From the NCBI GenBank assembly GCA_000403275.2, contig KE159599.1, forward strand, positions 1,134,137 through 1,198,136: DNA of 64,000 nt, in the 5' to 3' direction. Every line of letters starts with the position of its first letter. The stretch's first letter is position 1. The translations under genes were made by a program, and so were the position numbers. The notes under the pieces were generated by a model. The model did not search any database. It had not been told where the DNA came from and was given only the letters and a program-made list of their open reading frames with translations. Below, one piece after another: positions 1 to 64,000 of the stretch. The DNA is from Lachnospiraceae bacterium 28-4 (GTDB taxonomy: Bacteria > Bacillota > Clostridia > Lachnospirales > Lachnospiraceae).

Positions 1-844
1 GTTCTCCATCCTTCAGCAGCAGCATATGCACATGCAGGCCGCTTCCCGCTTCCTGATAGATCGGCTTTGGAAGAAAAGTCGCCGTCTTCCCTTCTTTCGC
101 CGCCATATTCTTAATGATATATTTAATGACCATCGTATTATCCGCCATCGCGGGCATATCCGCCAGTTCCACTTCGATCTCCATCTGGCCGGGGCCGCCC
201 ACCTCGTGATGATGGTATTTTACTTTGATCCCCCAGTCTTCCATCATCATGCACATCCGGCTGCGCAAATCGTATCCTACATCCTGCGGGGAAGCCACAT
301 GGTATCCCCCTTTATAGGGTACTTCATAACCATTATTTCCTTCCGTATCCAGACTACAGTTCCAGTCAGCCTGTTTCGTATCTATCCGATATCCGCACTG
401 CTGAGGAGTCACCTCATAGCGGGCGCTGTCAAATAAATAAAATTCAAACTCCGGCCCGATGATCATTCTGTCCGCGATCCCGCTTTCCTTCATATATTCC
501 AACGCCCGCAGACTCACATTTTTCGGGTACTGGTCGAACGGCTGATTCTCCCCCTTCCCGATCATACATACGTTGCCGCACATTGTCAGCGTTGGCACCT
601 CCGCAAACGGATCCACATAAGCCGTGTCCGGATCGGGCAAAAATACCATATCGCTCTTTTCGATCGGAGCATACCCATAGTTGGAACCGTCGAAGCCGAT
701 CCCGTAGGTAAACGTGTCCTCGCAAAACCGCTCTACCGGAATCGTAATGTGCCTCCACCGGCCGTCGATATCCGTCATTTTAAAATCGATCATACGGATA
801 TGCTTCTCCTCACATAATTTTTTAATTTTTTCCATCTTGTCCAT
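1..844 (-). CDS. glnA: Glutamine synthetase, N-terminal part (runs off window)
   Basis: This is the first 281 codons of a type I glutamine synthetase, which makes glutamine from glutamate, ammonia and ATP in the cytoplasm. It is read leftward from ATG at 844, behind a GGGAAGGGGG ribosome binding site, and continues past base 1. Family motifs appear in order: FDGS with SDMVFLPD (beta-grasp domain), then GPEFEFYLF, the metal-ligand block HHEVGGPGQME and GSGLHVHM (catalytic barrel). The C-terminal third lies outside the window, so adenylylation and feedback motifs cannot be judged. The gene diverges from the split cortex-lytic gene at 1097, with about 250 bp between them. Confidence 0.93.
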   Translation of the reverse strand, partial: MDKMEKIKKLCEEKHIRMIDFKMTDIDGRWRHITIPVERFCEDTFTYGIGFDGSNYGYAPIEKSDMVFLPDPDTAYVDPFAEVPTLTMCGNVCMIGKGENQPFDQYPKNVSLRALEYMKESGIADRMIIGPEFEFYLFDSARYEVTPQQCGYRIDTKQADWNCSLDTEGNNGYEVPYKGGYHVASPQDVGYDLRSRMCMMMEDWGIKVKYHHHEVGGPGQMEIEVELADMPAMADNTMVIKYIIKNMAAKEGKTATFLPKPIYQEAGSGLHVHMLLLKDGE

Positions 845-984
845 AATTGGAACCCCCTTCCCATAACGTGTTTTTTATTATAACATATCGGCTTCTTCCG
901 CACTACTTTTTTTATTTTTAATGTCCGCCGTACCTGCCAGCCCATCCCTTGCCTTCCAACAGTAACTATTCCCGTTCCTCTTTC

Positions 985-1012
985 ATATTTATATCATATA
1001 ATCGGCATAGAG
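985..1012 (+). promoter_or_regulatory. Candidate sporulation (SigE-like) promoter
   Basis: ATATT at 985-989 and CATAGAGG at 1006-1013 are separated by 16 bases and resemble the mother-cell SigE pattern (ATATT, about 15 bases, CATACANT). They lie about 85 bases ahead of the cortex-lytic start codon. The match is partial, so this is inference. The rest of 845-1096 shows only the ribosome binding site AAAAGGAG near 1080. Confidence 0.3.
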
Positions 1013-1096
1013 GTTTGCGGAAATGATGGATTTGCAGAATATCCTCCCTGCCCCCTATCCCCCCTCTATCCCCATCAAAAAAGGAGAATCACAATC

Positions 1097-1783
1097 ATGG
1101 CTATCGGTTATCTAACCATACAGACACGGACAGCCCAGGATGCCGTTCCATTAAGCGGTGTACAAATCCGCATCATGGACAACCAGGGAAATCCTGTCTA
1201 CTCTCTGACAACGGATGAAAACGGTGAAACACAAAAGGTTCCCCTGGAAACGGTCAGCAAAAGTTTTTCCCAGAATCCATATTATACGGGAACGCCGTAC
1301 AACAGCTATTCCGTTCTTGCCCGGGCGGCAGGTTTCAATTCCCTTTATGTTTCGGATATCCCTATATTTGAGGAAGAAACAGCCATTCTTCCGATCGCCC
1401 TTATACCGATGCAGGAGTCTCAACGCAGCCCCATACAGGCCGAGATTTCTATCGGGAAACCAGCGGTCGCCATGCAGACCCAGCGCCAGCAGGAAGGAAC
1501 GGTAGCAGAACCCTATGTGCTGCGGCAAGTGGTTATTCCCAATCCTATTACTGTCCATCTCGGCCCGCCAAGCGCATCCGCTTCCAATGTCCAGGTTTCG
1601 TTTCCTGATTATGTAAAAAATGTAGCCAGCAGCGAAATCTATCCTACCTGGCCGGAAGCCTCTCTGAGAGCTAACATTTACGCCATTATTACGTTCGCGC
1701 TGAACAGGGTCTATACGGAATGGTGGGGAAACCACCGCCCGTATCATACAAACTCCTTTCCATTAACTCTTTTCCCGCCATAG
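1097..1783 (+). CDS. SleC/SpoIID-like spore cortex-lytic protein, 5' segment of a split gene
   Basis: N-terminal segment of a clostridial SleC-type protein that degrades spore cortex peptidoglycan at germination. It has an N-terminal beta-sandwich-like region (residues 1-100, with GVQIRIMD and a DENGET turn), a linker, then the conserved start of the SpoIID-like domain (FPDYVKNVASSEIYPTWPE and ANIYAIITFALNRVYTEW). Homology stops abruptly after codon 209. The last 19 residues to the stop at 1783 are out-of-family sequence read from the inserted element. The missing part resumes at 3626. The start ATG has an AAAAGGAG site 9-10 bases upstream. As the DNA stands, only a truncated and probably inactive product is made; the full enzyme needs excision of 1725-3625. 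Confidence 0.88.
   Translation: MAIGYLTIQTRTAQDAVPLSGVQIRIMDNQGNPVYSLTTDENGETQKVPLETVSKSFSQNPYYTGTPYNSYSVLARAAGFNSLYVSDIPIFEEETAILPIALIPMQESQRSPIQAEISIGKPAVAMQTQRQQEGTVAEPYVLRQVVIPNPITVHLGPPSASASNVQVSFPDYVKNVASSEIYPTWPEASLRANIYAIITFALNRVYTEWWGNHRPYHTNSFPLTLFPP
1711..1738 (+). other. attL of the intervening element
   Basis: Left junction. Host coding sequence ends at ACGGAATG and the inferred crossover dinucleotide GT is at 1723-1724. Element sequence (GGGGAAACC) follows. Placement rests on where protein homology stops and on which join restores the frame. Confidence 0.75.
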
Positions 1784-1824
1784 CTTACCCATTTCCCGCA
1801 TCTTCCGAATGCAATTTCCATTCC

Positions 1825-1839
1825 CTGCATAAAATGCAG
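1825..1839. repeat. Perfect short inverted repeat ahead of the recombinase operon
   Basis: CTGCAT and ATGCAG (1825-1830, 1834-1839) are separated by AAA. The repeat lies about 30 bases before the 51-codon ORF. It overlaps a CATAAAAT string that weakly resembles a SigE or SigK -10 box, but no convincing -35 is seen. It could be an operator or an accessory recombinase site. Confidence 0.4.
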
Positions 1840-1868
1840 TAAATAATAGAAAAACCAAAGGACAGCAT

Positions 1869-2024
1869 ATGTTCTCACAATCATTTATCTATCCATTCCA
1901 AAACCAAGAAGTTAGGGTCACTATCCAATCCCCCAAACAGCCAAACCCCAAAAATGAACAAGATCTGATCCGGTACCTGAAAGAAATTTACCTGCAAAAA
2001 ACAGAGGAAAATTTCCATGCGTAA
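1869..2024 (+). CDS. Small 51-aa protein, candidate recombination directionality factor
   Basis: ATG at 1869 follows an AAAGGA ribosome binding site with a 6-base gap. The reading frame ends at TAA 2022-2024, overlapping the recombinase start (ATG 2017) by 8 bases, so the two are probably translationally coupled. The product is 51 residues, starts MFSQSFIYPF, has a proline/asparagine-rich middle and a charged C-terminal helix (QDLIRYLKEIYLQKTEE). I do not recognise a family. Large serine recombinases need a small directionality factor to excise, for example SprB of SPbeta. This is the only other ORF in the element and so the natural candidate. That role is inference. Confidence 0.55.
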   Translation: MFSQSFIYPFQNQEVRVTIQSPKQPNPKNEQDLIRYLKEIYLQKTEENFHA

Positions 2025-3612
2025 AAAAGTAAGAACTCTCTTAAGAGTATCTTCCAGGCAGCAGCTTCGCGATAACGATATTCCCATCCAAAGAGCGGAA
2101 GCGGAGCAATATATTTTAAGCCGCCCCGACTGGCAATTCGACAAAGAATATATGGAAAAAGCCGTATCCGCTTATAAAAACGGCGTGGAAGACCGGAAAG
2201 TCCTTCAGGATATCATGGCCGATGCACAGAAACATGAGTTTGACGTGCTGCTCACTTATATGTCCGACCGAATCGGCAGACAGGAGGAATACAGCTTTTA
2301 CGTAGCAGCCCTGAACAAACTTGGCATCGAGGTATGGACGATCAAAGACGGCCAGTTGAAAACCGGCGACCACGTCGATAAACTGCTCAACTACATACGC
2401 TTCTGGCAAAACGAAGGAGAAAGCAAAAAAACCGGCATGCGGGTACGGGATCATCAGATTGAGCTGGTAAAATCAGGAAAATTTGTAGGCGGCAAAGCCC
2501 CCTTTGGCTACCGGCTGATTCCATCCGGCATCATCAGCAGCCATGGCAGAGCATTGAAAAAGCTGGAAATTGTGGAAAAGGACGCCGAAATCGTCAGAAA
2601 AATATACTTTTTAGCAACTCATTGCGGCATGGGCTATGGAAAAATTGCAAATGCCCTGAACGAAGACGGGATACCCGCCATTCTCGCAACCCAATGGAAA
2701 CCTTCCACTATAGCCAGTATCTTGAAAAATCCGATTTATATGGGATACTATGCCTTGAACCGCAGAGTCAATCACGGCAGTTTTACGAGATTGGACCGCA
2801 AAGACTGGATCTATTCGAAAGAACAAATACCGGAATTGGTAATTATCCAAAAACAGGACTGGGAAAAAGCCCAGCAAATCCGGGAAGCCAGGAAGGCAAA
2901 GCTGCATTCCCATGCAGCAGGAACATCCTGCGACGCCCCTTTTTCCTTTCCCCTCCGCACCTCTGGCAGACTCGCCTTAATAGGACTGGCCTATTGCGGT
3001 TACTGCGGGAGCAAATTAAAAAACGGAAGCTATTATCAACACCGAACCGGAAAACCGTGCCAGGAGCAGCCCGCTTTTACCGGAAGATACCTCTGTCCCC
3101 AAAAATGCCCGGCCCGTTCCTGCTACTCCCAGAACTATCTGGAAAGCGCCGTCTTCTGGGCCGCAGAGCAGATTCTGGAACAAATACAAAGCATAGATAT
3201 TTCGGAAGATCTGCATCAAATATATGTACAAAAGCAAAAAAAGCTGCGCCAGGAAGCGGATATGCTTCAAAAAAAGAAGCAGCAGCTCCGGCTCGACATA
3301 TCCTCCCTGGAGGAAAAAATACCCGAAGCTATTCGAGGAGACTACTTTTTCAGTGCGGAAAAGCTATCCTCCATATTGTCAGAAAAAGAACTGTCTTTTT
3401 CCGCTTTACAGGAACAGGAACGATCATTGCTCGCCGAACTCCGCCGGGCAGAACGTGAGCAAAGCGAACAAACACCAAAGGAACCATATCTTCCCGACTG
3501 GAAAAAAGAATTTCAAAACAGTGATACCGCAGCAAAACAAATGCTCTTATTTCACCTGATAGAAAAAATTATAGTAAAAGATAACGATATTACCATAAAC
3601 TTGAAAATTTGA
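2017..3612 (+). CDS. Large serine recombinase of the intervening element
   Basis: A 531-aa large serine site-specific recombinase, the probable excisionase of the element. Resolvase domain at residues 1-150: the LRVSS motif places the catalytic serine at S12, and YMSDRIGR near 81-88 supplies the usual active-site arginines. The recombinase domain follows (GKFVGGKAPFGYR near 155, then NPIYMGYY). A zinc-ribbon starts at C327/C330, a coiled-coil spans roughly 390-490, and a hydrophobic C-terminal segment ends it. Size and domain order match SpoIVCA-type skin recombinases and phage integrases. The stop codon is 11 bases from the attR crossover, so the element has almost no spare DNA. No promoter is obvious; expression may depend on the host gene promoter or an undetected sporulation promoter. 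Confidence 0.93.
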   Translation: MRKKVRTLLRVSSRQQLRDNDIPIQRAEAEQYILSRPDWQFDKEYMEKAVSAYKNGVEDRKVLQDIMADAQKHEFDVLLTYMSDRIGRQEEYSFYVAALNKLGIEVWTIKDGQLKTGDHVDKLLNYIRFWQNEGESKKTGMRVRDHQIELVKSGKFVGGKAPFGYRLIPSGIISSHGRALKKLEIVEKDAEIVRKIYFLATHCGMGYGKIANALNEDGIPAILATQWKPSTIASILKNPIYMGYYALNRRVNHGSFTRLDRKDWIYSKEQIPELVIIQKQDWEKAQQIREARKAKLHSHAAGTSCDAPFSFPLRTSGRLALIGLAYCGYCGSKLKNGSYYQHRTGKPCQEQPAFTGRYLCPQKCPARSCYSQNYLESAVFWAAEQILEQIQSIDISEDLHQIYVQKQKKLRQEADMLQKKKQQLRLDISSLEEKIPEAIRGDYFFSAEKLSSILSEKELSFSALQEQERSLLAELRRAEREQSEQTPKEPYLPDWKKEFQNSDTAAKQMLLFHLIEKIIVKDNDITINLKI

Positions 3613-3640
3613 TTGATTCCGCCGTACCGGAACCAAGGCT
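3611..3640 (+). other. attR of the intervening element
   Basis: Right junction, with inferred crossover GT at 3624-3625. Host frame resumes with AC CGG AAC CAA GGC (Y-R-N-Q-G). Reading the circle junction outward from the GT, the arms CCGCCTT and GGGGAAA pair at 5 of 7 positions, consistent with a serine integrase attP. Confidence 0.7.
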
Positions 3641-4815
3641 ATAGTTTTGATATTACCAACAGCACCGCCTACGACCAATATTTCATCTATGGACGTCCCA
3701 TTTACGAATCCATCAGCAGGGTCGTAGACGATATTTTCAACGAATACGTGCGCCGCCAGGGGCAGCTCGCCCCCTATTTCACTTCCTTCTGCAATGGAAC
3801 CACCGTTTCCTGCCAGGGCATGTCCCAATGGGGCACGGTTACTCTGGCAGACCGGGGGTACACACCTTTGCAGATCCTGCGTTCCTATTACCCCAACGAT
3901 ATAGAAATCGTGCAAACCGATATCATTACCAACGTTCTCTCGTCCTATCCCGGAACGCCTCTCAAACAGGGAAGCAGCGGTCTTGATGTACAGACCATCC
4001 AAACATGGCTCAACCGGATCCGGCGTAACTATCCGGCTATCCCTTCCATTACCGATCCCGCTGGAACCTTTGGAAGCAGTACCAAAGCGGCGGTTACAAA
4101 ATTCCAAAGCGTCTTTAATCTGACACCCGACGGTATTGTTGGAAAATCGACCTGGTATAAGATATCCCGCCTTTATGCTGCAGTTACCCGGCTGGCGGAA
4201 CTGGACAGCGAGGGAACGACTCTCGGAATCGGAACCGTTCCCCCAAACTCCGTACTCCGCCAGGGATCCCGGGGTCCTGACGTCATTACCCTGCAATACC
4301 TTCTGGATGTCATATCCGAATACTATCCGGGCATCCCCGCCCCTGCCCAGGACGGCATCTTCGGCAGCGGAACGCGCCAGGCAGTTATCGCCTTCCAGCA
4401 GATCATGGGATTGCAGCCGGACGGCATTGTAGGGAATCTCACATGGAAAGCCCTCTATGATGCCTATCTCGGAATCAATCAGAACATTCCTCCGCAAAAA
4501 CCGGAGGGCGGAGCCGACACCTATGTTGTCCGGGCCGGCGACTCTCTCTGGCTCATTGCCCAGCGGTACAATACCACGGTGGATGCTATTAAACGACTGA
4601 ACGGACTGACCAGCGACTTGATCAACGTAGGCCAGGTATTGAAAATACCCGCTTCCCAGGAGGCGTCCTATATCGAATACACCGTCCGTCCCGGAGATAC
4701 TCTCTGGCTGCTCTCCAGGCGCTACAATACCACGGTGGATGCCATCAAAAAAGCCAGCGGGCTGACCAGCGATCTGCTGAGCATCGGGCAGATATTGAAA
4801 ATACCGGCAAGATAA
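3626..4815 (+). CDS. SleC/SpoIID-like spore cortex-lytic protein, 3' segment of the split gene
   Basis: The C-terminal 396 codons of the split gene. It completes the SpoIID-like domain (GYSFDITNSTAYDQYF, then CNGTTVSCQGMSQWGT and ILRSYYPNDIEIV), a fold known from lytic transglycosylases. It continues with two peptidoglycan-binding repeats (LKQGSSGLDVQTIQTWLN and LRQGSRGPDVITLQYLLD, each closing with DGIVG) and two LysM modules at the end (YVVRAGDSLWLIAQRYNTT, YTVRPGDTLWLLSRRYNTT). No good start codon or ribosome binding site precedes it; a TTG at 3613 opens the frame but is unlikely to be used. The segment is therefore probably silent until the element is excised and it joins codon 209 of the upstream part. 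Confidence 0.9.
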
Positions 4816-4822
4816 GCCAAAA

Positions 4823-4852
4823 CCGGGCAGGGAAAATATTTTCCCTGCCCGG
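4823..4852. terminator. Perfect palindrome between convergent genes
   Basis: A 30-bp perfect palindrome (arms CCGGGCAGGGAAAAT) sits between the convergent cortex-lytic and ahcY stops. It is a likely bidirectional terminator, though the T-run that follows is short. Confidence 0.7.
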
Positions 4853-4884
4853 CACTGTTTACCGTCTCTTCTTATTCACTGTCA

Positions 4885-6132
4885 TTATACAATATAACTA
4901 TTCAGATATTTCTCCTGTTCTTCCGTCAGAACATCGATCTCTTTTCCAAGGAACGAGAGCTTGCGCTTTGCTACATCCATATCCACTTCCCTCGGCACAT
5001 CGATCAGTTTTTCATTCAATTCTCCGCCATGCTCCACCAGATATTTTGCGGAAAGCGCCTGAATCGCAAAACTCATATCCATAATCTCTGCCGGATGTCC
5101 GTCACCCGCCGCCAGATTTACCAGTCTGCCCTCTGCCAGCACGAAAATCCACTGCCCCGTCGGCAGCTTGTAACCCATAATATTCTTTCTCTGCTCTCTC
5201 GTTTCCACAGCGATCTCACGCAGCCTTGCCATATCGATCTCACAGTCAAAATGTCCGGCATTGCAAAGAATAGCCCCATCTTTCATGAGTGCAAAATCTT
5301 CCTCGTCAATCACCTTGTCACATCCCGTTACCGTTACAAAGAAATCTCCCACTTTGGCCGCTTCTTTCATCGGCATTACGTCGAAGCCGTCCATAACCGC
5401 TTCAATCGCCTTGATCGGGTCGATCTCCGTCACGACCACCCTTGCGCCAAGCCCTTTGGCCCTCATCGCCGTGCCTTTGCCGCACCATCCGTAACCGGCA
5501 ACTACCACGATCTTGCCCGCCACGATCAGGTTTGTCGTTCTGTTGATTCCATCCCATACGGACTGACCCGTACCGTATCTATTGTCAAATAAATGCTTGC
5601 AATCCGCGTTGTTGACGCGCACCATAGGGAACTTTAATTCCCCGGCCTTATTCATCGCCTCTAGCCGGATAATGCCCGTCGTCGTTTCCTCACACCCGCC
5701 GATGATCGCGGGAATCAGTTCCTGCATATTGGTATGCACCATATTGACCAGATCGCCTCCGTCGTCAATAATAATATTCGGACCCGCTTCCAGCACGTGG
5801 CGGATATGTGTTTCATATTCTTCCGGTGTGCAATCATACCATGCATGCACTTCCAGGCCGTCTTTTACAAGAGCCGCCGCCACATCATCCTGCGTGGAAA
5901 GGGGATTGGAACCCGTCACATACATTTCTGCTCCGCCCGCCTTCAGTACCTTGCACAAATAAGCCGTCTTCGCCTCCAGATGTACGGAAAGCGCTATTTT
6001 CTTTCCGGCAAAAGGCTTTGTCTCCGAGAATTCCTTTTCCAATGTACGAAGAAGGTCACAATTCCTTTTTACCCATTCGATCTTGCGTTCGCCGGATTCG
6101 GCCAAATTAATGTCTCTGATTTCACTGCTCAT
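4885..6132 (-). CDS. ahcY: S-adenosylhomocysteine (or S-inosylhomocysteine) hydrolase
   Basis: Splits SAH into homocysteine and adenosine in the cytoplasm, using tightly bound NAD. It is 415 aa with substrate-domain motifs (LSVHLEAKTA, YDCTPEEY), the NNADCKHLFDNRYG block, the Rossmann motif GYGWCGKG near residue 215, and CNAGHFDCEID. It ends EEQEKYLNSYIV and lacks the longer KPDHYRY tail of eukaryotic-type enzymes, so it is the short form found in archaea and some anaerobes. The start follows a TGGAGGGTAAG ribosome binding site. It lies downstream of the MTA/SAH deaminase gene on the same strand with a 131-bp gap, which suggests that the substrate could be S-inosylhomocysteine. Confidence 0.95.
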   Translation of the reverse strand: MSSEIRDINLAESGERKIEWVKRNCDLLRTLEKEFSETKPFAGKKIALSVHLEAKTAYLCKVLKAGGAEMYVTGSNPLSTQDDVAAALVKDGLEVHAWYDCTPEEYETHIRHVLEAGPNIIIDDGGDLVNMVHTNMQELIPAIIGGCEETTTGIIRLEAMNKAGELKFPMVRVNNADCKHLFDNRYGTGQSVWDGINRTTNLIVAGKIVVVAGYGWCGKGTAMRAKGLGARVVVTEIDPIKAIEAVMDGFDVMPMKEAAKVGDFFVTVTGCDKVIDEEDFALMKDGAILCNAGHFDCEIDMARLREIAVETREQRKNIMGYKLPTGQWIFVLAEGRLVNLAAGDGHPAEIMDMSFAIQALSAKYLVEHGGELNEKLIDVPREVDMDVAKRKLSFLGKEIDVLTEEQEKYLNSYIV

Positions 6133-6178
6133 TTCTTACCCTCCAATAAAATTATGAGATATATTCAGCCGAATTTTT

Positions 6179-6211
6179 ATTATAGTGATGGTCGTCTGTC
6201 CTATCATCACT
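6179..6211 (-). promoter_or_regulatory. Candidate ahcY promoter with overlapping dyad
   Basis: On the minus strand a TATAAT lies at 6184-6179, directly after an inverted repeat AGTGATG (6211-6205) and CATCACT (6190-6184). A clear -35 box is not seen. The dyad may be an operator. No known SAH or SAM riboswitch fold was recognised in the 131-bp gap. Confidence 0.35.
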
Positions 6212-6263
6212 TTTATGCAAACCATAATGCCAGCCTCATTGGCAAACACTACGCAATTACATA

Positions 6264-7568
6264 CTATTCATATTCTTTTTTATCCAGCCCCATACGGACA
6301 ATGATTTCATTAATCTTTTTATACACCAGCTCTTCGTCCATCGTCAATACTTTTCTGTCCTCCATGACTATTTTACCATCAATGATTACCGTTTCTACCT
6401 CAGACCCGTTCGCGGAATAAGACAGACCGGCAATCAGATTATTCCTCGGCGTTAAAGAAGGAGTATTCAAATCCAAAATAGCCAGATCCGCTTTTTTCCC
6501 CGCTTCGATAGAACCCGTTTCCTCTTCCAGCCCAAGGGCTTTTGCCCCATTTATCGTAGCAATGCGGAAACCTTCCCTCGCGCTGATGCATTGGGGCGTT
6601 TTATTTACTCCTTTATGGATCAGTGTCAGGAGCCCCAGTTCCCGGAACATATTCAAACTGTTATTGGATGCCGCCCCATCGGTGCCAAGGCATACGTTTA
6701 CGCCCATTTCCACCATCTTCCCAATCGGCGCAAAGCCATTCCCAAGCTTCATATTGCTGGCCGGATTGGTTACCACGCTGACCTTCTTTCCTTTCAGGAT
6801 AGCGATATCCTCATCCGTAACCTGCACGCAGTGGGCAGCGATGGCCGGCACGTCAAAGAGTCCGTTCCGATCTGCCATTTCAATAGGCGTGAGACCGTAC
6901 TTCTCGCGAATCTGTTCGATTTCGCTGACGCTTTCCGACAAATGTACGTGTATCCGCATTCCGTTTTTCTTTGCTTCCTCCGATACCACCCTCATAAACT
7001 CGTCGTCACAAGTATAAGGAGCGTGCGGGCCTAACATAAAACTCAGCCTGTCGCAGTCTTTTGCCGCGTCCCGCTCTTCATAAGCCTGCCTCAACCTCAT
7101 CTGCCCGGCCTCGTCGTGTCCGCTCCCGATTAATCCTCTGCTGATAACAGCTCTCATGCCGGACTCTTTCACCGCTCTGGTCGTCTGGTGGATATTCATC
7201 TGCATATCATTAAAGCAGGTCGTACCGCTTTTTACCATCTCTATAATAGCAAGACAGGCTCCCCAATAGGTATCCTCATCCGTCATCTGCTGCTCGATTG
7301 GATCGATCGTTCCGAAAAGCCAGTCCATAAAAGACAGATCGTCGGCTACATTTCTCATAAATGCCATATAAGAATGGGTATGGCAGTTGATCAGCCCCGG
7401 AATTACCAGTCTGTCCTGTCCATCGATCACTTTATCCTCCCGGAATCCCTTCGGTTTTTCTCCTACCGCGGCAATCCGGTTTCCCTCAATATAAATACAC
7501 GTCTTCCTTACCTCGTCTTTCTCTCCGTTCGGCAGAATTGCCAGTATATCTTTTAAAACGATTCCCAT
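6264..7568 (-). CDS. mtaD: 5-methylthioadenosine / S-adenosylhomocysteine deaminase
   Basis: A 434-aa metal-dependent amidohydrolase of the TrzN/MtaD group, which deaminates SAH or MTA to the inosyl form. The metal and substrate motifs are in order: HTHSYMAF in the first strand, HVHLSES in the middle, AHCVQVT, and LGTDGAASNNSLNMF carrying the late aspartate. The ATG at 7568 is preferred over a GTG at 7583 because GGAGG lies 8 bases before the ATG and the GTG would overlap it. The neighbour ahcY follows on the same strand. Together they could recycle SAH through S-inosylhomocysteine, as described in methanogens. The exact substrate cannot be read from sequence. Confidence 0.88.
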   Translation of the reverse strand: MGIVLKDILAILPNGEKDEVRKTCIYIEGNRIAAVGEKPKGFREDKVIDGQDRLVIPGLINCHTHSYMAFMRNVADDLSFMDWLFGTIDPIEQQMTDEDTYWGACLAIIEMVKSGTTCFNDMQMNIHQTTRAVKESGMRAVISRGLIGSGHDEAGQMRLRQAYEERDAAKDCDRLSFMLGPHAPYTCDDEFMRVVSEEAKKNGMRIHVHLSESVSEIEQIREKYGLTPIEMADRNGLFDVPAIAAHCVQVTDEDIAILKGKKVSVVTNPASNMKLGNGFAPIGKMVEMGVNVCLGTDGAASNNSLNMFRELGLLTLIHKGVNKTPQCISAREGFRIATINGAKALGLEEETGSIEAGKKADLAILDLNTPSLTPRNNLIAGLSYSANGSEVETVIIDGKIVMEDRKVLTMDEELVYKKINEIIVRMGLDKKEYE

Positions 7569-7676
7569 AAAAGTATCCTCCACACCTTTTTGTATGCCTT
7601 AAACCAGAAAAAGCTGGCCGTTGCATCGATTGTATCAAATTATCAATGCAATGACCAGCCCTATTGTCATTTTTTA

Positions 7677-7753
7677 CTCCATTTCTGCGCAGCTTTATTG
7701 CGCAAAGCCAGCCTGGCTTTCAAGTTTGTGGATGCCGCGCAGACACAAACTTG
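7677..7753 (-). repeat. Dispersed palindromic repeat, copy A
   Basis: Contains the 10-bp inverted arms CAAGTTTGTG (7721-7730) and CACAAACTTG (7744-7753) around GATGCCGCGCAGA, and a GCGC-rich second stem. Compared with copy B it has an extra palindromic insert AAGCCAGCCTGGCTT at about 7705-7719. It lies between the chemotaxis receptor and mtaD. Confidence 0.8.
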
Positions 7754-7770
7754 GTCTTTCTCTTATCCGT

Positions 7771-9591
7771 TTACAGCTGGAACTTACTTCCCTGCTCATT
7801 CAGAAGATGGCTTAATTTTACCAGCCCTTCCGTATCTTCGGTACATTCGCCCAACGTCTGGGAAAGAAGCGTCATGCTGGCGCTCGTTTCTTCCGTAGAA
7901 GCCGCGTTTTCCTGCACTACGCTCGCCAGGCTGTTGACAGAATCCGTAACAATCTGTTTCAAAGAACCAAGAATCTCCGTCTGGCTTCCGATTTCTTTCG
8001 TCACCTCTTCCACCATAGCCACTTCTTTATTCAAATGCCCAAACGCTTCCCGCGTCTCATTCAGGCGGTTTTGCTGGTTTTGCACGTTGCGCGTTACTTC
8101 CTCCATCTTAGCCACGGAAACCTCTACATTGCCGACCAGTTCTTTTACAATGCTTTCTATTTCCTTGGCGTTGCCCGAAGACTCTTCGGACAGGTTCCTG
8201 ATCTCTTCGGCCACAACGGCAAAGCCCTTTCCTGCCTCTCCGGCCCTGGCCGCTTCTATGCTGGCATTCAGCGAAAGCAGATTGGTCTGGTTCGCCAGCC
8301 CTTTGATGATTTCGATCGCCTTGGTAATATTTGCAGCAGAATCATTATTTTTGTTCGTCTGCTTGGATACTACCTCGATCGCCTCGATCGTCACTTTTGT
8401 GATCTCATCCAGCTCCTTAATGCTTTCGGAAGCCTCTGTGGAATGCTGCATCATAGCGGATACCGCTTCTCCAAGTTTATTTACACCGTTCTTTTCCACT
8501 TCAATGACGCTGCCAAGCTCCACAATCTTCTCATTCACTGTCTCCGTCTCGTTGGCCTGGTTGGTAGCTCCCTGCGCCAGATCATCGATAGCCTGGTTGG
8601 TATTTCGAATGCTGTCCGAAATATATCCGAACTTCTCGCTGAACTTTTCACTGCTCTGGTTCAAGCTTTCTCCCGTATGGATAACGCTGCCCAGCATATT
8701 TGCCAATGATTGGCGGACATTTTCCAGCGAACGCGCCATCCCGCCGATCTCATCGCCTCGTTTCAATAAAGCAGGACTGACCGTAAAACTCAAATCTCCC
8801 ATAGCCGACTGGCGAAGATGGCCCTCCACCAGTTTAATGCCCTTCGTGATCCGCATACCGCTCCACGTAGAAATCGCAAAAGCCGCAATCAGCATCACCA
8901 GCGCAGTAACGCCATACATCATAAGCATACCGGAAAACTGCTCCTCGATATATACCTTCCTGCCGTCAATCTTTTCATTCATCTCATCCACATAATTCCC
9001 GGTAGCCACCGCCCATCCCCAGGGCTCAAACAATTCGCAGTAGGCGATCTTAGGCGCAACCGTAACACCGTCCGACTTCGTAAAGTAAAACTCGTTATAC
9101 CCGCCTCCGGCCTTTGCCGTTGCCACGATATTCTGTGTCACCTTCACACCATTCTGATCCGTCAGGTCATATCTGTCATCCCCTTCCTGATCCGTCAAAA
9201 TCGGATGTTCGACCAGTATATAATCCGTTCTGTCTATCCATATGTACCCGGATGCATCATCCCTGTAACGCATAGCCCGAACCGCATCCGCCGCCATCTT
9301 CTGTGCCTCTTCTTCCGTCAGTTCTCCGCTCTGGCTCCGGTCATAATAGCTCCGTATCACGGAAAGCGCCGACTGAACCTGCGATTTAATCTCCATCGAA
9401 TATCCATCTGTCATAGATTCTTCATACAACTCCATGGACTCGTTCATTGACTTACTCAGATCAAAAACACCCAGACATGCCAATCCGATCGTAGGAATAG
9501 CAACCATAACGCAGATAATTAAAATCAGCATAACCGTCAGGCTCCGAAATCCACTTGTCTTCTGTGTGCCAGCAACTGTTTTTTCTTTCAT
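7771..9591 (-). CDS. Methyl-accepting chemotaxis protein with single-Cache sensor
   Basis: A 606-aa membrane chemoreceptor. N-terminal membrane segment at about 19-40, then an extracellular sCache-2-type sensor ([29 protein letters not shown]), a second membrane segment near 215-237 and a HAMP linker ([15 protein letters not shown]). The cytoplasmic coiled-coil ends in the kinase-control hairpin [20 protein letters not shown] and [19 protein letters not shown], which contact CheA and CheW. Cache_2 sensors typically bind small carboxylates; the ligand here is unknown. No chemotaxis or flagellar genes are nearby, so it is an orphan receptor. It is preceded by a GGTGG(G) site before the ATG at 9591. 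Confidence 0.95.
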
Positions 9592-9648
9592 GTAACCCCA
9601 CCTTCCAAATTTTTATTTCCGATGTTTCCTTATATGGATTCAGATACG

Positions 9649-9699
9649 AAAAGCCCTTTTTATGGATGCTGACAGACCGCATCCATAAAAAGGGCTTTT
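9649..9699. terminator. Strong hairpin terminator
   Basis: Perfect 20-bp arms (9649-9668 and 9680-9699, AAAAGCCCTTTT... pairing with ...AAAAGGGCTTTT) around an 11-base loop. It separates the nuclease pseudogene (stop 9789) from the chemoreceptor start and can work in both directions. Confidence 0.85.
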
Positions 9700-9788
9700 G
9701 ATACTTGAATCTCATACATACTAATTTTATTATACACCTTTTACCATTGAAGTCAATAAATCGGAAACAAAAAAATGGTAAATTCGTA

Positions 9789-11612
9789 CTATTCTTCATC
9801 TTCCTCATCAAAGCCGCCCACTAATAGCCAGCCGCTTTTATCCTTTAAATAGAGCTGTCCCGTTCCCCATCCTATTCCGTCTCCGCAAAAAACAGCACAG
9901 TCCGGGCACATAATCCCCCAGGCAGATGTCCCCTTTATGCTGCCATCGACCATATATTTTCCATCCGCCAGTAAGCATCCGCACAAATCACATTCCGGCG
10001 AGGCTCCTATATAATATTCCTTCAATCTCTTTCCTTTACTGGTATCCGCAATCTGATCCAAAATCCGTTCGGCCGAACTGCCATCCATAATGCCGTTATT
10101 ATCTCTTGGCAATATTTTACGGACAATTTGCCTTACCAACTTCTCATTCTTTTCAAGATATTCCCGATACATATTTATCGGATCATTCGGCTCGCATACC
10201 CTCCATCTTTCATCCTTCCATGCGAAGAATGAACGTTCTTCCTCTTGCATATCACAGCGGAATGTACGGTACGCGCAGCCCAGATCCTCCGCAATATCCA
10301 CATCCCGTTCATCCCGCCCTCCCCAAGTCATACTCATTAATAATGCGCTAAGGCTGCCCTCATAGTATTTATCGAGGATTTCCCGGAATGGCAGGGACTG
10401 CCCGATATCCTGAAGTCCGCCATAATACACTCGAACCGGCTCCGGGTCATGGACTGTTAAATAATAAGACGGTATATACAGAATTCCGTTTTCCTTCGAG
10501 ACTGTTAAATATATTGTAAAAACTCCGGTAGCAGGATTATACACCGATATTTCAATCTTTGCTGTCGGAAATTCCTCCTCAATTTCATCCAGACATCTTA
10601 AAATATGGTTTCTCCAAACCGCATTTTCCGAAAGCGTCTCTTTCACTTCGTTGCGAAGCGATTCCATATGAACCCGATTACACACATCCGCTGTCTTTTT
10701 CAGCCTCTGTCCCGTCGACCCGTCTTCCGCAAAAAGTTCGGAAATGATCGTCGCATCCGATAATAAATTATTTTTTTCAAAAATCCCGTACCGCCGTATC
10801 TCCTGGATGGTATGTCCCGTATCTTCTATAAAATCATGGATCTTTGCCGGATATCCAATTTCATAAAAATCCTGATAAAAAGATGGCTGTAGCGCCACTA
10901 CGGATTCATGGAGATAACAGAGCGCCTCTCTTTCCTCCATATCCGAAATTATTTCCTGTCCTTCCCTATATTGTTCTTTGTCCGAAGATAAAATATCCAG
11001 GCACTTCTCTTTTGACAAAGTCTGCATCGCAAAATATGCCACGAATTCATAAACCGGCAATTCCACATCCGCTTTTACCTTCATCCCATTCTGACTGGCC
11101 ATTTGCATAATTGCCTCTTTCATTTCGGCTTCTTTTTTTGAAGTGACCGGATGAGCCAATCGGATTATCATAATGATAAAATCATCAATGCCTTTGGCTT
11201 TGCACGATTGTTCCATCGATTGAATGCCTTTCTGCAAGGCATCTTCATTCAAGTACCAACACATAGCATGCCATGGCGCTATGAACCGGCCATTCGTTAT
11301 AGGAAGGACGGCCACCGGAAAGGTATTGATCCCTGCCGGACTGGCCATTTCAATCTGCAAGCCTTTTACATCCCACTTTGTATCACAAACAAACCGGGAA
11401 AAAGGAACGATCAGTTCTTTCCAATCTGTCGAAGCCACAATCACCCTGATTTCATGATCCCTTGCCCCTAAATATGATTTCACGCCTTCTACATATTTAA
11501 ACACTTCGTGTATGGCCTCTCTGGCAGATGCATCGCTTTTTTTTAATTCAATAATCACATGGTTCCCTTTTTCATCTTTTGCATATAAATCAATAAACCC
11601 CTTTGTTCCTAA
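9789..11612 (-). pseudogene. NucS-like nuclease gene, C-terminal part (interrupted by IS110)
   Basis: Residues 34 to 640 of a protein that opens with an EndoMS/NucS-like nuclease domain: GTKGFIDLYAKDEKGNHVIIELKK carries the D...ExK catalytic signature, followed by AIHEVFKYVEGVKSYLG and IRVIVASTDW. The remaining ~450 residues are unfamiliar and end with a zinc-binding block (CDLCGCLL, MCPDCAVFCGDG). The N-terminal 33 codons lie at 13214-13312, beyond an IS110 element. A GTG at 11630 inside the IS end could start this frame but is an accident of the insertion. Joining both parts at the shared TAA gives YIPNSLGTKGF, the normal family sequence, so the break is recent and clean. Confidence 0.85.
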
Positions 11613-11885
11613 ACCTCCATGCCCGCACACTTGGCACCACCATAAATGAAACTGTGCAGACGATAGGTTCTTGATTTTGTTTGTGCCGTTATTTATACTT
11701 ATGGCAACGGCAAAAATCGTGTTTATTTTGGGCTGGAAGCCCGTTTTCTAAACTGATTTCAGGTACTCTCATTTGCACCACCACCTGTCCAGCCATTTAA
11801 GAACCCCGGTTCACGGCAAAAGGACGTATAGTAAAATGATAAGAGACAGAGTACCGTGCCGTAAATTCCACCAGGAGGTGCCAGT
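11613..11885 (+). ncRNA. Candidate bridge RNA region of the IS110 element
   Basis: The 273-bp non-coding left end has several potential stems: GCCGTT...AACGGC at 11691-11714 and GGGCTGGAAGCCCG near 11731. In characterised IS110 elements such as IS621 a structured RNA from this position guides target and donor choice. No covariance search could be run, so only the location and folding potential are claimed. Confidence 0.4.
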
Positions 11886-13121
11886 ATGGATAGAATTTAC
11901 GACAATTGTTGTGGTATTGATGTTCACAAAAAACTTATCGTTGCCTGCTTCCGATGCGGCAAAAAGCAGGACGTGCGTGAGTTTGGCGCAACAACCAGAG
12001 AACTCCTCTCATTGGCTGACTGGCTCAAAGAAGGCGGCTGTGAAATGGTCGCTATGGAGAGTACAGCCTCTTATTGGAAGCCTCTGTACAACATCCTTGA
12101 ATCTTCTGACTTGAATGCCATGGTGGTCAATGCCCGCCATATGAAAGCTGTTCCAGGTCGAAAAACAGACGTAAAAGATGCGGAATGGATCGCTGACCTT
12201 TTACAGCACGGTCTGCTTCAGCCCAGTTACATTCCCGACAAAGACCAGCGGGAACTGAGGGAATTAGTCCGTTATCGCAAAAGCCTTGTAGGTGAACGTA
12301 CCAGAGAATTGAACAGGCTCCAGAAGATGCTGGAAGGAGCCAACATCAAGTTGTCCGGGACCGTATCTGACATCAATGGCAAAAGCGCCCGCAGCATCCT
12401 GGAGTATCTCCTTACCGGGGAGCCCATCGATGAGGCAAAATACGATGAGATGTATAATCAGAAGGTCATTGCCCATAATCTCAAAGCCACCAGGGAGCAG
12501 ATCATTGATGATCTCAATGGTGTCATGTCATCTCTCCAGCGCCGGATGATGAAGGAACTTCTCATCCATTTGGACGAACTGAATATTCACATCAGAAATC
12601 TGGATGATGAGATTGACAACTTCATGAAACCGGAGGAAAAGCAAGCTTCCCAGGCAATCCAGGACGTGACTGGCATAGGCAATACCAGTGCCCAGGCCAT
12701 CATTTCTGTCATTGGTACGGATATGGAGCGTTTTCCAACGGATAAACACATTTCATCCTGGGCAGGGTTGTGTCCTGGAGACAATGAAAGCGCCAAAAAG
12801 AGAAAATCTGGAAAGACCAGAAAAGGGAACTCTCTACTACGGACAACATTGATCACCTGTGCGCATGCAGCTGTAAAAAACAAGAAGTCTTACTTCCATG
12901 CTCAGTTTATGCGGATAAGTGCCCACCGAGGGACAAGGCGTGCCTATGTGGCCGTTGCCCATTCCATGCTCATTGCGATATACCACATCCTCAAGGATGG
13001 TGTTGTTTTCAAGGATCTGGGAGCTGATTATTACAACCAGTTCAACAAGGAACGCAAGATCAATGCATACCTTAAAAAGTTAAAAGCGCTTGGTTGGGAA
13101 GCTCCAGTAGTTGCCGCATAA
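11886..13121 (+). CDS. IS110-family transposase (DEDD recombinase)
   Basis: A 411-aa transposase. The N-terminal RuvC-like DEDD domain is complete: D in YDNCCGIDVHKK, E in AMESTASYWKPL, and two D in GRKTDVKDAEWIADLL. The C-terminal Transposase_20 domain is also complete: LQDVTGIGNTSAQAI, the serine in ISSWAGLCPGDNESA and KRKSGKTRKGN. The ATG follows an AGGAGGT site. Nothing suggests inactivation. It integrated into a NucS-like gene in the opposite orientation. Confidence 0.95.
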   Translation: MDRIYDNCCGIDVHKKLIVACFRCGKKQDVREFGATTRELLSLADWLKEGGCEMVAMESTASYWKPLYNILESSDLNAMVVNARHMKAVPGRKTDVKDAEWIADLLQHGLLQPSYIPDKDQRELRELVRYRKSLVGERTRELNRLQKMLEGANIKLSGTVSDINGKSARSILEYLLTGEPIDEAKYDEMYNQKVIAHNLKATREQIIDDLNGVMSSLQRRMMKELLIHLDELNIHIRNLDDEIDNFMKPEEKQASQAIQDVTGIGNTSAQAIISVIGTDMERFPTDKHISSWAGLCPGDNESAKKRKSGKTRKGNSLLRTTLITCAHAAVKNKKSYFHAQFMRISAHRGTRRAYVAVAHSMLIAIYHILKDGVVFKDLGADYYNQFNKERKINAYLKKLKALGWEAPVVAA

Positions 13122-13212
13122 ACCTGTCAGTTAAGTTTAAAATCAGCTTTTTTGAGTTTGACAGGGGCAGTCTGCGCTTTTTGGGCTACCCGGAAGGTTG
13201 TGTTTCATAGTA

Positions 13213-13312
13213 ATGAATTGGGTATATACTTCTCTTTTTTCAGTAAAACCAAGCCATTCTCCAATACTTCAATATGATCCGCAATCCTATCCCTTAATTC
13301 CGCTTCTTTCAT
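13213..13312 (-). pseudogene. NucS-like nuclease gene, N-terminal fragment
   Basis: ATG at 13312 follows a GGAGATAGGTA site. It encodes 33 residues, MKEAELRDRIADHIEV through EKYIPNSL, which match the usual NucS/DUF91 amino end, before running into the IS110 right end and stopping after two further codons. It belongs with the fragment ending at 9789. Confidence 0.85.
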
Positions 13313-13444
13313 TACCTATCTCCTTTTTCGAATAACCGCTTTTCTTCTGTTTTCTCTTTTTTATTGTATCACCAGCCAGTACGCCTGTCATGTATGATCA
13401 GAATTTCCTGCCCGTAAGCATTTATTTCTAACCGGCCAAAAATG

Positions 13445-13463
13445 AAAAGGCGCAGAGCCTTTC
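13445..13463 (-). terminator. Terminator after the sortase gene
   Basis: Minus-strand hairpin AAAGGC-TCTGC-GCCTTTT followed by CATTTTT, about 50 bases past the sortase stop. Otherwise 13313-13511 shows nothing but the promoter space of the broken nuclease gene. Confidence 0.6.
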
Positions 13464-13511
13464 TTATGAAAGACTATGCACCCTTCCATTTATTTTTCTT
13501 TTATCATTTTT

Positions 13512-14372
13512 TTACTCTGCCAGCTTCGCTATTTCCAGCCCTTTCTCCTGCACTTTTGCTGATGGCAATTCCTCCGGTACTTCCGCTATCAGTACTTCTT
13601 CTGTCAATACTGCTTCCACCAGAAGCCGGCGCTCATCCCTGCCGGCATAGCAAGTGGATAATACCAGGATCTTCGGTTCCTCCGGCAATTCCGTTTCCGC
13701 CCTAAAATTCCCTTCGCATTTTCTCACATCTTCCAAATGTTTCTGAACCTCGGCATTTTTTGTAAAATCATACTCATAGGGCAGGAGATCATCGGAAAAA
13801 TCTATTGCGGCAAAGATCTCATAAGTAAATGTCTTCTCCGGCGTATAAATAATGACCTGGCTGTTCCGTTCAAAAAAATCTTTGTCCGCAAAATCATGGA
13901 GATCGCTGAACATTCCTCCATTTTTCAAGTTATGCCCGTACAACACCGTAACAGCATCCATAAAGTCCCGGCGATTGACAGGCTGGGAATAAATGACTCC
14001 GGGAAACCCTTCCGACAAATCCACCTGATGGTTGAGATAATAATTATCATAGGGGTCTTTGGCATCGCTCTTCTGTAAAACCGGATAATCGATTCCAGTC
14101 CCCGGAACACTAATCCATGCATAAATATCCGGATTCTGCGCCTTTAATTGTTCGAAATCAACCTTTGCTCCGCCGGGTTCACTATCATTTCCCACCGCAT
14201 CAGCAGCACGCTCGGACGGATCCTGCGCATCCGCCGCATCTTTCGTGGCACCGGCGTTTTCCATATTTACTGCATCCTCTGTCCTCCCTGTATGCAAACC
14301 AGCCAGACAGACCGCCACACCAAAAACAAGGACTGCAAAGATTGACCATATTTGTTTTTTTCCAAACTTCAT
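13512..14372 (-). CDS. srtB: Class B sortase
   Basis: A 286-aa membrane-anchored transpeptidase that attaches surface proteins to peptidoglycan. N-terminal membrane anchor at residues 8-26 (IWSIFAVLVFGVAVCLAGL), an acidic linker, then the class B fold: YAWISVPGTGIDYPVLQ, catalytic histidine in YGHNLKNGGMF, catalytic cysteine in LSTCYAGRDERRLLVEAVL with the arginine close behind. It starts 6 bases after the stop of the large surface protein gene and in the same frame. The neighbour ends in SPKTGE, close to the SPKTG signal of the Clostridioides difficile class B sortase, so that protein is its likely substrate. Confidence 0.93.
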   Translation of the reverse strand: MKFGKKQIWSIFAVLVFGVAVCLAGLHTGRTEDAVNMENAGATKDAADAQDPSERAADAVGNDSEPGGAKVDFEQLKAQNPDIYAWISVPGTGIDYPVLQKSDAKDPYDNYYLNHQVDLSEGFPGVIYSQPVNRRDFMDAVTVLYGHNLKNGGMFSDLHDFADKDFFERNSQVIIYTPEKTFTYEIFAAIDFSDDLLPYEYDFTKNAEVQKHLEDVRKCEGNFRAETELPEEPKILVLSTCYAGRDERRLLVEAVLTEEVLIAEVPEELPSAKVQEKGLEIAKLAE

Positions 14373-14378
14373 CTTTTC

Positions 14379-17300
14379 TTATTCTCCTGTTTTTGGACTC
14401 TTTAGTCTGTCAGTGTCATTCTTTTGTTCCGCCTCGGCAGCAGGAAGCATATCGTCCTCCGCCTTTGCGACGGAAATTACTTCCTGTCCACTGTTGCCCT
14501 GGCCGCTATTGGAACTGCCGCTTCCGCTGGCATTTCCGTTATCATTGTTATTCTCATTGTCATCTTCATTTTCGCTGTCATCGTCCTCTTCGCTGTCATC
14601 TTCTTCCTCGCTGTCCGGCAAAGTTTTGTCGATCACTACCACATACTCCGACGCATGGGAGAAGGACAGGCTGATATTTCCATCCTCCCTTATCTCCCCG
14701 GCATCCATGAATATCAGCTTCCCGGCGCTGTCATAATAGTATAAGTTCCCCTTGCAGCCGCTGTTCTCCCTGCCCAGGTTCACGGTAAGGTCTGCCCGGA
14801 ACCCAAATTCTCCGTTATGAACCAGCGTGATCTGGGTGGAAGGTTTTCCTTCCGCAAGAGCCTCCACAATCGTCGGAGGGATATCGTCCGTATCCACGAT
14901 CACCTCCAGGTCAATGTCCTTCAAGTCGGAGGCAACTACTTCATTCCCTCCGATCGACCAGCTGTAAGCGCCCATGTCAAGCACAATGTTGACTTCCTTC
15001 CCTTTGATGGCCTCCAGGACTTCCTTCGGCACCACGGTAACTTTCTTCATGTCCACATGTACCGTCCCGCCGCTTCCGCTTTGTTCTATATCCGTTATGA
15101 TTTTATCAATCTCCTCCTCCGTAAGTTTCCCATCGGAAGGCTGCTCCGGTTCCTCTATGTCTCCGTCCTTCGGTTTCGCTTCCGCCACGAGGAATTCCTT
15201 GTCCTCAGTAATCCTCACGGTTTCGCCCATGCTATGGCCCTGCCACACAATGTCCATATAATTTTCATTCTCTACAGGCAGCGTAAAATCAGAATTCTTC
15301 TCCACGACTACGTACTCACAGACACCCTCGGGGTATTTCAGGATAACCGCACAGTTAGCATACTCTGCCCGTATATTCATTTTCTTGTATCTGGCAATGT
15401 CCGTGCCGCCTGTCACTCCTGTCCACTTTGCCAGCACAAGCCCTTCCAAGTGTTCCAGTTCTTTCAGAACCCCTTCCACTTTTTCCATGGCTGCGGGATA
15501 AGTGAGGTCTTCCCCGTCCAGAGCCATCAGCCTGTAGCCGGAGGCCAGTCTCCCGTCCGCCCCCCGGTAGGTATAGGACACCTCAGCCGTAGTCTTTCCC
15601 TGGTATACGGCGATCACCTCCAGGTTCGTCATCTCATGGAGCAGTATTTCCTCCCCGCTGATCCCCGGCAGGGCCCACTGTTCAAACTCAAGCCCCTCCG
15701 GCGCCGGCTGACCCTCCAGCTCTGCCAGGGCATCTTTGACTTTAGTCCCTTTCGCATACGTCCTGAAAACAATTTTTGAGACTTCCCTTCCATTTTCGTC
15801 CAGGTATTTCACATCCCACGCCACCACGCAGTCACCATATTTCCCCACTACGCCGACATAGGCTGTGTCTTCCACCTGCGCCGCTTCCTCTTCCCCCTCC
15901 AGCTGGTATTCCACCAGGAGGTCCGTATCCGCATCCGCCGGAGCTACAAAGGCAGCCAACATTTCCCCGTATGTGGCATCCTTGTCCACAAACTGCGGCA
16001 CCACCGCCATTTTCATTCCTTCGTCTTTACTTAGATAGGTAAGAACCACGTTGACGCAGCTCTTGTCATACACTGCCTGGAAATCATAGGACGGGTTTGT
16101 CGTATTTCCGAAAAATATCTCCGTCTCCCCGTCCATCTCCCTGCCGGAGACTGTATCCAGAAGTTTCATGTTCACTCCTTCTGCCGGCAATGGCGGGCAT
16201 AGGCCGAGTCCTTTTAAGGAATCTCTTCTTCCCACCTTCACTGTTTTATTTTCCATAAAATAACCATATTGATAGCTGCCGTCTCCCTGACGCACTAATC
16301 CGTATATGGAAAAAGTGGCATCTTTCACATCTTCCCGGTAAGTATCATCGGTTTCTACCCTGTAATACCATGGGCAGGTGTCCCTCCAGTCCGGTTTGAA
16401 GTTGTTCAGGTATGTGTAGTGTCCTTTGATATCAGATACATACAATTCGGTAAGCATCCATTCACAAGGATATGTATTATCAGTTATAGAAATAGTTCCC
16501 TTATACTCTTTTGTATCATCATTATAATACAGCGTAATCCTATGGGAACTGGAGACATTTGATACCTGTGGATAAAAATAAGCAGTTCCCGTATTGGATG
16601 GATTTTCTTCATCTACTTTCACAGTAATGGTAACGGTGTCCCCCGGATAAACCCATTCCCCATTTTTATCAATGGTAATGCTTTCAATAACAGGTGCCTT
16701 CGTATCATCCAGATACCCTTCCGGATCCACGTTATAATACCACGGGCGGGTCGTATTCCAGTCCGCCTGGAAATCAGTCAGGGATGTACTATTTCCATTT
16801 GCATCAGACAAGCTTATAGAGGTAAGCTCCCATTTCGTAGGATAAGTATCCCTTGTAATATTTATTGTTCCTGTATACTCCATAGTATTTTTATTTAAAG
16901 ATAAAGAACAATAATTACTTCCAATGCCCGAAGCCTGTGGGGTAAAATATACTGTCATTGAACTGGAAGGATTTTCTTCCTCCACTTTTACCTTAACGGT
17001 AACTTTTTCCCCTACCTTTACCATTTGTCCGTTCTTATCAATGGTAATGCTTTTAATGACAGGTTTTTGCTTATCATAATTAGCATTTACGACTGTATAA
17101 GTCAAATCTTTATTCGGCTCAATATTGCTTGGGTAAAAATACTGATAACCATTTGCCACATATGTCCTAATATAATTCAACTTCCATTTTGACGGATATG
17201 TAGTATTTTCAATGGTATAGGTACCTGTCAGCGTCTTAGTTTGCGCATTATATTGCATAGATACGGATTTGCTGCGTGTAACGCTGCTGTCCACCGTTTG

Positions 17301-18026
17301 CATATACATATACGTACTTCCCAGTTCTGCCCCTTCGCATTCTACATGCGCCGTATATGTCACCGTATCTCCTGGTTTCAGGGTTCCATCCGCATTGGAA
17401 GCATTCTTTTGTATTTGGAAATCGGAAATAGATACCTTTCTGTTATTACTAATCGTAAATGTATAACGGTATTTTCCATTTTCTTGCACATCCCAATCTA
17501 TATAATTGTTTCTTCTGTCTTCCAGGCGAATCTGTCCAATATAATATTCTCCTTCATAGCCCGTAAACCTGCTGCATGGAAGTGTCCCAGTATACAGGTT
17601 TCCGCCTTTATTTTGGAGCGTTACTGTCTGTGTATTACTGGAACCGCTTTTTCTATATATCTTAAGAGTAATGGATTTGATCTGGTCGTCTGCATCATAG
17701 GCTGACATGTTAAAGTGAAGAGTACCATCCTTTGTCAATGTCTGCCCATTTTCCTCAAATTCAAAACTTTCTATAACCGGCTGGTTAATGTCATAAGAAA
17801 ACGGCGCAACCAGGAAATCTTCCAATTCCGCTTCCGGCAGTATATTGGCCGAAACCGTTGGTTCCGGCACCTTCCCCTGTGTTGCGTTTTCTTCTTTCTG
17901 TTGCACCTCACTTTTTACTCCACGGTCAATTTCTTCTGCCGCCGTACCCTGCATTGGAAATACCGTCGCCGCTATGATGGACGCTGTCAGCAAAATTCCT
18001 AACAATTTTTTCCTGGACTTTTTCAT
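14379..18026 (-). CDS. Large secreted surface protein with Ig-like repeats and C-terminal SPKTGE
   Basis: A 1,215-aa exported protein. The start at 18026 (MKKSRKKLLGILLTASIIAA) has GGAGG 8 bases upstream and gives a clean signal peptide; an in-frame upstream ATG at 18053 is not needed. Residues ~60-590 carry tandem beta-sandwich repeats with the recurring signature PVIKSITIDKNG / VTVKVKVEEENPS and PVIESITIDKNG / VTITVKVDEENPS. Several MucBP-like or InlB-like modules follow, then a beta domain (VHVDMKKVTVVPKEVLEAI), an Asp/Glu/Asn-rich spacer, and the end RLKSPKTGE. The sorting motif is present but the usual hydrophobic tail is not: the stop codon follows immediately. Operon with the class B sortase. 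Adhesin or matrix-like role is inference. Confidence 0.85.
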   Translation of the reverse strand: MKKSRKKLLGILLTASIIAATVFPMQGTAAEEIDRGVKSEVQQKEENATQGKVPEPTVSANILPEAELEDFLVAPFSYDINQPVIESFEFEENGQTLTKDGTLHFNMSAYDADDQIKSITLKIYRKSGSSNTQTVTLQNKGGNLYTGTLPCSRFTGYEGEYYIGQIRLEDRRNNYIDWDVQENGKYRYTFTISNNRKVSISDFQIQKNASNADGTLKPGDTVTYTAHVECEGAELGSTYMYMQTVDSSVTRSKSVSMQYNAQTKTLTGTYTIENTTYPSKWKLNYIRTYVANGYQYFYPSNIEPNKDLTYTVVNANYDKQKPVIKSITIDKNGQMVKVGEKVTVKVKVEEENPSSSMTVYFTPQASGIGSNYCSLSLNKNTMEYTGTINITRDTYPTKWELTSISLSDANGNSTSLTDFQADWNTTRPWYYNVDPEGYLDDTKAPVIESITIDKNGEWVYPGDTVTITVKVDEENPSNTGTAYFYPQVSNVSSSHRITLYYNDDTKEYKGTISITDNTYPCEWMLTELYVSDIKGHYTYLNNFKPDWRDTCPWYYRVETDDTYREDVKDATFSIYGLVRQGDGSYQYGYFMENKTVKVGRRDSLKGLGLCPPLPAEGVNMKLLDTVSGREMDGETEIFFGNTTNPSYDFQAVYDKSCVNVVLTYLSKDEGMKMAVVPQFVDKDATYGEMLAAFVAPADADTDLLVEYQLEGEEEAAQVEDTAYVGVVGKYGDCVVAWDVKYLDENGREVSKIVFRTYAKGTKVKDALAELEGQPAPEGLEFEQWALPGISGEEILLHEMTNLEVIAVYQGKTTAEVSYTYRGADGRLASGYRLMALDGEDLTYPAAMEKVEGVLKELEHLEGLVLAKWTGVTGGTDIARYKKMNIRAEYANCAVILKYPEGVCEYVVVEKNSDFTLPVENENYMDIVWQGHSMGETVRITEDKEFLVAEAKPKDGDIEEPEQPSDGKLTEEEIDKIITDIEQSGSGGTVHVDMKKVTVVPKEVLEAIKGKEVNIVLDMGAYSWSIGGNEVVASDLKDIDLEVIVDTDDIPPTIVEALAEGKPSTQITLVHNGEFGFRADLTVNLGRENSGCKGNLYYYDSAGKLIFMDAGEIREDGNISLSFSHASEYVVVIDKTLPDSEEEDDSEEDDDSENEDDNENNNDNGNASGSGSSNSGQGNSGQEVISVAKAEDDMLPAAEAEQKNDTDRLKSPKTGE

Positions 18027-18241
18027 CCATGATACCTCCTTTGTAAAATACATTATTTGAAATTATACAGGGAAGATCCCTGTCTGCCGCGCGAAGCACA
18101 TGCTGTATTCACCAGCAAATTCCTTCATGCACCTCTATGCGCCATAAAAAGTGTACATCCTTATGTATATCCGTACTAAGGCAAAGCTGTTACAACATAC
18201 TCCTTTCCTTTGCATCGATCTGCACGATGCATTTCACGCAT

Positions 18242-18281
18242 AAAAAAGGAAACAAATGCGGGTAATCCCTCACGTGTTTCC
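18242..18281 (-). terminator. Terminator of the TIR-like/HipA operon
   Basis: Minus-strand stem GGAAACA / TGTTTCC (18281-18275 and 18254-18248) with an inner GGG...CCC pairing, followed by six T. It lies 137 bases past the TIR-like stop. The rest of 18027-18417 is AT-rich leader of the surface-protein gene, in which I see no recognisable riboswitch. Confidence 0.65.
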
Positions 18282-18417
18282 GTTACAATCCATTCTCCCC
18301 CCTTCCTTTTTGGAATAATATACTTATATATTATGATTATACATTCTTTTTCCAAAAATAAAAGTGGTTTGCAAATATTTTTTTATTATTTTAATTTTAT
18401 TTTATAACATAATCAAG

Positions 18418-19125
18418 CTAATTTATGAAATTAATATTCCTGGCATTGGATACATGTCCCCAATTATTAAGATCGCTTACTTTTGTCACTTTAAATCTTA
18501 CTATTTCTCCAACCTTATAACGCGGTTCCTGTCGGTTCCAGTCCGCCAGCCAATGGCTTTCATCCGGGATATGGGAATCTGCCCCTTTTAATTCGGACAA
18601 CGGCAGTAATCCATCCAGCTTATAAAAATAATGCCCCTTATTTTTATTGCAATATGTATCAAGAATAGCAACTTCATAAAATCCATTATTCGGATGAAGA
18701 ATATGGCTTAATCCATTTCCGATATGTAGACGGGCCGATACGGCCCTTAGCGTTGCAGACAGATCCGAAGACAGTTTTCTGTCCCATCCAATCCCGCCGG
18801 AATTATATTGCAGATAGCGATAGTGACGATAATCAGACGGAACATCTTCTGAATTGGATGTAATAATAATTACCTCTTTATCCAAAGCATGGGCTATTCC
18901 CAATTCATAATTGACATTCGGATTGCGCCCTGTCACTTCTGCCAGAATGATATCGGCATTTTGTATTGACTGTTTGATATCCTGTATAATGGGTCGGTTA
19001 TCGTAAATATCATCCGCCCGAAGCGGTTTTAGTCCCATCGCTTGAATGGCCGGTTTATAAATTTCATGATATATCTCGTCAAACTGCCCGCCAAAGGGCA
19101 TAACAACAAAGCATGTTTTTTCCAT
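18418..19125 (-). CDS. TIR/nucleoside deoxyribosyltransferase-like protein
   Basis: A 235-aa protein. Residues 1-100 have the fold shared by nucleoside 2-deoxyribosyltransferases and short TIR-like effectors: CFVVMPFGGQFDEIY, SIQNADIILAEVTGRNPNVNYELGIAHAL and EVIIIT, with the expected catalytic glutamate in NYELG. The middle is not recognised. The last ~35 residues (YKVGEIVRFKVTKVSDL) look like a small OB-type strand pattern. It lies 16 bases downstream of the HipA-like gene in one operon. Such domains often act as NAD- or nucleotide-consuming effectors in phage defence. That role is inferred from fold and neighbours only. Confidence 0.75.
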   Translation of the reverse strand: MEKTCFVVMPFGGQFDEIYHEIYKPAIQAMGLKPLRADDIYDNRPIIQDIKQSIQNADIILAEVTGRNPNVNYELGIAHALDKEVIIITSNSEDVPSDYRHYRYLQYNSGGIGWDRKLSSDLSATLRAVSARLHIGNGLSHILHPNNGFYEVAILDTYCNKNKGHYFYKLDGLLPLSELKGADSHIPDESHWLADWNRQEPRYKVGEIVRFKVTKVSDLNNWGHVSNARNINFIN

Positions 19126-19141
19126 GTGTTTTTTCTCCCTT

Positions 19142-20290
19142 TCATGAAAGTGCCATATCTTGTAATTCTTCCACTCTGCCAGTTACAGCATTCGCCAGCG
19201 CCTCTATGCGTTCCTCATCAATAAATTCTGTGGGCATAAAAATTTCTTTTATATCATCTTCTAAATGCCTTAACTCTTCAAACGGAATCCAACTAAAATC
19301 TGAAACCAATTTCATCTGTTTTGAAATATTGGAATAGAACGGCTTTGTTTCCATTTCCTCTAACGGATTAATTGCTCTCGTAAGTTTATCATGCCAAAGG
19401 CTTGTTCCACTGTCAAACACTGGTGCCGGTCCTATCCATTCCAAAGTTTCTACATTTCGTATCGCTCCCAAATTTCCAAAATGCCGATCCGTATTTGCCA
19501 TTAAATAATCAAATACCAACATATAATCAACAAATTCTTTCATACCTGGGATGCCAAGTCTCTGACAAGCATTCAGAAAATGCTCATAAGAAGAAAACTG
19601 ATTGCTCTTTTTCATGCTGCGATTAATACTTACTGCACTTACCAATTCCGTATTATGATTGATAAAATTTTCGCATACGCTATAAGGGATGTCCCCCTCC
19701 AAAAGCACTTTATAAGATACATAATTTTTACAGCCAAGTCTTTGATGGAGCCTCGTTCCGAATACTTCATTAATTGGTTCCTGCATATAAGGATTGCTGC
19801 CAGCCTTCACCAAATATCTCTTCGAGTCAATCATGACCCACTTCTTTTTCAACCATCCGTCTGAAGTATTACATGGAGACATTAGATCAATCCCCTCTGC
19901 TACAGGTCTGCCAAACAGAATATTGCCTACATCATCCGAAAAATCATTTTCAAAAAAATTGATATTTTTCCACTTCAATTCGCTATCCACAGGTTTCATC
20001 CAGTATTGGTCAGAGAGACTCAGCCCATAACATCTTAGCAGCAGCTGCTCCGAATATCGAACCCCCAGTTGCTCCAATGCAGGTGTGATTCCTGATCTGC
20101 TTGCAGGAATACATCTGCCAAACCACCACTCATTCAGTTCCTTTTTATTCGGAATACCTGTTTTTACATCTATTCCAATCGGCAGGAAATCCAATTCGTA
20201 ATTCTTCATTACTTTTAATATTGTCGCCGTATCATCATCCAGTTCCACCTCTACTACAGGCACATTTTTATTCATCAGTATACACCGCAT
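19142..20290 (-). CDS. HipA-like serine/threonine kinase domain protein
   Basis: A 382-aa protein with the HipA C-terminal kinase core: YLVKAGSN for nucleotide contact, the catalytic loop DYLMANTDRHFGNLGAI and the metal-binding PVFDSGTSLW. HipA kinases phosphorylate GltX or other targets and cause growth arrest. The N-terminal 130 residues differ from HipA and there is no HipB-type HTH antitoxin beside it. The ATG at 20290 follows GGGAGGTGG by 7 bases. It is first in an operon with the TIR-like gene. Orphan HipA-like proteins of this length are common in Clostridia; substrate unknown. Confidence 0.82.
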   Translation of the reverse strand: MRCILMNKNVPVVEVELDDDTATILKVMKNYELDFLPIGIDVKTGIPNKKELNEWWFGRCIPASRSGITPALEQLGVRYSEQLLLRCYGLSLSDQYWMKPVDSELKWKNINFFENDFSDDVGNILFGRPVAEGIDLMSPCNTSDGWLKKKWVMIDSKRYLVKAGSNPYMQEPINEVFGTRLHQRLGCKNYVSYKVLLEGDIPYSVCENFINHNTELVSAVSINRSMKKSNQFSSYEHFLNACQRLGIPGMKEFVDYMLVFDYLMANTDRHFGNLGAIRNVETLEWIGPAPVFDSGTSLWHDKLTRAINPLEEMETKPFYSNISKQMKLVSDFSWIPFEELRHLEDDIKEIFMPTEFIDEERIEALANAVTGRVEELQDMALS

Positions 20291-20475
20291 TGGATTTCCA
20301 CCTCCCTGATTCTATGCTGAAAAAAATTTGTATTTATTATATCCAATGCGTGTTAAAAAGTACAGAAATAAAATTCATTTTGAATATGAAATGATTTTAA
20401 TTATTCTTCTGTTGCATTTTCTTATATTGGCTAAAAATTTTACAACAGAACGAGCAATATATAACCTCACTCTAT

Positions 20476-21354
20476 CTATTCATTTACCCCTATAGTTGCC
20501 CTTATTCTTCTAACAAGCTTGTCTTTCAAGCTCTGTTCATCTTTCCAAAAAATAGTATTAATTTGTGCAACATCAAAATGAGGATTTTCTCCATCTTTGC
20601 AGCAAAGAATCAAATCTTTACCTTTGGCCACTGCATAGCCAGCCTCATAATATACTCCACCCCGTTGACCTGTCAGATCTGCAATAACAAATATACTGTC
20701 ACTTATCTCTTTATATATTTCAGGTACAATTTGATTATTATGCTCTTTATTATCTATTAACATTGGATCATAATTAAAACTCTTAATAGCATCTACTATA
20801 GCATTTCTAGCTTTTTTCATAGAATCATCAAAATTCATAGCAATAAAAACTTTCTTCTTTTGTTCTCTTCCTATCATATCTATTACAGAAAACAATTCAT
20901 ATTCCTTTAACCCTTTATGCAACTTTTTTACGAACTCTGTATATAAGCTACAATCTATGTCTACACCCCTTACAACAGATAAAACTGCATAACTAAATTC
21001 TACATTATCCTCTACTGTTTGGATTTTTTCATATATATCTGGAAATGCGACACCACAATACAAGAACCCTCCTTTATCATAGAAATTTTCTGCCCCTTTC
21101 ATTTTTGCATCCCATTTCCATCCCATTTCAGAATATGCCAGCATGACATCATCATAATATATACTTTTCCAACTATGTTCCAAATTCTCCATCTTTTTAG
21201 AACCCGAAGCAAAAGCCATCGCTTGTGATTTTTCCAAATCATAATTCTTTTTATAGGAATTATAACAGTTCTCTACCCATACGCGAAACAATTTGAAGTT
21301 TTCCTCACTGTTCTCCCATGTACTTACAATTTCCTTAAATTTTCCTATATTCAT
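20476..21354 (-). CDS. Second TIR/nucleoside deoxyribosyltransferase-like protein with unknown N-terminal domain
   Basis: A 292-aa protein. Residues ~165-285 repeat the fold seen at 18418: KKVFIAMNFDDSMKKARNAI, ISDSIFVIADLTGQRGGVYYEAGYAVAKGKDLILCC and a closing helix, with the glutamate in YYEAG. The N-terminal 160 residues (NFKLFRVWVENCYNSYKK, GWKWDAKMKG) match nothing I know and may be a sensor or partner-binding part. An AAAGGA site lies within the end of a small upstream ORF, suggesting coupling. Base composition is visibly AT-rich compared with genes outside the island. It is a stand-alone gene 185 bp upstream of hipA on the same strand. Confidence 0.72.
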   Translation of the reverse strand: MNIGKFKEIVSTWENSEENFKLFRVWVENCYNSYKKNYDLEKSQAMAFASGSKKMENLEHSWKSIYYDDVMLAYSEMGWKWDAKMKGAENFYDKGGFLYCGVAFPDIYEKIQTVEDNVEFSYAVLSVVRGVDIDCSLYTEFVKKLHKGLKEYELFSVIDMIGREQKKKVFIAMNFDDSMKKARNAIVDAIKSFNYDPMLIDNKEHNNQIVPEIYKEISDSIFVIADLTGQRGGVYYEAGYAVAKGKDLILCCKDGENPHFDVAQINTIFWKDEQSLKDKLVRRIRATIGVNE

Positions 21355-21357
21355 TTT

Positions 21358-21504
21358 CTACGTCCTTTCCACCAGATCCTGCAGTAATTTAGATTCTATC
21401 GTCTTTGTACTTCTGCCAATTTTTCTTACCAATTCATCTTGTCCAACAGCTTTTACAATATTTGCTTCATCCATTCCACAATTATAAACATAAGGTTTAA
21501 GCAT
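21358..21504 (-). CDS. Small ORF coupled to the TIR-like gene (uncertain)
   Basis: A 48-codon frame from ATG 21504 ending 3 bases before the next gene. The peptide (for example GQDELVRKIGRSTKTIESKLL) could hold a small helix-turn-helix. There is no clear ribosome binding site, so it may be a remnant or chance frame. It is listed because its end overlaps the ribosome binding site of the following gene. Confidence 0.3.
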   Translation of the reverse strand: MLKPYVYNCGMDEANIVKAVGQDELVRKIGRSTKTIESKLLQDLVERT

Positions 21505-21775
21505 TATATTTATTTTATATTTTCTATATATTCCTGTCAACTAATTTCAATATGCTCTTCCATTATTTCACGGAATATAAAAGAGTACTGGAAACTGAGA
21601 TGACCAAGCTTTTTATAACACTTATAGCTAATAAAATTCGTTTTCATGAGGACATTATCGTAGGATAATGCCGCCCATTCCGCACCACAAAAGTGCCAGA
21701 ATGAACCATCTACGGAGCATATATGACACCTTTAAACTCCAGATAAGGCATTTTGTTTCCAGGCGGTTCTCTCCC

Positions 21776-21805
21776 TTGTATTGCACAGTAAAAATCTGCT
21801 ATAAT
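21776..21805 (+). promoter_or_regulatory. SigA-type promoter of the RelE pair
   Basis: TTGTAT (21776-21781), 18-base spacer, TATAAT (21800-21805), ending 14 bases before the toxin start codon. No other feature is seen in 21541-21775. Confidence 0.65.
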
Positions 21806-21819
21806 AAACGAAATAGAAG

Positions 21820-22089
21820 ATGGATAAAGAGAGAATTGGGTATGCGAAAAATGCTGTAAAGTATATCGAATCTTTAGACAGGCCGACAAAACAGCAAATC
21901 AAAGCTGGCATCGAAGGGCTGGCGGAGACTCCCCCAAAAGGCGACATCAAGACCCTGCAAGGTTATCCGAATGGCAGGAGACGGTTAAGGATAGGAAAAT
22001 ACAGAATCATATATAATTATAGGCAGGATGGGGGAATTGAAATACTGTATATTATGAACGTTGACACCAGAGAGGACATCTGCAAATAG
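21820..22089 (+). CDS. RelE/ParE-family toxin
   Basis: An 89-aa mRNA-interferase-like toxin: YAKNAVKYIESLDRPTKQQIK (helical hairpin), then PPKGDIKTLQGYPNGRRRLRIGKYRIIYNY and EILYIMNVDTREDI, the strand core with conserved basic residues. Length is full for the family. It is the first gene of the pair, with the likely antitoxin 16 bases downstream, the reverse of the usual antitoxin-toxin order. There is little room for a ribosome binding site before the ATG. Confidence 0.88.
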   Translation: MDKERIGYAKNAVKYIESLDRPTKQQIKAGIEGLAETPPKGDIKTLQGYPNGRRRLRIGKYRIIYNYRQDGGIEILYIMNVDTREDICK

Positions 22090-22105
22090 GAAAGGAGTGT
22101 TTTAT

Positions 22106-22318
22106 ATGAGCGGAACAGTCAAGAAGGCAATAAGCCTTATGGAGATGTTGCCGGAATCCGGCCAGAACTTTGCCCTTGAGTTTATTAGGAAGCTGGTAGC
22201 TGCATGGGACCCGGATTTTACGAAAGTAACACCCGCAGAAAGAAATGCGCTGGAAAAGGCAGAAAAAGATATGAAAGAAAACGGCACTGTTCCCCACGAT
22301 TCCATCAACTGGGATTGA
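22106..22318 (+). CDS. Antitoxin partner of the RelE-family toxin
   Basis: 70 aa, ATG at 22106 behind an AAAGGAG site; an earlier in-frame ATG at 22061 lies inside the toxin and lacks a site. The sequence (MSGTVKKAISLMEMLPESG, ending GTVPHDSINWD) is helical and acidic at its C-terminal half (AERNALEKAEKDMKENG), typical of small neutralising antitoxins. It has no obvious DNA-binding motif. The assignment rests on size, charge and the toxin next to it. Confidence 0.75.
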   Translation: MSGTVKKAISLMEMLPESGQNFALEFIRKLVAAWDPDFTKVTPAERNALEKAEKDMKENGTVPHDSINWD

Positions 22319-22424
22319 CAGAGACAGCATGAACTGCTATCAGAAAACCATCCAAAAGGCTACCCCCTTCTCGGCTTAAGCCCCTGTGAACTTCCTGTAG
22401 GCTCAAATCCCCATTTATTTATAT

Positions 22425-22720
22425 GCCGCCACTTTTTGACGTCACTTCTTCTATCTGCCTCCACTTTTCAACCCCATTTCTCCAACGGTACAGATTACTG
22501 TCTACCATTGCGATTGCCGCTTCGGCATCCTCCATCTACACAATGACCGCTGGAACGGTATCCAGCCCTGCCCATTTGCCGGCGGCTTTTCTTCTGCGTC
22601 CTGCAATAATTTCATACCCTGAACCAGCCGGATCCGGCCTTACAATTAAAGGAACCAATATCCCCTTTTCCCTAATCCGCCCGCTTCACCCTTTGTAGAC
22701 AACACACGACTTCAGCATGT
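22425..22720 (-). pseudogene. ParB/Spo0J-like N-terminal domain remnant
   Basis: Minus-strand translation gives [44 protein letters not shown], a stop, then EDAEAAIAMVDSN. This is the CTP-binding core of ParB-like proteins ([10 protein letters not shown] is diagnostic) with an in-frame stop and a frameshift near 22695. No intact start or DNA-binding half remains. Probably a scar of a plasmid-like or integrative element. It fills most of the 450-bp gap between the RelE pair and the RhuM gene. Confidence 0.72.
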
Positions 22721-22768
22721 TCATCGTTGTCCAAACTCAAATTTTTACCAACCTCTAAAAAGGCTCTT

Positions 22769-23797
22769 TTATGGAAGCCAATTCTTACCGTTTTTCTTTA
22801 CTGTACTGTGAATATTTTTAATGCTTTCCAAGTATTCTTCTTCAACTGGCGATAAGTTCTGCATCTGATATTTCTTATATTCTTCTGTTGCTTTTTCAAT
22901 TGCCTGTGCATGACTGATCGTTCCGGCTCCTTGCAACACTTTTTCACCTGTAGTTTTTAAAACATTGTCAAGGTGTTCCACATAATCTGCCATATACATA
23001 GGATTGTGACGCATAGCTTGAATCTCCGCGAAATCAAAATATCCTGATACAATATTATTTAGGATTTTTAACTCATCGTCATCAAGATAATTCTTTGCAA
23101 TACTTATATCTTTTAGTGCGGGGAAATCACCAGAAAAACTTTTCAACCCCATAAAAGGCTGATCGGCGTCCGCACGCTCATATATAACCTCCGCCGCTGT
23201 ATGTCCATGTGCAGCATAATGTAATTTATTTTGTACCATTTTGAAAAATGCAATGGATTCTCTACTCTTTGGATCATAATCAACACTTGTTGCATACAAA
23301 TCCAGTACCTGTCGATACATGACCTTTTCAGATGAACGAATATCACGAATACGATCGAGTAACTCTTTCCAGTAATTACCGCCACCCAGATTTTTCAGTC
23401 GTTCATCATCCATTGTAAAGCCTTTTATCATGTACTCTTTTAATCGTTCAGTAGCCCATCGACGGAAATTTGTGGCAATTTTAGATTTTACTCTATATCC
23501 AAGAGAAATAATCATATCAAGATTATAATGTGTTGTATTATAATTTTTTCCGTCAGCAGCAGTTGTTCGGAATTTCCGAACAACTGCATTTTCTTCTAAC
23601 TCTCCTTCTTCAAAGATATGCTTAATATGCTCACTAATATTGGATTTACTCGTTTGAAAAAGTTCACCTAATTGTATCTGTGTAAGCCAAACAGTTTCGC
23701 CTTCCATCTTCACATCAATTTTAGTGTGTCCATCTTCCGTTTGATAAATAAGAATTTCATTCTCAACAATATTTGAACTATCTTTGCTATCCTCCAC
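22769..23797 (-). CDS. RhuM-family (virulence RhuM) protein
   Basis: A 342-aa member of the RhuM family: YQTEDGHTKIDVKMEGETVWLTQIQLGELF and SKSNISEHIKHIFEEGEL form an N-terminal winged-helix-like part, followed by YNLDMIISLGYRVKS and FRRWATERLKEYMIKGF (phage antirepressor-like block) and a C-terminal helical region with NKLHYAAHGHTAAEVI. Biochemical function is not established. The family is common on genomic islands and next to restriction systems. Start at 23797 follows GAGGGCTGCGAGGTGG. It lies 53 bp downstream of the HNH-ATPase gene on the same strand and may be co-transcribed. Confidence 0.85.
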   Translation of the reverse strand: MEDSKDSSNIVENEILIYQTEDGHTKIDVKMEGETVWLTQIQLGELFQTSKSNISEHIKHIFEEGELEENAVVRKFRTTAADGKNYNTTHYNLDMIISLGYRVKSKIATNFRRWATERLKEYMIKGFTMDDERLKNLGGGNYWKELLDRIRDIRSSEKVMYRQVLDLYATSVDYDPKSRESIAFFKMVQNKLHYAAHGHTAAEVIYERADADQPFMGLKSFSGDFPALKDISIAKNYLDDDELKILNNIVSGYFDFAEIQAMRHNPMYMADYVEHLDNVLKTTGEKVLQGAGTISHAQAIEKATEEYKKYQMQNLSPVEEEYLESIKNIHSTVKKNGKNWLP

Positions 23798-23850
23798 CTC
23801 GCAGCCCTCCTTTAACCGTTCTATTAGTTTTTACGTGAATATGTTCATAA

Positions 23851-26226
23851 TCATTGCTTTATCAACTCATAAAATTGTTCTCGTCTTTTCTTTACTTGTT
23901 TTTCTTTTCCCCTACGTATAGCTCCTTTACTCCAATTATTGTCAATTTTTGTAATGTCCAGTTTGAGAACAATCATACCGAAAATTTCGCTATCTATAGC
24001 TTTTATCAATTTTAAGAATTTCAAAAAATATTTCTCGTCAAAATCCAACGCAGTAATAGAATTTATTCTTTCAATAATTTGAGAAACACCCTCCAAAAGT
24101 ATTTCCTTGGCTTTCTCTACATCTGTTTTATTCAATCCTTGTAACGCATATAAACTAACACTCCACCAGTGTTCAGTTAACAAATCAATCTTAATCCCTC
24201 TATCAAAGGCTTCTATAGCACATTTAGGTGACATCATTATAAATGACGAATACATTGTTTGAATATTATCTAAATTACTTTTAATGAATCTCTGTGCCAC
24301 ATTATAATTACCAATGTAAAGGATGTCACATAGTTCTGTTATTTCATGGCTCCTTCTCCAACTATCCTTTGTCCTCTCTGCAAGACTACTCACATCGACA
24401 ATGTCAATGATTCTCTTTGCTTTCTCTCTGTCATAACGACCTATAAGATCCATAATTGGATGTACAGTATGCCAATCTCTAGGCCGGCATTTCATAATAA
24501 CCTCCGCAAATTCTTTTTCCGGGATTACTGATACTATCAACTTTGCAGATTTCTTTTCTACACTTGTGGTTCGGTGTCCACCTAACAAGTTCAAACCACA
24601 TACATACCCCAAAAAATCAAAGTCAAATAAATAAATTGCCTGCGACATATCTTTTTTGAAGTAAGTGGCATATATTGGAATCAATTTTTCCACTGTTTTA
24701 TGAACATAATCCGAGTTTATATGCATAACAGAACAAAGAAAGCATGTTAAATCTTCAATATTTAAAACTGAAACTGAATCACAGAATTTTTCAATAGCAT
24801 TTTCCAACATTTTTCCTACTGACAAATACTCCTTTTTAGGAAGTGAATATAACAAACGATTATATAATTTTCCCCACGAATACAAATTAGACTTATTTTC
24901 TTGTATCATTGATTCTTGTAATCTTGTCCAATTTATTTGCCGTACAAATTCTCTATGTAGCTTAATATCTGTATTTATCAAAGTGTTAATAAATCGAGAA
25001 TATGCATATGCAGTTTCACTATCCGCATTTTGAATCCATTCAAGAAATATTTTTTTATGCTGTAAAAAAAAGTATTTCCCATTTTTCTCGTATGGTGTAT
25101 CAAAAACCTTTTCTATAAAGCTTAATAGTACCTGCTTCTTACTCTCAGAACTACCTTTAAAAAATAATGCAATAATTATCTTCGCGCTTTCCATATGTAC
25201 AATACGTACATCGTCTTCTGAAAGCACAATCATTCTATCTACCAAATGACGCAAGTCTTCTTTGCTCCATATTAATGAATGTCTTTCAATTGGATGATCC
25301 AAAAAATTCATTCCAATACTCTTATCAAACTTATGTACAATCGGAACTATTTCCTCTTTTTTCTTCACGAAATCAGAATAAATGAGTTCAACTGCTTCTT
25401 TATTCGAAAGTAAAATTGTATCCTGTTTAACCACCGATGAAATCGTCTTTGCAAATAAAATTTTTGCATTTGGTCTTGCCTGCTTCTTTAATGCATCAAC
25501 TAATTTCTCCGATAATTGTTGTGCATCATCAATTATGTATAATGACAACTCTGTATTGTCTCGAATACTTTTCGAATCAATAGTTTCTGTCTCTTTACAC
25601 TGATACACCCTCCAGCCATCCTGGTAAAAATCATAGGCTGCTTGATAAATAGATATCGATTTTCCACATCCGGTTTCTCCTTCTATTACTGTGTAATCAA
25701 CAATTGACAGTAGTTTTTTAATTTTTTCTACTTGAGGAAAACGAGGACACACCTCAACATCCGCCGGAGTTAAGCGATATCCCATTATTGCATGAGACAA
25801 ATCTCGTTGATAGGAAAAATCTATTTCTTCCCAAATCCCGGTATAGACCGGTTCATAAAAAGTTTCCTTTGTTTCTTTTAAACCTTCAATTATTTTTAAA
25901 ATCTCTGCAATATGCCCACGTACTTTTTCATGATAAAAACGTAAATTAGAGGATGTGAATATTCGATTAGTTTTGCCAATGTTACATGCCGGATAGGACG
26001 GCAAATAATTTTCAATTGAATCTACAACAAAACCTTTTTCCTGTAACTCTATAAGGTAATCCCTCACTTCATCATCAATTTTTTCTTGCCTATTAGAGGG
26101 AATAATATGATCTATATGCATATCACGTTGTTGAATTGTTCTCCCACAATATGCACACTTTTCTTTATATGACTTGAATATAGCTGCACGCAAATATGAA
26201 CTATCTTTTCTATATGGGTGAAACAT
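23851..26226 (-). CDS. HNH endonuclease fused to a P-loop NTPase, candidate defence effector
   Basis: A 791-aa protein. The N-terminal HNH nuclease has the CAYCGR pair (C24, C27), the catalytic MHIDHIIPSNR (H37, D39, H40) and a later NYLPSYPACNIGKTNRIF. In that last block the first zinc cysteine is replaced, leaving one Cys. From residue ~165 a P-loop ATPase follows: Walker A GETGCGKS near 185-192 and Walker B SLYIIDDAQQ near 228-237. The remaining 500 residues are helical, with no recognised family and a basic end (RRGKEKQVKKRREQF). STAND-like architecture with a nuclease head is typical of anti-phage effectors. Function here is inferred. Strongly AT-rich. Confidence 0.78.
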   Translation of the reverse strand: MFHPYRKDSSYLRAAIFKSYKEKCAYCGRTIQQRDMHIDHIIPSNRQEKIDDEVRDYLIELQEKGFVVDSIENYLPSYPACNIGKTNRIFTSSNLRFYHEKVRGHIAEILKIIEGLKETKETFYEPVYTGIWEEIDFSYQRDLSHAIMGYRLTPADVEVCPRFPQVEKIKKLLSIVDYTVIEGETGCGKSISIYQAAYDFYQDGWRVYQCKETETIDSKSIRDNTELSLYIIDDAQQLSEKLVDALKKQARPNAKILFAKTISSVVKQDTILLSNKEAVELIYSDFVKKKEEIVPIVHKFDKSIGMNFLDHPIERHSLIWSKEDLRHLVDRMIVLSEDDVRIVHMESAKIIIALFFKGSSESKKQVLLSFIEKVFDTPYEKNGKYFFLQHKKIFLEWIQNADSETAYAYSRFINTLINTDIKLHREFVRQINWTRLQESMIQENKSNLYSWGKLYNRLLYSLPKKEYLSVGKMLENAIEKFCDSVSVLNIEDLTCFLCSVMHINSDYVHKTVEKLIPIYATYFKKDMSQAIYLFDFDFLGYVCGLNLLGGHRTTSVEKKSAKLIVSVIPEKEFAEVIMKCRPRDWHTVHPIMDLIGRYDREKAKRIIDIVDVSSLAERTKDSWRRSHEITELCDILYIGNYNVAQRFIKSNLDNIQTMYSSFIMMSPKCAIEAFDRGIKIDLLTEHWWSVSLYALQGLNKTDVEKAKEILLEGVSQIIERINSITALDFDEKYFLKFLKLIKAIDSEIFGMIVLKLDITKIDNNWSKGAIRRGKEKQVKKRREQFYELIKQ

Positions 26227-26291
26227 TTCATCACTCCTCCATTATAATTCTCGTCCAAAAATTTCAAATCATTTTCATCTGATATAAATTT

Positions 26292-28082
26292 TTAAATCAT
26301 ACGAAAATATTCCAATGCTCCTCTTATAGCGGCTTCTTTCTCTGGCGAACATTGCGGCTGTTTGACATTTTCAGATTTTGGCCTATTGTAATTCTCACGC
26401 TCAATAATCCCACATTTCTCCTTGACCTGTGCGATATATAAATTGCTAACCTTCAATCCCGTATGCTCCAACACATAATCCTTAATTTCTTCATAAGTGG
26501 CTTTGCTCTCTGCCACCGTCAAATCAAGCTCATTCATCTCTAATTCCACATTGATATGCTTCAACTTATTTGATTTAAGTTTGGAAAGCAAGGCGATACT
26601 TTCAACATGCACCGTCCCCCCAAACTGATCAACAGCCCTCGCCCGCTTCAACTCATACCCCCCGTCGCACAACACCCTGAGGTCTCTCGCCAGCGTCGCC
26701 GGATCGCAGCTCACATATACAATCCTTTCCGGCCGCATCTTCAGCATTGTTTCCAGGCACGCCTCGTCGCACCCCTTCCGCGGCGGGTCCACCACGATGA
26801 CATCCGCCCGGATTCCTTCCTTTTCATACTTCTCCGGCAGAATTTCTTCCGCTCTCCCCGTAAAAAACTCCGCATTTTCTATCCCATTATATGCCGCATT
26901 CTCCCTGGCATCCTCAATCGCCTGTGAAACTGCCTCAACACCATAAACTTTCTTTGCCTCCCCTGCAAGAAAAAGAGAAATCGTTCCGATCCCGCAATAC
27001 AGATCCCACACCGTTTCCCTGCCGGTCAGCCCTGCGTATTCCAATGCCAGGCTATAAAGCCTTTCCGTCTGCACCGGATTCACCTGATAAAAAGAAAGCG
27101 GCGATATATGAAAAACAATTCCCTGATCCGTGCGGGAAAAGTCTTTTATATTTCTCCTGTGGATAGTATCACATATCTTATCCTTTCCCCATATCGTATG
27201 CACCTCTTCGCCCATGATCACATTCGTTCTATCCCTATTGATGCATACTGACACGCTTGTCATTCCCTGTATTTTTATTAACTCTCCGATCAGTTCCTTC
27301 TGAAAAGGGAGAAATTCCCTCCCTTCCCCAGCCGCTGCCCGTTTCCCAAATTTCCCTTTTCTTCCAACCTTCCCCTTTTTCCCATCTTCTTCCCTGTAAT
27401 TTATCACCATGCATACCATAATTTCCCTGCTGGTAAACCCCTTGCGTATTAAAATATGCCTTACCAGCCCCGATCCCGTCTTTTCATCGTATGCCGGAAT
27501 ATGATATTTCCGCATATGGGCAAGAATAATTTCCAATATCTCCTGATTCTCCTCTGCACCCAGGGCGCAGTCCGTATTGGCAATAATATCATGTGTTCTG
27601 CCCGCATAAAAACCGGCGATTAAATTGCCCTCTTTATCCGTTCCCACCGGAAACTGCGCCTTATTCCGATAGCGGTATGCATTCTCCATTCCGATGACCG
27701 GCTCCGTCACCTGCTCCACAAGTTCTTCGGCAAAGCCTCCGATCCTCACCAGATCATTTTTTACTTTTTTCTCCTTATAGGCCAGCTGCGCCCGATAATC
27801 CATCGCCTGTATCTGGCAGCCTCCGCACTGCCTGTGGTATTTGCATACAGGCTCCACCCGCACATCCGACGGAACTACAATTTCTTCCAGCTTCGCATAG
27901 GCATACTTCTTTTTTGCCTTCATGACCTTGCATCGCACCACATCGCCAATTACGGCATCTTTTACAAAAAGGGTATAGCCGCCCGCTCTGCCTATACCCT
28001 CTCCGCCGTTTCCGATATCTTCAATTTTTACTGTAAAAACATCATTCTTCTTATAAAGAATGTCATTTTTTTCATGCCCCAT
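26292..28082 (-). CDS. rlmD: 23S rRNA (uracil-5-)-methyltransferase RlmD-type, with extra C-terminal domain
   Basis: A 596-aa SAM-dependent RNA m5U methyltransferase. It has a TRAM domain (FTVKIEDIGNGGEGIGRAGG), the iron-sulfur ligands in CKYHRQCGGCQIQ, then the catalytic fold: SFYQVNPVQTERLY, DLYCGIGTISLF (SAM), VVDPPRKGC and YVSCDPATLARDL with the nucleophilic cysteine. Two oddities: a very basic insert near residue 230 (KGKVGRKGKFGKR), and a ~90-residue C-terminal extension (MNELDLTVAESKATYEEIKD to ALEYFRMI) that is not part of the methyltransferase. Starts 2 bases after the yhaM stop, so one operon. Which uridine is modified cannot be told. Confidence 0.92.
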   Translation of the reverse strand: MGHEKNDILYKKNDVFTVKIEDIGNGGEGIGRAGGYTLFVKDAVIGDVVRCKVMKAKKKYAYAKLEEIVVPSDVRVEPVCKYHRQCGGCQIQAMDYRAQLAYKEKKVKNDLVRIGGFAEELVEQVTEPVIGMENAYRYRNKAQFPVGTDKEGNLIAGFYAGRTHDIIANTDCALGAEENQEILEIILAHMRKYHIPAYDEKTGSGLVRHILIRKGFTSREIMVCMVINYREEDGKKGKVGRKGKFGKRAAAGEGREFLPFQKELIGELIKIQGMTSVSVCINRDRTNVIMGEEVHTIWGKDKICDTIHRRNIKDFSRTDQGIVFHISPLSFYQVNPVQTERLYSLALEYAGLTGRETVWDLYCGIGTISLFLAGEAKKVYGVEAVSQAIEDARENAAYNGIENAEFFTGRAEEILPEKYEKEGIRADVIVVDPPRKGCDEACLETMLKMRPERIVYVSCDPATLARDLRVLCDGGYELKRARAVDQFGGTVHVESIALLSKLKSNKLKHINVELEMNELDLTVAESKATYEEIKDYVLEHTGLKVSNLYIAQVKEKCGIIERENYNRPKSENVKQPQCSPEKEAAIRGALEYFRMI

Positions 28083-28084
28083 CT

Positions 28085-29029
28085 CTATTCCATCCTCGTT
28101 GCCCTTAAATTAGATTCAAACAAACGGTTGAATCCCAGCCAGCCCGTTTCCTTTGCATGATTCAGGATTTCCGTAAAAGTCTGCATTTTAGCGTCCGTAT
28201 TGTCCGCAAAATTAAGCGCCATCGCCTCCATGATCGCCGGCTTTTTCGGGGAGCCGAATTCATATTCCCCATGATGGGCCAGGATGCAATGTTTCAATTC
28301 CCCGGCAAGTACGGTCGGAAACCCTTTGATCTCCCTGATCTTTTCCCCCACCATTTCCGTTCCCATCACAATATGGCCCAAAAGCTGGCCGTCATCCGTA
28401 TAATCGTTTTCGGGAAACAGAGACAACTCCTTTACCTTTCCGATATCATGGCAGATCGCCGCACTGATCAGCAAATCTTTTTTCAACAGCGGATACGCCT
28501 TGCAATAATATTCGCATAACTTCGTCACGCTCAACGTATGCTCCAGCAATCCGCCCACAAAACCATGATGTACCGTCTTCGCAGCCGAAGATTGTTTAAA
28601 TGTTTTGGCAAAATTTTCATCTTTTACAAAAAAAGCTTCCAGCAGCGCCCTCAAATACGGATTTTCCACTCCTTTTATGTAACCCAGCAGCTCTTCGTAC
28701 ATTTCCCCGATATCCTTCCCACTGACTGGAAGATAATCCGCAGGAACATATTCCCCTTCCTGGCATTTCCGTATACGTTTCACATTGACCTGAAGGGCAT
28801 TTTGAAAACATGTCACATCGCCGTACACTTCTATATAGTCCAGCGAATCAAACTCTCCGATCCCCGGATTATGGGGATCCCACACTTTTGCATCCAGCGT
28901 GCCTGTCTTATCCTGTAAGATCACATTATCATAAGCCTTCCCGTTCTTTGTTACCGCAGACTGCTTATGCTTGCATAAATAAATATCAAATATTCTGTCG
29001 CCTTCTTTATAGTCCTTAATATACTTCAT
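28085..29029 (-). CDS. yhaM: 3'-5' exoribonuclease YhaM
   Basis: A 314-aa nuclease with an N-terminal OB fold (DRIFDIYLCKHKQSAVTKNGK, LDAKVWDP) and a C-terminal HD domain with metal ligands in HHGFVGGLLEH, ICHDIGKVKEL and LAHHGEYEFGSP. YhaM trims RNA and DNA 3' ends in Firmicutes. The ATG at 29029 is 6 bases after the end of a dispersed repeat whose terminal GGAG serves as ribosome binding site. It overlaps functionally with the methyltransferase gene downstream (2-bp gap). Confidence 0.93.
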   Translation of the reverse strand: MKYIKDYKEGDRIFDIYLCKHKQSAVTKNGKAYDNVILQDKTGTLDAKVWDPHNPGIGEFDSLDYIEVYGDVTCFQNALQVNVKRIRKCQEGEYVPADYLPVSGKDIGEMYEELLGYIKGVENPYLRALLEAFFVKDENFAKTFKQSSAAKTVHHGFVGGLLEHTLSVTKLCEYYCKAYPLLKKDLLISAAICHDIGKVKELSLFPENDYTDDGQLLGHIVMGTEMVGEKIREIKGFPTVLAGELKHCILAHHGEYEFGSPKKPAIMEAMALNFADNTDAKMQTFTEILNHAKETGWLGFNRLFESNLRATRME

Positions 29030-29035
29030 CTTTTA

Positions 29036-29124
29036 CTCCATTTCTGCGCGGCTTTTTGCGCATATCAAGTTTGTGGATGCCGCGCAGACACAAACTTGGG
29101 ATTGAAAATTTTCAATTTTCAATC
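29036..29124 (-). repeat. Dispersed palindromic repeat, copy B
   Basis: The reference copy, 89 bp: CTCCATTTCTGCGCGGC, the arms CAAGTTTGTG (29066-29075) and CACAAACTTG (29089-29098), and a tail of nested TTGAAAATTTTCAA repeats to 29124. On the minus strand it ends in GAAATGGAG, 6 bases before the yhaM ATG. Confidence 0.85.
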
Positions 29125-29177
29125 TTTTATTCCCTTTCTTTGCCCGCCTTCATATCTTACCGGCAAAATCATTTCTG

Positions 29178-30536
29178 TCATTCCAAATTTCCCAATGTCA
29201 CATCCACTTCCATCCGCACATACTCTTCCGGCCCCTGACGCATCAGAACAATAGCCGCAGTCTCATTTGGCTGTCTCTCTGTCAAAGCATTTACCAAGTC
29301 CCCATAAGTGTGAATTTCCTTTTCCCTGATTCCCACAATCACATCGCCGCTCTGGATCCCGGCCTCCATAGCGGGCGAATCCATCTCTATTTCCGTAATA
29401 TAAGCTCCATACGGCACTCCGAGGCTCTCGTTTGCCTCCGGCGTCACATCAATTCCATGCGTTCCAAGATAAGCCTGTTTTCTGCCGTTGCTCATTCGCT
29501 CGATCACCCTCCGCAGTTCCGTAATCCCTATCGCCGATACAAGATTTTTCATATCGTCGCTGTTATGGGAGCCGTCAATGATGCCAAGCATCTGCCCTTT
29601 CAGATTAACCAGAATCCCCGACGCTTTCTGGCTTCCGTAAATATCCGTGGTGATCAGTTTATAATAAGAATCCGTCATATTTATGCTCATATTATTGGAG
29701 GTCACCATTCCATAGCAGACCGAATTCCCGTTTCCCAAAGGACTGCCGAGAGCAATCACTGGATTGCCGACGATCGCACTATTGCTGGAACTGGCTGTCA
29801 AATCCGCAGCCTTCACCAGTTCCGCAGTTCCTTTTGCCACTTCCTCCAGCTGAACGGAAATAACCGCCAGTTTTGTATTCACGTCTCTTTCCTGTATCTG
29901 CGCTTTCCCCTGTGTTCCATCGCAAAATGTTACCACGATGCTTTCCGCATCAATTACCTTCTCATAATTCACAAGAATCAATATTTCCTTCGGCAGTTTT
30001 GCCACAATCACTCCCGAAGTCTGCCCCTTACTTTCATACGGATTGTTAAACCAGTCCACATTCGACACGGAACCTGTCACTGTAACTACCGCCTTCCCTG
30101 CCTCCGCAGCAATCCCGGACAACGATCCGTACATCTTGGCATAGTCTTCCATATCTAATTGTATTCCGTTCAATATTTTCTCAATCTGCTCATCCTGGAT
30201 CACGGTCTCCGCCGGCGGCTCCGGTTCCGGCTCCATTTCCGAATCGTCCGCAATCATATCCTCCGGCAGAATCTCCTCCGTTTCTTCCGGGAACTCGATG
30301 GGTTCCGGCTCTTCCTCCGGATATAGCCAGTTACTGATCACCGGCTCCAGCAGAAGAAAGGTCAGACACGCCACCAGGGAAAAAACTACCGCCATTGCCG
30401 CCGTAATCAAAGTGCGTCTGAGCAGTTTCTTTTTATTAATCGGGCGCTGCCTGATCGTTTCCGTTATAAAATCCGAATCCTGTTTCTGTATTTTTATCTC
30501 CTGATCAATATCCTTTTTTTGCTTCCCACTATTCAT
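29178..30536 (-). CDS. HtrA/DegP-like protein with degenerate protease triad and PDZ domain
   Basis: A 452-aa membrane-anchored S1C-type protein. The start at 30536 is chosen because the frame upstream is unlike the family. A single membrane segment lies at ~45-68, followed by a Glu/Pro-rich linker, then a trypsin-like fold and a PDZ domain (YITEIEMDSPAMEAGIQSGDVIVGI). The fold is recognisable (TSGVIVA, GNPVIALGSPLG, GILVNLKGQMLGIIDG) but all three catalytic positions are replaced: the LTNYHVV histidine reads LVNYEKV, the DLAVL aspartate reads TKLAVI, and the GNSGGPL serine reads KASGIL. It is therefore expected to be a pseudoprotease, perhaps a binding or quality-control scaffold. Confidence 0.85.
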   Translation of the reverse strand: MNSGKQKKDIDQEIKIQKQDSDFITETIRQRPINKKKLLRRTLITAAMAVVFSLVACLTFLLLEPVISNWLYPEEEPEPIEFPEETEEILPEDMIADDSEMEPEPEPPAETVIQDEQIEKILNGIQLDMEDYAKMYGSLSGIAAEAGKAVVTVTGSVSNVDWFNNPYESKGQTSGVIVAKLPKEILILVNYEKVIDAESIVVTFCDGTQGKAQIQERDVNTKLAVISVQLEEVAKGTAELVKAADLTASSSNSAIVGNPVIALGSPLGNGNSVCYGMVTSNNMSINMTDSYYKLITTDIYGSQKASGILVNLKGQMLGIIDGSHNSDDMKNLVSAIGITELRRVIERMSNGRKQAYLGTHGIDVTPEANESLGVPYGAYITEIEMDSPAMEAGIQSGDVIVGIREKEIHTYGDLVNALTERQPNETAAIVLMRQGPEEYVRMEVDVTLGNLE

Positions 30537-30663
30537 AAAAACACCGGTCTTCCTTATATTTACAGGGTTTAAGTGAAGCGTATGCTTAGCTTTATTAGTA
30601 TAGCCTGTTTTACGGGGAATGTAAATGGCGATATAAAATATAATGCCAATAGCAAGTTCGGCA

Positions 30664-30801
30664 AAGGAATCCATTTCACGAATCCGACACGGGAAGCCAT
30701 TCCCACCCCGTTCCCTCCGCGGTTCCTTTCCTGCCGTTTCCCCCTGCCCGCCGTCCGCCGCTCCTTTTCCGCCCCTCCCAGCCGGGTAAAATGGATTCCT
30801 T
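30664..30801. repeat. C-rich element with 16-bp inverted ends
   Basis: AAGGAATCCATTTCAC (30664-30679) and GTAAAATGGATTCCTT (30786-30801) pair at 15 of 16 positions. They enclose ~106 bp of C-rich DNA with no ORF. The right end abuts the truncated EIIA gene. It resembles a small non-autonomous element or a long hairpin. Confidence 0.5.
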
Positions 30802-30821
30802 CACAAATTTAATAAAAATTC

Positions 30822-31190
30822 TTGACAAAAAGTACGGACGGATTTGCGGTCTATCCTGACTCTCCAAGGATTGTATCGCCGATCGACGGCACCGTTACGG
30901 TGGTATTTCCCTCCGGTCATGCCTATGGGATAGAAAATGACAAAGTGGAAATCATTGTCCATATAGGCATCGACACCATCCAACTCGGCGGCAAAGGCTT
31001 CCATAGTTTTGTAAAACAGGGAGACACCGTGAAAAAAGGGGATTTGCTTGCAGAAGTGGATTTTAAACATATAGAGGAAAAAGGGTATGATCCGACAACA
31101 GTTGTCATTATATCCAATGGGTTAGTTCCTGAATTGTTAAAATCGGACGTAATAGTTGAAGAGGGCGAAGATGTCGCCATTATAAAATAA
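30822..31190 (+). pseudogene. PTS glucose-type EIIA domain, 5'-truncated
   Basis: 122 codons from a weak TTG start encode most of a glucose-family EIIA phosphocarrier: ...DGFAVYPDSPRIVSPIDGTVTVVFPSG, the active-site histidine in IIVHIGIDTIQLGG, and GDTVKKGDLLAEVD. The first ~30 residues of the domain (the SPVKG...LSEVPDPVF strand) are missing and no ribosome binding site precedes the frame. Upstream lies a C-rich inverted-repeat element, downstream a 145-bp hairpin. It is probably a relic of a PTS permease or stand-alone IIA gene, though leaky expression cannot be excluded. Confidence 0.72.
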
Positions 31191-31216
31191 GCATGTGTTT
31201 CTTATGACAGAGAAAC

Positions 31217-31361
31217 GCAAACGAGGGGAAAAGGGGCTGGCAGGGGAGTGTTTTTTGCTGTTGCGTACAATCGGCTATTTCATTAGTGAAATCTGATTGG
31301 AAGCTCCAGCAAAAAACACCCCACTGCCAGCCCCTTTCCCCACCGCTTCAAACTCGTTTGC
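31217..31361. repeat. Very long imperfect hairpin (145 bp)
   Basis: Arms 31217-31260 and 31307-31361 pair almost throughout: GCAAACGAG with CTCGTTTGC, then a ~12-base bulge, then GGGGCTGGCAG with CTGCCAGCCCC and GTGTTTTTTGCTG with CAGCAAAAAACAC. The loop contains another stem ATTTCA/TGAAAT. No coding potential. It lies between the EIIA relic and mutS2 and accounts for the 384-bp gap; 31362-31574 shows only mutS2 leader sequence. Confidence 0.75.
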
Positions 31362-31574
31362 CTCCCTCCGCCATGGCACTTATCAAAATGGATTTCCGCG
31401 TCCCCCATCCAATCCTCCATAGTATTTTTTCCTCCCATATGCTATAATGAACCATACTGGCATAAGATCCTCTATATTCGGATCTGCATCAATGGTATCG
31501 ATGAAAGATTCCCACAACCTGCCATACCTATGTCACCCAATTACATTATGAATCATATATCAGGGAAAAATAAT

Positions 31575-33953
31575 ATGAACGAAAAAGTATTGCAAACCTT
31601 AGAATATAATAAAATCATTGACATGCTTACGGAAAAAGCCGATTCGGATCCGGGACGGAAATTGTGCCGGTATTTGAAGCCCTACAATGACATCAATGTC
31701 ATAAATGAAGCCCAGACACAGACTTCTGACGCGCTTTCCCGTCTGTTTAAAAAAGGATCTACCTCCTTCGGCGGCAATAAGGATCTTGGTTATGCGCTGA
31801 AATCCCTGGAGGTCGGGGGCGTTTTATCGGTTACGGAACTGCTCGGCATCGCCGGGCTTTTGGAAAATGTGAGCCGGATTAAGACTTATGGAAAGCGCGA
31901 ACGGGAAGAGGAAGAAAAGGACTCTCTGGATGATCTCTTCGAACTTCTGGAACCGCTGGCTCCGCTTTCCCAGGAGATCCGCCGCTGCATTTTATCGGAG
32001 GACGAGATCAGCGACGATGCCAGCCCTGCATTGAAGCATATCCGCCGGAGCATGAGGCTTGCCAATGAGAAAATCCATTCCCAGCTTACGGGCATGCTGG
32101 GAGGCTCCTGCCGCACCTATCTCCAGGACGCCGTCATTACCATGCGCAATGACCGGTATTGTATTCCCGTAAAAGCGGAGTACAAGAATCAGGTTCCCGG
32201 CATGATCCACGACCAGTCTTCCACCGGTTCCACCTTATTTATAGAACCGGCGGCCGTCGTTTCACTGAACAACCAGATCAAGGAGCTTGCCCTCAAGGAA
32301 CAGGAGGAAATCCGGCAAATACTGACCGGTCTGAGCGCACAGGCGGCCGGGTATATTGACGCAATTTCCCAAAACCAGGAAATTATGACAAAGCTGGATT
32401 TTATTTTTGCCAAGGCATCCCTTGCCATGGAGCAAAATGCTACCGCTCCTGTTTTCAATACTGACGGTTATGTCAATATACGGAAAGGCCGACATCCGCT
32501 TCTGGATAAAAAAAAGGCCGTCCCGATCGATGTTTATCTGGGCAAAGATTTTGATCTGCTCATCATCACCGGCCCCAATACCGGTGGTAAGACAGTTTCC
32601 TTAAAAACAGTCGGTCTGTTTTCCCTCATGGGGCAGTCCGGCCTCCATATTCCTGCCCTGGATCGATCCGAACTGTCGGTTTTTACGGAAGTATATGCGG
32701 ATATCGGCGACGAGCAAAGCATCGAACAAAGCCTCAGCACCTTTTCTTCCCATATGACGCGCATTGTCTCCATTCTGGAACATGCGGACGGCGGCTCCCT
32801 TTGCTTATTCGATGAACTCGGCGCGGGAACGGATCCCACCGAAGGCGCGGCCCTGGCGATTGCCGTTCTCGATTATCTGCACAAAAGAGGCATCCGCACC
32901 ATGGCGACCACCCACTATAGCGAGTTAAAAGTATATGCACTTTCCACTCCCCAGGTGGAAAATGCCTGTTGTGAATTTGACGTGGATACTTTGCAGCCCA
33001 CTTACCGACTTTTGATCGGTATTCCCGGTAAAAGCAACGCTTTTGCCATATCTTCCAAATTGGGACTGCCGGATCACATCATTCAATCGGCAAAAGCGCA
33101 GATCAATCAGGAAAATACCAGTTTTGAAGACCTGCTCGCCGACCTGGAACATAAGCGGATCACCATAGAAAACGAACGTCTGGAGATCGCATCCTATAAA
33201 AACGAGGTCAAACAGCTCAGGGAAAAACTCCGGCAAAAGGAAGATAAGATCCAGGAAACAAAAGACCGGATTTTAAAAGAAGCCAATGAAAAGGCAAGGG
33301 ATATCCTGCAGGAAGCAAAAGATGTGGCTGACGAAACCATACGGATTTTCCAAAAAGCCGGCCCCGGAGCTTCCATGAAAGATCTGGAAAAAACGAGAGA
33401 ACAGGTACGGGAAAAAATTTCGGATAAAAACAGCAAGCTTTCCTTAAAAGCCAAACAGCCCCCAAAAAAGCAGCTCTCTCCCAAACAGTTGAAACTGGGA
33501 GACAGCGTTAAGATCCTTTCCATGGGACTGAAGGGCACCGTAAGTTCCCTGCCGGACCACAAAGGGAACCTGTTCGTCCAATGCGGCATTATCCGTTCCC
33601 AGACCAATATTAACGATATCGTCCTCATCGACGACGAACCGGTGACAAAAACGTCATTTTCTGCCCGCTCCGGTACAGGCAGCATGAAAATGTCTAAATC
33701 CTACACTATTTCCCCCGAAATCAACCTCCTGGGAAAAACGGTGGACGAGGCCATTGCGGCACTGGATAAGTATTTGGATGATGCCTACCTCTCCCATCTT
33801 TCCACAGTTCGCATCGTACACGGCAAAGGAACCGGAGCGCTTCGGAAGGCAGTCCAGGGACATTTAAAGAAAGTTAAATATGTGCAATCTTTCCGGCAGG
33901 GGGAACACGGAGAAGGTGACGCAGGTGTCACTATTGCAACTTTTAAGTCCTGA
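31575..33953 (+). CDS. mutS2: MutS2 family ATPase/endonuclease
   Basis: 792 aa from ATG 31575 (MNEKVLQTLEYNKIIDML, the normal family start; the upstream ATG at 31530 adds 15 atypical residues). It has the MutS core and clamp regions, ATPase with Walker A TGPNTGGKTVSLKT, Walker B LCLFDELGAGTDPTEGAAL and the ATTHYSELK switch, a long charged coiled-coil (residues ~500-630), a KOW-like strand (LGDSVKILSMGLKGTV), and a C-terminal Smr domain (INLLGKTVDEAIAALDKYL, VRIVHGKGTGALR). MutS2 acts on branched DNA and on collided ribosomes rather than in mismatch repair. No damage is seen. Confidence 0.95.
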   Translation: MNEKVLQTLEYNKIIDMLTEKADSDPGRKLCRYLKPYNDINVINEAQTQTSDALSRLFKKGSTSFGGNKDLGYALKSLEVGGVLSVTELLGIAGLLENVSRIKTYGKREREEEEKDSLDDLFELLEPLAPLSQEIRRCILSEDEISDDASPALKHIRRSMRLANEKIHSQLTGMLGGSCRTYLQDAVITMRNDRYCIPVKAEYKNQVPGMIHDQSSTGSTLFIEPAAVVSLNNQIKELALKEQEEIRQILTGLSAQAAGYIDAISQNQEIMTKLDFIFAKASLAMEQNATAPVFNTDGYVNIRKGRHPLLDKKKAVPIDVYLGKDFDLLIITGPNTGGKTVSLKTVGLFSLMGQSGLHIPALDRSELSVFTEVYADIGDEQSIEQSLSTFSSHMTRIVSILEHADGGSLCLFDELGAGTDPTEGAALAIAVLDYLHKRGIRTMATTHYSELKVYALSTPQVENACCEFDVDTLQPTYRLLIGIPGKSNAFAISSKLGLPDHIIQSAKAQINQENTSFEDLLADLEHKRITIENERLEIASYKNEVKQLREKLRQKEDKIQETKDRILKEANEKARDILQEAKDVADETIRIFQKAGPGASMKDLEKTREQVREKISDKNSKLSLKAKQPPKKQLSPKQLKLGDSVKILSMGLKGTVSSLPDHKGNLFVQCGIIRSQTNINDIVLIDDEPVTKTSFSARSGTGSMKMSKSYTISPEINLLGKTVDEAIAALDKYLDDAYLSHLSTVRIVHGKGTGALRKAVQGHLKKVKYVQSFRQGEHGEGDAGVTIATFKS

Positions 33954-33990
33954 CAGAAGTTCGCACTCATTTGCAGACTAAGAGAAAGGC

Positions 33991-34710
33991 ATGGTTATTG
34001 ATATGGTGAACAAACAAAAAATATTGATCGTAGATGATGATAACAACATCGCAGAGTTAATTGCTTTGTATCTTACCAAAGAATGCTTTGAAACATTGAT
34101 TGTCAACGACGGAGAATCAGCCCTGACCGCCGTGGATTCCTTTGCCCCCAGCCTGATCCTTCTGGATCTGATGCTTCCGGGCATCGACGGTTACCAGGTC
34201 TGCCGGGAAGTCCGTGCCAAATCCGCAATTCCAATCATCATGCTTTCGGCAAAAGGAGAAATTTTCGATAAAGTCCTCGGACTGGAGCTTGGAGCCGACG
34301 ACTATATGGAAAAACCCTTTGATTCGAAAGAACTGGTAGCCAGGGTCAAAGCCGTTCTGCGGAGATATAAACCGTCTCCGGCTGCCTCCACGGCTTCTAA
34401 TGTAAAAAGCGTGGAATACCCGGACCTGATTATCAATCTCACCAACTATTCCGTAATTTATATGGGAAAAACAATAGATATGCCTCCAAAAGAACTAGAG
34501 CTTCTCTATTTTCTCGCTTCCTCTCCGAACCATGTATATAACAGGGAACAGCTTCTTGACCAGATATGGGGGTATGAATATATCGGGGATACGCGTACTG
34601 TGGACGTGCATATCAAACGTCTGAGAGAAAAAATCAAAGACCACGCCTCCTGGCGCATTAATACCGTCTGGGGGGTAGGCTATAAGTTTGAGGTAAAGGC
34701 AGGGGTATGA
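33991..34710 (+). CDS. OmpR-family response regulator
   Basis: 239 aa. Receiver domain: acidic pocket in ILIVDDDNN, phospho-acceptor aspartate in LILLDLMLPGIDGYQV, and the lysine in DYMEKPFDSKEL. C-terminal winged helix: PPKELELLYFLAS, YNREQLLDQIWGYEYIGDTRTVDVHIKRLREKI. An ATG at 34003 is a possible alternative start because the AAAGG site is only 2 bases from 33991. Overlaps the histidine kinase gene by 4 bases (ATGA), so the pair is translationally coupled. Stimulus unknown; regulators of this type often control cell-wall stress. Confidence 0.93.
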   Translation: MVIDMVNKQKILIVDDDNNIAELIALYLTKECFETLIVNDGESALTAVDSFAPSLILLDLMLPGIDGYQVCREVRAKSAIPIIMLSAKGEIFDKVLGLELGADDYMEKPFDSKELVARVKAVLRRYKPSPAASTASNVKSVEYPDLIINLTNYSVIYMGKTIDMPPKELELLYFLASSPNHVYNREQLLDQIWGYEYIGDTRTVDVHIKRLREKIKDHASWRINTVWGVGYKFEVKAGV

Positions 34711-36137
34711 TCATGAGAAAAACCCTCTATTTAAAATTCATACTGGGATATTTCATTTTCGGCTTTTTTGGCTTCGTCGTAGTCGCCACTTTTGTATCCA
34801 ATATGACGCTGGAACATCTGAAAAGAGAAAAAGCCGATGCTCTCTATGAAGAGGCAACCCTGGTCGCCATGACCTATGCTTCGGATCTGTATAACAGCGA
34901 GACTTCCCTGGATACGGTGAAGCATCAGCTGGATGCCTTGGACATTTACCTCTCATCCACCATATGGATCATCAATCCTTCCGGGAGGATGATATTGGAC
35001 TCTTCTTCTCCGGTAAATGTAGAAAACGAAATTGTTATCGAAAATTTTGATCCCACCGTGTCCTCCGGTTCTTATTATACTGTGGGCAACTTCTTCGGTT
35101 CTTTTGATGAGCAGATGCTCAGTGTGTTTTCGCCCATTACTTCTAATTTTAAAGTAAGGGGATACGTTGTGATCCATACTCCCATGAGCGCCATCCAGGC
35201 GTCCTGCAACAGTTTGTTGAATATTTCCTATATTATGCTGGTTATTCTGTTCCTTCTTTCTTTGATTATCCTTATATTTTTTACGGAGATCGTGTACCTC
35301 CCTCTCCGCAAAATCACGGAGGCTACCGAACAGTATGCCAGCGGCAATATGCATTACGAATTTCAGGTGGACAGCGAGGATGAAATCGGCTATCTGGCCG
35401 CCACCCTCTCCTATATGGCCAGCGAAATCGCCCGTTCCGAAGACGACCAGAAAAAATTTGTCGCAAACGTCTCCCACGACTTCCGCTCTCCCCTCACCTC
35501 TATCAAGGGATATTTGGAAGCCATGCTGGACGGCACGATCCCTCCCGAAATGCACGAAAAATATTTGAATATTGTACTAAATGAGACTGAACGCCTTACC
35601 AAACTGACGAACAGCCTCCTTACCTTGAACAATATAAACACGAAAGGCATGCTCCTCGACAGGACAGACTTTGAACTGAACCGCATCATCCGCGATACGG
35701 CGGCCTCGTTTGAAGGAACCTGCCGCCAGAAATCCATCGCCATCGAACTGCTCCTGACCGGGGACTTCATCTATGTCAATGCGGATATGGGAAAAATCCA
35801 GCAAGTTTTCTATAATTTGCTGGATAATGCGATCAAATTCAGCCACCAGGATTCCGTCATCCGTATCGAAACCAATGAAAAAAGCAATAAAGTCTATATT
35901 TCTGTCAAGGACAGCGGCATCGGCATCCCAAAAGACGATCTGAAGCTGATCTGGAACCGTTTTTATAAATCCGACGCCTCCCGGGGCAAGGATAAAAAAG
36001 GAACCGGCCTGGGACTTTCCATTACCAGGGAAATCATTCATGCTCATGGCGAACATATCAATGTCATAAGCACGGAAGGCGTCGGTTCCGAATTTATTTT
36101 TTCTCTTCCCGTTTCCGATATCGACGATGATATCTAG
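34707..36137 (+). CDS. Membrane sensor histidine kinase (HAMP, HisKA, HATPase)
   Basis: 476 aa, partner of the preceding regulator. Membrane helices at ~8-30 and ~170-195 enclose a ~140-residue extracellular sensor (DIYLSSTIWIINPSGRMILDSS). A HAMP linker follows (LPLRKITEATEQYASGN), the phospho-accepting histidine in FVANVSHDFRSPLTSIKGYL, and ATP-binding boxes NLLDNAIKFS, DSGIGIPKDDL and GTGLGLSITREI. It overlaps the regulator by 4 bases and its 3' end overlaps the convergent 66-aa gene by 4 bases. Confidence 0.94.
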   Translation: MIMRKTLYLKFILGYFIFGFFGFVVVATFVSNMTLEHLKREKADALYEEATLVAMTYASDLYNSETSLDTVKHQLDALDIYLSSTIWIINPSGRMILDSSSPVNVENEIVIENFDPTVSSGSYYTVGNFFGSFDEQMLSVFSPITSNFKVRGYVVIHTPMSAIQASCNSLLNISYIMLVILFLLSLIILIFFTEIVYLPLRKITEATEQYASGNMHYEFQVDSEDEIGYLAATLSYMASEIARSEDDQKKFVANVSHDFRSPLTSIKGYLEAMLDGTIPPEMHEKYLNIVLNETERLTKLTNSLLTLNNINTKGMLLDRTDFELNRIIRDTAASFEGTCRQKSIAIELLLTGDFIYVNADMGKIQQVFYNLLDNAIKFSHQDSVIRIETNEKSNKVYISVKDSGIGIPKDDLKLIWNRFYKSDASRGKDKKGTGLGLSITREIIHAHGEHINVISTEGVGSEFIFSLPVSDIDDDI

Positions 36138-36334
36138 CGCTTATTGTCCTTATCCTTGTTTTTCAGATGATCCTCCACTATCTTTTCCACGCTTTCCCGG
36201 GAAATCGGATAGTGGAATTCCCTGATAATCCGGTCTGCCGTATATCCCTTGTCCACCAGATGGCGGATCGCTCCGCCATAGGCAAAATCTTTTGCAAAAT
36301 TAGACAATGCTTCGTTAAAATAACTATTCTCCAT
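36134..36334 (-). CDS. Small conserved-looking 66-aa protein in the sigma/anti-sigma operon
   Basis: 66 aa, starting MENSYFNEALSNFAKDFAYGG and ending in a Lys/Asp-rich tail. The frame begins inside the end of the anti-sigma gene (11-base overlap), so it is probably co-translated. The sequence GGAIRHLVDKGYTADRIIREF is amphipathic helix. No domain is recognised. Position suggests an accessory to the ECF sigma system, but that is inference. Confidence 0.7.
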   Translation of the reverse strand: MENSYFNEALSNFAKDFAYGGAIRHLVDKGYTADRIIREFHYPISRESVEKIVEDHLKNKDKDNKR

Positions 36335-37097
36335 TTTCTTTCTTCCTTTTTCTCATTTCCAGAATGATCCCCGCCGTCAACAACAGCCCTGCCGCTATTC
36401 CGTTTCCCAGCCCGTCCGCAATCAATCCGATGTCCCAGCCGGGAACTCCGCGATAGTCGCCCGCCAGATAATCGGTAAAATAATTTCCCGGTATCGCCAA
36501 AAAAGAAATGACAGCCAGAGAAATCAGCGCATTCATATGGAAACAGCTATGAAACGCCACACCGGCCCACACGACCGCGATCCACAATAAGGTAACCGGC
36601 AAGCCGATTTGCATAAACCATATTCCGCCAATATCCATCAAATAATACAGCACGACCTGTATCGTCCCTACCAGCAGGACAATGCATACGCTCAAGGCTG
36701 CCAGCGCCTTGACAAGCTTGTGTTTGGAAGCGGCGATCCATACACAAACAGGGAAATAAGCCGTAATAATACCGGCTCCCACGATATAAAACCAGGAAAG
36801 CCTCCGGTTCACCGCCAGATTTACAATAAAACATGCCACAACCGCGATCAGTGCCGCTGCCCCCGCTATCCAATAAAGCAGACTCATTTTCGATTTTTTT
36901 AAAAACTTCCGAAACTCCTGTACTTCCGGCGCAGCCTCCACACTGACAGGCTGCCTCATTTGCTCCAGCGCATCCCTGCATCCCTGGCATCCTTCCACAT
37001 GTTCCTCTATGGATTCATTCGACGCCTCGCTCGTCATATGATCGATATACATCGGAAGCAGATCCCTTACCGTATCGCATACTAATCTTTGTTCCAT
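36324..37097 (-). CDS. Zinc-finger anti-sigma factor, multi-pass membrane protein
   Basis: 257 aa. N-terminal zf-HC2 motif (CDTVRDLLPMYIDHMTSEAS ... HVEGCQGCRDAL) that would hold the sigma factor, a linker, then about six to seven membrane segments (LLYWIAGAAALIAVVACFIV, IVGAGIITAYFPVCVWI, and others). Overlaps the sigma gene by 16 bases. Expected to sequester the upstream sigma factor at the membrane until a signal, probably envelope-related, releases it. Confidence 0.85.
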   Translation of the reverse strand: MEQRLVCDTVRDLLPMYIDHMTSEASNESIEEHVEGCQGCRDALEQMRQPVSVEAAPEVQEFRKFLKKSKMSLLYWIAGAAALIAVVACFIVNLAVNRRLSWFYIVGAGIITAYFPVCVWIAASKHKLVKALAALSVCIVLLVGTIQVVLYYLMDIGGIWFMQIGLPVTLLWIAVVWAGVAFHSCFHMNALISLAVISFLAIPGNYFTDYLAGDYRGVPGWDIGLIADGLGNGIAAGLLLTAGIILEMRKRKKENGE

Positions 37098-37582
37098 TCT
37101 TTTCTCCCTTTCATCAATTTTTGTTTGCCTCTGTAAAAAGTAACTCTTGCCCAGTTCTCCGTTTTACCCATAATATCGCCGATTTCAGAAAAGCTCAGCT
37201 CTCCGGTCAGCCGCAGGTACATTACCTCCCTCGTGGTTATATCAAAATTATGAAGCATCCGAAACAACTCCACCTTCTCCACATTCAGCAGGTAATCATT
37301 TTCCATATCTCCAAATCCAATATTTTCCTCTACGGCTTCCGATACCGGTATTTCCCTTTTTCGCTTTTCCAGCTCTTTATACCAAAGCCTTTTTCCAATC
37401 TGGCACAGCCAGGTCGAGATTTTGCATCCGCCTCTGAATTTGTCGATTCCTTTTGCCGCCTGATAAAAAGTTTCCTGCGTCAATTCTTCCGCAAGATCAG
37501 CATTATGAGTTAAGCAGAACAGGTATTTGTAAACAGCCTTCACATTTTCCTCGTATACTTCCTCCACCTTCCGCTTATCCAC
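37082..37582 (-). CDS. ECF (sigma-70 family) sigma factor
   Basis: 166 aa from GTG 37582, chosen because GAGGAGGTG precedes it by 5-6 bases; the longer frame to 37615 has no site. Region 2: YKYLFCLTHNADLAEELTQETFYQAAKGIDKFRG with ISTWLCQIGKRLWYKEL. Region 4: TREVMYLRLTGELSFSEIGDIMGKTENWARVTFYRGKQKL. Three-gene operon with its anti-sigma and a 66-aa protein. ECF factors usually control their own operon; I could not define the promoter in the 76-bp upstream gap. Confidence 0.92.
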   Translation of the reverse strand: MDKRKVEEVYEENVKAVYKYLFCLTHNADLAEELTQETFYQAAKGIDKFRGGCKISTWLCQIGKRLWYKELEKRKREIPVSEAVEENIGFGDMENDYLLNVEKVELFRMLHNFDITTREVMYLRLTGELSFSEIGDIMGKTENWARVTFYRGKQKLMKGRKEWNKD

Positions 37583-37658
37583 TTTTTCACCTCCTCTTAT
37601 CCATAAGTGCGGCAAAATCTCTTTTCGTTACAAACAAAAACTAATTATTTTACAGGAA

Positions 37659-38150
37659 TCATTTCCAATGCAGCCTGTGCAATTCACCTTCCAGCTGCAT
37701 GCTGGAAAAATGATTTTGCCGCAACGCTTCATATAATATAATCGCTGCCGAATTGGAAAGGTTCAAAGACCTGATCTGACCCAGCATCGGGATTCTGATG
37801 CATGTCTTTTCATAATCCACCAAAATCTCCTCGGGAATTCCGGCGCTCTCTTTCCCGAACATAATATAATCATCTTCCCCAAACTCCGCGTCCGTATATG
37901 CCCTTTTTGCCTTAGTAGTCGCCATCCATATTTTTGCCCCCGGATTTTTCTCCAAAAATTCCGAAAAATTCACATAACGCCTCACATCCAAATGTTCCCA
38001 GTAGTCCATTCCCGCCCGCTTAATCTCTTTTTCGTTTAAACGGAAGCCAAGCGGCTCTATCAAATGCAGCGTCGTACCTGTAGCCACGCATGTCCGTCCG
38101 ATATTTCCCGTATTTGCCGGTATTTCCGGCTGATGAAGCACAATATGCAT
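37659..38150 (-). CDS. trmL: tRNA (cytidine(34)-2'-O)-methyltransferase TrmL
   Basis: 163 aa from ATG 38150 (MHIVLHQPEIPANTGNIGRT), behind AAAAGAGG; the longer frame upstream is unrelated. SPOUT fold with trefoil-knot motifs: NTGNIGRTCVATG, MFGKESAGIPEEIL and CIRIPMLGQIRSLNLSNSAAIILYEALRQ. It methylates the 2'-O of the wobble base in leucine tRNAs. Length is normal for the family. Confidence 0.95.
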   Translation of the reverse strand: MHIVLHQPEIPANTGNIGRTCVATGTTLHLIEPLGFRLNEKEIKRAGMDYWEHLDVRRYVNFSEFLEKNPGAKIWMATTKAKRAYTDAEFGEDDYIMFGKESAGIPEEILVDYEKTCIRIPMLGQIRSLNLSNSAAIILYEALRQNHFSSMQLEGELHRLHWK

Positions 38151-38364
38151 GATTTTACCTCTTTTCCTTTCATTCATCCTGCCGTGCCGCTCAAATGACA
38201 CATTCCAATCATTATTGATAACATAATAAATCATCCTGTCTACGATTTCAATATTCCTCTTTTCCCAATTCCATGTTATAATTGACACTATAAAAACGAG
38301 CAACGATGTCTGCCAAGGCTTATTGCGCCGCATGGCAGCGTATGCCACTGAGGAGGAGAGTCAT

Positions 38365-39357
38365 ATGTACAACAAAGTGAAACAATACGCGCTTAACAAT
38401 GGTTTTACCGTAGAAGAGAAAAACGGATTGATTTATGGTAAGATGAACGGATTCTTTTTTTCCATACATCAGGATCCTGCCACACCAGCAAAACATACCG
38501 TATACCTGTGGGTCAAAGAGGACGGGACGACAGCTGTCCCTGCCATCAGTGATTTTCTGAACCAATGCACTGCCAAGCATCAGTACTTGCAGTCAGCTTC
38601 CTATAGCGGTACAAGAATCACTGCGGAGTTCCAGGGACTCGGTTTTAAATGGGGGAAAAATTATGTTCCTTGTCTGGATGCCTTTTTACGGGATATTACC
38701 TCCTATTGCAGTTCCAACCAATTAGTACCCTGCTGCCAATCCTGCGGTTCATCCGCCGGGCTGAACCTTTATCAGATCGAAGACTCCGAGCATATGTTTT
38801 GTTCTTCCTGCTACGCCAGCGCATCGGATAACCTTCAGCGTCAGGCGGCCGAAAAGTCGAAAAAAGGAAGCGGCAATATCGTAGGCGGCATCGTAGGCGC
38901 CCTGCTTGGCTCCGTACTTGGCGTTATCGTGTGGGTATTGATCTACCAGCTCGGCTACATATCGGGAATTGCCGGCCTTGTTATGATCATTTGTGCATTA
39001 AAGGGCTATGAAATGCTGGGCGGACACCTGAGCAAAACCGGGATCATCATCAGCTGTATCATCTCCCTTATCATGGTTGTCGTTGCCGAACAAGTATCCG
39101 TCGGCATCGAAATATACAACGTATACAAAGAATATTATGAAATCACTTTCTTCGACGCCTTCCGAAGCGTACCCTCTTTCCTGGAAGAGCCGGAAATAAA
39201 AGCTGCTATTATCGGAGATCTCGTTATGGGATATATCTTAATGGTAGTCGGCGCATGGGGAACTATCCGCCAGGCATATAAGAGCAGCTCCGGCACGGTA
39301 AAGGCAAGAATGGTTACCTCCGTTACCAGCGCAGGATATGCGGATCACAAAGAATAA
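38365..39357 (+). CDS. Membrane protein with zinc-ribbon, function unknown
   Basis: 330 aa from ATG 38365, with GGAGGAG 6-7 bases upstream. The cytoplasmic first half is followed by a CCQSCG ... MFCSSC zinc-ribbon near residues 125-155, then four membrane segments (IVGGIVGALLGSVLGVIVWVL, LVMIICALKG, IIISCIISLIMVVVAEQ and LVMGYILMVVGAWG). The N-terminal part (ISDFLNQCTAKHQYL) has no match I know. Divergent from trmL and possibly in tandem with the SIMPL lipoprotein gene 48 bp downstream. Confidence 0.75.
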   Translation: MYNKVKQYALNNGFTVEEKNGLIYGKMNGFFFSIHQDPATPAKHTVYLWVKEDGTTAVPAISDFLNQCTAKHQYLQSASYSGTRITAEFQGLGFKWGKNYVPCLDAFLRDITSYCSSNQLVPCCQSCGSSAGLNLYQIEDSEHMFCSSCYASASDNLQRQAAEKSKKGSGNIVGGIVGALLGSVLGVIVWVLIYQLGYISGIAGLVMIICALKGYEMLGGHLSKTGIIISCIISLIMVVVAEQVSVGIEIYNVYKEYYEITFFDAFRSVPSFLEEPEIKAAIIGDLVMGYILMVVGAWGTIRQAYKSSSGTVKARMVTSVTSAGYADHKE

Positions 39358-39405
39358 ATCAACAACATGACTCGCGCAAGAAGCCGCACAGAAATGGAGG
39401 GAAAT

Positions 39406-40233
39406 ATGAACAGAAAAGCCAAAAGAAAACTAATATCACTGGCATTTAGCATTTCTGTCCTTTGCACCGCCTGTGGCAGCGCTGTTGAAGGCAGCGCTAA
39501 CGGGCCTGCCGGCAGCGAAACCATTCCTGAAACGGTGTCGGCGTCCCCTGCAACCAATACAAACGTCTCTTCCGCAAACTCCGAAAGAAACGTAATATCC
39601 GTCAACAGCAGCGAAACGATCACTGTCGTTCCCGACATAGCCGAAATCGTTTATGCCGTACGCACGGAAGCAAAGGACGCTGCCTCCTGCCAGCAGAAGA
39701 ATACGGAAGATGTTGCCAAAGTCATAGAACTGTTAAAAGGCCTGGGCGTGGAGGAAACCTCCATACAAACTTCCGACTATTATATGTACCCGATATACAA
39801 TTACAGCGGGAATACCCAGCGGATTACCGGCTATGAAGCATCCACGTCTTTGACGGTGTCAAAGCTTCCCATTGACAGCCTCGACACTATTCTGGCCCAG
39901 TCCGTGCAGACAGGAATTAACAATATCCAGTCCATTACATATATGTCCAGCAAATACGATGAAGGATATTCCAACGCCTTAAAACTGGCCATGGAATCCG
40001 CCCGGGCAAAAGCCGAAGCTCTGGCCGAAGCGGGCGGCTGTTCCCTCGGAAGCGTGGTTGGGGTCCGTGAAAACAGCAATTACAGCGAAGCCCGCTATAC
40101 GGACAACGCCTTAAGTTCAAAAATGCGGAGTATGGAAAGTCTGGCCGCCGGCGCGGAAGACGGTTCCTCTATCATGCCGGGGGAAGTAGCGGTAGAAGTA
40201 AATATTACCGTGGAATACCTCATCCTTCCCTAA
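39406..40233 (+). CDS. SIMPL-domain lipoprotein (DUF541)
   Basis: 275 aa from ATG 39406, with GGAGGG 5-6 bases upstream. Lipoprotein signal peptide with cysteine at about residue 23 (FSISVLCTACGSA), Ser/Asn-rich linker, then the SIMPL/DUF541 domain: VNSSETITVVPDIAEIVYAV, GVEETSIQTSDYYMYP, AMESARAKAEALAEAGG and EVAVEVNITVEYL. The family is periplasmic or surface-exposed; activity unknown, linked to stress responses in other bacteria. Confidence 0.88.
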   Translation: MNRKAKRKLISLAFSISVLCTACGSAVEGSANGPAGSETIPETVSASPATNTNVSSANSERNVISVNSSETITVVPDIAEIVYAVRTEAKDAASCQQKNTEDVAKVIELLKGLGVEETSIQTSDYYMYPIYNYSGNTQRITGYEASTSLTVSKLPIDSLDTILAQSVQTGINNIQSITYMSSKYDEGYSNALKLAMESARAKAEALAEAGGCSLGSVVGVRENSNYSEARYTDNALSSKMRSMESLAAGAEDGSSIMPGEVAVEVNITVEYLILP

Positions 40234-40277
40234 ACAAATCGTCTGTTCTTTTGGAGGAATATTCTTTCCGGCTAGAA

Positions 40278-40323
40278 GAGGCTGTGAAAAATGGATCAAT
40301 AAAGCTCCATTTTCCACAGCCTC
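40278..40323. terminator. Bidirectional terminator
   Basis: 18-bp arms GAGGCTGTGAAAAATGGA / TCCATTTTCCACAGCCTC with one mismatch around a 10-base loop, followed by CTTTTTC. It separates the convergent SIMPL and aminotransferase genes. Confidence 0.85.
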
Positions 40324-40366
40324 CTTTTTCACAGGAAAATACCCCTCCCTGTACGGCTTTATCCCA

Positions 40367-41542
40367 TTATGCTTCTTTTTCTTTCCGAAGCCTTTCTATA
40401 AAATTTTTCAGCTTCCCGATCGCAATTTTCAGGTTTTCCAGGGAATATGCATAGGATATTCTAAGAAATCCCTCTCCGCAATCTCCGAAAGCCGTTCCCG
40501 GCACAACGGCGACTTTTTCCTCCCGCAGAAAACGGTCGGCAAATTCTTCGCTGCTCATCCCGAATTCCTTAATACATGGAAATACATAAAATGCGCCGAA
40601 AGGCTCAAAACACTCCAGCCCCATTTCCTTAAATGCATACATCAAATACCTTCTCCGCTGATTGTATGCCTCCCGCATCTGATTTACATCTTCATCCCCG
40701 TTCTTTAGCGCTTCCACCGCCGCATACTGGCTTGTAGTCGGCGCGCACATAATGGCAAACTGATGGATCTTCAACATCTGCCCCAAAATTTCCTTCGGCC
40801 CGCAGGCATATCCAAGCCTCCATCCGGTCATGGCATAAGCCTTGGAAAATCCATTGATCAGAATGGTTCGCTCCCTCATCCCCGGAAGAGACGCAATCGA
40901 CACATGTTTGTCCTTATAAGTCAGCTCCGCATATATTTCATCCGAAATCACAAAGATATCCTTTTCGATGATCACTTCCGCGATCTTCTCCAAATCTTCT
41001 TTTTCCATAATTGCTCCCGTAGGATTGTTAGGAAACGGCAGAATTAAAATCTTTGTCTTATCCGTGATCGCGTCCCGAAGTTCCTGCGCAGTCAGGCGGA
41101 ACTCATTCTCCGCTTTCAGCTCGATAATAACGGGAACCGCGTTTGCCAGAATAGCACAAGGCTCATAAGATACATAACTCGGCTGGGGGATCAGCACTTC
41201 CTCCCCGTCATTTATCATTGCCCGCAAGGCAATATCGATCGCTTCCGATCCTCCCACCGTCACAATGACTTCATCATTATAATGATATTCAATCCCCTGG
41301 GATCTTCTCATATAATTACAGATCTCGATCTTCAGATCCTTCAATCCCGCATTGGAGGTATAAAAAGTACGTCCTTTTTCCAAAGAATAAATTCCCTCAT
41401 CCCTGATATGCCAAGGCGTGTCGAAATCAGGCTCACCGACGCCGAGTGAGATCGCATCCTCCATCTCGCTTACAATATCAAAAAATTTACGGATGCCTGA
41501 GGGTTTGATATCTACCACTTTATCAGCTAATGGGTTTCTCAT
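40367..41542 (-). CDS. Class I/II PLP-dependent aminotransferase (PatA-like)
   Basis: 391 aa, fold-type I aminotransferase. Landmarks: SLGVGEPDFDTP at the N terminus, GGSEAIDIALRAM, FPNNPTGAIM, SDEIYAELTY, the PLP lysine in INGFSKAYAMTGWRLGY, and the carboxylate-binding arginine in GFLRISYAYS. Probably aspartate or aromatic amino acid:2-oxoglutarate transferase; substrate not decidable. Its start overlaps the stop of the Lrp-type regulator gene by 4 bases, so the regulator probably senses a related amino acid and controls this gene. Confidence 0.92.
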   Translation of the reverse strand: MRNPLADKVVDIKPSGIRKFFDIVSEMEDAISLGVGEPDFDTPWHIRDEGIYSLEKGRTFYTSNAGLKDLKIEICNYMRRSQGIEYHYNDEVIVTVGGSEAIDIALRAMINDGEEVLIPQPSYVSYEPCAILANAVPVIIELKAENEFRLTAQELRDAITDKTKILILPFPNNPTGAIMEKEDLEKIAEVIIEKDIFVISDEIYAELTYKDKHVSIASLPGMRERTILINGFSKAYAMTGWRLGYACGPKEILGQMLKIHQFAIMCAPTTSQYAAVEALKNGDEDVNQMREAYNQRRRYLMYAFKEMGLECFEPFGAFYVFPCIKEFGMSSEEFADRFLREEKVAVVPGTAFGDCGEGFLRISYAYSLENLKIAIGKLKNFIERLRKEKEA

Positions 41543-42021
41543 GGCGTAATCTTCTCTCTTTCATCTTCATATTTTTTTGCCAGTATCGTTCCATGATCTT
41601 TATATTTTTTCAAAATAAAATGTGTCGCTGTGCTGAGTACCGTATCCAGAGCAGACAGTTTATCCGATACGAAGGCCGATACCTCCTTCAGCGATTTTCC
41701 TTCCAATGTAACCAGCAGATCATATCCGCCTGAAATCAAATATACGCTGTTCACTTCCGGATATTTATAGATCCTCTCCGCAATATTATCGAATCCCTGC
41801 CCTCTTTGGGGAGTCACCCGCACCTCAATCAAAGCCGTCACTTTCTCCACTGAAGTCTTTTCCCAGTCAATCATCGTATGATAGCCGCAAATAATCCCTT
41901 CTTTTTCCATCGCCGCCATCTCGTTTACTACATCCGTTTCCTCCACCCCAAGAATAACAGCCAGCTCTTTCAAATCGATACGGCTGTTCCTCTCTATAAT
42001 GGACAATATCTTTTCTCTCAT
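41539..42021 (-). CDS. Lrp/AsnC-family transcriptional regulator
   Basis: 160 aa. N-terminal helix-turn-helix (ILSIIERNSRIDLKELAVILGVEETDV) and C-terminal RAM effector domain (VTALIEVRVTPQRGQGFDNIA, VNSVYLISGGYDLLVTLEG). The gene overlaps the aminotransferase downstream by 4 bases; co-translation implies regulation of amino acid metabolism. Confidence 0.93.
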   Translation of the reverse strand: MREKILSIIERNSRIDLKELAVILGVEETDVVNEMAAMEKEGIICGYHTMIDWEKTSVEKVTALIEVRVTPQRGQGFDNIAERIYKYPEVNSVYLISGGYDLLVTLEGKSLKEVSAFVSDKLSALDTVLSTATHFILKKYKDHGTILAKKYEDEREKITP

Positions 42022-42068
42022 ACTTCCTCCATTCCGCTTCTTTTATTTTCGCATTTTTATTTTTACGC

Positions 42069-43055
42069 TCACCCAAATACTTTATAAAGTTCATCCGGTT
42101 TCGGCATCTCCAGAAAACGCCGTTCTTCCCCATTAACGACAACCCTGTCATTATTATCTGTCGTTTTTCCGATCACGGATGCGGCAATCCCTTCCTTCTC
42201 CAAAACTCTTACCAAATCATGTCCTCGTTCCGTCGTCATCAGCAAACACCCCACCGATGCCAGCTCATAAGGACTGATTTCAAAAAACTCGCAAATCTCC
42301 ACCGTTTCCTGCTTTATCGGAATTTTTTTCCAATCGATTTCCAGTCCAACGCCTGCCCCTGACGCCATTTCCCAAAGAGCGCCGAAAATACCGCCCTCCG
42401 CAATGCTGTGCATAGCGCAAACGCCGGACTTAACGGCGGTGGCGGCCTCCGGGACGGCGGAAAAGAACCGGTCGTATTCCTGTGCTTCTTTTATAAAGCG
42501 GCAAGGATATCTGGCTAACAAGTCCTTTTCCTTGTTCTTAGCCAACAAATAAGTTCCTTCCAGGCCAATCCATTTACTCACCACGATATCCTGGCCAGGT
42601 TTTATTCCTTTCAGCGATATTCCTTCTGCCGCCTGTCTGCCGATTCCCGCTACGGTAATCGCCGGACAGCTTATTCCTTTCGTCACTTGTATATGGATCC
42701 CCGCTGCCTGAATTCCCAGCAGCGCGCATTCTTCTCCCGTTTGTACAGCCATGCTCCGAACGCTTTCTTCCTCCGTTCCTTCCGGCATAAGCGCGGAAAT
42801 ATTCACCGCCACAGGTTCTGCCCCCGAAGCCGCCAGCATATTTACACTTCCATATATTGCCAATCTGGCCGTGTCCTCGCCGGGCCGGCAGACAGTACAC
42901 AATGACACACTTGTCATTTCTTCGCTTCCAAACGAAAAAACGGCGCAGTCTTCCCCTATTCCTGCGCCGGTCTTTACTTCTTCCCGTTTTGTTTTATTGA
43001 TATGCCTGAATACGGAACGTTTCCAAACGTTCTCAGGCAGCTTTCCTATTCTCAT
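42069..43055 (-). CDS. AIR synthase-related protein (HypE/ThiL-like)
   Basis: 328 aa from ATG 43055 (MRIGKLPENVWKRSVF) behind GGGAGAACAG; the frame upstream runs through unrelated sequence. ATP-binding AIRS_N motifs: GAGIGEDCAVFSFG, AIYGSVNMLAASGAEPVAV; C-terminal AIRS_C with GIKPGQDIVVSKWIGLEGT and HSIAEGGIFGALWEMASGAGVGLEI. HypE matures hydrogenases, but no hyp genes are nearby and the C-terminal cysteine of HypE (PRIC) is absent. This points to a stand-alone paralogue of unknown substrate. Confidence 0.82.
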   Translation of the reverse strand: MRIGKLPENVWKRSVFRHINKTKREEVKTGAGIGEDCAVFSFGSEEMTSVSLCTVCRPGEDTARLAIYGSVNMLAASGAEPVAVNISALMPEGTEEESVRSMAVQTGEECALLGIQAAGIHIQVTKGISCPAITVAGIGRQAAEGISLKGIKPGQDIVVSKWIGLEGTYLLAKNKEKDLLARYPCRFIKEAQEYDRFFSAVPEAATAVKSGVCAMHSIAEGGIFGALWEMASGAGVGLEIDWKKIPIKQETVEICEFFEISPYELASVGCLLMTTERGHDLVRVLEKEGIAASVIGKTTDNNDRVVVNGEERRFLEMPKPDELYKVFG

Positions 43056-43204
43056 CTGTTCTCCCGCCTTATTCGCCGCAGTCAAGCCCTGCATTCCAGC
43101 TACATACCGGCCAGCCCTTTCCTGGAATCCCTTCCCTCCGAATCTATTTTGCCGGAGACTGTTATTCCGCCGCCGGCTACCGGTCAACCGGGGATGGGAC
43201 TTGG

Positions 43205-43365
43205 TCAGCCGGGAGGTGCTTGCTCTGCCGCCGGCTGCTGGTCAGCCGGTGGCGCTTGGTCAGCCGGTGGCGCTTGGTCAGCCGGTGGCGCTTGGTCTGC
43301 TGGCGGTGCTTGCTCTGCCCCCGGCTGCTGGTCAGCCGGTGATGCTTGGTCAGCCGGTGGTACCT
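43205..43365. repeat. 18-bp tandem repeat encoding PPADQA units
   Basis: The unit GCTTGGTCAGCCGGTGGC is repeated three times without change and flanked by diverged copies (QQPGAEQA variants). It encodes the Pro/Ala/Asp/Gln tail of the VanW-type protein. Perfect copies suggest recent slippage. Confidence 0.85.
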
Positions 43366-45022
43366 GTCCTGGCTGGATCGCAAACTGGGCCAACGCTGCT
43401 GCCACATTTTTTACATGGTCAATATTGTTCGTTGCCACCGCCGCCAGCATCTCATTATACGCATTTACATCGTTCGTAGACAGCCCTACCGTCGCCGTTC
43501 TCGGCGTCATTTTATAACTGCTGCTGTTTATCTGTTCGCGGCTTATCTCCGCTCCATTTTCTTTTACTACCTTCCACAGCTCCGCTTTATAACCCGTATG
43601 GGCGGACTGCGTCACCACCTGCCCGATCGGCATCGCCACATCCGTATAGATCACTTCATGATCGGGGTGCGTAACGGAAAGCACTTTGCTTTCATAGATG
43701 ACTTCCCGGTTTGCCGGTCTCGTTTCCACACCGTAAATGGTGAAAGTTATATTTTTATTCTCACAGTATCCGTCAATATAAACGGGATGCCCCGTATTAT
43801 TTACAAACTTAAAATCCTTGCCCGCAGACTCCGCGATCGCCGCATCTGCGGAAGGGTCCACATAAGTTACGATCATCGAATGGTTATGCCTCTCCGTCAC
43901 TTCCAGTTCGGATAAAAGAACCGCATTATATAATGTGGTGGATACCTGGCATATTCCTCCACCCAAACTGTCCACTAACTGTCCGTTCATATAAGAACCA
44001 GCCATAAAATAGCCATTGTCTACCGAAAAAGGCGACACCATTTCATACGTGGAAAATTCATCTCCCGGATACAAAGTAGTTCCCGCGATCAGATTGCAGC
44101 CATTGGACACATTGGCGCTTCTGGAAGAACCGGAAGTGCTGTAACTCGTTGTAAACGTTCCAAGCACATCTTTTACCTGGGCCAGTTCTTCCTCCGATCC
44201 TCTCGGTTCCTGTACTTTAACTACCATATCCACCGAAGCATCGCCAAAATCCCATTCATTCATCATGTAATCATATATTTGGTTCAAAGAAGCTTCTTCG
44301 TCTACAACGCGCCCGCTCTCTCCTGGCGTAACGGAAAATACCCCGTTTACCCTGGTCAGCGTCGCGTCCTTTGCCTCCGTATTATATTCCCCGCACTGCT
44401 CTGACAAAATCTGCCGGATCGATTCCTTATCAAAATCATATGCCAAATCGAACACCTTGTTTTTGTGCCTCAAATCCTGCAACGCCTTATAACGCTGTAC
44501 GATATTTCCTTTTTTTCCAAGAGCCACCGCATCCTGCACCGCATCCGGGTTCGTCCACTGCAAGCCCATATCCCCGACGGCCACCTCTATCTGGTTCCCA
44601 TCCATGATATGGAAAACCACTGTCAGCCCTTTCAGTTCCTCCACATACGCTTCGACTGCCTGTTTCGCTTCCTCGGCCGTTTTGCCGGATACGTCCACGC
44701 TGCCGATATAGACTCCCTCGGAAACCGTATTGCTATTGCCCATAGTCGTCAATGGCCCGGCTTCCGCCGTATTGGTTCCCGCTCCCCCGGTCTGTGCCGC
44801 TCCGCTTTCCTGATCCTGCGCCGGTTCCTCCGGTGTTTCTGTTCCCCCATCCGGGATTTCTTCCTGTTTTTCCCCTTCTCCGGGTTCCTGTGCCTCCACT
44901 GCTTTTGAATCCGCCTCCAGGGCATCCTCGATAGACTGGGCTTTTGCCGCCTGTACCGGCCATAAAACTGCCAACGCCGCCAGCACCGCAGCCGCAACTA
45001 TCTTCTTTCCTTTAATTTTCAT
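43205..45022 (-). CDS. VanW-family exported protein with peptidoglycan-binding-like domain
   Basis: 605 aa. Signal peptide (residues 1-28, VAAAVLAALAVLWPVQAAKA), a Glu/Pro-rich linker, a YoaR-type domain with YIGSVDVSGKTAEEAKQAV, then the VanW core: GTTLYPGDEFSTYEMVSPF, SLGGGICQVSTTLYNAVL, HNHSMIVTYVDPSADAAI and FVNNTGHPVYIDGY. The C-terminal tail is a low-complexity PPADQA repeat probably crossing the wall. VanW is found beside some vancomycin clusters, but its activity is unknown and there are no van genes here. The ATG follows GAGGAGAGG. Confidence 0.9.
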   Translation of the reverse strand: MKIKGKKIVAAAVLAALAVLWPVQAAKAQSIEDALEADSKAVEAQEPGEGEKQEEIPDGGTETPEEPAQDQESGAAQTGGAGTNTAEAGPLTTMGNSNTVSEGVYIGSVDVSGKTAEEAKQAVEAYVEELKGLTVVFHIMDGNQIEVAVGDMGLQWTNPDAVQDAVALGKKGNIVQRYKALQDLRHKNKVFDLAYDFDKESIRQILSEQCGEYNTEAKDATLTRVNGVFSVTPGESGRVVDEEASLNQIYDYMMNEWDFGDASVDMVVKVQEPRGSEEELAQVKDVLGTFTTSYSTSGSSRSANVSNGCNLIAGTTLYPGDEFSTYEMVSPFSVDNGYFMAGSYMNGQLVDSLGGGICQVSTTLYNAVLLSELEVTERHNHSMIVTYVDPSADAAIAESAGKDFKFVNNTGHPVYIDGYCENKNITFTIYGVETRPANREVIYESKVLSVTHPDHEVIYTDVAMPIGQVVTQSAHTGYKAELWKVVKENGAEISREQINSSSYKMTPRTATVGLSTNDVNAYNEMLAAVATNNIDHVKNVAAALAQFAIQPGQVPPADQASPADQQPGAEQAPPADQAPPADQAPPADQAPPADQQPAAEQAPPG

Positions 45023-45046
45023 GACCTCTCCTCAAAATATATTGTA

Positions 45047-45154
45047 CTAAAAAATAAAATATGTTAAAGTTGGTATAAACATCGCAATGACAATCAATAT
45101 AATAATAATAGATGAAATAATCTTCTTCGTTTTACGGTTATGTAGATTAAACAT
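45047..45154 (-). CDS. 35-aa single-pass membrane peptide
   Basis: ATG at 45154 behind GGAGGG, stop at 45047, just ahead of the VanW gene on the same strand. The peptide is MFNLHNRKTKKIISS followed by a membrane helix (IIIILIVIAMFIPTLTYFIF). A basic cytoplasmic start and one helix resemble the Prli42-type mini-proteins of Firmicutes, though the match is only by layout. Confidence 0.62.
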   Translation of the reverse strand: MFNLHNRKTKKIISSIIIILIVIAMFIPTLTYFIF

Positions 45155-45188
45155 ACGCGAACCCTCCTGTCTATGAAAGGAATTATAT

Positions 45189-45797
45189 ATGAAAATGCCC
45201 TTTTTTGCAAGTTTTATCATTTTCCTTATATGGCTTTCCTATGAGATCTCCAAAAGCAGACGCATCGGTGAAAAAGCCCAGGATGCTTACTGGGAAAGGG
45301 AAAATGCCGCCAACAATACAAGACGTAAGTCTCTTGACAATCTGCGCTACATCGTTATTCCATTCGACTCGCTCCCCATGGAGACATTGAAAGAAGACGA
45401 AAAAATAATGGAATTCCATAAAACCCTGTATTATCTTTCGGAATCTCCCATCGTAAACTTTACAGGTTTTAGCAACACTGACCTGAAACTGGAATACGGA
45501 GCGCCCAATATCGATTTGTTGGCGCGCTACGATCAAAGTTACACTACTCTTGCGCGCACCTTGCAGCAATGGGCGGAAAAACTATATCAAGCCGGATATG
45601 TCCAGGAAGCAAAGCAGATTCTGGAATTTTCCATATCCACCGATACCGACGTCAGCGGTTCTTACCGTCTGCTTGCCAGCATATACTCTAAAGAAGGAGA
45701 AACCGGCAAGATCAAAGAACTGGAAGACCGAGCCCGGCATTTAAAATCCGCCAGCCGCAATATTATCGTCCGTATTTTGCAACAATTTGATCCATGA
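45189..45797 (+). CDS. Membrane-anchored helical-repeat protein, function unknown
   Basis: 202 aa from ATG 45189, AAAGGA upstream. One N-terminal membrane helix (FFASFIIFLIWLSYEI), a charged stretch, then TPR-like helices (LARTLQQWAEKLYQAGYVQEAKQILEFS, SYRLLASIYSKEGETGKIKEL). Divergent from the 35-aa peptide and VanW genes. Its last 35 bases overlap the end of the convergent exonuclease gene. No family name recognised. Confidence 0.72.
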   Translation: MKMPFFASFIIFLIWLSYEISKSRRIGEKAQDAYWERENAANNTRRKSLDNLRYIVIPFDSLPMETLKEDEKIMEFHKTLYYLSESPIVNFTGFSNTDLKLEYGAPNIDLLARYDQSYTTLARTLQQWAEKLYQAGYVQEAKQILEFSISTDTDVSGSYRLLASIYSKEGETGKIKELEDRARHLKSASRNIIVRILQQFDP

Positions 45798-46464
45798 TCC
45801 GGTCAGCTTCGCTCTTGGTCAGTTTATCCACCTGGTATTCTATAGTTATTCTATGCCTGTCCAGCAATTTATATAACCGCTCTTTCTGGCGTTTTGTAAC
45901 AGGCATCTCTTTTTTTGCCTCAAAAAGCAGCTTCCGGGGCATAAAAGCCTCTTCATTCCCTTTATAAAACAATTCCGCCAGTTTTTGGTACAGGCCCGAA
46001 GATGCCTCCGCATCCGCCAACGCCCTGTGCGCCCTGTGCGCTATACCATAATAATTGCACAAATCCCCAAGCTTCCGGCTCTCCAGATCCGGCAATAATT
46101 TTCTGGCCAGTTTCAGCGTATCGATTCCCTCTTTTTCAAAAACTAAGGAACGGTTTACAGCCGCTTTCTTTACGAACGAATAATCAAAAAGAATTCTGTG
46201 CCCCACCAGTACATCCTCCCCGATAAAATCGATCAAAGGTTCCAATACTTCCTCGATCCCCGGGGCATCCTGAAGCATCCCGTCATCTATCCCTGTCAGC
46301 AGACGAGTCTCTTCCCCCAGTTTTCTCCATGGATTCACAAAACATTGAAAACTGTCCACGATCCTTCCTTCTCTTACTTTCACCGCCCCTATTTCTATGA
46401 TCTTATCCTTCTTCGGATTCAAGCCGGTAGTTTCCAGATCCAGCGCAGTGTATTCCTCTGTCAT
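45763..46464 (-). CDS. DEDDh 3'-5' exonuclease (PolC/DnaQ-like)
   Basis: 233 aa from ATG 46464 (MTEEYTALDLETTGLNPKKD). Exo motifs: ALDLETTG (D, E), VGHRILFDYSFV (D), and HRAHRALADAEAS (H, D). The C-terminal ~50 residues (VTKRQKERLYKLLDRHRITIEY) form a small helical DUF3072-like tail. Resembles the epsilon-type proofreading domain as a stand-alone protein. The start lies 6 bases after repeat copy C, whose end gives the GGAG site; a longer frame through the repeat is spurious. Confidence 0.88.
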   Translation of the reverse strand: MTEEYTALDLETTGLNPKKDKIIEIGAVKVREGRIVDSFQCFVNPWRKLGEETRLLTGIDDGMLQDAPGIEEVLEPLIDFIGEDVLVGHRILFDYSFVKKAAVNRSLVFEKEGIDTLKLARKLLPDLESRKLGDLCNYYGIAHRAHRALADAEASSGLYQKLAELFYKGNEEAFMPRKLLFEAKKEMPVTKRQKERLYKLLDRHRITIEYQVDKLTKSEADRIMDQIVAKYGR

Positions 46465-46470
46465 TTTTTT

Positions 46471-46559
46471 CTCCATTTCTGCGCGGCTTTTTGCGCATAT
46501 CAAGTTTGTGGATGCTGCGCAGACACAAACTTGGGATTGAAAGTTTTCAATTTTCAATC
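46471..46559 (-). repeat. Dispersed palindromic repeat, copy C
   Basis: 89 bp, differs from copy B by only two or three bases (GATGCTGCGC, AAAGTTTTC). Arms at 46501-46510 and 46524-46533. Overlaps the last codons of nth and ends 6 bases before the exonuclease ATG. Confidence 0.85.
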
Positions 46560-47231
46560 TTCTTCCCCATTTCTTTTCTTACGGCTTGTACTCCGGCCCC
46601 CCGGCTCCGAATGACTGCCCATGCAATACTCCGTCAAAAAGCATTCCCCGCATTTCGGCGTAGGAGCCTTGCAGATTTCACGTCCAAAAGTGATGAGATG
46701 GATATTCCATAAAATCCAGCGCTCCTCCGGCAAAGCTTTCATCAGATCCCGTTCCACTTTCTCAGGATCATCTTCTTTTGTCAGCCCCAGTTTCTTCGAT
46801 ATTCTTTTTACATGAGTATCCACTACAATGCTCGGCTCATGATATATATTCCCGCGTATCACATTAGCCGTTTTCCTTCCGACCCCCGCCAGGGATGTCA
46901 GTTCTTCCAGACTGCGCGGCACTTCCCCGCCGAACTTTTCCATCAGGTCTTTGCAGCATGCAATAATATTCTTCGCCTTATTGTGATAAAATCCCGTGGA
47001 ATAAATATCTTTTTCCAATTCTTTCAGATCCGCAGAGGCGAACGCCTCTACCCCCGGATATTTGCGAAACAAATCCCCGGTTACAGTATTTACTCTTGCA
47101 TCCGTACATTGGGCGCTCAGAATCGTTGCGATCAATAGCTGCCATGCATTCTCATGGTTCAGATAGCATCTGTATTCCGTTCCGTATCTTTGATCCAGTA
47201 AATCCAAAATCGCTTTTGTTTTTTTCGTCAT
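46554..47231 (-). CDS. nth: Endonuclease III (DNA glycosylase/AP lyase)
   Basis: 225 aa base-excision-repair enzyme removing oxidised pyrimidines. Helix-hairpin-helix LTSLAGVGRKTANVIRG with the catalytic lysine, the conserved aspartate in IVVDTHVKRISKKLG, and the [4Fe-4S] loop CKAPTPKCGECFLTEYC. The Ser/Arg-rich tail reaches into repeat copy C. The start at 47231 lies 7 bases after the truncated repeat copy D. Confidence 0.96.
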   Translation of the reverse strand: MTKKTKAILDLLDQRYGTEYRCYLNHENAWQLLIATILSAQCTDARVNTVTGDLFRKYPGVEAFASADLKELEKDIYSTGFYHNKAKNIIACCKDLMEKFGGEVPRSLEELTSLAGVGRKTANVIRGNIYHEPSIVVDTHVKRISKKLGLTKEDDPEKVERDLMKALPEERWILWNIHLITFGREICKAPTPKCGECFLTEYCMGSHSEPGGRSTSRKKRNGEED

Positions 47232-47238
47232 ATTTCAT

Positions 47239-47273
47239 CCCATTTCCGCGCGGCTTTGCTGCGCATTTCAATC
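47239..47273 (-). repeat. Dispersed palindromic repeat, copy D (truncated)
   Basis: Only the GCGCGGC part and the TTTCAATC tail remain (35 bp); the CAAGTTTGTG arms are deleted. It overlaps the stop of the radical SAM gene and sits 7 bases before nth. Confidence 0.65.
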
Positions 47274-49025
47274 AAGCGTTATAGTTCTCGCCTCTTTCGT
47301 CAGGGGATTCCTTTCTCCGTAATCAAAAACTACCTTCTTTTCTTTGTTTAGCTTGTCCATGCTCCCCCCTGTTTTCCAGACCGGATAATGAAACATTTCT
47401 ATATGGGTCATACGCGCCATTTCCCTTGCCTGACAACCTCTATAAGCAGAAAGGACTTCCCAGCGTCCTTCCTCCCCGCTATAAAAATTCCGAAATTCCT
47501 CTTTATATCCCGACAAATCCCTGGCAAAGCCGGGGCGGCTTTTCATATTCTCCCTAAGATATATATCGTAAGTCAGCAGCTCTTTATAAAGCGCCTCCTC
47601 CTCTCTTCCGCAGCAAAGGGCAAACTTCAGCAGAATATCATAGCGATACGCTCTGGAAGGGCTGTTCAAAAAATATCCGTTTTCCTCATAATATTCCGCC
47701 AGTTTTTCAAACATGGAAAAAGGACTGGAAAAACTTTTTTCCAGCACCGGTAGGGTATGCGTAAACTGATTGCTGTTATAATACAGTTCCACCATTTCTT
47801 CGATCTGCTTCAGCCGGCAGATTTCCCCGTAAGACAGCCAGTCGGTACACAGTACTTCATAAGGCGGCAAAGAAGTGTATTTTATCCCGTATTTTTCCGC
47901 ACGCTCATGCATAGGCGAACCTTTCAGCACTTTCAAAAACCCAAGCTGCAACTGTTCCGGCCTCATGGCATATACCGTATCAAAAGAGCGTCCGAAGCTG
48001 GCATAATCTTCATAAGGAAGCCCGGCAATCAAATCCAAATGTACATGTACATTCCCTCCGCCGCGTATTCGCCCCACGGTTCTTTCTAATTTTTCCATAT
48101 CTGCCTCCCGGTCGATTTCCCGCAGAGTAAGCAAATTGGCCGATTGTATGCCGATCTCCAACTGAACCAGTCCTGGCCGCATTTGTGACAATATCGTCAG
48201 TTCTTCCTCATTCATTCGGTCCGCTGCTATTTCGAAATGAAAATTAGTGGTTCCATTATCATGAGCATCGATATACTTCCATATTTCCATGGCATGCGCA
48301 GGAAGGCAATTAAAGGTTCTGTCCACGAACTTTACCTGCGCTGCCTTTGCATCCAATAAAAACTGCAACTCCTTTTTTACCGTTTCAATATTTCTGAAGC
48401 GCACTTTCCGCTCCACGCTGGACAGGCAATAACTGCACTGGTATGGGCAGCCTCTGCTGGATTCATAATAAATGATTCTGTTTCGGAATTTCTCCGGCTG
48501 ATGGTACAAAAACGGAAGGCTGTTCATGTCCAGCGGTTCCCTCTGTCCGGTTCGAACGATCTTCCCCCCCTGCCTGCAGACAAGCCCCTCTGTCTTCCCC
48601 GGATTTCCTCCGATAGTTCCGCCATCTGCCAATGCCCTGCGGCAGAGGCAGAAAAGCTCGCGGAACGTTTCTTCCCCCTCCCCGATCATAATTCCTGTGA
48701 TCCATCCGCATTCTTTGAGAATCTCTTCCGCATCAAAAGATACCTCAGGACCCCCCAGCCAGATCGGAAGCCCCGGCATGATCTTAGAAAGCTCCTCTGA
48801 CAACTCACGTATGATCCTCCAGTTCCATATATAACAGGAAAATGCCACTGCATCCGGCCTCCGTTTGTATAGATCGGATAATATATAGGACTGGCTGTTG
48901 TTGATCGTGTACTCCGCAATTTCTATTTCCTTTTCATATTCCTCTCCCGCATATGCCTTCAGGCTATATACCGCCGGATTGGAATGAATATATTTCGCAT
49001 TGACCGCCGCCAATAAAAACTTCAT
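47268..49025 (-). CDS. B12-binding domain radical SAM protein (DUF4080)
   Basis: 585 aa. N-terminal cobalamin-binding-like Rossmann domain (LLAAVNAKYIHSNPAVYSL, WLGGPEVSFDAEEIL), radical SAM core with the cluster motif RGCPYQCSYCLSS (CxxxCxxC), followed by FVDRTFNCLPAHAMEI and GIQSANLLTLREIDR, and a C-terminal DUF4080 region. The DxHxxG B12 ligand motif is not seen. Substrate unknown; related proteins act in tRNA or cofactor modification. Operon-like with nth (gap about 36 bp). Confidence 0.88.
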   Translation of the reverse strand: MKFLLAAVNAKYIHSNPAVYSLKAYAGEEYEKEIEIAEYTINNSQSYILSDLYKRRPDAVAFSCYIWNWRIIRELSEELSKIMPGLPIWLGGPEVSFDAEEILKECGWITGIMIGEGEETFRELFCLCRRALADGGTIGGNPGKTEGLVCRQGGKIVRTGQREPLDMNSLPFLYHQPEKFRNRIIYYESSRGCPYQCSYCLSSVERKVRFRNIETVKKELQFLLDAKAAQVKFVDRTFNCLPAHAMEIWKYIDAHDNGTTNFHFEIAADRMNEEELTILSQMRPGLVQLEIGIQSANLLTLREIDREADMEKLERTVGRIRGGGNVHVHLDLIAGLPYEDYASFGRSFDTVYAMRPEQLQLGFLKVLKGSPMHERAEKYGIKYTSLPPYEVLCTDWLSYGEICRLKQIEEMVELYYNSNQFTHTLPVLEKSFSSPFSMFEKLAEYYEENGYFLNSPSRAYRYDILLKFALCCGREEEALYKELLTYDIYLRENMKSRPGFARDLSGYKEEFRNFYSGEEGRWEVLSAYRGCQAREMARMTHIEMFHYPVWKTGGSMDKLNKEKKVVFDYGERNPLTKEARTITLD

Positions 49026-49193
49026 ACATCCACCCTCTGAACAATCTCTTCCTTTCCTTGAAAGTATAACATATATTGCTGTTTAGTCCCACCATTTTTG
49101 CTTGTCGGTTTCCACCGTTTATGCCATATTGAAATTGTAAGTATCAGCAACTATATCATTTATTTTATGGGACCAGAAAGGGGAAACCTTCCA

Positions 49194-49544
49194 ATGAAAA
49201 CAAGAATTAAAGAACTAAGACAGGAGAAAAAATACACACAGGAGCTGCTTGCCTTGAAAGCGGAAACAAACCAGACGCTCTTAAGCCGGATCGAATGCGG
49301 GCTCGCCGTCCCGGATGCCGATCTGATCGTCAGGCTTTCCACCGCCTTTCACGTATCCGCCGATTATATCCTTTGCTTATCCGACCAGCGCAATCCCGGC
49401 GGCCAGCACAGTTCTGCCACCGCCGAAAAAAATGCGGAAAATGCCGCATGGCAAAAAGTCCATCTTTCCCTCTTCCAAAGACTGAATCCCACCCAGAGGG
49501 CGCATTTGAATAATTTTCTGGAAAGCATTACCGGAGGCATCTGA
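49194..49544 (+). CDS. Xre-family transcriptional regulator
   Basis: 116 aa from ATG 49194 with AAAGGGG upstream; the frame opens earlier without a site. HTH_3 domain: MKTRIKELRQEKKYTQELLALKAETNQTLLSRIE with DLIVRLSTAFHVSADYILCL. The rest is a charged helix ending ITGGI. The last two codons and the stop lie in the first 70-bp direct repeat. Confidence 0.88.
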   Translation: MKTRIKELRQEKKYTQELLALKAETNQTLLSRIECGLAVPDADLIVRLSTAFHVSADYILCLSDQRNPGGQHSSATAEKNAENAAWQKVHLSLFQRLNPTQRAHLNNFLESITGGI

Positions 49545-49607
49545 AAAACATGAAAATTGCCGCACTAAACGGTGAGTGCGGCAATTCTTCTGTCCATGCC
49601 TTTGCTT
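49538..49607. repeat. 70-bp direct repeat, left copy
   Basis: Identical to 50450-50519. It includes the last codon of the xre gene with its TGA and a terminator hairpin TTGCCGCACT / AGTGCGGCAA (49557-49584). The pair flanks the toxin-antitoxin cassette. Confidence 0.95.
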
Positions 49608-49664
49608 CTTTCCCATTCCTCAAACTTACAATCCAAGCCACTTCACACATGATACATAGATGCT

Positions 49665-49961
49665 TTATCCCTTGCTGCGTTTTACAATCTGCAACTCATA
49701 CCCTAATGCGCCTAATAAATTGCAAAAGCTTTTTAAGGACGGACTATTTTCCTTTTTCTCAATTCTGGAAATAACCTGCTGCTTACTGCCTGTCAATTCT
49801 GCCAGTTCCTCTTGCGTCACTTTCTCCAGCTTGCGCAGAGAAACCATTTCCCCTATTAAGCGATACTCTTCTCGGCTATCATCCCACGCCCTTTTAAAAT
49901 CAGGTTCATTTTTGCGCTTTACTCCAACCACCTTATCCATATCAGCACTTACAAATGGCAT
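49665..49961 (-). CDS. HigA-like Xre antitoxin
   Basis: 98 aa from ATG 49961 (MPFVSADMDKVVGVKRK), AGGAGG 8 bases upstream. C-terminal HTH: LRKLEKVTQEELAELTGSKQQVISRIEKKENSPSLKSF. It lies 13 bases after the stop of the toxin gene; toxin-first order as in higBA. The cassette is enclosed by perfect 70-bp repeats. Confidence 0.9.
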   Translation of the reverse strand: MPFVSADMDKVVGVKRKNEPDFKRAWDDSREEYRLIGEMVSLRKLEKVTQEELAELTGSKQQVISRIEKKENSPSLKSFCNLLGALGYELQIVKRSKG

Positions 49962-49974
49962 ACCCAAACCTCCT

Positions 49975-50313
49975 TCAAAGGAAAGACTTACCAACCAGCT
50001 TTCCCAATTCTTTTGCTCTGGCTTCGACAATTTTCTTATCTTTTTTCTCCGTCTTATTTTTCTGCTTTTTACAAGCGTGGAGCAAATACATATTACAATT
50101 ATCAATCGTTATATAAAATATGCGGTTATGTTTATAAAAGTATACTTCATAGATTTTCTTTTCCCATCGTTTGAAACGAACTTGTTCTAATTTTCCTTCT
50201 TCCAGACATTTCAAAACTGAATATCCGTCTATTTGTTCATCCATTGGAAGCGAATTGACATAATCTAATATCAAGTTCTTTCCTGCTTTCGACTGGTAGA
50301 AATGCAATTTCAT
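49975..50313 (-). CDS. HigB/Gp49-like toxin (RelE superfamily)
   Basis: 112 aa from ATG 50313 (MKLHFYQSKAGKNLILDYVN); a further ATG at 50325 is in frame. Family features: DGYSVLKCLEEGK, VRFKRWEKKIYEVYFYKHNRIFYITIDNCNMYLLHACKKQ and KKIVEARAKEL. Probably a ribosome-dependent mRNA interferase. The start is 8 bases after repeat copy E, which supplies the GAGATTGAAG leader. Confidence 0.9.
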   Translation of the reverse strand: MKLHFYQSKAGKNLILDYVNSLPMDEQIDGYSVLKCLEEGKLEQVRFKRWEKKIYEVYFYKHNRIFYITIDNCNMYLLHACKKQKNKTEKKDKKIVEARAKELGKLVGKSFL

Positions 50314-50320
50314 CTTCAAT

Positions 50321-50380
50321 CTCATTTCTGCGCGGCTTTTTGCGATATCAAGTTTGCGGATGCCGCACAAACACAAACTT
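50321..50380 (-). repeat. Dispersed palindromic repeat, copy E (diverged)
   Basis: About 60 bp: CTCATTTCTGCGCGGC, then CAAGTTTGCG and ACACAAACTT, with more mismatches than copies B and C and no TTGAAAATTTTCAA tail. Lies inside the repeat-flanked toxin cassette, directly before the toxin start. Confidence 0.75.
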
Positions 50381-50449
50381 ATTCCCATCTATAAATAGTT
50401 TACAACTTATTTATTGTATTTTCAATAGATTTTTACAAATATTAAAAAA

Positions 50450-50519
50450 CATCTGAAAAACATGAAAATTGCCGCACTAAACGGTGAGTGCGGCAATTCT
50501 TCTGTCCATGCCTTTGCTT
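50450..50519. repeat. 70-bp direct repeat, right copy
   Basis: Identical to 49538-49607, starting at the CATCTGA that ends xre and ending one base before the galT stop. Contains the second copy of the hairpin terminator (50469-50496). Confidence 0.95.
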
Positions 50520-52040
50520 TTATTCAATCACATTTAAAAATCTCTCGAAGGCGGCCCGGCCCTCTTCCGTGCGTTTATAAACTCCGGAGTCTTCCAATAC
50601 CTGCATAAATACATATCCTATTTCTTTATGGAGCATCCGCATGATTTCATCTTTGTCCGCTCTGCTTTCCGGTTCATACTTGGGCAGGAATTCGTCCACC
50701 CAGTCCGCATGTTTCTCCAACATTTCGTCCTTACGGATATCCTTTCCGGCCAGAATAGCATCCGCCAGTTTATCCATTTCTCCTTTCAGCCTCGCCGGCA
50801 GTACCGCCAGTCCCATAACTTCTATTAAACCGATATTTTCCTTTTTAATATGATGAAGCTTTGCATGAGGGTGATATACTCCCAAGGGGTGTTCTTCTGT
50901 CGTAATGTTGTTGCGCAGCACCAGATCCAGCTCGTACTTATCCTTGCGCTTACGTGCAATAGGTGTAATCGTATTATGGGGTTCACCATCCGTGTATGCA
51001 TAAATAAATGCATCTTCATCCGTATATCCGCGCCATTTTTCCAATATCTTATCCGCCAGGGCGACCAGTCTGCCGCTGTCTTCCGACGCAATGCGGATGA
51101 CCGACATGGGCCATTTCACAATTCCTGCTTCCACATCCTCAAATCCCTTTACCGTAAAGGCCTTTTCCACTTCCGCTTTCGCCATGGCAAATTCATAATG
51201 CCCGCCCTGGAAATGGTCATGGCTCAGGATCGAGCCTCCCACGATCGGCAGATCCGCATTGGATCCCACAAAATAATGCGGGAACTGCTTCACAAAATCA
51301 AATAATTTGCAGAAAGTATCATGCTCAATCTTCATCGGAATATGCTCCGAATTAAATACGATGCAATGTTCGTTATAATACACATAGGGCGAATACTGGA
51401 ATCCCCATTTCGATCCGTTGATCTCTACCGGAATCACTCTGTGGTTCTGCCTCGCCGGATGATTGACACGTCCGGCATATCCTTCATTTTCCACGCATAA
51501 CAGGCATTTGGGATAACCTCCCTGCTTTGCGTTCTTTGCCGCCGCGATCGCCTTCGGATCCTTTTCCGGCTTTGACAGGTTGATCGTAATATCCAACTCC
51601 CCGTATTTGGTATCCGCCGTCCATTTCTGGTCTTTACTGATTCGGTATCTTCGGATATAATCCGTGTCCTGGCTGAATTTATAATAAAAATCCGTCGCCT
51701 TTTCCGGGCTTTCCCCGTAAAAATCCCAAAACCTGCGAATGACTTCGCTCGGCCTGGATACCAGCATACTCATAATCTTTGTATCGAACAAATCCCGGTA
51801 AACAATGCCGTCCTCTTTCATAATCCCTTTTTCCACGGCATAATCCATCATGCGGCCAAGCGTTTCCTCTAATTCCTCTGTTTCCATGGAAACTTCTTCG
51901 TCCTCATTCTCCAATTCGTCCAGTTCAAAAAGCTCCAACAGCCTGTTTATCGTATAAATTTTATCTTCTTTTTCGATCAGACCCGTTTGCAGCCCATACG
52001 CTGTCAGCTTTTTTATATCCTGTCCTATCCGCTGCACCAT
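50520..52040 (-). CDS. galT: UDP-glucose--hexose-1-phosphate uridylyltransferase
   Basis: 506 aa Firmicutes-type GalT, exchanging UMP between UDP-glucose and galactose-1-phosphate in the Leloir pathway. The nucleophile motif is GGSILSHDHFQGGHYEF (HxHxQ). Other blocks: FYYKFSQDTDYIRRYRI, NSEHIPMKIEHDTFCKLF and EEHPLGVYHPHAKLHHIKKENIGLIEVMG. Operon downstream of galK (45-bp gap). Its stop codon abuts the right 70-bp repeat with the terminator. Confidence 0.96.
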   Translation of the reverse strand: MVQRIGQDIKKLTAYGLQTGLIEKEDKIYTINRLLELFELDELENEDEEVSMETEELEETLGRMMDYAVEKGIMKEDGIVYRDLFDTKIMSMLVSRPSEVIRRFWDFYGESPEKATDFYYKFSQDTDYIRRYRISKDQKWTADTKYGELDITINLSKPEKDPKAIAAAKNAKQGGYPKCLLCVENEGYAGRVNHPARQNHRVIPVEINGSKWGFQYSPYVYYNEHCIVFNSEHIPMKIEHDTFCKLFDFVKQFPHYFVGSNADLPIVGGSILSHDHFQGGHYEFAMAKAEVEKAFTVKGFEDVEAGIVKWPMSVIRIASEDSGRLVALADKILEKWRGYTDEDAFIYAYTDGEPHNTITPIARKRKDKYELDLVLRNNITTEEHPLGVYHPHAKLHHIKKENIGLIEVMGLAVLPARLKGEMDKLADAILAGKDIRKDEMLEKHADWVDEFLPKYEPESRADKDEIMRMLHKEIGYVFMQVLEDSGVYKRTEEGRAAFERFLNVIE

Positions 52041-52085
52041 TTCCCCAGCCTCTCCTTTCTTTCCATCTATCTTCGGCTGCTGCTT

Positions 52086-53270
52086 TTACAGAGCCACCGG
52101 GCCGCTTCCGATCTCCACAACGTAAAAATCAGCAGCGTATCCGATCTTCTCCTTATATGCTTCGCCGACTTTTCCGATAAAGGAATCAATAGCATCCGTC
52201 CTTACAATACTTACCGTACAGCCTCCAAAACCTGCCCCCGTCATTCTGGAACCGATCACGCCATCCACTTTCCACGCTTCCTCTACCAGCGTATCCAATT
52301 CCACTCCTGTCACTTCATAATCATATTGGAGCGATGTATGGGAAGCATTCATCAGCTTTCCGAACAACTCCACATCGTTATTCTTCAGCGCTTCCACCGC
52401 CTTAATCGTCCTCTGATTTTCATATACCGCATGTTTTGCTCTTCTTACGCGCGTTTCATCTTTAATAGCAGATTTATATGTTTCAAACTGCTCCTCTGTC
52501 AAATCTCCCAGACCGTTGATCCCAACGACCGTCTGCAGTTCGGCAAGAGCTGTTTCGCATTCGCTCCTTCTCTCATTATATTTGGAATCGCCAAGTCCGC
52601 GTTTCTTATTGCTGCATGCAATCACGATTTTCGCATTCTCCAGCTTGATCGGCGCATATTCGAAAGACAGATCCGCCGTATCCAGGAAAATAGCATGGCC
52701 TTCTTTTCCCATAGCGATAGCAAACTGATCCATAATGCCGCAGTTTACACCGTTAAAATTATTTTCCGAATACTGTCCGATTAACGCCAGATCCTGATTG
52801 CTGACATCAAAGCCAAAGAAATCTCTCAGAATAAACCCTGTCAGCACTTCCACCGACGCGGAAGAAGAAAGCCCGGAGCCATTGGGAATATTTCCGTTTA
52901 ACAGCAAATCCATGCCGCAGGGGATTTCATAGCCCCTCTTTTCAAACGCCCACATTACTCCCTTTGGATAATTAGTCCATCCCGCTTCTTTTGCCGGTTT
53001 CAGATCATCCAGGCTGGACTCGATCACTCCCAGATGATCAAAGTTCATGGAATAAAAACGCAGTTTCTTATCTTCTCTTTTTCTCGCCACCCCATAAGTA
53101 CCGATTGTCAGCGCGCAGGGAAATACATGTCCGCCATTGTAATCGGTATGTTCACCGATCATATTCACACGGCCCGGCGCAAAATACGCCTTTGCTCCTT
53201 CCCCTCCAAACACTTCTGCAAATTTTTCCAAAACCGTTTTTTTCATTTCTGCTGTTGTCTTTTCTGCCAT
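52086..53270 (-). CDS. galK: Galactokinase
   Basis: 394 aa from ATG 53270 (MAEKTTAEMKKTVLEKF), AAAGGGATGG upstream. GHMP kinase: signature GRVNMIGEHTDYNGGHVFP, ATP loop NGSGLSSSASVEVL, catalytic aspartate in NCGIMDQFAIAMGK and late loop GAGFGGCTVSIV. It phosphorylates galactose as the first committed step. galK and galT form one operon; epimerase and mutarotase are not in the window. A TATAAT at about 53325-53330 may be its promoter. Confidence 0.97.
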   Translation of the reverse strand: MAEKTTAEMKKTVLEKFAEVFGGEGAKAYFAPGRVNMIGEHTDYNGGHVFPCALTIGTYGVARKREDKKLRFYSMNFDHLGVIESSLDDLKPAKEAGWTNYPKGVMWAFEKRGYEIPCGMDLLLNGNIPNGSGLSSSASVEVLTGFILRDFFGFDVSNQDLALIGQYSENNFNGVNCGIMDQFAIAMGKEGHAIFLDTADLSFEYAPIKLENAKIVIACSNKKRGLGDSKYNERRSECETALAELQTVVGINGLGDLTEEQFETYKSAIKDETRVRRAKHAVYENQRTIKAVEALKNNDVELFGKLMNASHTSLQYDYEVTGVELDTLVEEAWKVDGVIGSRMTGAGFGGCTVSIVRTDAIDSFIGKVGEAYKEKIGYAADFYVVEIGSGPVAL

Positions 53271-53428
53271 AACCCATCCCTTTCCGTCCGACTTCCACCG
53301 GACACCCATATTTTTTGTTAATTTAAATTATAATAGCCCCTATCTGAATTTCTATGACCCATTGTTACCATTAACTGTCAAAATGTTGACTTCTGGCTGG
53401 CAACCCGCCCATACCGCCGAATATCTCT

Positions 53429-54319
53429 TTACTGAATCCGGCTGATAAATTCCTCCACCTGCTCCAAATGTTTTTTATTTTTCCTTGTTTCCCCCATTTT
53501 CATCTCTTTACGGTATGCGGAAGGCGATACTCCCTTCATCTGCCGAAATGCCTTTGTAAAAACAAGGGGATCCTGATAGCCGCAGGAAATGGCGATGCTT
53601 TCCACCGACAGGGAAGTATGCTGCAACAACTCCGCCGCCTTGGTGATGCGAAAAGTCATAAGGAACTGCTGGGGGGACATTCCCAGGGAATTCTGGAACA
53701 AAGTATACAAATAGCTGCGATTAATGCAAACATAATCAGCGACATCCGTCACTTTAATCGGATTGCAATAATTGCCCTGGATAAACTCCACCGCCTTATT
53801 GACATAGGTATTCGCCCAATCGCCCTGGTTTTTTTCCTTTGCCGGACCTCCCTCCGCAATAATGGAGAGAAAAAGGGAAAGCTGTCCTGTCCTGCGCAGC
53901 TCATTGGCAATTCCGTATGTATTATGTTCCATCATATCCTTTACCGCCCGATACAATTCCTCGGACCGCAGGGACGCAAATACCGGGCGCTCTGCCGAAA
54001 GCCCGATCGCTTTCATATATTCCTGCGCCTTCGTTCCGCTGAACCCTACCCACACATATGTCCACGGCTCCTCTTCATCCGCCTGGTAAAAAGCGAGTTC
54101 TTCCGGCACGATTAAAAAACCGTCCCCCGCCTCCAGCGGATATGTCCTGCCTCCGATCATAAACCTTCCTTTTCCGCTCAAAATATAATGGATCAAATAA
54201 TGAGGCTTCCAGGCCGGTCCAAAACTATGTAAAGGTTCCGTTTTCGCGCAGCCGCAGCAATTTACATACAAGCTTCCCGACTTTTCTCCGGCAAACTCCA
54301 GCTCATAAGCTTTTTCCAT
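53429..54319 (-). CDS. AraC-family regulator with cupin sensor, probable galactose regulator
   Basis: 296 aa. N-terminal cupin-like sugar-sensing domain (HYLIHYILSGKGRFMIGGRTYPLEAGDGFLI) and two C-terminal HTH motifs (VTDVADYVCINRSYLYTLFQNSLGMSP and VESIAISCGYQDPLVFTKAFRQMKGVSP). Located just upstream of galKT on the same strand with a 158-bp gap, so it is likely to control the galactose operon, as a positive regulator by family habit. Confidence 0.88.
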   Translation of the reverse strand: MEKAYELEFAGEKSGSLYVNCCGCAKTEPLHSFGPAWKPHYLIHYILSGKGRFMIGGRTYPLEAGDGFLIVPEELAFYQADEEEPWTYVWVGFSGTKAQEYMKAIGLSAERPVFASLRSEELYRAVKDMMEHNTYGIANELRRTGQLSLFLSIIAEGGPAKEKNQGDWANTYVNKAVEFIQGNYCNPIKVTDVADYVCINRSYLYTLFQNSLGMSPQQFLMTFRITKAAELLQHTSLSVESIAISCGYQDPLVFTKAFRQMKGVSPSAYRKEMKMGETRKNKKHLEQVEEFISRIQ

Positions 54320-54382
54320 TCTCCTATACCCTTCCTACCGCTGTATGGGATAAATTATACCACAAAACACTCTTTGCGAAAA

Positions 54383-55369
54383 TTATTTTCTCAAAATTAA
54401 TTTCCCGGAAGTAAATATCCCCGGTATATGAATCAAAGCGCTGCATAAAACAGAAATTACCACGGTAGCCAGCGCGCTGATCAAAAACCTCCATACAGTA
54501 TCCCATTCCAAATGATTCACACACCACATAAAAATATAAGTATGCGTCAAATAAATATATAAGGAATGTCTGCCAAGAAAAGCAAACCCTTTTTCTTTTA
54601 TCCTGCATTTGGAAGCCAGAACCAACACAAGCAAGACCCATATTACCGTTGCTCCGATTTGGAAATGCATTTGGTATTCTTCCAAACCGCTGCCAATGCC
54701 GATACTTCCCTCCAATCCCCATTTTGTTACAAAAAACATTCCTACGGCCAAAATCAAGGAGAACGGGATCCATATCTGATCCACTGCCTTTTTGATCCAC
54801 TCTTCATATTCTCCTGCCGCTACTCCCAAGGCAAAAGCAATATTCGATACATACCAAAAATCCTGCATCCCCTTTTGATAAAGAATATTGGAAAAAATAT
54901 AAGTAAAAATGGAAAACACAACGACTCTCGGCGTTTTCCCTCCCACTACCGTATAAATGACGATAAACCCAAGATAAAAAATGAATAAAACAAACATGTA
55001 CCAATAATCATATCCACTGGCAAAATGCAGAAAATCCTGTAAGGAATCAAAGCCTCCTTCCAACAGCTCTATGGCCCCCACCACGATAAGATATGGAATA
55101 TACACATTTTTTACTCTTTTCCATATAAACGCCCCGTGCATCCTTTCCCTGCCCAGAGACTTTACCATGGCGTACCCCGAACAAAGGAAAAAAATATCAA
55201 CGCCATACACTCCCAGTTTTGTCAGCGCCAGCCGGAAGACTTCCGCATTTCCTTCCAACGGAACAAACCATGACCACCACTCCGCATAATGGGATACAAC
55301 CACCATTACTACCGCAATTCCTCTGAACCAATTCGTTTCCCGCTTTTCCATGAGCTGACTATTTTTCAT
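54383..55369 (-). CDS. Acyltransferase-3 family membrane protein
   Basis: 328 aa, about ten membrane segments. The N-terminal motif NWFRGIAVVMVVVSHYAEWWSWF carries the conserved histidine, then KLGVYGVDIFFLCSGYAM and FIWKRVKNVYIPYLI (R/K motif), typical of O-acyltransferases that decorate wall polymers or exopolysaccharide. No polysaccharide genes adjoin; substrate unknown. The frame 54324-54800 on the same strand is an out-of-frame shadow. Confidence 0.88.
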   Translation of the reverse strand: MKNSQLMEKRETNWFRGIAVVMVVVSHYAEWWSWFVPLEGNAEVFRLALTKLGVYGVDIFFLCSGYAMVKSLGRERMHGAFIWKRVKNVYIPYLIVVGAIELLEGGFDSLQDFLHFASGYDYWYMFVLFIFYLGFIVIYTVVGGKTPRVVVFSIFTYIFSNILYQKGMQDFWYVSNIAFALGVAAGEYEEWIKKAVDQIWIPFSLILAVGMFFVTKWGLEGSIGIGSGLEEYQMHFQIGATVIWVLLVLVLASKCRIKEKGFAFLGRHSLYIYLTHTYIFMWCVNHLEWDTVWRFLISALATVVISVLCSALIHIPGIFTSGKLILRK

Positions 55370-55588
55370 CTGTTTTCAACCTCCCCGCCGGGCTTTTTAT
55401 CCATTTGCAACCATCTGCATCATAACAATCCCCGAAAACAGGGTCAATGTAGACGGCTTTAAGATTTTCTTAATTTTTCTTTAACAACCGATTTCTTCAT
55501 TTTTTATCTGGTAAATTTCCATAGTTTATGTTACTCTGGATAAAGTTACATATGTCACAGACGATAGATAGAAGGGTACAAGAGATTC

Positions 55589-56413
55589 ATGAATAAATGG
55601 AAAAAAGCAGCCGCACTCACCTTATGCCTTTGTTTCCTGTCCTGCACCGCGGTACAGGCAGCCGAATCATCCTCCGGCAATATCGATTATTCGGCGGTCT
55701 TTGATGCGGAATACTACTATAATACTTACCAGGATGTGCAGCAAACCATCGGTTTCAATGAAGAGGATCTGCTGGATCATTTCATCCGTTCCGGTATGGC
55801 CGAAGGACGCATGGGCAAAGCTGATTTTGACGTACGCTCTTATATGAAAAACAATCTCGACCTGCTGGCCGTTTACGGCATCAAGGATCTGAGCGCTTAT
55901 TATTATCATTATATACAGTCGGGAAAAGCGGAAGGGCGGACAGTGGGATATCCTTCCCGCAATGCGGATGAGATCGCTTCTTTTTCCACCCAGTACAATA
56001 CTGAAGAAGACAGGGCAACCAACGTGGAGCTGGCGGCGCAGCGAATCGACGGTATCGTTATCCAGCCCGGAACTTCCTTTTCTTTCAGTAATTCGATCAT
56101 GTCCAGAACAACGGAAAACGGATATGTGGTAGCTCCTTCCTTTGCCTCAGGCAGAGTCGTTTCCAGCGTAGGCGGAGGCATCTGCCAGGTATCCTCCACC
56201 TTATACGTGGCTATGACGCTCTCCTCCATTCCTGCTACGGAAAGGTATGCCCATTCCCTGGCAGTGGACTACGTTCCAAAAGGATTGGACTCAGCCATTG
56301 TCGAAGGTGTAAAGGATCTGCGTTTTAAAAATCTTTATGATTATCCTATCCGCATCGACTCTTCTGCGGAAAACGGAACGCTGACCGTTGCTATCAGCAA
56401 AGCGGAGTCATAG
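55589..56413 (+). CDS. Exported VanW-family protein
   Basis: 274 aa. Signal peptide (AALTLCLCFLSCTAVQAAES), two repeats of a small helical module (YSAVFDAEYYYNTYQDVQQTIGFNEEDLLDHFIRSGMAEGR and YSMK-like DVRSYMKNNLDLLAVYG ... HYIQSGKAEGR), as seen in clostridial surface proteins, then the VanW domain: VIQPGTSFSFSNSIM, SVGGGICQVSSTLYVAMTL and RYAHSLAVDYVPKGLDSAIVEG. It is the second VanW protein in the window. Its upstream gap 55370-55588 shows no recognisable element. Confidence 0.88.
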   Translation: MNKWKKAAALTLCLCFLSCTAVQAAESSSGNIDYSAVFDAEYYYNTYQDVQQTIGFNEEDLLDHFIRSGMAEGRMGKADFDVRSYMKNNLDLLAVYGIKDLSAYYYHYIQSGKAEGRTVGYPSRNADEIASFSTQYNTEEDRATNVELAAQRIDGIVIQPGTSFSFSNSIMSRTTENGYVVAPSFASGRVVSSVGGGICQVSSTLYVAMTLSSIPATERYAHSLAVDYVPKGLDSAIVEGVKDLRFKNLYDYPIRIDSSAENGTLTVAISKAES

Positions 56414-56510
56414 AATAAATTTTTCGTATTCGGCAAAAAATAATAGTTGACAAATTTGTAAGGTATATGTAAAATAATAGATGTTGGTGCTACAAATACC
56501 AATCAAAAAT

Positions 56511-56583
56511 GCGCGAGTGGCTCAGTTGGTGGAGCGCGACCTTGCCAAGGTCGAGGCCGCGGGTTCGAGTCCCGTCTCGCGCT
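56511..56583 (+). tRNA. tRNA-Gly (GCC)
   Basis: Cloverleaf fits: acceptor GCGCGAG / CTCGCGC, D arm GCTC...GAGC, anticodon loop CTTGCCAAG with GCC, T arm GCGGGTTCGAGTCCCGT. CCA is not encoded. Confidence 0.97.
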
Positions 56584-56594
56584 CTTTTTTATTG

Positions 56595-56628
56595 TTAAGG
56601 AATCTGGCATAAATGCCGGATTCCTTAA
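56595..56628 (+). terminator. Terminator after tRNA-Gly
   Basis: Near-perfect 16-bp arms TTAAGGAATCTGGCAT / ATGCCGGATTCCTTAA with a 2-base loop, followed by TTTTTT. Confidence 0.9.
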
Positions 56629-56735
56629 TTTTTTCCGTTTCTTTATTGGAAATCCGTTGAAAGCAGCCGGCTCCATCATACATAAACAACCATATCAACC
56701 ACTGGTATCAAAAACCTCATCTGTCAGCATTTTTT

Positions 56736-56776
56736 ACTCAGTACAGCCTACCAACAGGAACGCAACTGTACTGAGT
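56736..56776. repeat. 11-bp inverted repeat in the gap
   Basis: ACTCAGTACAG and CTGTACTGAGT are separated by 19 bases. There is no T-run downstream on either strand that would make it a terminator. Nothing else is recognised in 56640-56877. Confidence 0.5.
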
Positions 56777-56877
56777 TGTTACCTCGCGCAAATAGCATAA
56801 GCGCTCACTCCGCTTCACTTTATATTTACTCTTAACTTTACCTAAGACCCTTATCGAATTTATTGCGGACTCTCTCT

Positions 56878-57294
56878 TTACCTCAATGCCGTATGTTTCC
56901 GTTCCTCCTCCTCAAAAACCCGGCGAATCCGTTTCAGCAGTTCTTCGGAATGAAAAGGTTTCAATATATAATCACGGATCCCTAACTTTGCACTCTCCAG
57001 AACAGTCCCCTTATCTTCCACGCCCGTAAGCATGATCACCGGTATGTCCGCCCGATCCGGCATAGCGCGCATTTCCCGCAGCGTCTCAATACCATCCTTT
57101 TGCGGCATTTGAATATCCAGCAGAATAAGATCCGGCTTTTCCTGCTCCAGATATTTCAAAGCCCTTACCCCTGAATTAATAGTGATTACTTCATAATCGT
57201 CCCGCAAAGTACTCGAAATACGCGTTAAAATAATTGCAGTATCATCTACCGCTAAAATACATTTTCTAGCTTCTCCTCCCTCTGTTTGGCTCAT
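56878..57294 (-). CDS. Stand-alone CheY-like response regulator
   Basis: 138 aa receiver domain only: ILAVDDTAIILTRI, phospho-acceptor aspartate in LILLDIQMPQKDGIETLREM, and lysine in DYILKPFHSEELLKRI. No output domain. Overlaps the hybrid kinase stop by 4 bases (ATGA), so it probably receives phosphate through the kinase HPt domain. Confidence 0.92.
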   Translation of the reverse strand: MSQTEGGEARKCILAVDDTAIILTRISSTLRDDYEVITINSGVRALKYLEQEKPDLILLDIQMPQKDGIETLREMRAMPDRADIPVIMLTGVEDKGTVLESAKLGIRDYILKPFHSEELLKRIRRVFEEEERKHTALR

Positions 57295-60143
57295 TTGTCT
57301 TCCTCCTCCTCTTCAAGTATATGTAAAAGCTGATCCAAAAGTTCCTCCGCATTGTCGTCCTCATATAACTTCAGTTGTTTCCGAATCTGCAAAAGGCGTT
57401 CTTCCATATCTTTTGGCAATTCATAAAGCAATATTTTCTCTACCCTTTCCGAACTCTCCTGTGATCGAAAATGCTTCAATTCTTCCAAAGCTGTCGCTGT
57501 TTGTTCCCGCAGCTCCCGAATCGGCGGACAGGGAAGTTTTTCTTTTCTGGCAGCCTCCTGTCTGCGCTGCTCCAAAAACTGTCCGATATTGGCCAGAAGA
57601 GTCTCATATTCCGCTAATAACGCCGGAAATTGATCGGAAATAAATTCCCTGTCCTCCTGTACGGCGGCATTTTCCTGCGCGCGGGCCATAGACGAGACAT
57701 TCATAGCCCCAATATTTGCCGATGCGCTTTTTAGTCCATGTACTTCTATCTGATAACGCAAAATATCCGACTCCACCAGCTCTTGCAGAAGTTTTATCTT
57801 TTGTCTGCCATCCATAAAGTAAAGCTCCAGCAGATCCACAAAGCCTTCTTCATCGCCGGAATAATATTGCATCGCCACTTCCATATCCACTCCGTCAATC
57901 CGGAAATCTGACGGATCCAGCGGATTAGACTCCCCTTCTCCACTTTCCCTCTGTCTGTATTTTTCAGGAACCCAGCGCAGCAAAAGCTGATTCAGTTCCT
58001 TCCTATCAAGAGGTTTTGCAATGAAATCCTGGAAGCCGCATTCCAGAAAATGTTCTCTCATCCCCTCCATGGCATTAGCGGTCAACGCTACCATAACAGG
58101 CGTAATCCCGTTTTCGCCGCAGTCCTTGCGGATGATCTCCGCCGTTTCAATACCGTCCATCCCAGGCATCATATGATCCATAAAAATAATATCATACCGG
58201 ACGGAGCGTACCAATTCAATCGCCTCCGGCCCGCTCCCCGCCTCGGTCAAGTCAAAAGCATAATTTTTCAGGAAGCCTCTGGCCACTTTGCGGTTGATCA
58301 CATTATCATCCACAATAAGCACTTTTACGCCAGGCGCAGTAAAAATATCCGTCATTTTCCGTTCTGACTGCGGAATCTCCGGCATCTCCGAAACCGGGCG
58401 CACATCGACAATCTTCTGAGGAATCATGATCGTAACCGTCGTCCCTTTGCCATAGGTGCTTTCTACCCCAATGGTGCCACCCATCAGTTCTACCAGCTGT
58501 TTCACAATGGCGAGCCCCAAACCGGTACCTTCCGCGCTCCGGTTCCTTTTGGAATCCACTTGCCGGAAATCTTCAAAAATCTTGCCAAGATCTTTTTCCT
58601 GAATACCGCAGCCGGTATCCTCCACATGGAAAATAAGCATTTCCTCGTCCGTATCCCTTCCGGGTTTCCCTGTTATATATACGCGCACATATCCCTTTTT
58701 CGTAAACTTTATGGCATTGTTGATGATATTGATCAGAATCTGCTTGATTCTGCCATCATCGCCTTTGTAACGGCAGGGAATCGTTTCGTCACATTCATAT
58801 TTCAGGATCAGCCCCCGCTGGGAAGCAGCCATATCCATCATTCCTATAATTTCATCCGCCATAACCTTTATGTAATAGTCTACATACACCAGCTCCATTT
58901 TGCCCGCTTCTACTTTGGACAAATCCAAAATATCGTTGATAATGGCCAGCAGACTTTTTGCCGCGGACTGCACATCCTTGGCATGGGCATAGATTTCAGT
59001 GTCTCCGCATTCCTCCATGATAATATCATTCAACCCGATGATAGCATTCATCGGAGTCCGTATCTCATGGGACATATTGGCAAGGAATTCACTTTTCGCG
59101 ATACTCGCCTTCTCCGCCTGATGCCTCACCCGCTTGATTTCATCAATATAAGTCTCCGTATCTGTCATATCCAAAATCAAAATAACGCAGCCTTGTATCT
59201 TGCCGCTTTCATCTACGATTCGCTTGTTATGGCTTTCGTAATGCTGCTCATCAATCGAAAAACTTTGGGGGGTATCCCCATTCAGCATTTCCTCCCGGAA
59301 ATCTTCCACTACCCGGATATTCTCTCCCAGCCTATGGGCCGGCAGACGGGTAAAAATCTTCGCAGCCGCACTATTATAGCTGACCAGCCGTTCATGATCG
59401 TCCAGCACGATCACCCCGTCGCCCAGGCTCTCCAGAACTTTTGCTGCCGCCAAATGGCGGAAATCATAATTACGGCGGCTCCAGACCACAATAACCACTA
59501 AAGCCATAGATATAGTCACCGTCACCGGCGTAAAATCAAATACTTCTACAAATTTACAAACATAAGCTGCCAGCACAATAACAGGCACGGTGGAAATTCC
59601 GAGAATCGTCCAATACTGACGATTGACCTGCTGGTCTAAGCGCTCGCGGATGGCTCTTATCAGCGTACATATGCAAAGAGTATAGGGAATAATAATACGG
59701 CTGAACATAAAAAATATATACAGAGGGCCATAGGTAATGCTGATATGGTAAAATCCATTCGCATCTGCCCCCCATTGAACGTCCTTATAGAAAAGGCCAT
59801 ACCAGTTAAAAAATACGGAAGGCAGGGCAAAGAAACTGATAGCGCCGAGAACTCTTAATAACTTTTTCGGCGGAACAATATAACAATAAATATAGATAAA
59901 CCAGCAATAGCAAAGCGGCACAAAAACGGAACCTACATTTTCCACTATCACCGCCGTCATAGCCGCTTCAACCGTCTGCGCAGTCAGCTCCAATAAATAA
60001 CCCACATTCTGTACCATCGAACCGCACAGAATGAGGATCAGCAACTTCTGTTCTTTTGCTCCATCCCCATTCAGCAGAAGGAACAAAGCTACCATAGTCA
60101 GGCATATACCAAAACATTCCAATCCAATGACGAAATCTACCAT
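57291..60143 (-). CDS. Hybrid sensor histidine kinase (7TM, PAS, HisKA, HATPase, REC, HPt)
   Basis: 950 aa from ATG 60143 (MVDFVIGLECFGICL), GGAGAGG upstream. Seven membrane segments span ~1-220 (histidine-kinase 7TM type), followed by a PAS domain (VLESLGDGVIVLDDHERLVSYNSAAAKIF). HisKA has the histidine in FLANMSHEIRTPMNAIIGL. ATPase boxes are NIINNAIKFT, DTGCGI and GTGLGLAIVKQLVEL. A receiver follows (VLIVDDNVINRKVA, FMDHMMPGMDGIETAE), then an HPt domain (VHGLKSASANIGAM). The C-terminal ~100 residues are charged coiled-coil. A complete phosphorelay in one protein, coupled to the stand-alone regulator. Input signal unknown. Confidence 0.94.
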   Translation of the reverse strand: MVDFVIGLECFGICLTMVALFLLLNGDGAKEQKLLILILCGSMVQNVGYLLELTAQTVEAAMTAVIVENVGSVFVPLCYCWFIYIYCYIVPPKKLLRVLGAISFFALPSVFFNWYGLFYKDVQWGADANGFYHISITYGPLYIFFMFSRIIIPYTLCICTLIRAIRERLDQQVNRQYWTILGISTVPVIVLAAYVCKFVEVFDFTPVTVTISMALVVIVVWSRRNYDFRHLAAAKVLESLGDGVIVLDDHERLVSYNSAAAKIFTRLPAHRLGENIRVVEDFREEMLNGDTPQSFSIDEQHYESHNKRIVDESGKIQGCVILILDMTDTETYIDEIKRVRHQAEKASIAKSEFLANMSHEIRTPMNAIIGLNDIIMEECGDTEIYAHAKDVQSAAKSLLAIINDILDLSKVEAGKMELVYVDYYIKVMADEIIGMMDMAASQRGLILKYECDETIPCRYKGDDGRIKQILINIINNAIKFTKKGYVRVYITGKPGRDTDEEMLIFHVEDTGCGIQEKDLGKIFEDFRQVDSKRNRSAEGTGLGLAIVKQLVELMGGTIGVESTYGKGTTVTIMIPQKIVDVRPVSEMPEIPQSERKMTDIFTAPGVKVLIVDDNVINRKVARGFLKNYAFDLTEAGSGPEAIELVRSVRYDIIFMDHMMPGMDGIETAEIIRKDCGENGITPVMVALTANAMEGMREHFLECGFQDFIAKPLDRKELNQLLLRWVPEKYRQRESGEGESNPLDPSDFRIDGVDMEVAMQYYSGDEEGFVDLLELYFMDGRQKIKLLQELVESDILRYQIEVHGLKSASANIGAMNVSSMARAQENAAVQEDREFISDQFPALLAEYETLLANIGQFLEQRRQEAARKEKLPCPPIRELREQTATALEELKHFRSQESSERVEKILLYELPKDMEERLLQIRKQLKLYEDDNAEELLDQLLHILEEEEEDK

Positions 60144-60276
60144 ATTACCTCTCCACCTGTTTGCGCCTTTATCAGCCGACATAACAACTTTTTATTTATT
60201 TTCGCAGACAGTAAGCCAAGATGCCATGTTCCCATGAACATATGGCAAATGCCTCCTGATATTTCATACTAAAAAT

Positions 60277-60305
60277 ACAATATTACAATTTTTCCACAGT
60301 GTCAA
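60277..60305 (-). promoter_or_regulatory. SigA-type promoter of the hybrid kinase operon
   Basis: Minus strand TTGACA (60305-60300), 17-base spacer, TATTGT (60282-60277), about 134 bases upstream of the kinase ATG. Confidence 0.7.
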
Positions 60306-60362
60306 GAAATAGCTATAACGGCCTTATAGCGCCGGTTTTATGCAATAAATAAAAAATAACAT

Positions 60363-60773
60363 TTGGGGGATTATGCAAGAACACTCGTCATTGAAAATGG
60401 TGTAGTATGCAATGAAATTGATGGAATAAAAAAAGAGGAATGGCGCAACAGACTTCAGATGGAGGCATATCTGCATAAAACTTTAATTGATGTGATAGCG
60501 CCAAACATGACATTTGAAGAATTATACTATTGCATGAATGACTTAATTACGAAAAAAAGATTTCTTAACCTGGATTTTCTCGGAAACCTTGGACATTCCA
60601 TTGTAAAAAATAAAAATGACAGAGTGTATATCGAAAAAGGAAATGGCAAAAGACTATCGGCTGCCGAAATATTTACTTTTGAACCACATATCGGTATTCC
60701 TGATTCCAAATGTGGATACAAGAGAGAAGATATTTATTATTTCGAGAATGGCAGCTTAATAAAATGCATGTAA
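60363..60773 (+). pseudogene. M24 metallopeptidase (Xaa-Pro aminopeptidase-like), C-terminal remnant
   Basis: The frame opens with GDYARTLVIENG, the second metal-ligand strand of the M24 fold, and keeps LGNLGHSIVKN (histidine), FTFEPHIG (glutamate) and KREDIYYFENGSL at the end. The N-terminal half, including the first histidine and aspartate ligands, is absent. It starts at a TTG with only a GGGGG-like context, so it is probably a scar. It ends three bases before the tRNA-Gly(TCC) gene on the other strand. Confidence 0.75.
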
Positions 60774-60775
60774 AA

Positions 60776-60846
60776 AGCGGGTGATGGGAATCGAACCCAC
60801 GTGTCCAGCTTGGAAGGCTGGTGTTCTACCATTGAACTACACCCGC
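60776..60846 (-). tRNA. tRNA-Gly (TCC)
   Basis: Minus-strand cloverleaf: acceptor GCGGGTG / CACCCGC, D arm, anticodon loop CTTCCAA with TCC, T arm GTGGGTTCGATTCCCAT. No encoded CCA. Remnants of mobile DNA flank it. Confidence 0.97.
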
Positions 60847-60850
60847 AAAA

Positions 60851-60904
60851 AATATCCTAACTGTCAGCAAATGTATAAAAGCATTCACCGACAGTTAGGA
60901 TATT
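60851..60904 (-). terminator. Hairpin directly upstream of tRNA-Gly(TCC)
   Basis: Perfect 15-bp arms AATATCCTAACTGTC / GACAGTTAGGATATT. On the minus strand it is followed by TTTTTT and then the tRNA at once. It would stop transcripts arriving from the recombinase remnant. Confidence 0.7.
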
Positions 60905-60952
60905 ACCATATTTCTTTCCATAATGCAAGACCTAATTTAAAATTTAGGATCT

Positions 60953-61200
60953 TAGCCTGTGTCCTTTATGTCTGGATTGCATATATAAAAAGGCGATGTG
61001 CCTTTGATGCGGCTGTAGCAGGAATAATTCCCATGTTCGCCATGGTACCTCGCTCCGCATTTGCCGCAGTAGACGAGCCCTGATAACAGGGTGGACGCCT
61101 TAAAAGGAAACCGCCGGAAAGATGCGGCCCATGGTAAAGCGCTCCTTGATCTGGTCTTTTTCCAGCTGGCTGTCCGTAGACACCCTGACGTAACATGCGC
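60953..61200 (-). pseudogene. Serine recombinase remnant (internal deletion)
   Basis: Two pieces in different frames: CYVRVSTDSQLEKDQIKERF (61197-61137), a resolvase-like catalytic start, and LLSGLVYCGKCGARYHGEHG plus NYSCYSRIKG (about 61090-60990), a recombinase zinc-ribbon. Everything between is deleted. Relic of an integrative element beside a tRNA-Gly gene. It fills most of the 60905-61380 gap; the remainder shows nothing. Confidence 0.72.
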
Positions 61201-61380
61201 CCCTTACCATGGCGGCTCCTTTCCGTGGGTTGCAACGTCGCAATTTTTTCTCAATCCCAGTTTATATCCCTTTCGTTTACAAATTCATGGCATTCTGGAT
61301 TATTGGCTATTTCATCAGGCCTTTTTAAATCCCGTACGGCCCCCAGCGTTATTAGTTTTGAGATATTTGTCTGAGAGATG

Positions 61381-61779
61381 TTATTTGATACCGACTTTTT
61401 GCATGAGGGCTTCCTGTAGAACTTGTGAAAAGTTAATGCCGAGTGCCGATGCTTCTTCGTTTAACCATTCCGGAATGCTGAGGGTCTTTTTCACGGCTTT
61501 TGAATTCGTACGTTTTTTGTATGCGAGCATGTCAAATTCGATAACCACACAAAATTCATCGTCAGAAACCTTGAATTTGCAAGGTTCGGAAGGGGCGGGG
61601 ATTTCCTGCTTTTCTTCTTCTCGACTGGCAAGCGCAAGGCCTAAAGCTTCAACGGCCATTTCATAAGACTGCTGCATATCGTCGCCCTGAGTCATGCATT
61701 CGGGGATATCGGGGAATGTAATCCAAAAACCTCCCTCTTCTGCTTTGTGAAAAATAGCGGGATAAAATAACTTTTGCAT
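61381..61779 (-). CDS. hicB: HicB-family antitoxin
   Basis: 132 aa. N-terminal partial RNase H fold: YPAIFHKAEEGGFWITFPDIPECMTQGDDMQQSYEMAVEALGLAL. C-terminal region with a ribbon/HTH-like end (KKTLSIPEWLNEEASALGINFSQVLQEAL) that binds the operator. Follows hicA by 29 bases. Confidence 0.93.
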   Translation of the reverse strand: MQKLFYPAIFHKAEEGGFWITFPDIPECMTQGDDMQQSYEMAVEALGLALASREEEKQEIPAPSEPCKFKVSDDEFCVVIEFDMLAYKKRTNSKAVKKTLSIPEWLNEEASALGINFSQVLQEALMQKVGIK

Positions 61780-61808
61780 ATAGTGTACCTCCTGTATAGG
61801 ATGCCGAG

Positions 61809-61997
61809 CTATTTCAACCCGGCCTGTTTTAATATTGCCTGTTCTATTCCCTTTTTCAAGTCTTTGGAGTGATAAGGAACAATAACTGTTTTTCCTGTAG
61901 CAGAATTTCTCATTTTCATATGTGAACCGTTCTGGCCGACTGTTTCAAAATTGTTTTCTTTCAGGAATTTAACCATTTCCTTTGGAGTCATTGGCAT
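61809..61997 (-). CDS. hicA: HicA-family toxin (mRNA interferase)
   Basis: 62 aa, dsRBD-like: MTPKEMVKFLKENNFETVGQNGSHMKMRN, with catalytic histidine in NGSHMKM, then TVIVPYHSKDLKKGIEQAILKQ. AAAGGAG lies 8 bases before the ATG. Full length, so the pair is probably functional. Confidence 0.94.
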   Translation of the reverse strand: MPMTPKEMVKFLKENNFETVGQNGSHMKMRNSATGKTVIVPYHSKDLKKGIEQAILKQAGLK

Positions 61998-62027
61998 CTT
62001 TAGTATCTCCTTTCCTTATCTGACAAT

Positions 62028-62056
62028 ACAATAACACGTAATAATACGTATGTCAA
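62028..62056 (-). promoter_or_regulatory. SigA-type promoter of hicAB
   Basis: TTGACA (62056-62051), 17 bases, TATTGT (62033-62028). The spacer holds an ACGTATTATTACGT near-dyad that could be the HicB operator. Confidence 0.7.
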
Positions 62057-62123
62057 TAGAGGGCACGTAGAAATACATAAATAGGAATAGGGTAGAGGGA
62101 GAATAGTTTCTCGCCCCTCCCAT

Positions 62124-62155
62124 TGAACCGTACGTACGGGTCTCGTATACGGCTC
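62124..62155 (-). ncRNA. Group II intron domain V
   Basis: Minus-strand hairpin GAGCCGTATACG ... CGTACGTACGGTTC, the highly conserved catalytic domain V pattern, 7 bases past the RT stop. Domain VI follows with GGGAGGG / CCCTCTACCC. Confidence 0.82.
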
Positions 62156-62161
62156 TACAAC

Positions 62162-63466
62162 TTATATTCCAACTTTTACTAAGTAATAGGATAGGGGATT
62201 GAGCAACCCAGCTCCATCTTTTATCCTATTTTCAAGTAAATCTTTACTGATAATGAAATTCACTACGTTCATTCCACTTCTTTTGTACCACCCAAGTCTT
62301 GAATTCGCAACTTTATAAATATCCTCTTGACTAAATCCATTGTGGTTCTTCCTGTTCAGGTAACAAAGGTTTCTGTAAATGGTTTTCGGCTTCTTCCATT
62401 GCTTCATGACTATCACTCTTATCTTGTGTCTAAGCCATTGTCCAAACTCTTCCATAAACTGCTTCATCAGCCCGATGCGAAAGTAGTTTATCCATCCTCT
62501 TACAATCTCATTTACACGTTTGATTGTAACCACCAGCGGTCTTGCTATCGCTTTTCCCCTTTTCAGATATTCACTCAGCTTCTCCTTAAGCTTCTTTTTC
62601 TTTTCTGTAGTAGGTTTTACTTTCCACTCACCACCATTTTTCAGAAATGTGAATCCCAGATATTTGCTTCGCATTGGCCTGACTGCCTTTGTTTTGGCTG
62701 CGTTTACTTTTAGGAATAATTTCCGTTCCAGCCAGCTGCATACAGACTTCATTACCCGTTCAGCTGACTTTTCACTTCTTGTGAAAATCAGTACATCATC
62801 CGCATATCTTGTAAAGCGCAATCCTCTGCCTTCCAGTTCTTTGTCCAATTTATCCAGATAGATATTTGAGCACACGACGGAAAGTGGTCCGCCTTGTGGT
62901 ACTCCGGTGACAGTCGCTTTTTCCAGACCGTTTTCCATTACGCCTGCTTTCAGATATTTCCGAATCAGATTTAATGTGGTACTGTCATTTACCTGTTCTC
63001 TTAGTATCTGAATTAATTTGTCGTGATTTACCTTGTCGAAAAACTGTTCTATATCTATATCCACCACCCATTCATATCCATCATTTAAGTATTCCAATGC
63101 CTGTCTGATGGCATCATGACAACTCCTCCCTGGTCTGAAACCATAGCTGTAGTCACTGAATATTTCTTCATAAATATCCGATATGGGCTGTGCTATTGCC
63201 TGTTGTATGGTTCTGTCAAGTGCTGTTGGGATTCCCAAAGGGCGCTGTTTCCCATTATCTTTTGGAATATATACCCTCCGGACTGGTTTCGGTATATAAG
63301 TTCTATTCCTAAGAGATGTAACTATCTTCTCCCTGTTCTCCCTTATATAACTTCCCAGTTCTTCTACCGTAACTCCATCTACCCCGCCTGCACCTCTGTT
63401 GGCAACTATCTTTTTATAGGCTCTGTTCAGATTTTCTTTTGATAAAACCACTTCAATCAATTCCAT
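62162..63466 (-). CDS. ltrA: Group II intron reverse transcriptase/maturase
   Basis: 434 aa. RT blocks: GAGGVDGVTVEEL, RRVYIPKDNGKQRPLGIPTALDR, FSDYSYGFRPGRSCHDAI, VVDIDIEQFFDKVNHD, GVPQGGPLSVVCSNIYLD and the active site RYADDVLIF (YADD). The maturase X region holds GWINYFRIGLMKQF, and a C-terminal tail ends LSYYLVKVGI. No HNH endonuclease domain, as expected for class C. The frame is intact. Confidence 0.95.
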   Translation of the reverse strand: MELIEVVLSKENLNRAYKKIVANRGAGGVDGVTVEELGSYIRENREKIVTSLRNRTYIPKPVRRVYIPKDNGKQRPLGIPTALDRTIQQAIAQPISDIYEEIFSDYSYGFRPGRSCHDAIRQALEYLNDGYEWVVDIDIEQFFDKVNHDKLIQILREQVNDSTTLNLIRKYLKAGVMENGLEKATVTGVPQGGPLSVVCSNIYLDKLDKELEGRGLRFTRYADDVLIFTRSEKSAERVMKSVCSWLERKLFLKVNAAKTKAVRPMRSKYLGFTFLKNGGEWKVKPTTEKKKKLKEKLSEYLKRGKAIARPLVVTIKRVNEIVRGWINYFRIGLMKQFMEEFGQWLRHKIRVIVMKQWKKPKTIYRNLCYLNRKNHNGFSQEDIYKVANSRLGWYKRSGMNVVNFIISKDLLENRIKDGAGLLNPLSYYLVKVGI

Positions 63467-63975
63467 TGTTGTTACTCCTCTGGCTTATCCCAAAATTCAT
63501 ACATATCGCCCCTCTAAGTATAAGCAGTTCCTCTCGGTTACGTTCCTACCTTTCCTGCCCACCCGATTTCTGGCTCATATATTATTTTAAACATAACGAT
63601 TCGTACTATAAATCGTTTCAGTCCTTCAGCTTTCGCCTACTATGACATCATCTGACTCCCTCTCCAAACCTTTTTCGACCATACCCTTAGGTATGTGAGT
63701 AGGGTCTCCCGAGGTAAGACACTAATCTTTCGTTCCACAACCTCTTGATTTACAATTTCGGTTTACGTTTACCCTTAGGGCTTCGGTTTGTATTGCAACC
63801 TTACCCACCTAATCGCCTTATCAAGTTTCTGTTCGTAGGCTCAAGAACTTTGCTACACCACTTCCTTCATCCATACCATTACTGATACCGACTTGTGGTT
63901 CGCTACACTTGGCGGTAAATACCCGTGACTGGACTTTCACCAGTAAGATTAGCGCCATGCTCGGCACACAATAAA

Positions 63976-64000
63976 GGAACTGCCGCATTGCGACAGTTCC
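63976..64000 (-). terminator. Terminator hairpin used as intron target
   Basis: On the minus strand GGAACTGTCGCA / TGCGGCAGTTCC (one mismatch) followed by TTTATT. The group II intron begins 6 bases after it. Confidence 0.85.

Follow-up and report, generated by a model that had tools for sequence, protein, structure and literature searches.

A minimal skin-type intervening element at a conserved codon of a SleC-family gene in Lachnospiraceae bacterium 28-4, likely excised during sporulation

The split SleC-type gene and its intervening element

The window, which is the whole 64,000-nucleotide stretch of Lachnospiraceae bacterium 28-4 DNA that was analysed, contained a SleC-type gene divided into two halves by an intervening element (Table 1). 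The ORF of the N-terminal half extended over 1097–1783, and the frame of the C-terminal half extended over 3613–4815, with an in-frame TTG at 3613 just ahead of the junction. A GT core was common to both ends of the element. Joining the flanks removed 1,901 bp and gave a single frame of 605 codons (209 + 396), running through TEW and YRNQGYSFDITNS. The cut was located between TEW and Y of the SleC-family gene, inside the catalytic domain, and the motif TEWYRN was identical in the solved SleC. Apart from a large serine recombinase and, across the recombinase start, an overlapping 51-aa ORF, the element carried nothing. The initial annotation had described a 1.9-kb element with a large serine recombinase inside a SleC-type gene; the sequence and the ORFs agreed with this, and the single 605-aa frame was reproduced. 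Its description of the element as skin-like was borne out by the anatomy (in-gene position, serine recombinase, GT core at the ends, restored frame).

Table 1. Features of the split SleC-type gene and its element in the window
Feature	Position	Strand	Basis
Predicted sigma-K-type promoter, SleC gene	965..993	+	AC (965-966), 17-base spacer, CATATTTATA (984-993)
SleC-type gene, N-terminal half, 209 codons, to crossover	1097..1723	+	Open; purifying selection in split relatives
attL core GT, left end of element	1723..1724	+	Orthologue comparison; left junctions of relatives
Intervening element, 1,901 bp	1724..3624	+	Junctions against uninterrupted orthologues
Predicted sigma-E-type promoter, small ORF and recombinase	1807..1835	+	GAATG (1807-1811), 16-base spacer, CATAAAAT (1828-1835)
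51-aa ORF, candidate recombination directionality factor	1869..2024	+	Overlaps recombinase start by 8 bases; kin in relatives
Large serine recombinase, 531 aa	2017..3612	+	PF00239 and PF07508 above cut-off
attR core GT, right end of element	3624..3625	+	Orthologue comparison; right junctions of relatives
SleC-type gene, C-terminal half, 396 codons and stop	3625..4815	+	Rest of catalytic domain, two PG_binding_1, two LysM; dN/dS as intact

Around the attP core of the window's element, 11 of 26 arm positions could pair, and the corresponding values for five other elements were 8–14 of 26. Inverted repeats around the attP core were evident by eye in some relatives, such as L181 and L186.

The host gene is a member of the SleC family by homology across the whole pre-pro-enzyme, and its cortex-lytic activity, following processing by Csp proteases, is predicted. 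An orthologue of the window's gene (gene A; L047, residues 4–405) matched the solved SleC pre-pro-form 9h68 (E = 1e-72), as expected from the family assignment made initially. An orthologue of the second SleC-type gene (gene B; L065, residues 20–420) also matched the solved SleC pre-pro-form (E = 8e-133).

Recombinase and 51-aa ORF

The Resolvase and Recombinase domains scored 59.1 and 71.3 bits, above the Pfam cut-offs, and the zinc ribbon (PF13408) scored 16.0 bits, under its cut-off of 25.3. The cysteines of CGYCG were invariant in the 18 aligned relatives, as was the SER of LLRVSS (18/18). The 3′ end of the recombinase gene was at most 150 bp from the junction in 62 of 71 loci. A phage or plasmid origin was considered and set aside, the recombinase having no close relative in either collection: 3 of 50,697 phage records matched at E <= 1e-30 (best about 31% identity), and 1 of 72,556 plasmid records matched (29.5% identity). 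Four recombinase loci were found on viral contigs, two of them at sleC.

The 51-aa ORF was absent from the initial annotation. Analysis by tblastn revealed kin of this ORF upstream of the recombinase at 34 other loci of 83 (E < 0.2; 29 of them < 0.01), with a core motif visible in the alignment; ahead of about half of the recombinases, the small ORF was undetected by tblastn. Comparison with the copy of genome G009 showed 8 synonymous and 11 non-synonymous codon changes, indicating weak constraint. We infer that the 51-aa protein may serve as the directionality factor of the recombinase.

Recurrence at one sleC codon

Loci were scanned with recombinase queries alone, with no SleC in the query, and 79 genome loci were kept. 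At 72 of the 79, the element was at the same SleC codon (L215 placed by eye). Cultured commensals such as Lachnospiraceae bacterium A2, Lachnospiraceae bacterium 10-1 and Hespellia stercorisuis DSM 15480 are among the carriers. The left junctions of the relatives had TGG at this codon in 56 of 57 cases, and the right junctions had GTA(C/T) in all 52. The comparison with orthologues that the initial annotation had called for showed that uninterrupted orthologues, and hence the empty site, exist: ten genomes of the genus hold the window's SleC gene, and six are uninterrupted at this codon. Given these six orthologues and the 72 loci sharing one codon, the split in the window is more than chance.

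The four gene-A elements of the genus, from four species, formed one clade (100% support), which would fit a single old insertion inherited with the gene. Near-identical recombinases were also found across different hosts (L163, L164, L165 and L204; L219, L220 and L236). Such near-identical elements show recent spread, and therefore not every insertion is old. The same element family included larger versions, with different cargo, that reached 15.5 kb.

Second SleC gene and second recombinase lineage

Both SleC-type genes of the window's host were split, the second lying beyond what the initial annotation could see. Gene B carried a 1.36-kb element without a recombinase, and the only recombinase of this family found in the host genome was that of the window's element. 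A second, distant recombinase lineage was found to split sleC at a different codon (site 2), and five loci were split at both codons. The phenomenon is thus wider than first annotated, with two insertion sites, two recombinase lineages and two SleC paralogues.

Coding integrity of the split genes

All 57 N-terminal halves were open as far as the junction, and N-terminal halves were under purifying selection in split relatives. C-terminal halves were full length in 44 of 52 cases; those of L187 and L227 were truncated. For gene A, dN/dS of the C-terminal halves was 0.083 between split genes (3 pairs) and 0.073 between intact genes (12); for gene B, the values were 0.029 (9 unsaturated pairs) and 0.050 (10). 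The pair G000–G009, in which both genes are split, had a dS of 0.76 and a dN/dS of 0.083. An in-frame start codon preceded the junction in 38 of 52 C-terminal halves, and 14 of 52 had none.

Predicted promoters

Ahead of sleC, AC-N16/17-CATANNNTA was found in 17 and 15 of 69 loci, compared with 0–4 at other spacings; the window's copy had AC-N17-CATA and missed the strict −10 tail. Upstream of the small ORF and recombinase, ATA-N16-CATA was found in 42 of 83 loci, compared with 1–12 at 18 other spacings, and it was missing in the other 41 elements. In the window, the −35 sequence GAATG was one base from GAATA, and CATAAAAT was invariant among the four gene-A elements. In the genus, GAATA-N16-CATA was present at the sporulation gene spoIVA in 12 of 16 genomes and in 0 of 15 SASP genes, which speaks weakly against a forespore-type promoter for the element. 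Among site-2 elements, only 2 of 6 had ATA-N15-17-CATA ahead of the recombinase, so the timing argument is restricted to site-1 elements.

In Clostridioides difficile, sleC belongs to the sigma-K regulon and is transcribed only in the late mother cell, according to the available text of PMC3789822. Because the sigma-E-type motif was enriched before the recombinase unit and the sigma-K-type motif before sleC, the order suggested by the sequences is that excision would come first and the joined gene would be transcribed afterwards. The predicted transcription starts would lie downstream of 1835 for sigma-E and downstream of 993 for sigma-K.

Proposed mechanism and alternative explanations

The locus is a minimal skin-type intervening element, with its own serine recombinase gene, at a conserved SleC-family codon, and it is probably excised in the sporulating mother cell to give the joined 605-aa cortex-lytic enzyme. 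Selection on the halves and the two promoter classes would fit mother-cell excision, and programmed excision is likely. Early in the mother cell, the sigma-E-type promoter would drive the recombinase together with the 51-aa protein, and with the latter acting as directionality factor, recombination of attL with attR would free the element as a circle. The joined sleC would then be read from the sigma-K-type promoter in the mother cell, while the forespore chromosome would retain the element and pass it on. Searches for a joined site (up to 2 mismatches) in the host's own assembly, and for the junction of a circularized window element among viral contigs, found neither, which counts against the proposal.

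It is unlikely that the element is an ordinary mobile one whose excision is random or accompanies transfer and is unrelated to sporulation, so that selection on the halves would reflect a population in which it is often lost and regained. The near-identical recombinases of different hosts, as a sign of recent spread, and the larger family versions with other cargo favour this explanation; however, the gene-A element forms one clade through four species, the sigma-E- and sigma-K-type motifs sit at fixed spacings, and the recurrent target sleC is, in the C. difficile study cited above, transcribed in the late mother cell alone. A static insertion, with the element stuck and the SleC gene dead in its hosts, is improbable. 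The lack of a joined form in the assembly, the other cortex hydrolases of the host, the two truncated C-terminal halves and the recombinase-less gene B element of the same genome are in its favour, whereas in split genes most C-terminal halves retain their full length, and constraint on them equals that on intact genes, as in the G000–G009 pair; the dead-gene reading is therefore disfavoured, and a static pseudogene was set aside. An enzyme of two pieces, made apart and assembling without excision, would be compatible with the TTG at 3613 and the 38 halves with a start, but is very improbable given the 14 halves with none, the cut inside the catalytic domain within TEWYRN and the variable tails appended to N-terminal halves among loci.

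Comparison with known intervening elements

Programmed excision from sleC would have parallels in the literature, cited here from the text available of each paper. The C. difficile skin element in sigK (recombinase CD1231, directionality factor CD1234; PMC5025042) resembles the sleC element in having a serine recombinase, a mother-cell sporulation gene as host and a small partner protein, which is a candidate in the sleC element; the skin partner is controlled by sigma-E and SpoIIID. It differs in interrupting a sigma-factor gene and carrying 19 genes, compared with a germination-enzyme gene, 1.9 kb and two ORFs here; and unlike in skin, the recombinase and small ORF of the sleC element, for which we infer excision, overlap as one unit. 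CD1234 has 72 aa and a pI of 5.5 (PMC5025042, followed here); PMC10747680 also sets 72 against 53 aa, in a sentence that can be read with the sizes reversed.

The gin element in gerE of Bacillus cereus ATCC10987 (PMC5595907) is likewise not phage-like and has a serine recombinase (GirC) and a partner (GirX), the latter matched by a candidate here. Its att site contains an imperfect inverted repeat, of the kind evident by eye in some relatives of the sleC element. It is 28.6 kb long with three recombinases, a transcription-factor host and proven excision, which is proposed for sleC. The yin element in yabG of one Clostridium botulinum isolate (PMC10747680) is also a recombinase element in a sigma-K-class sporulation gene, with a putative small directionality factor; however, it is prophage-like and from one strain, whereas sleC elements occur in dozens of genomes, the smallest with two ORFs. 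SP-beta in spsM and vfbin/vrin in spoVFB/spoVR (PMC4191935) restore mother-cell genes via excision, as proposed for sleC, but are prophages or phage-derived and occupy other host genes.

As hosts of intervening elements, the available text of these papers names sigK, spoVFB, spoVR, spsM, gerE and yabG (PMC5025042, PMC4191935, PMC5595907, PMC10747680). The absence of sleC from them upholds the earlier view of sleC as a new target. In a full-text literature search, with most subscription papers outside its scope, no paper on an interrupted sleC was among the matches listed. The sleC element is a skin-type intervening element in a host gene that these papers do not name.

Biological significance

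The initial annotation had also proposed a tie between spore germination and a DNA rearrangement. Three SleB/CwlJ-type hydrolase genes are also present in the genome of the window's host, so this tie may be too strong for this host. More broadly, though tentatively, self-excising DNA may be a permanent resident of sleC in Lachnospiraceae and related bacteria, with at least two recombinase lineages at two codons and many species making SleC only after mother-cell excision. In the window's host, a single 531-aa recombinase might then act in cis on its own SleC gene and in trans on the paralogue, opening both as one developmental switch.

If the proposed excision is true, the known hosts would gain a germination effector, which two recombinase lineages have split at two codons across many gut bacteria; the smallest element measures 1.9 kb and has two ORFs. 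The recombinases have a fixed coding target as well as a candidate partner, and could become compact DNA tools. A natural series is available (empty site, site 1, site 2, both sites, recombinase-less element), which makes it testable whether such elements benefit the host or just hide in the doomed mother cell. The results suggest that sleC genes of gut spore-formers that look broken may work.

Structure of the element and its split host gene

The 1,901-bp element interrupts gene A, the SleC-type gene of the window with LysM domains. Along the strand, the order was N-half ORF, 51-aa ORF, recombinase and C-half frame.

Parts of the interrupted gene A and its element, in window positions
Feature	Position	Strand	Basis
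N-half ORF of gene A	1097-1783	same as the other three parts	sequence, ORFs
51-aa ORF	1869-2024	same as N-half	sequence, ORFs
Large serine recombinase, 531 aa	2017-3612	same as N-half	sequence, ORFs
C-half frame of gene A	to 4815	same as N-half	sequence, ORFs

The left element end was ACGGAATG-GT-GGGG and the right end was GATTCCGCC-GT-ACCGG. The initial annotation held that joining the flanks restores a single frame, and this was confirmed: with 1,901 bp exchanged out at the common GT, the flanks formed one frame of 605 codons. The SpoIID-like region was split between the halves, each scoring below the Pfam cut-off; together the halves held two PG_binding_1 and two LysM domains. An uninterrupted gene A orthologue (L047) matched the solved 9h68, titled "Spore cortex-lytic enzyme pre-pro-form", over residues 4-405 (E = 1e-72), and an uninterrupted gene of the gene B type, the SleC-type paralogue without LysM, matched it at E = 8e-133 (L065). 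The insertion point (TEW/Y, site 1) lay within TEWYRN, a motif identical in the solved SleC protein. Besides SleC, the host genome had three SleB/CwlJ-type genes.

Recombinase relatives at sleC

The window recombinase matched 20 of 397 family genomes at E <= 1e-50. Among 19 regions fetched from outside the genus, all 10 with at least 35% identity to it were at sleC, versus 0 of 9 with 33% or less. A contig scan, whose query was an alignment of 18 recombinases with SleC absent, gave 159 relatives, those named being mostly uncultured Lachnospiraceae. The best 80 of the 159 represented 79 distinct loci, of which 72 were at the sleC site-1 codon (71 in which tblastn placed the start or end of a SleC half there, and L215 added by eye). 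The remaining seven (L205-L209, L212 and L216) formed a separate tree branch and were inserted elsewhere; there the recombinase adjoined a PG_binding_1 gene, and L206 had restriction-modification-like ORFs upstream of it. Two of the four viral-contig loci with recombinase relatives were at sleC.

In the site-1 loci kept from the scan, the left junction was TGG in 56 of 57 and the right junction GTA(C/T) in 52 of 52. Both sleC halves were present in 36 loci, 1,959 to 15,544 bp apart. The orientation of sleC relative to the recombinase was the same in 42 loci and opposite in 31, with an identical GT core; at least 11 switches were required on the tree, so that changes recur. The recombinase 3' end lay within 150 bp of a junction in 62 of 71 loci.

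Genes A and B across the genus

Gene A was present in 10 of the 16 genus genomes. Uninterrupted orthologues, the comparison that the initial annotation had called for, do exist (G004, G005, G008, G012, G013 and G014); the gene was split in G000 (the window's genome), G009, G015 and G003, where the contig stops before the C-half. Gene B was uninterrupted in G001, G002, G005, G006, G007, G010 and G011, and split at the site-1 codon in the remaining nine, with both halves on a single contig in G000, G008 and G012, on two contigs in G014, and a single half at a contig end in G003, G004, G009, G013 and G015.

The gene-B insertion of G000 was 1.36 kb (locus L043, G000 C2:124000-140000, 8920-10281, minus strand) and lacked a recombinase. 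It contained a 397-aa ORF whose product is predicted to be an exported repeat protein; a Pfam search matched this ORF to no family, and kin of it occurred inside the elements that split gene B in G003, G012 and G014. A sigma-A-like sequence upstream of this ORF recurred in G014 and G003.

Each of the four genomes with split gene A had one recombinase at E <= 1e-20, although in three of them the contig stops within the gene-B element, which could hide a second, G000 alone being clean. In G000, the two elements had 13 bases in common at their right ends and were unlike at the left. We propose that a single recombinase may act on both genes of G000; because three gene-B elements run off contigs, this is a proposal only. 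One further genus relative (G012 C10, 30% identity) was not at sleC.

Integrity and constraint of the halves

Among the loci kept from the scan, all 57 N-halves were open up to the junction and 44 of 52 C-halves were full length. Of the eight short ones, L234 ended with its contig and five (L220, L222, L229, L236 and L237) stopped at the codon of a second insertion site; L187 and L227 looked truncated without such a cut, through decay, another insertion or assembly error.

The dN/dS of C-halves was 0.083 in gene A (3 pairs) and 0.029 in gene B (10 pairs, 9 of them unsaturated) between split genes, and 0.073 (12 of 15 pairs) and 0.050 (10 of 21) between intact genes; these values are guides, not tests, because sequences recur among pairs and dS is often near saturation. 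The G000-G009 pair, both split by kindred elements, had a dS of 0.76 and a dN/dS of 0.083. In G207, the stretch C1:226521-227728 matched SleC in two pieces, at query positions 20-238 and 234-421, which abutted in different frames near site 1, as a frameshift, an error or an excision scar would produce.

The 51-aa ORF

Of 83 loci, 34 besides that of the window had kin of the 51-aa ORF upstream of the recombinase (tblastn E < 0.2), 29 of them at E < 0.01, with the common core VxVTxEFPEQxDxxAExEFxGRLKEIYL. Many loci without such kin had a different small ORF at that place. Comparison with G009 showed 8 synonymous and 11 non-synonymous changes in 51 codons, a modest constraint. Its place and size make the protein a candidate directionality factor.

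A second insertion site

In a survey of 250 family genomes, 160 had a SleC match. Site-1 splits were found in nine (G000, G042, G052, G113, G151, G169, G191, G206 and G222), that of G169 being called from the match end only; G222 also had an intact copy. Splits at site 2 (CPNWMT/QWG) were found in up to 17 genomes, with both parts in 8, the left part alone in 8 and the right part alone in G061; those of G057, G064, G229 and G061 were called from match ends only. Seven more genomes (G083, G085, G107, G138, G140, G195 and G207) were contig breaks or ambiguous.

TGACC stood at both element ends in 4 of the 6 site-2 loci with both ends read, and one end was one base off in L100 and L105. Site-2 recombinases were 42-53% alike among themselves and 23-30% like the window recombinase. 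The five loci with C-halves stopping at site 2 are cut at both sites, with two elements in one sleC gene; the third part was not found in their fetched DNA.

The site-2 element of L100 (G226 C28:28000-39000) carried a small gene with Spo0A_C (PF08769, 35.7 bits, cut-off 25), a possible link between the element and sporulation control. Other site-2 elements had varied additional ORFs lying between the sleC pieces; judged from translations, L102 appeared to encode a beta-glucosidase together with a short-chain dehydrogenase, L103 an NYN-type protein, and L105 an amidase.

Predicted promoters and order of events

Promoters were counted as consensus matches among loci related to one another. GAATA-N15-17-CATA occurred upstream of the small ORF or recombinase in 24 of 83 loci (mean 1.0, maximum 5, in 200 shuffles), and ATA-N16-CATA in 42 of 83, versus 1-12 at 18 other spacings. 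GAATA-N16-CATA also stood upstream of spoIVA, a sigma-E gene, in 12 of 16 genus genomes, and upstream of SASP genes, which are sigma-G genes, in 0 of 15. Upstream of sleC, AC-N16-CATANNNTA was found in 17 of 69 sequences and the AC-N17 version in 15, versus 0-4 at 13 other spacings. The window copies were imperfect matches (GAATG-N16-CATAAAAT before the small ORF and recombinase, AC-N17-CATATTTATA before sleC). PMC3789822 gives ATA and AC as the -35 elements of sigma-E and sigma-K, with similar -10 elements, and assigns sleC of C. difficile to the sigma-K regulon. In the predicted order, sigma-E would drive excision of the element, and sigma-K would then transcribe the joined sleC gene.

Comparison with known intervening elements

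Published hosts of intervening elements include sigK (PMC5025042), spoVFB, spoVR and spsM (PMC4191935), gerE (PMC5595907) and yabG (PMC10747680). Among the publications listed by full-text searches of a limited library, none dealt with an interrupted sleC. Intervening elements are a kind already known, and sleC would be a new host gene among them.
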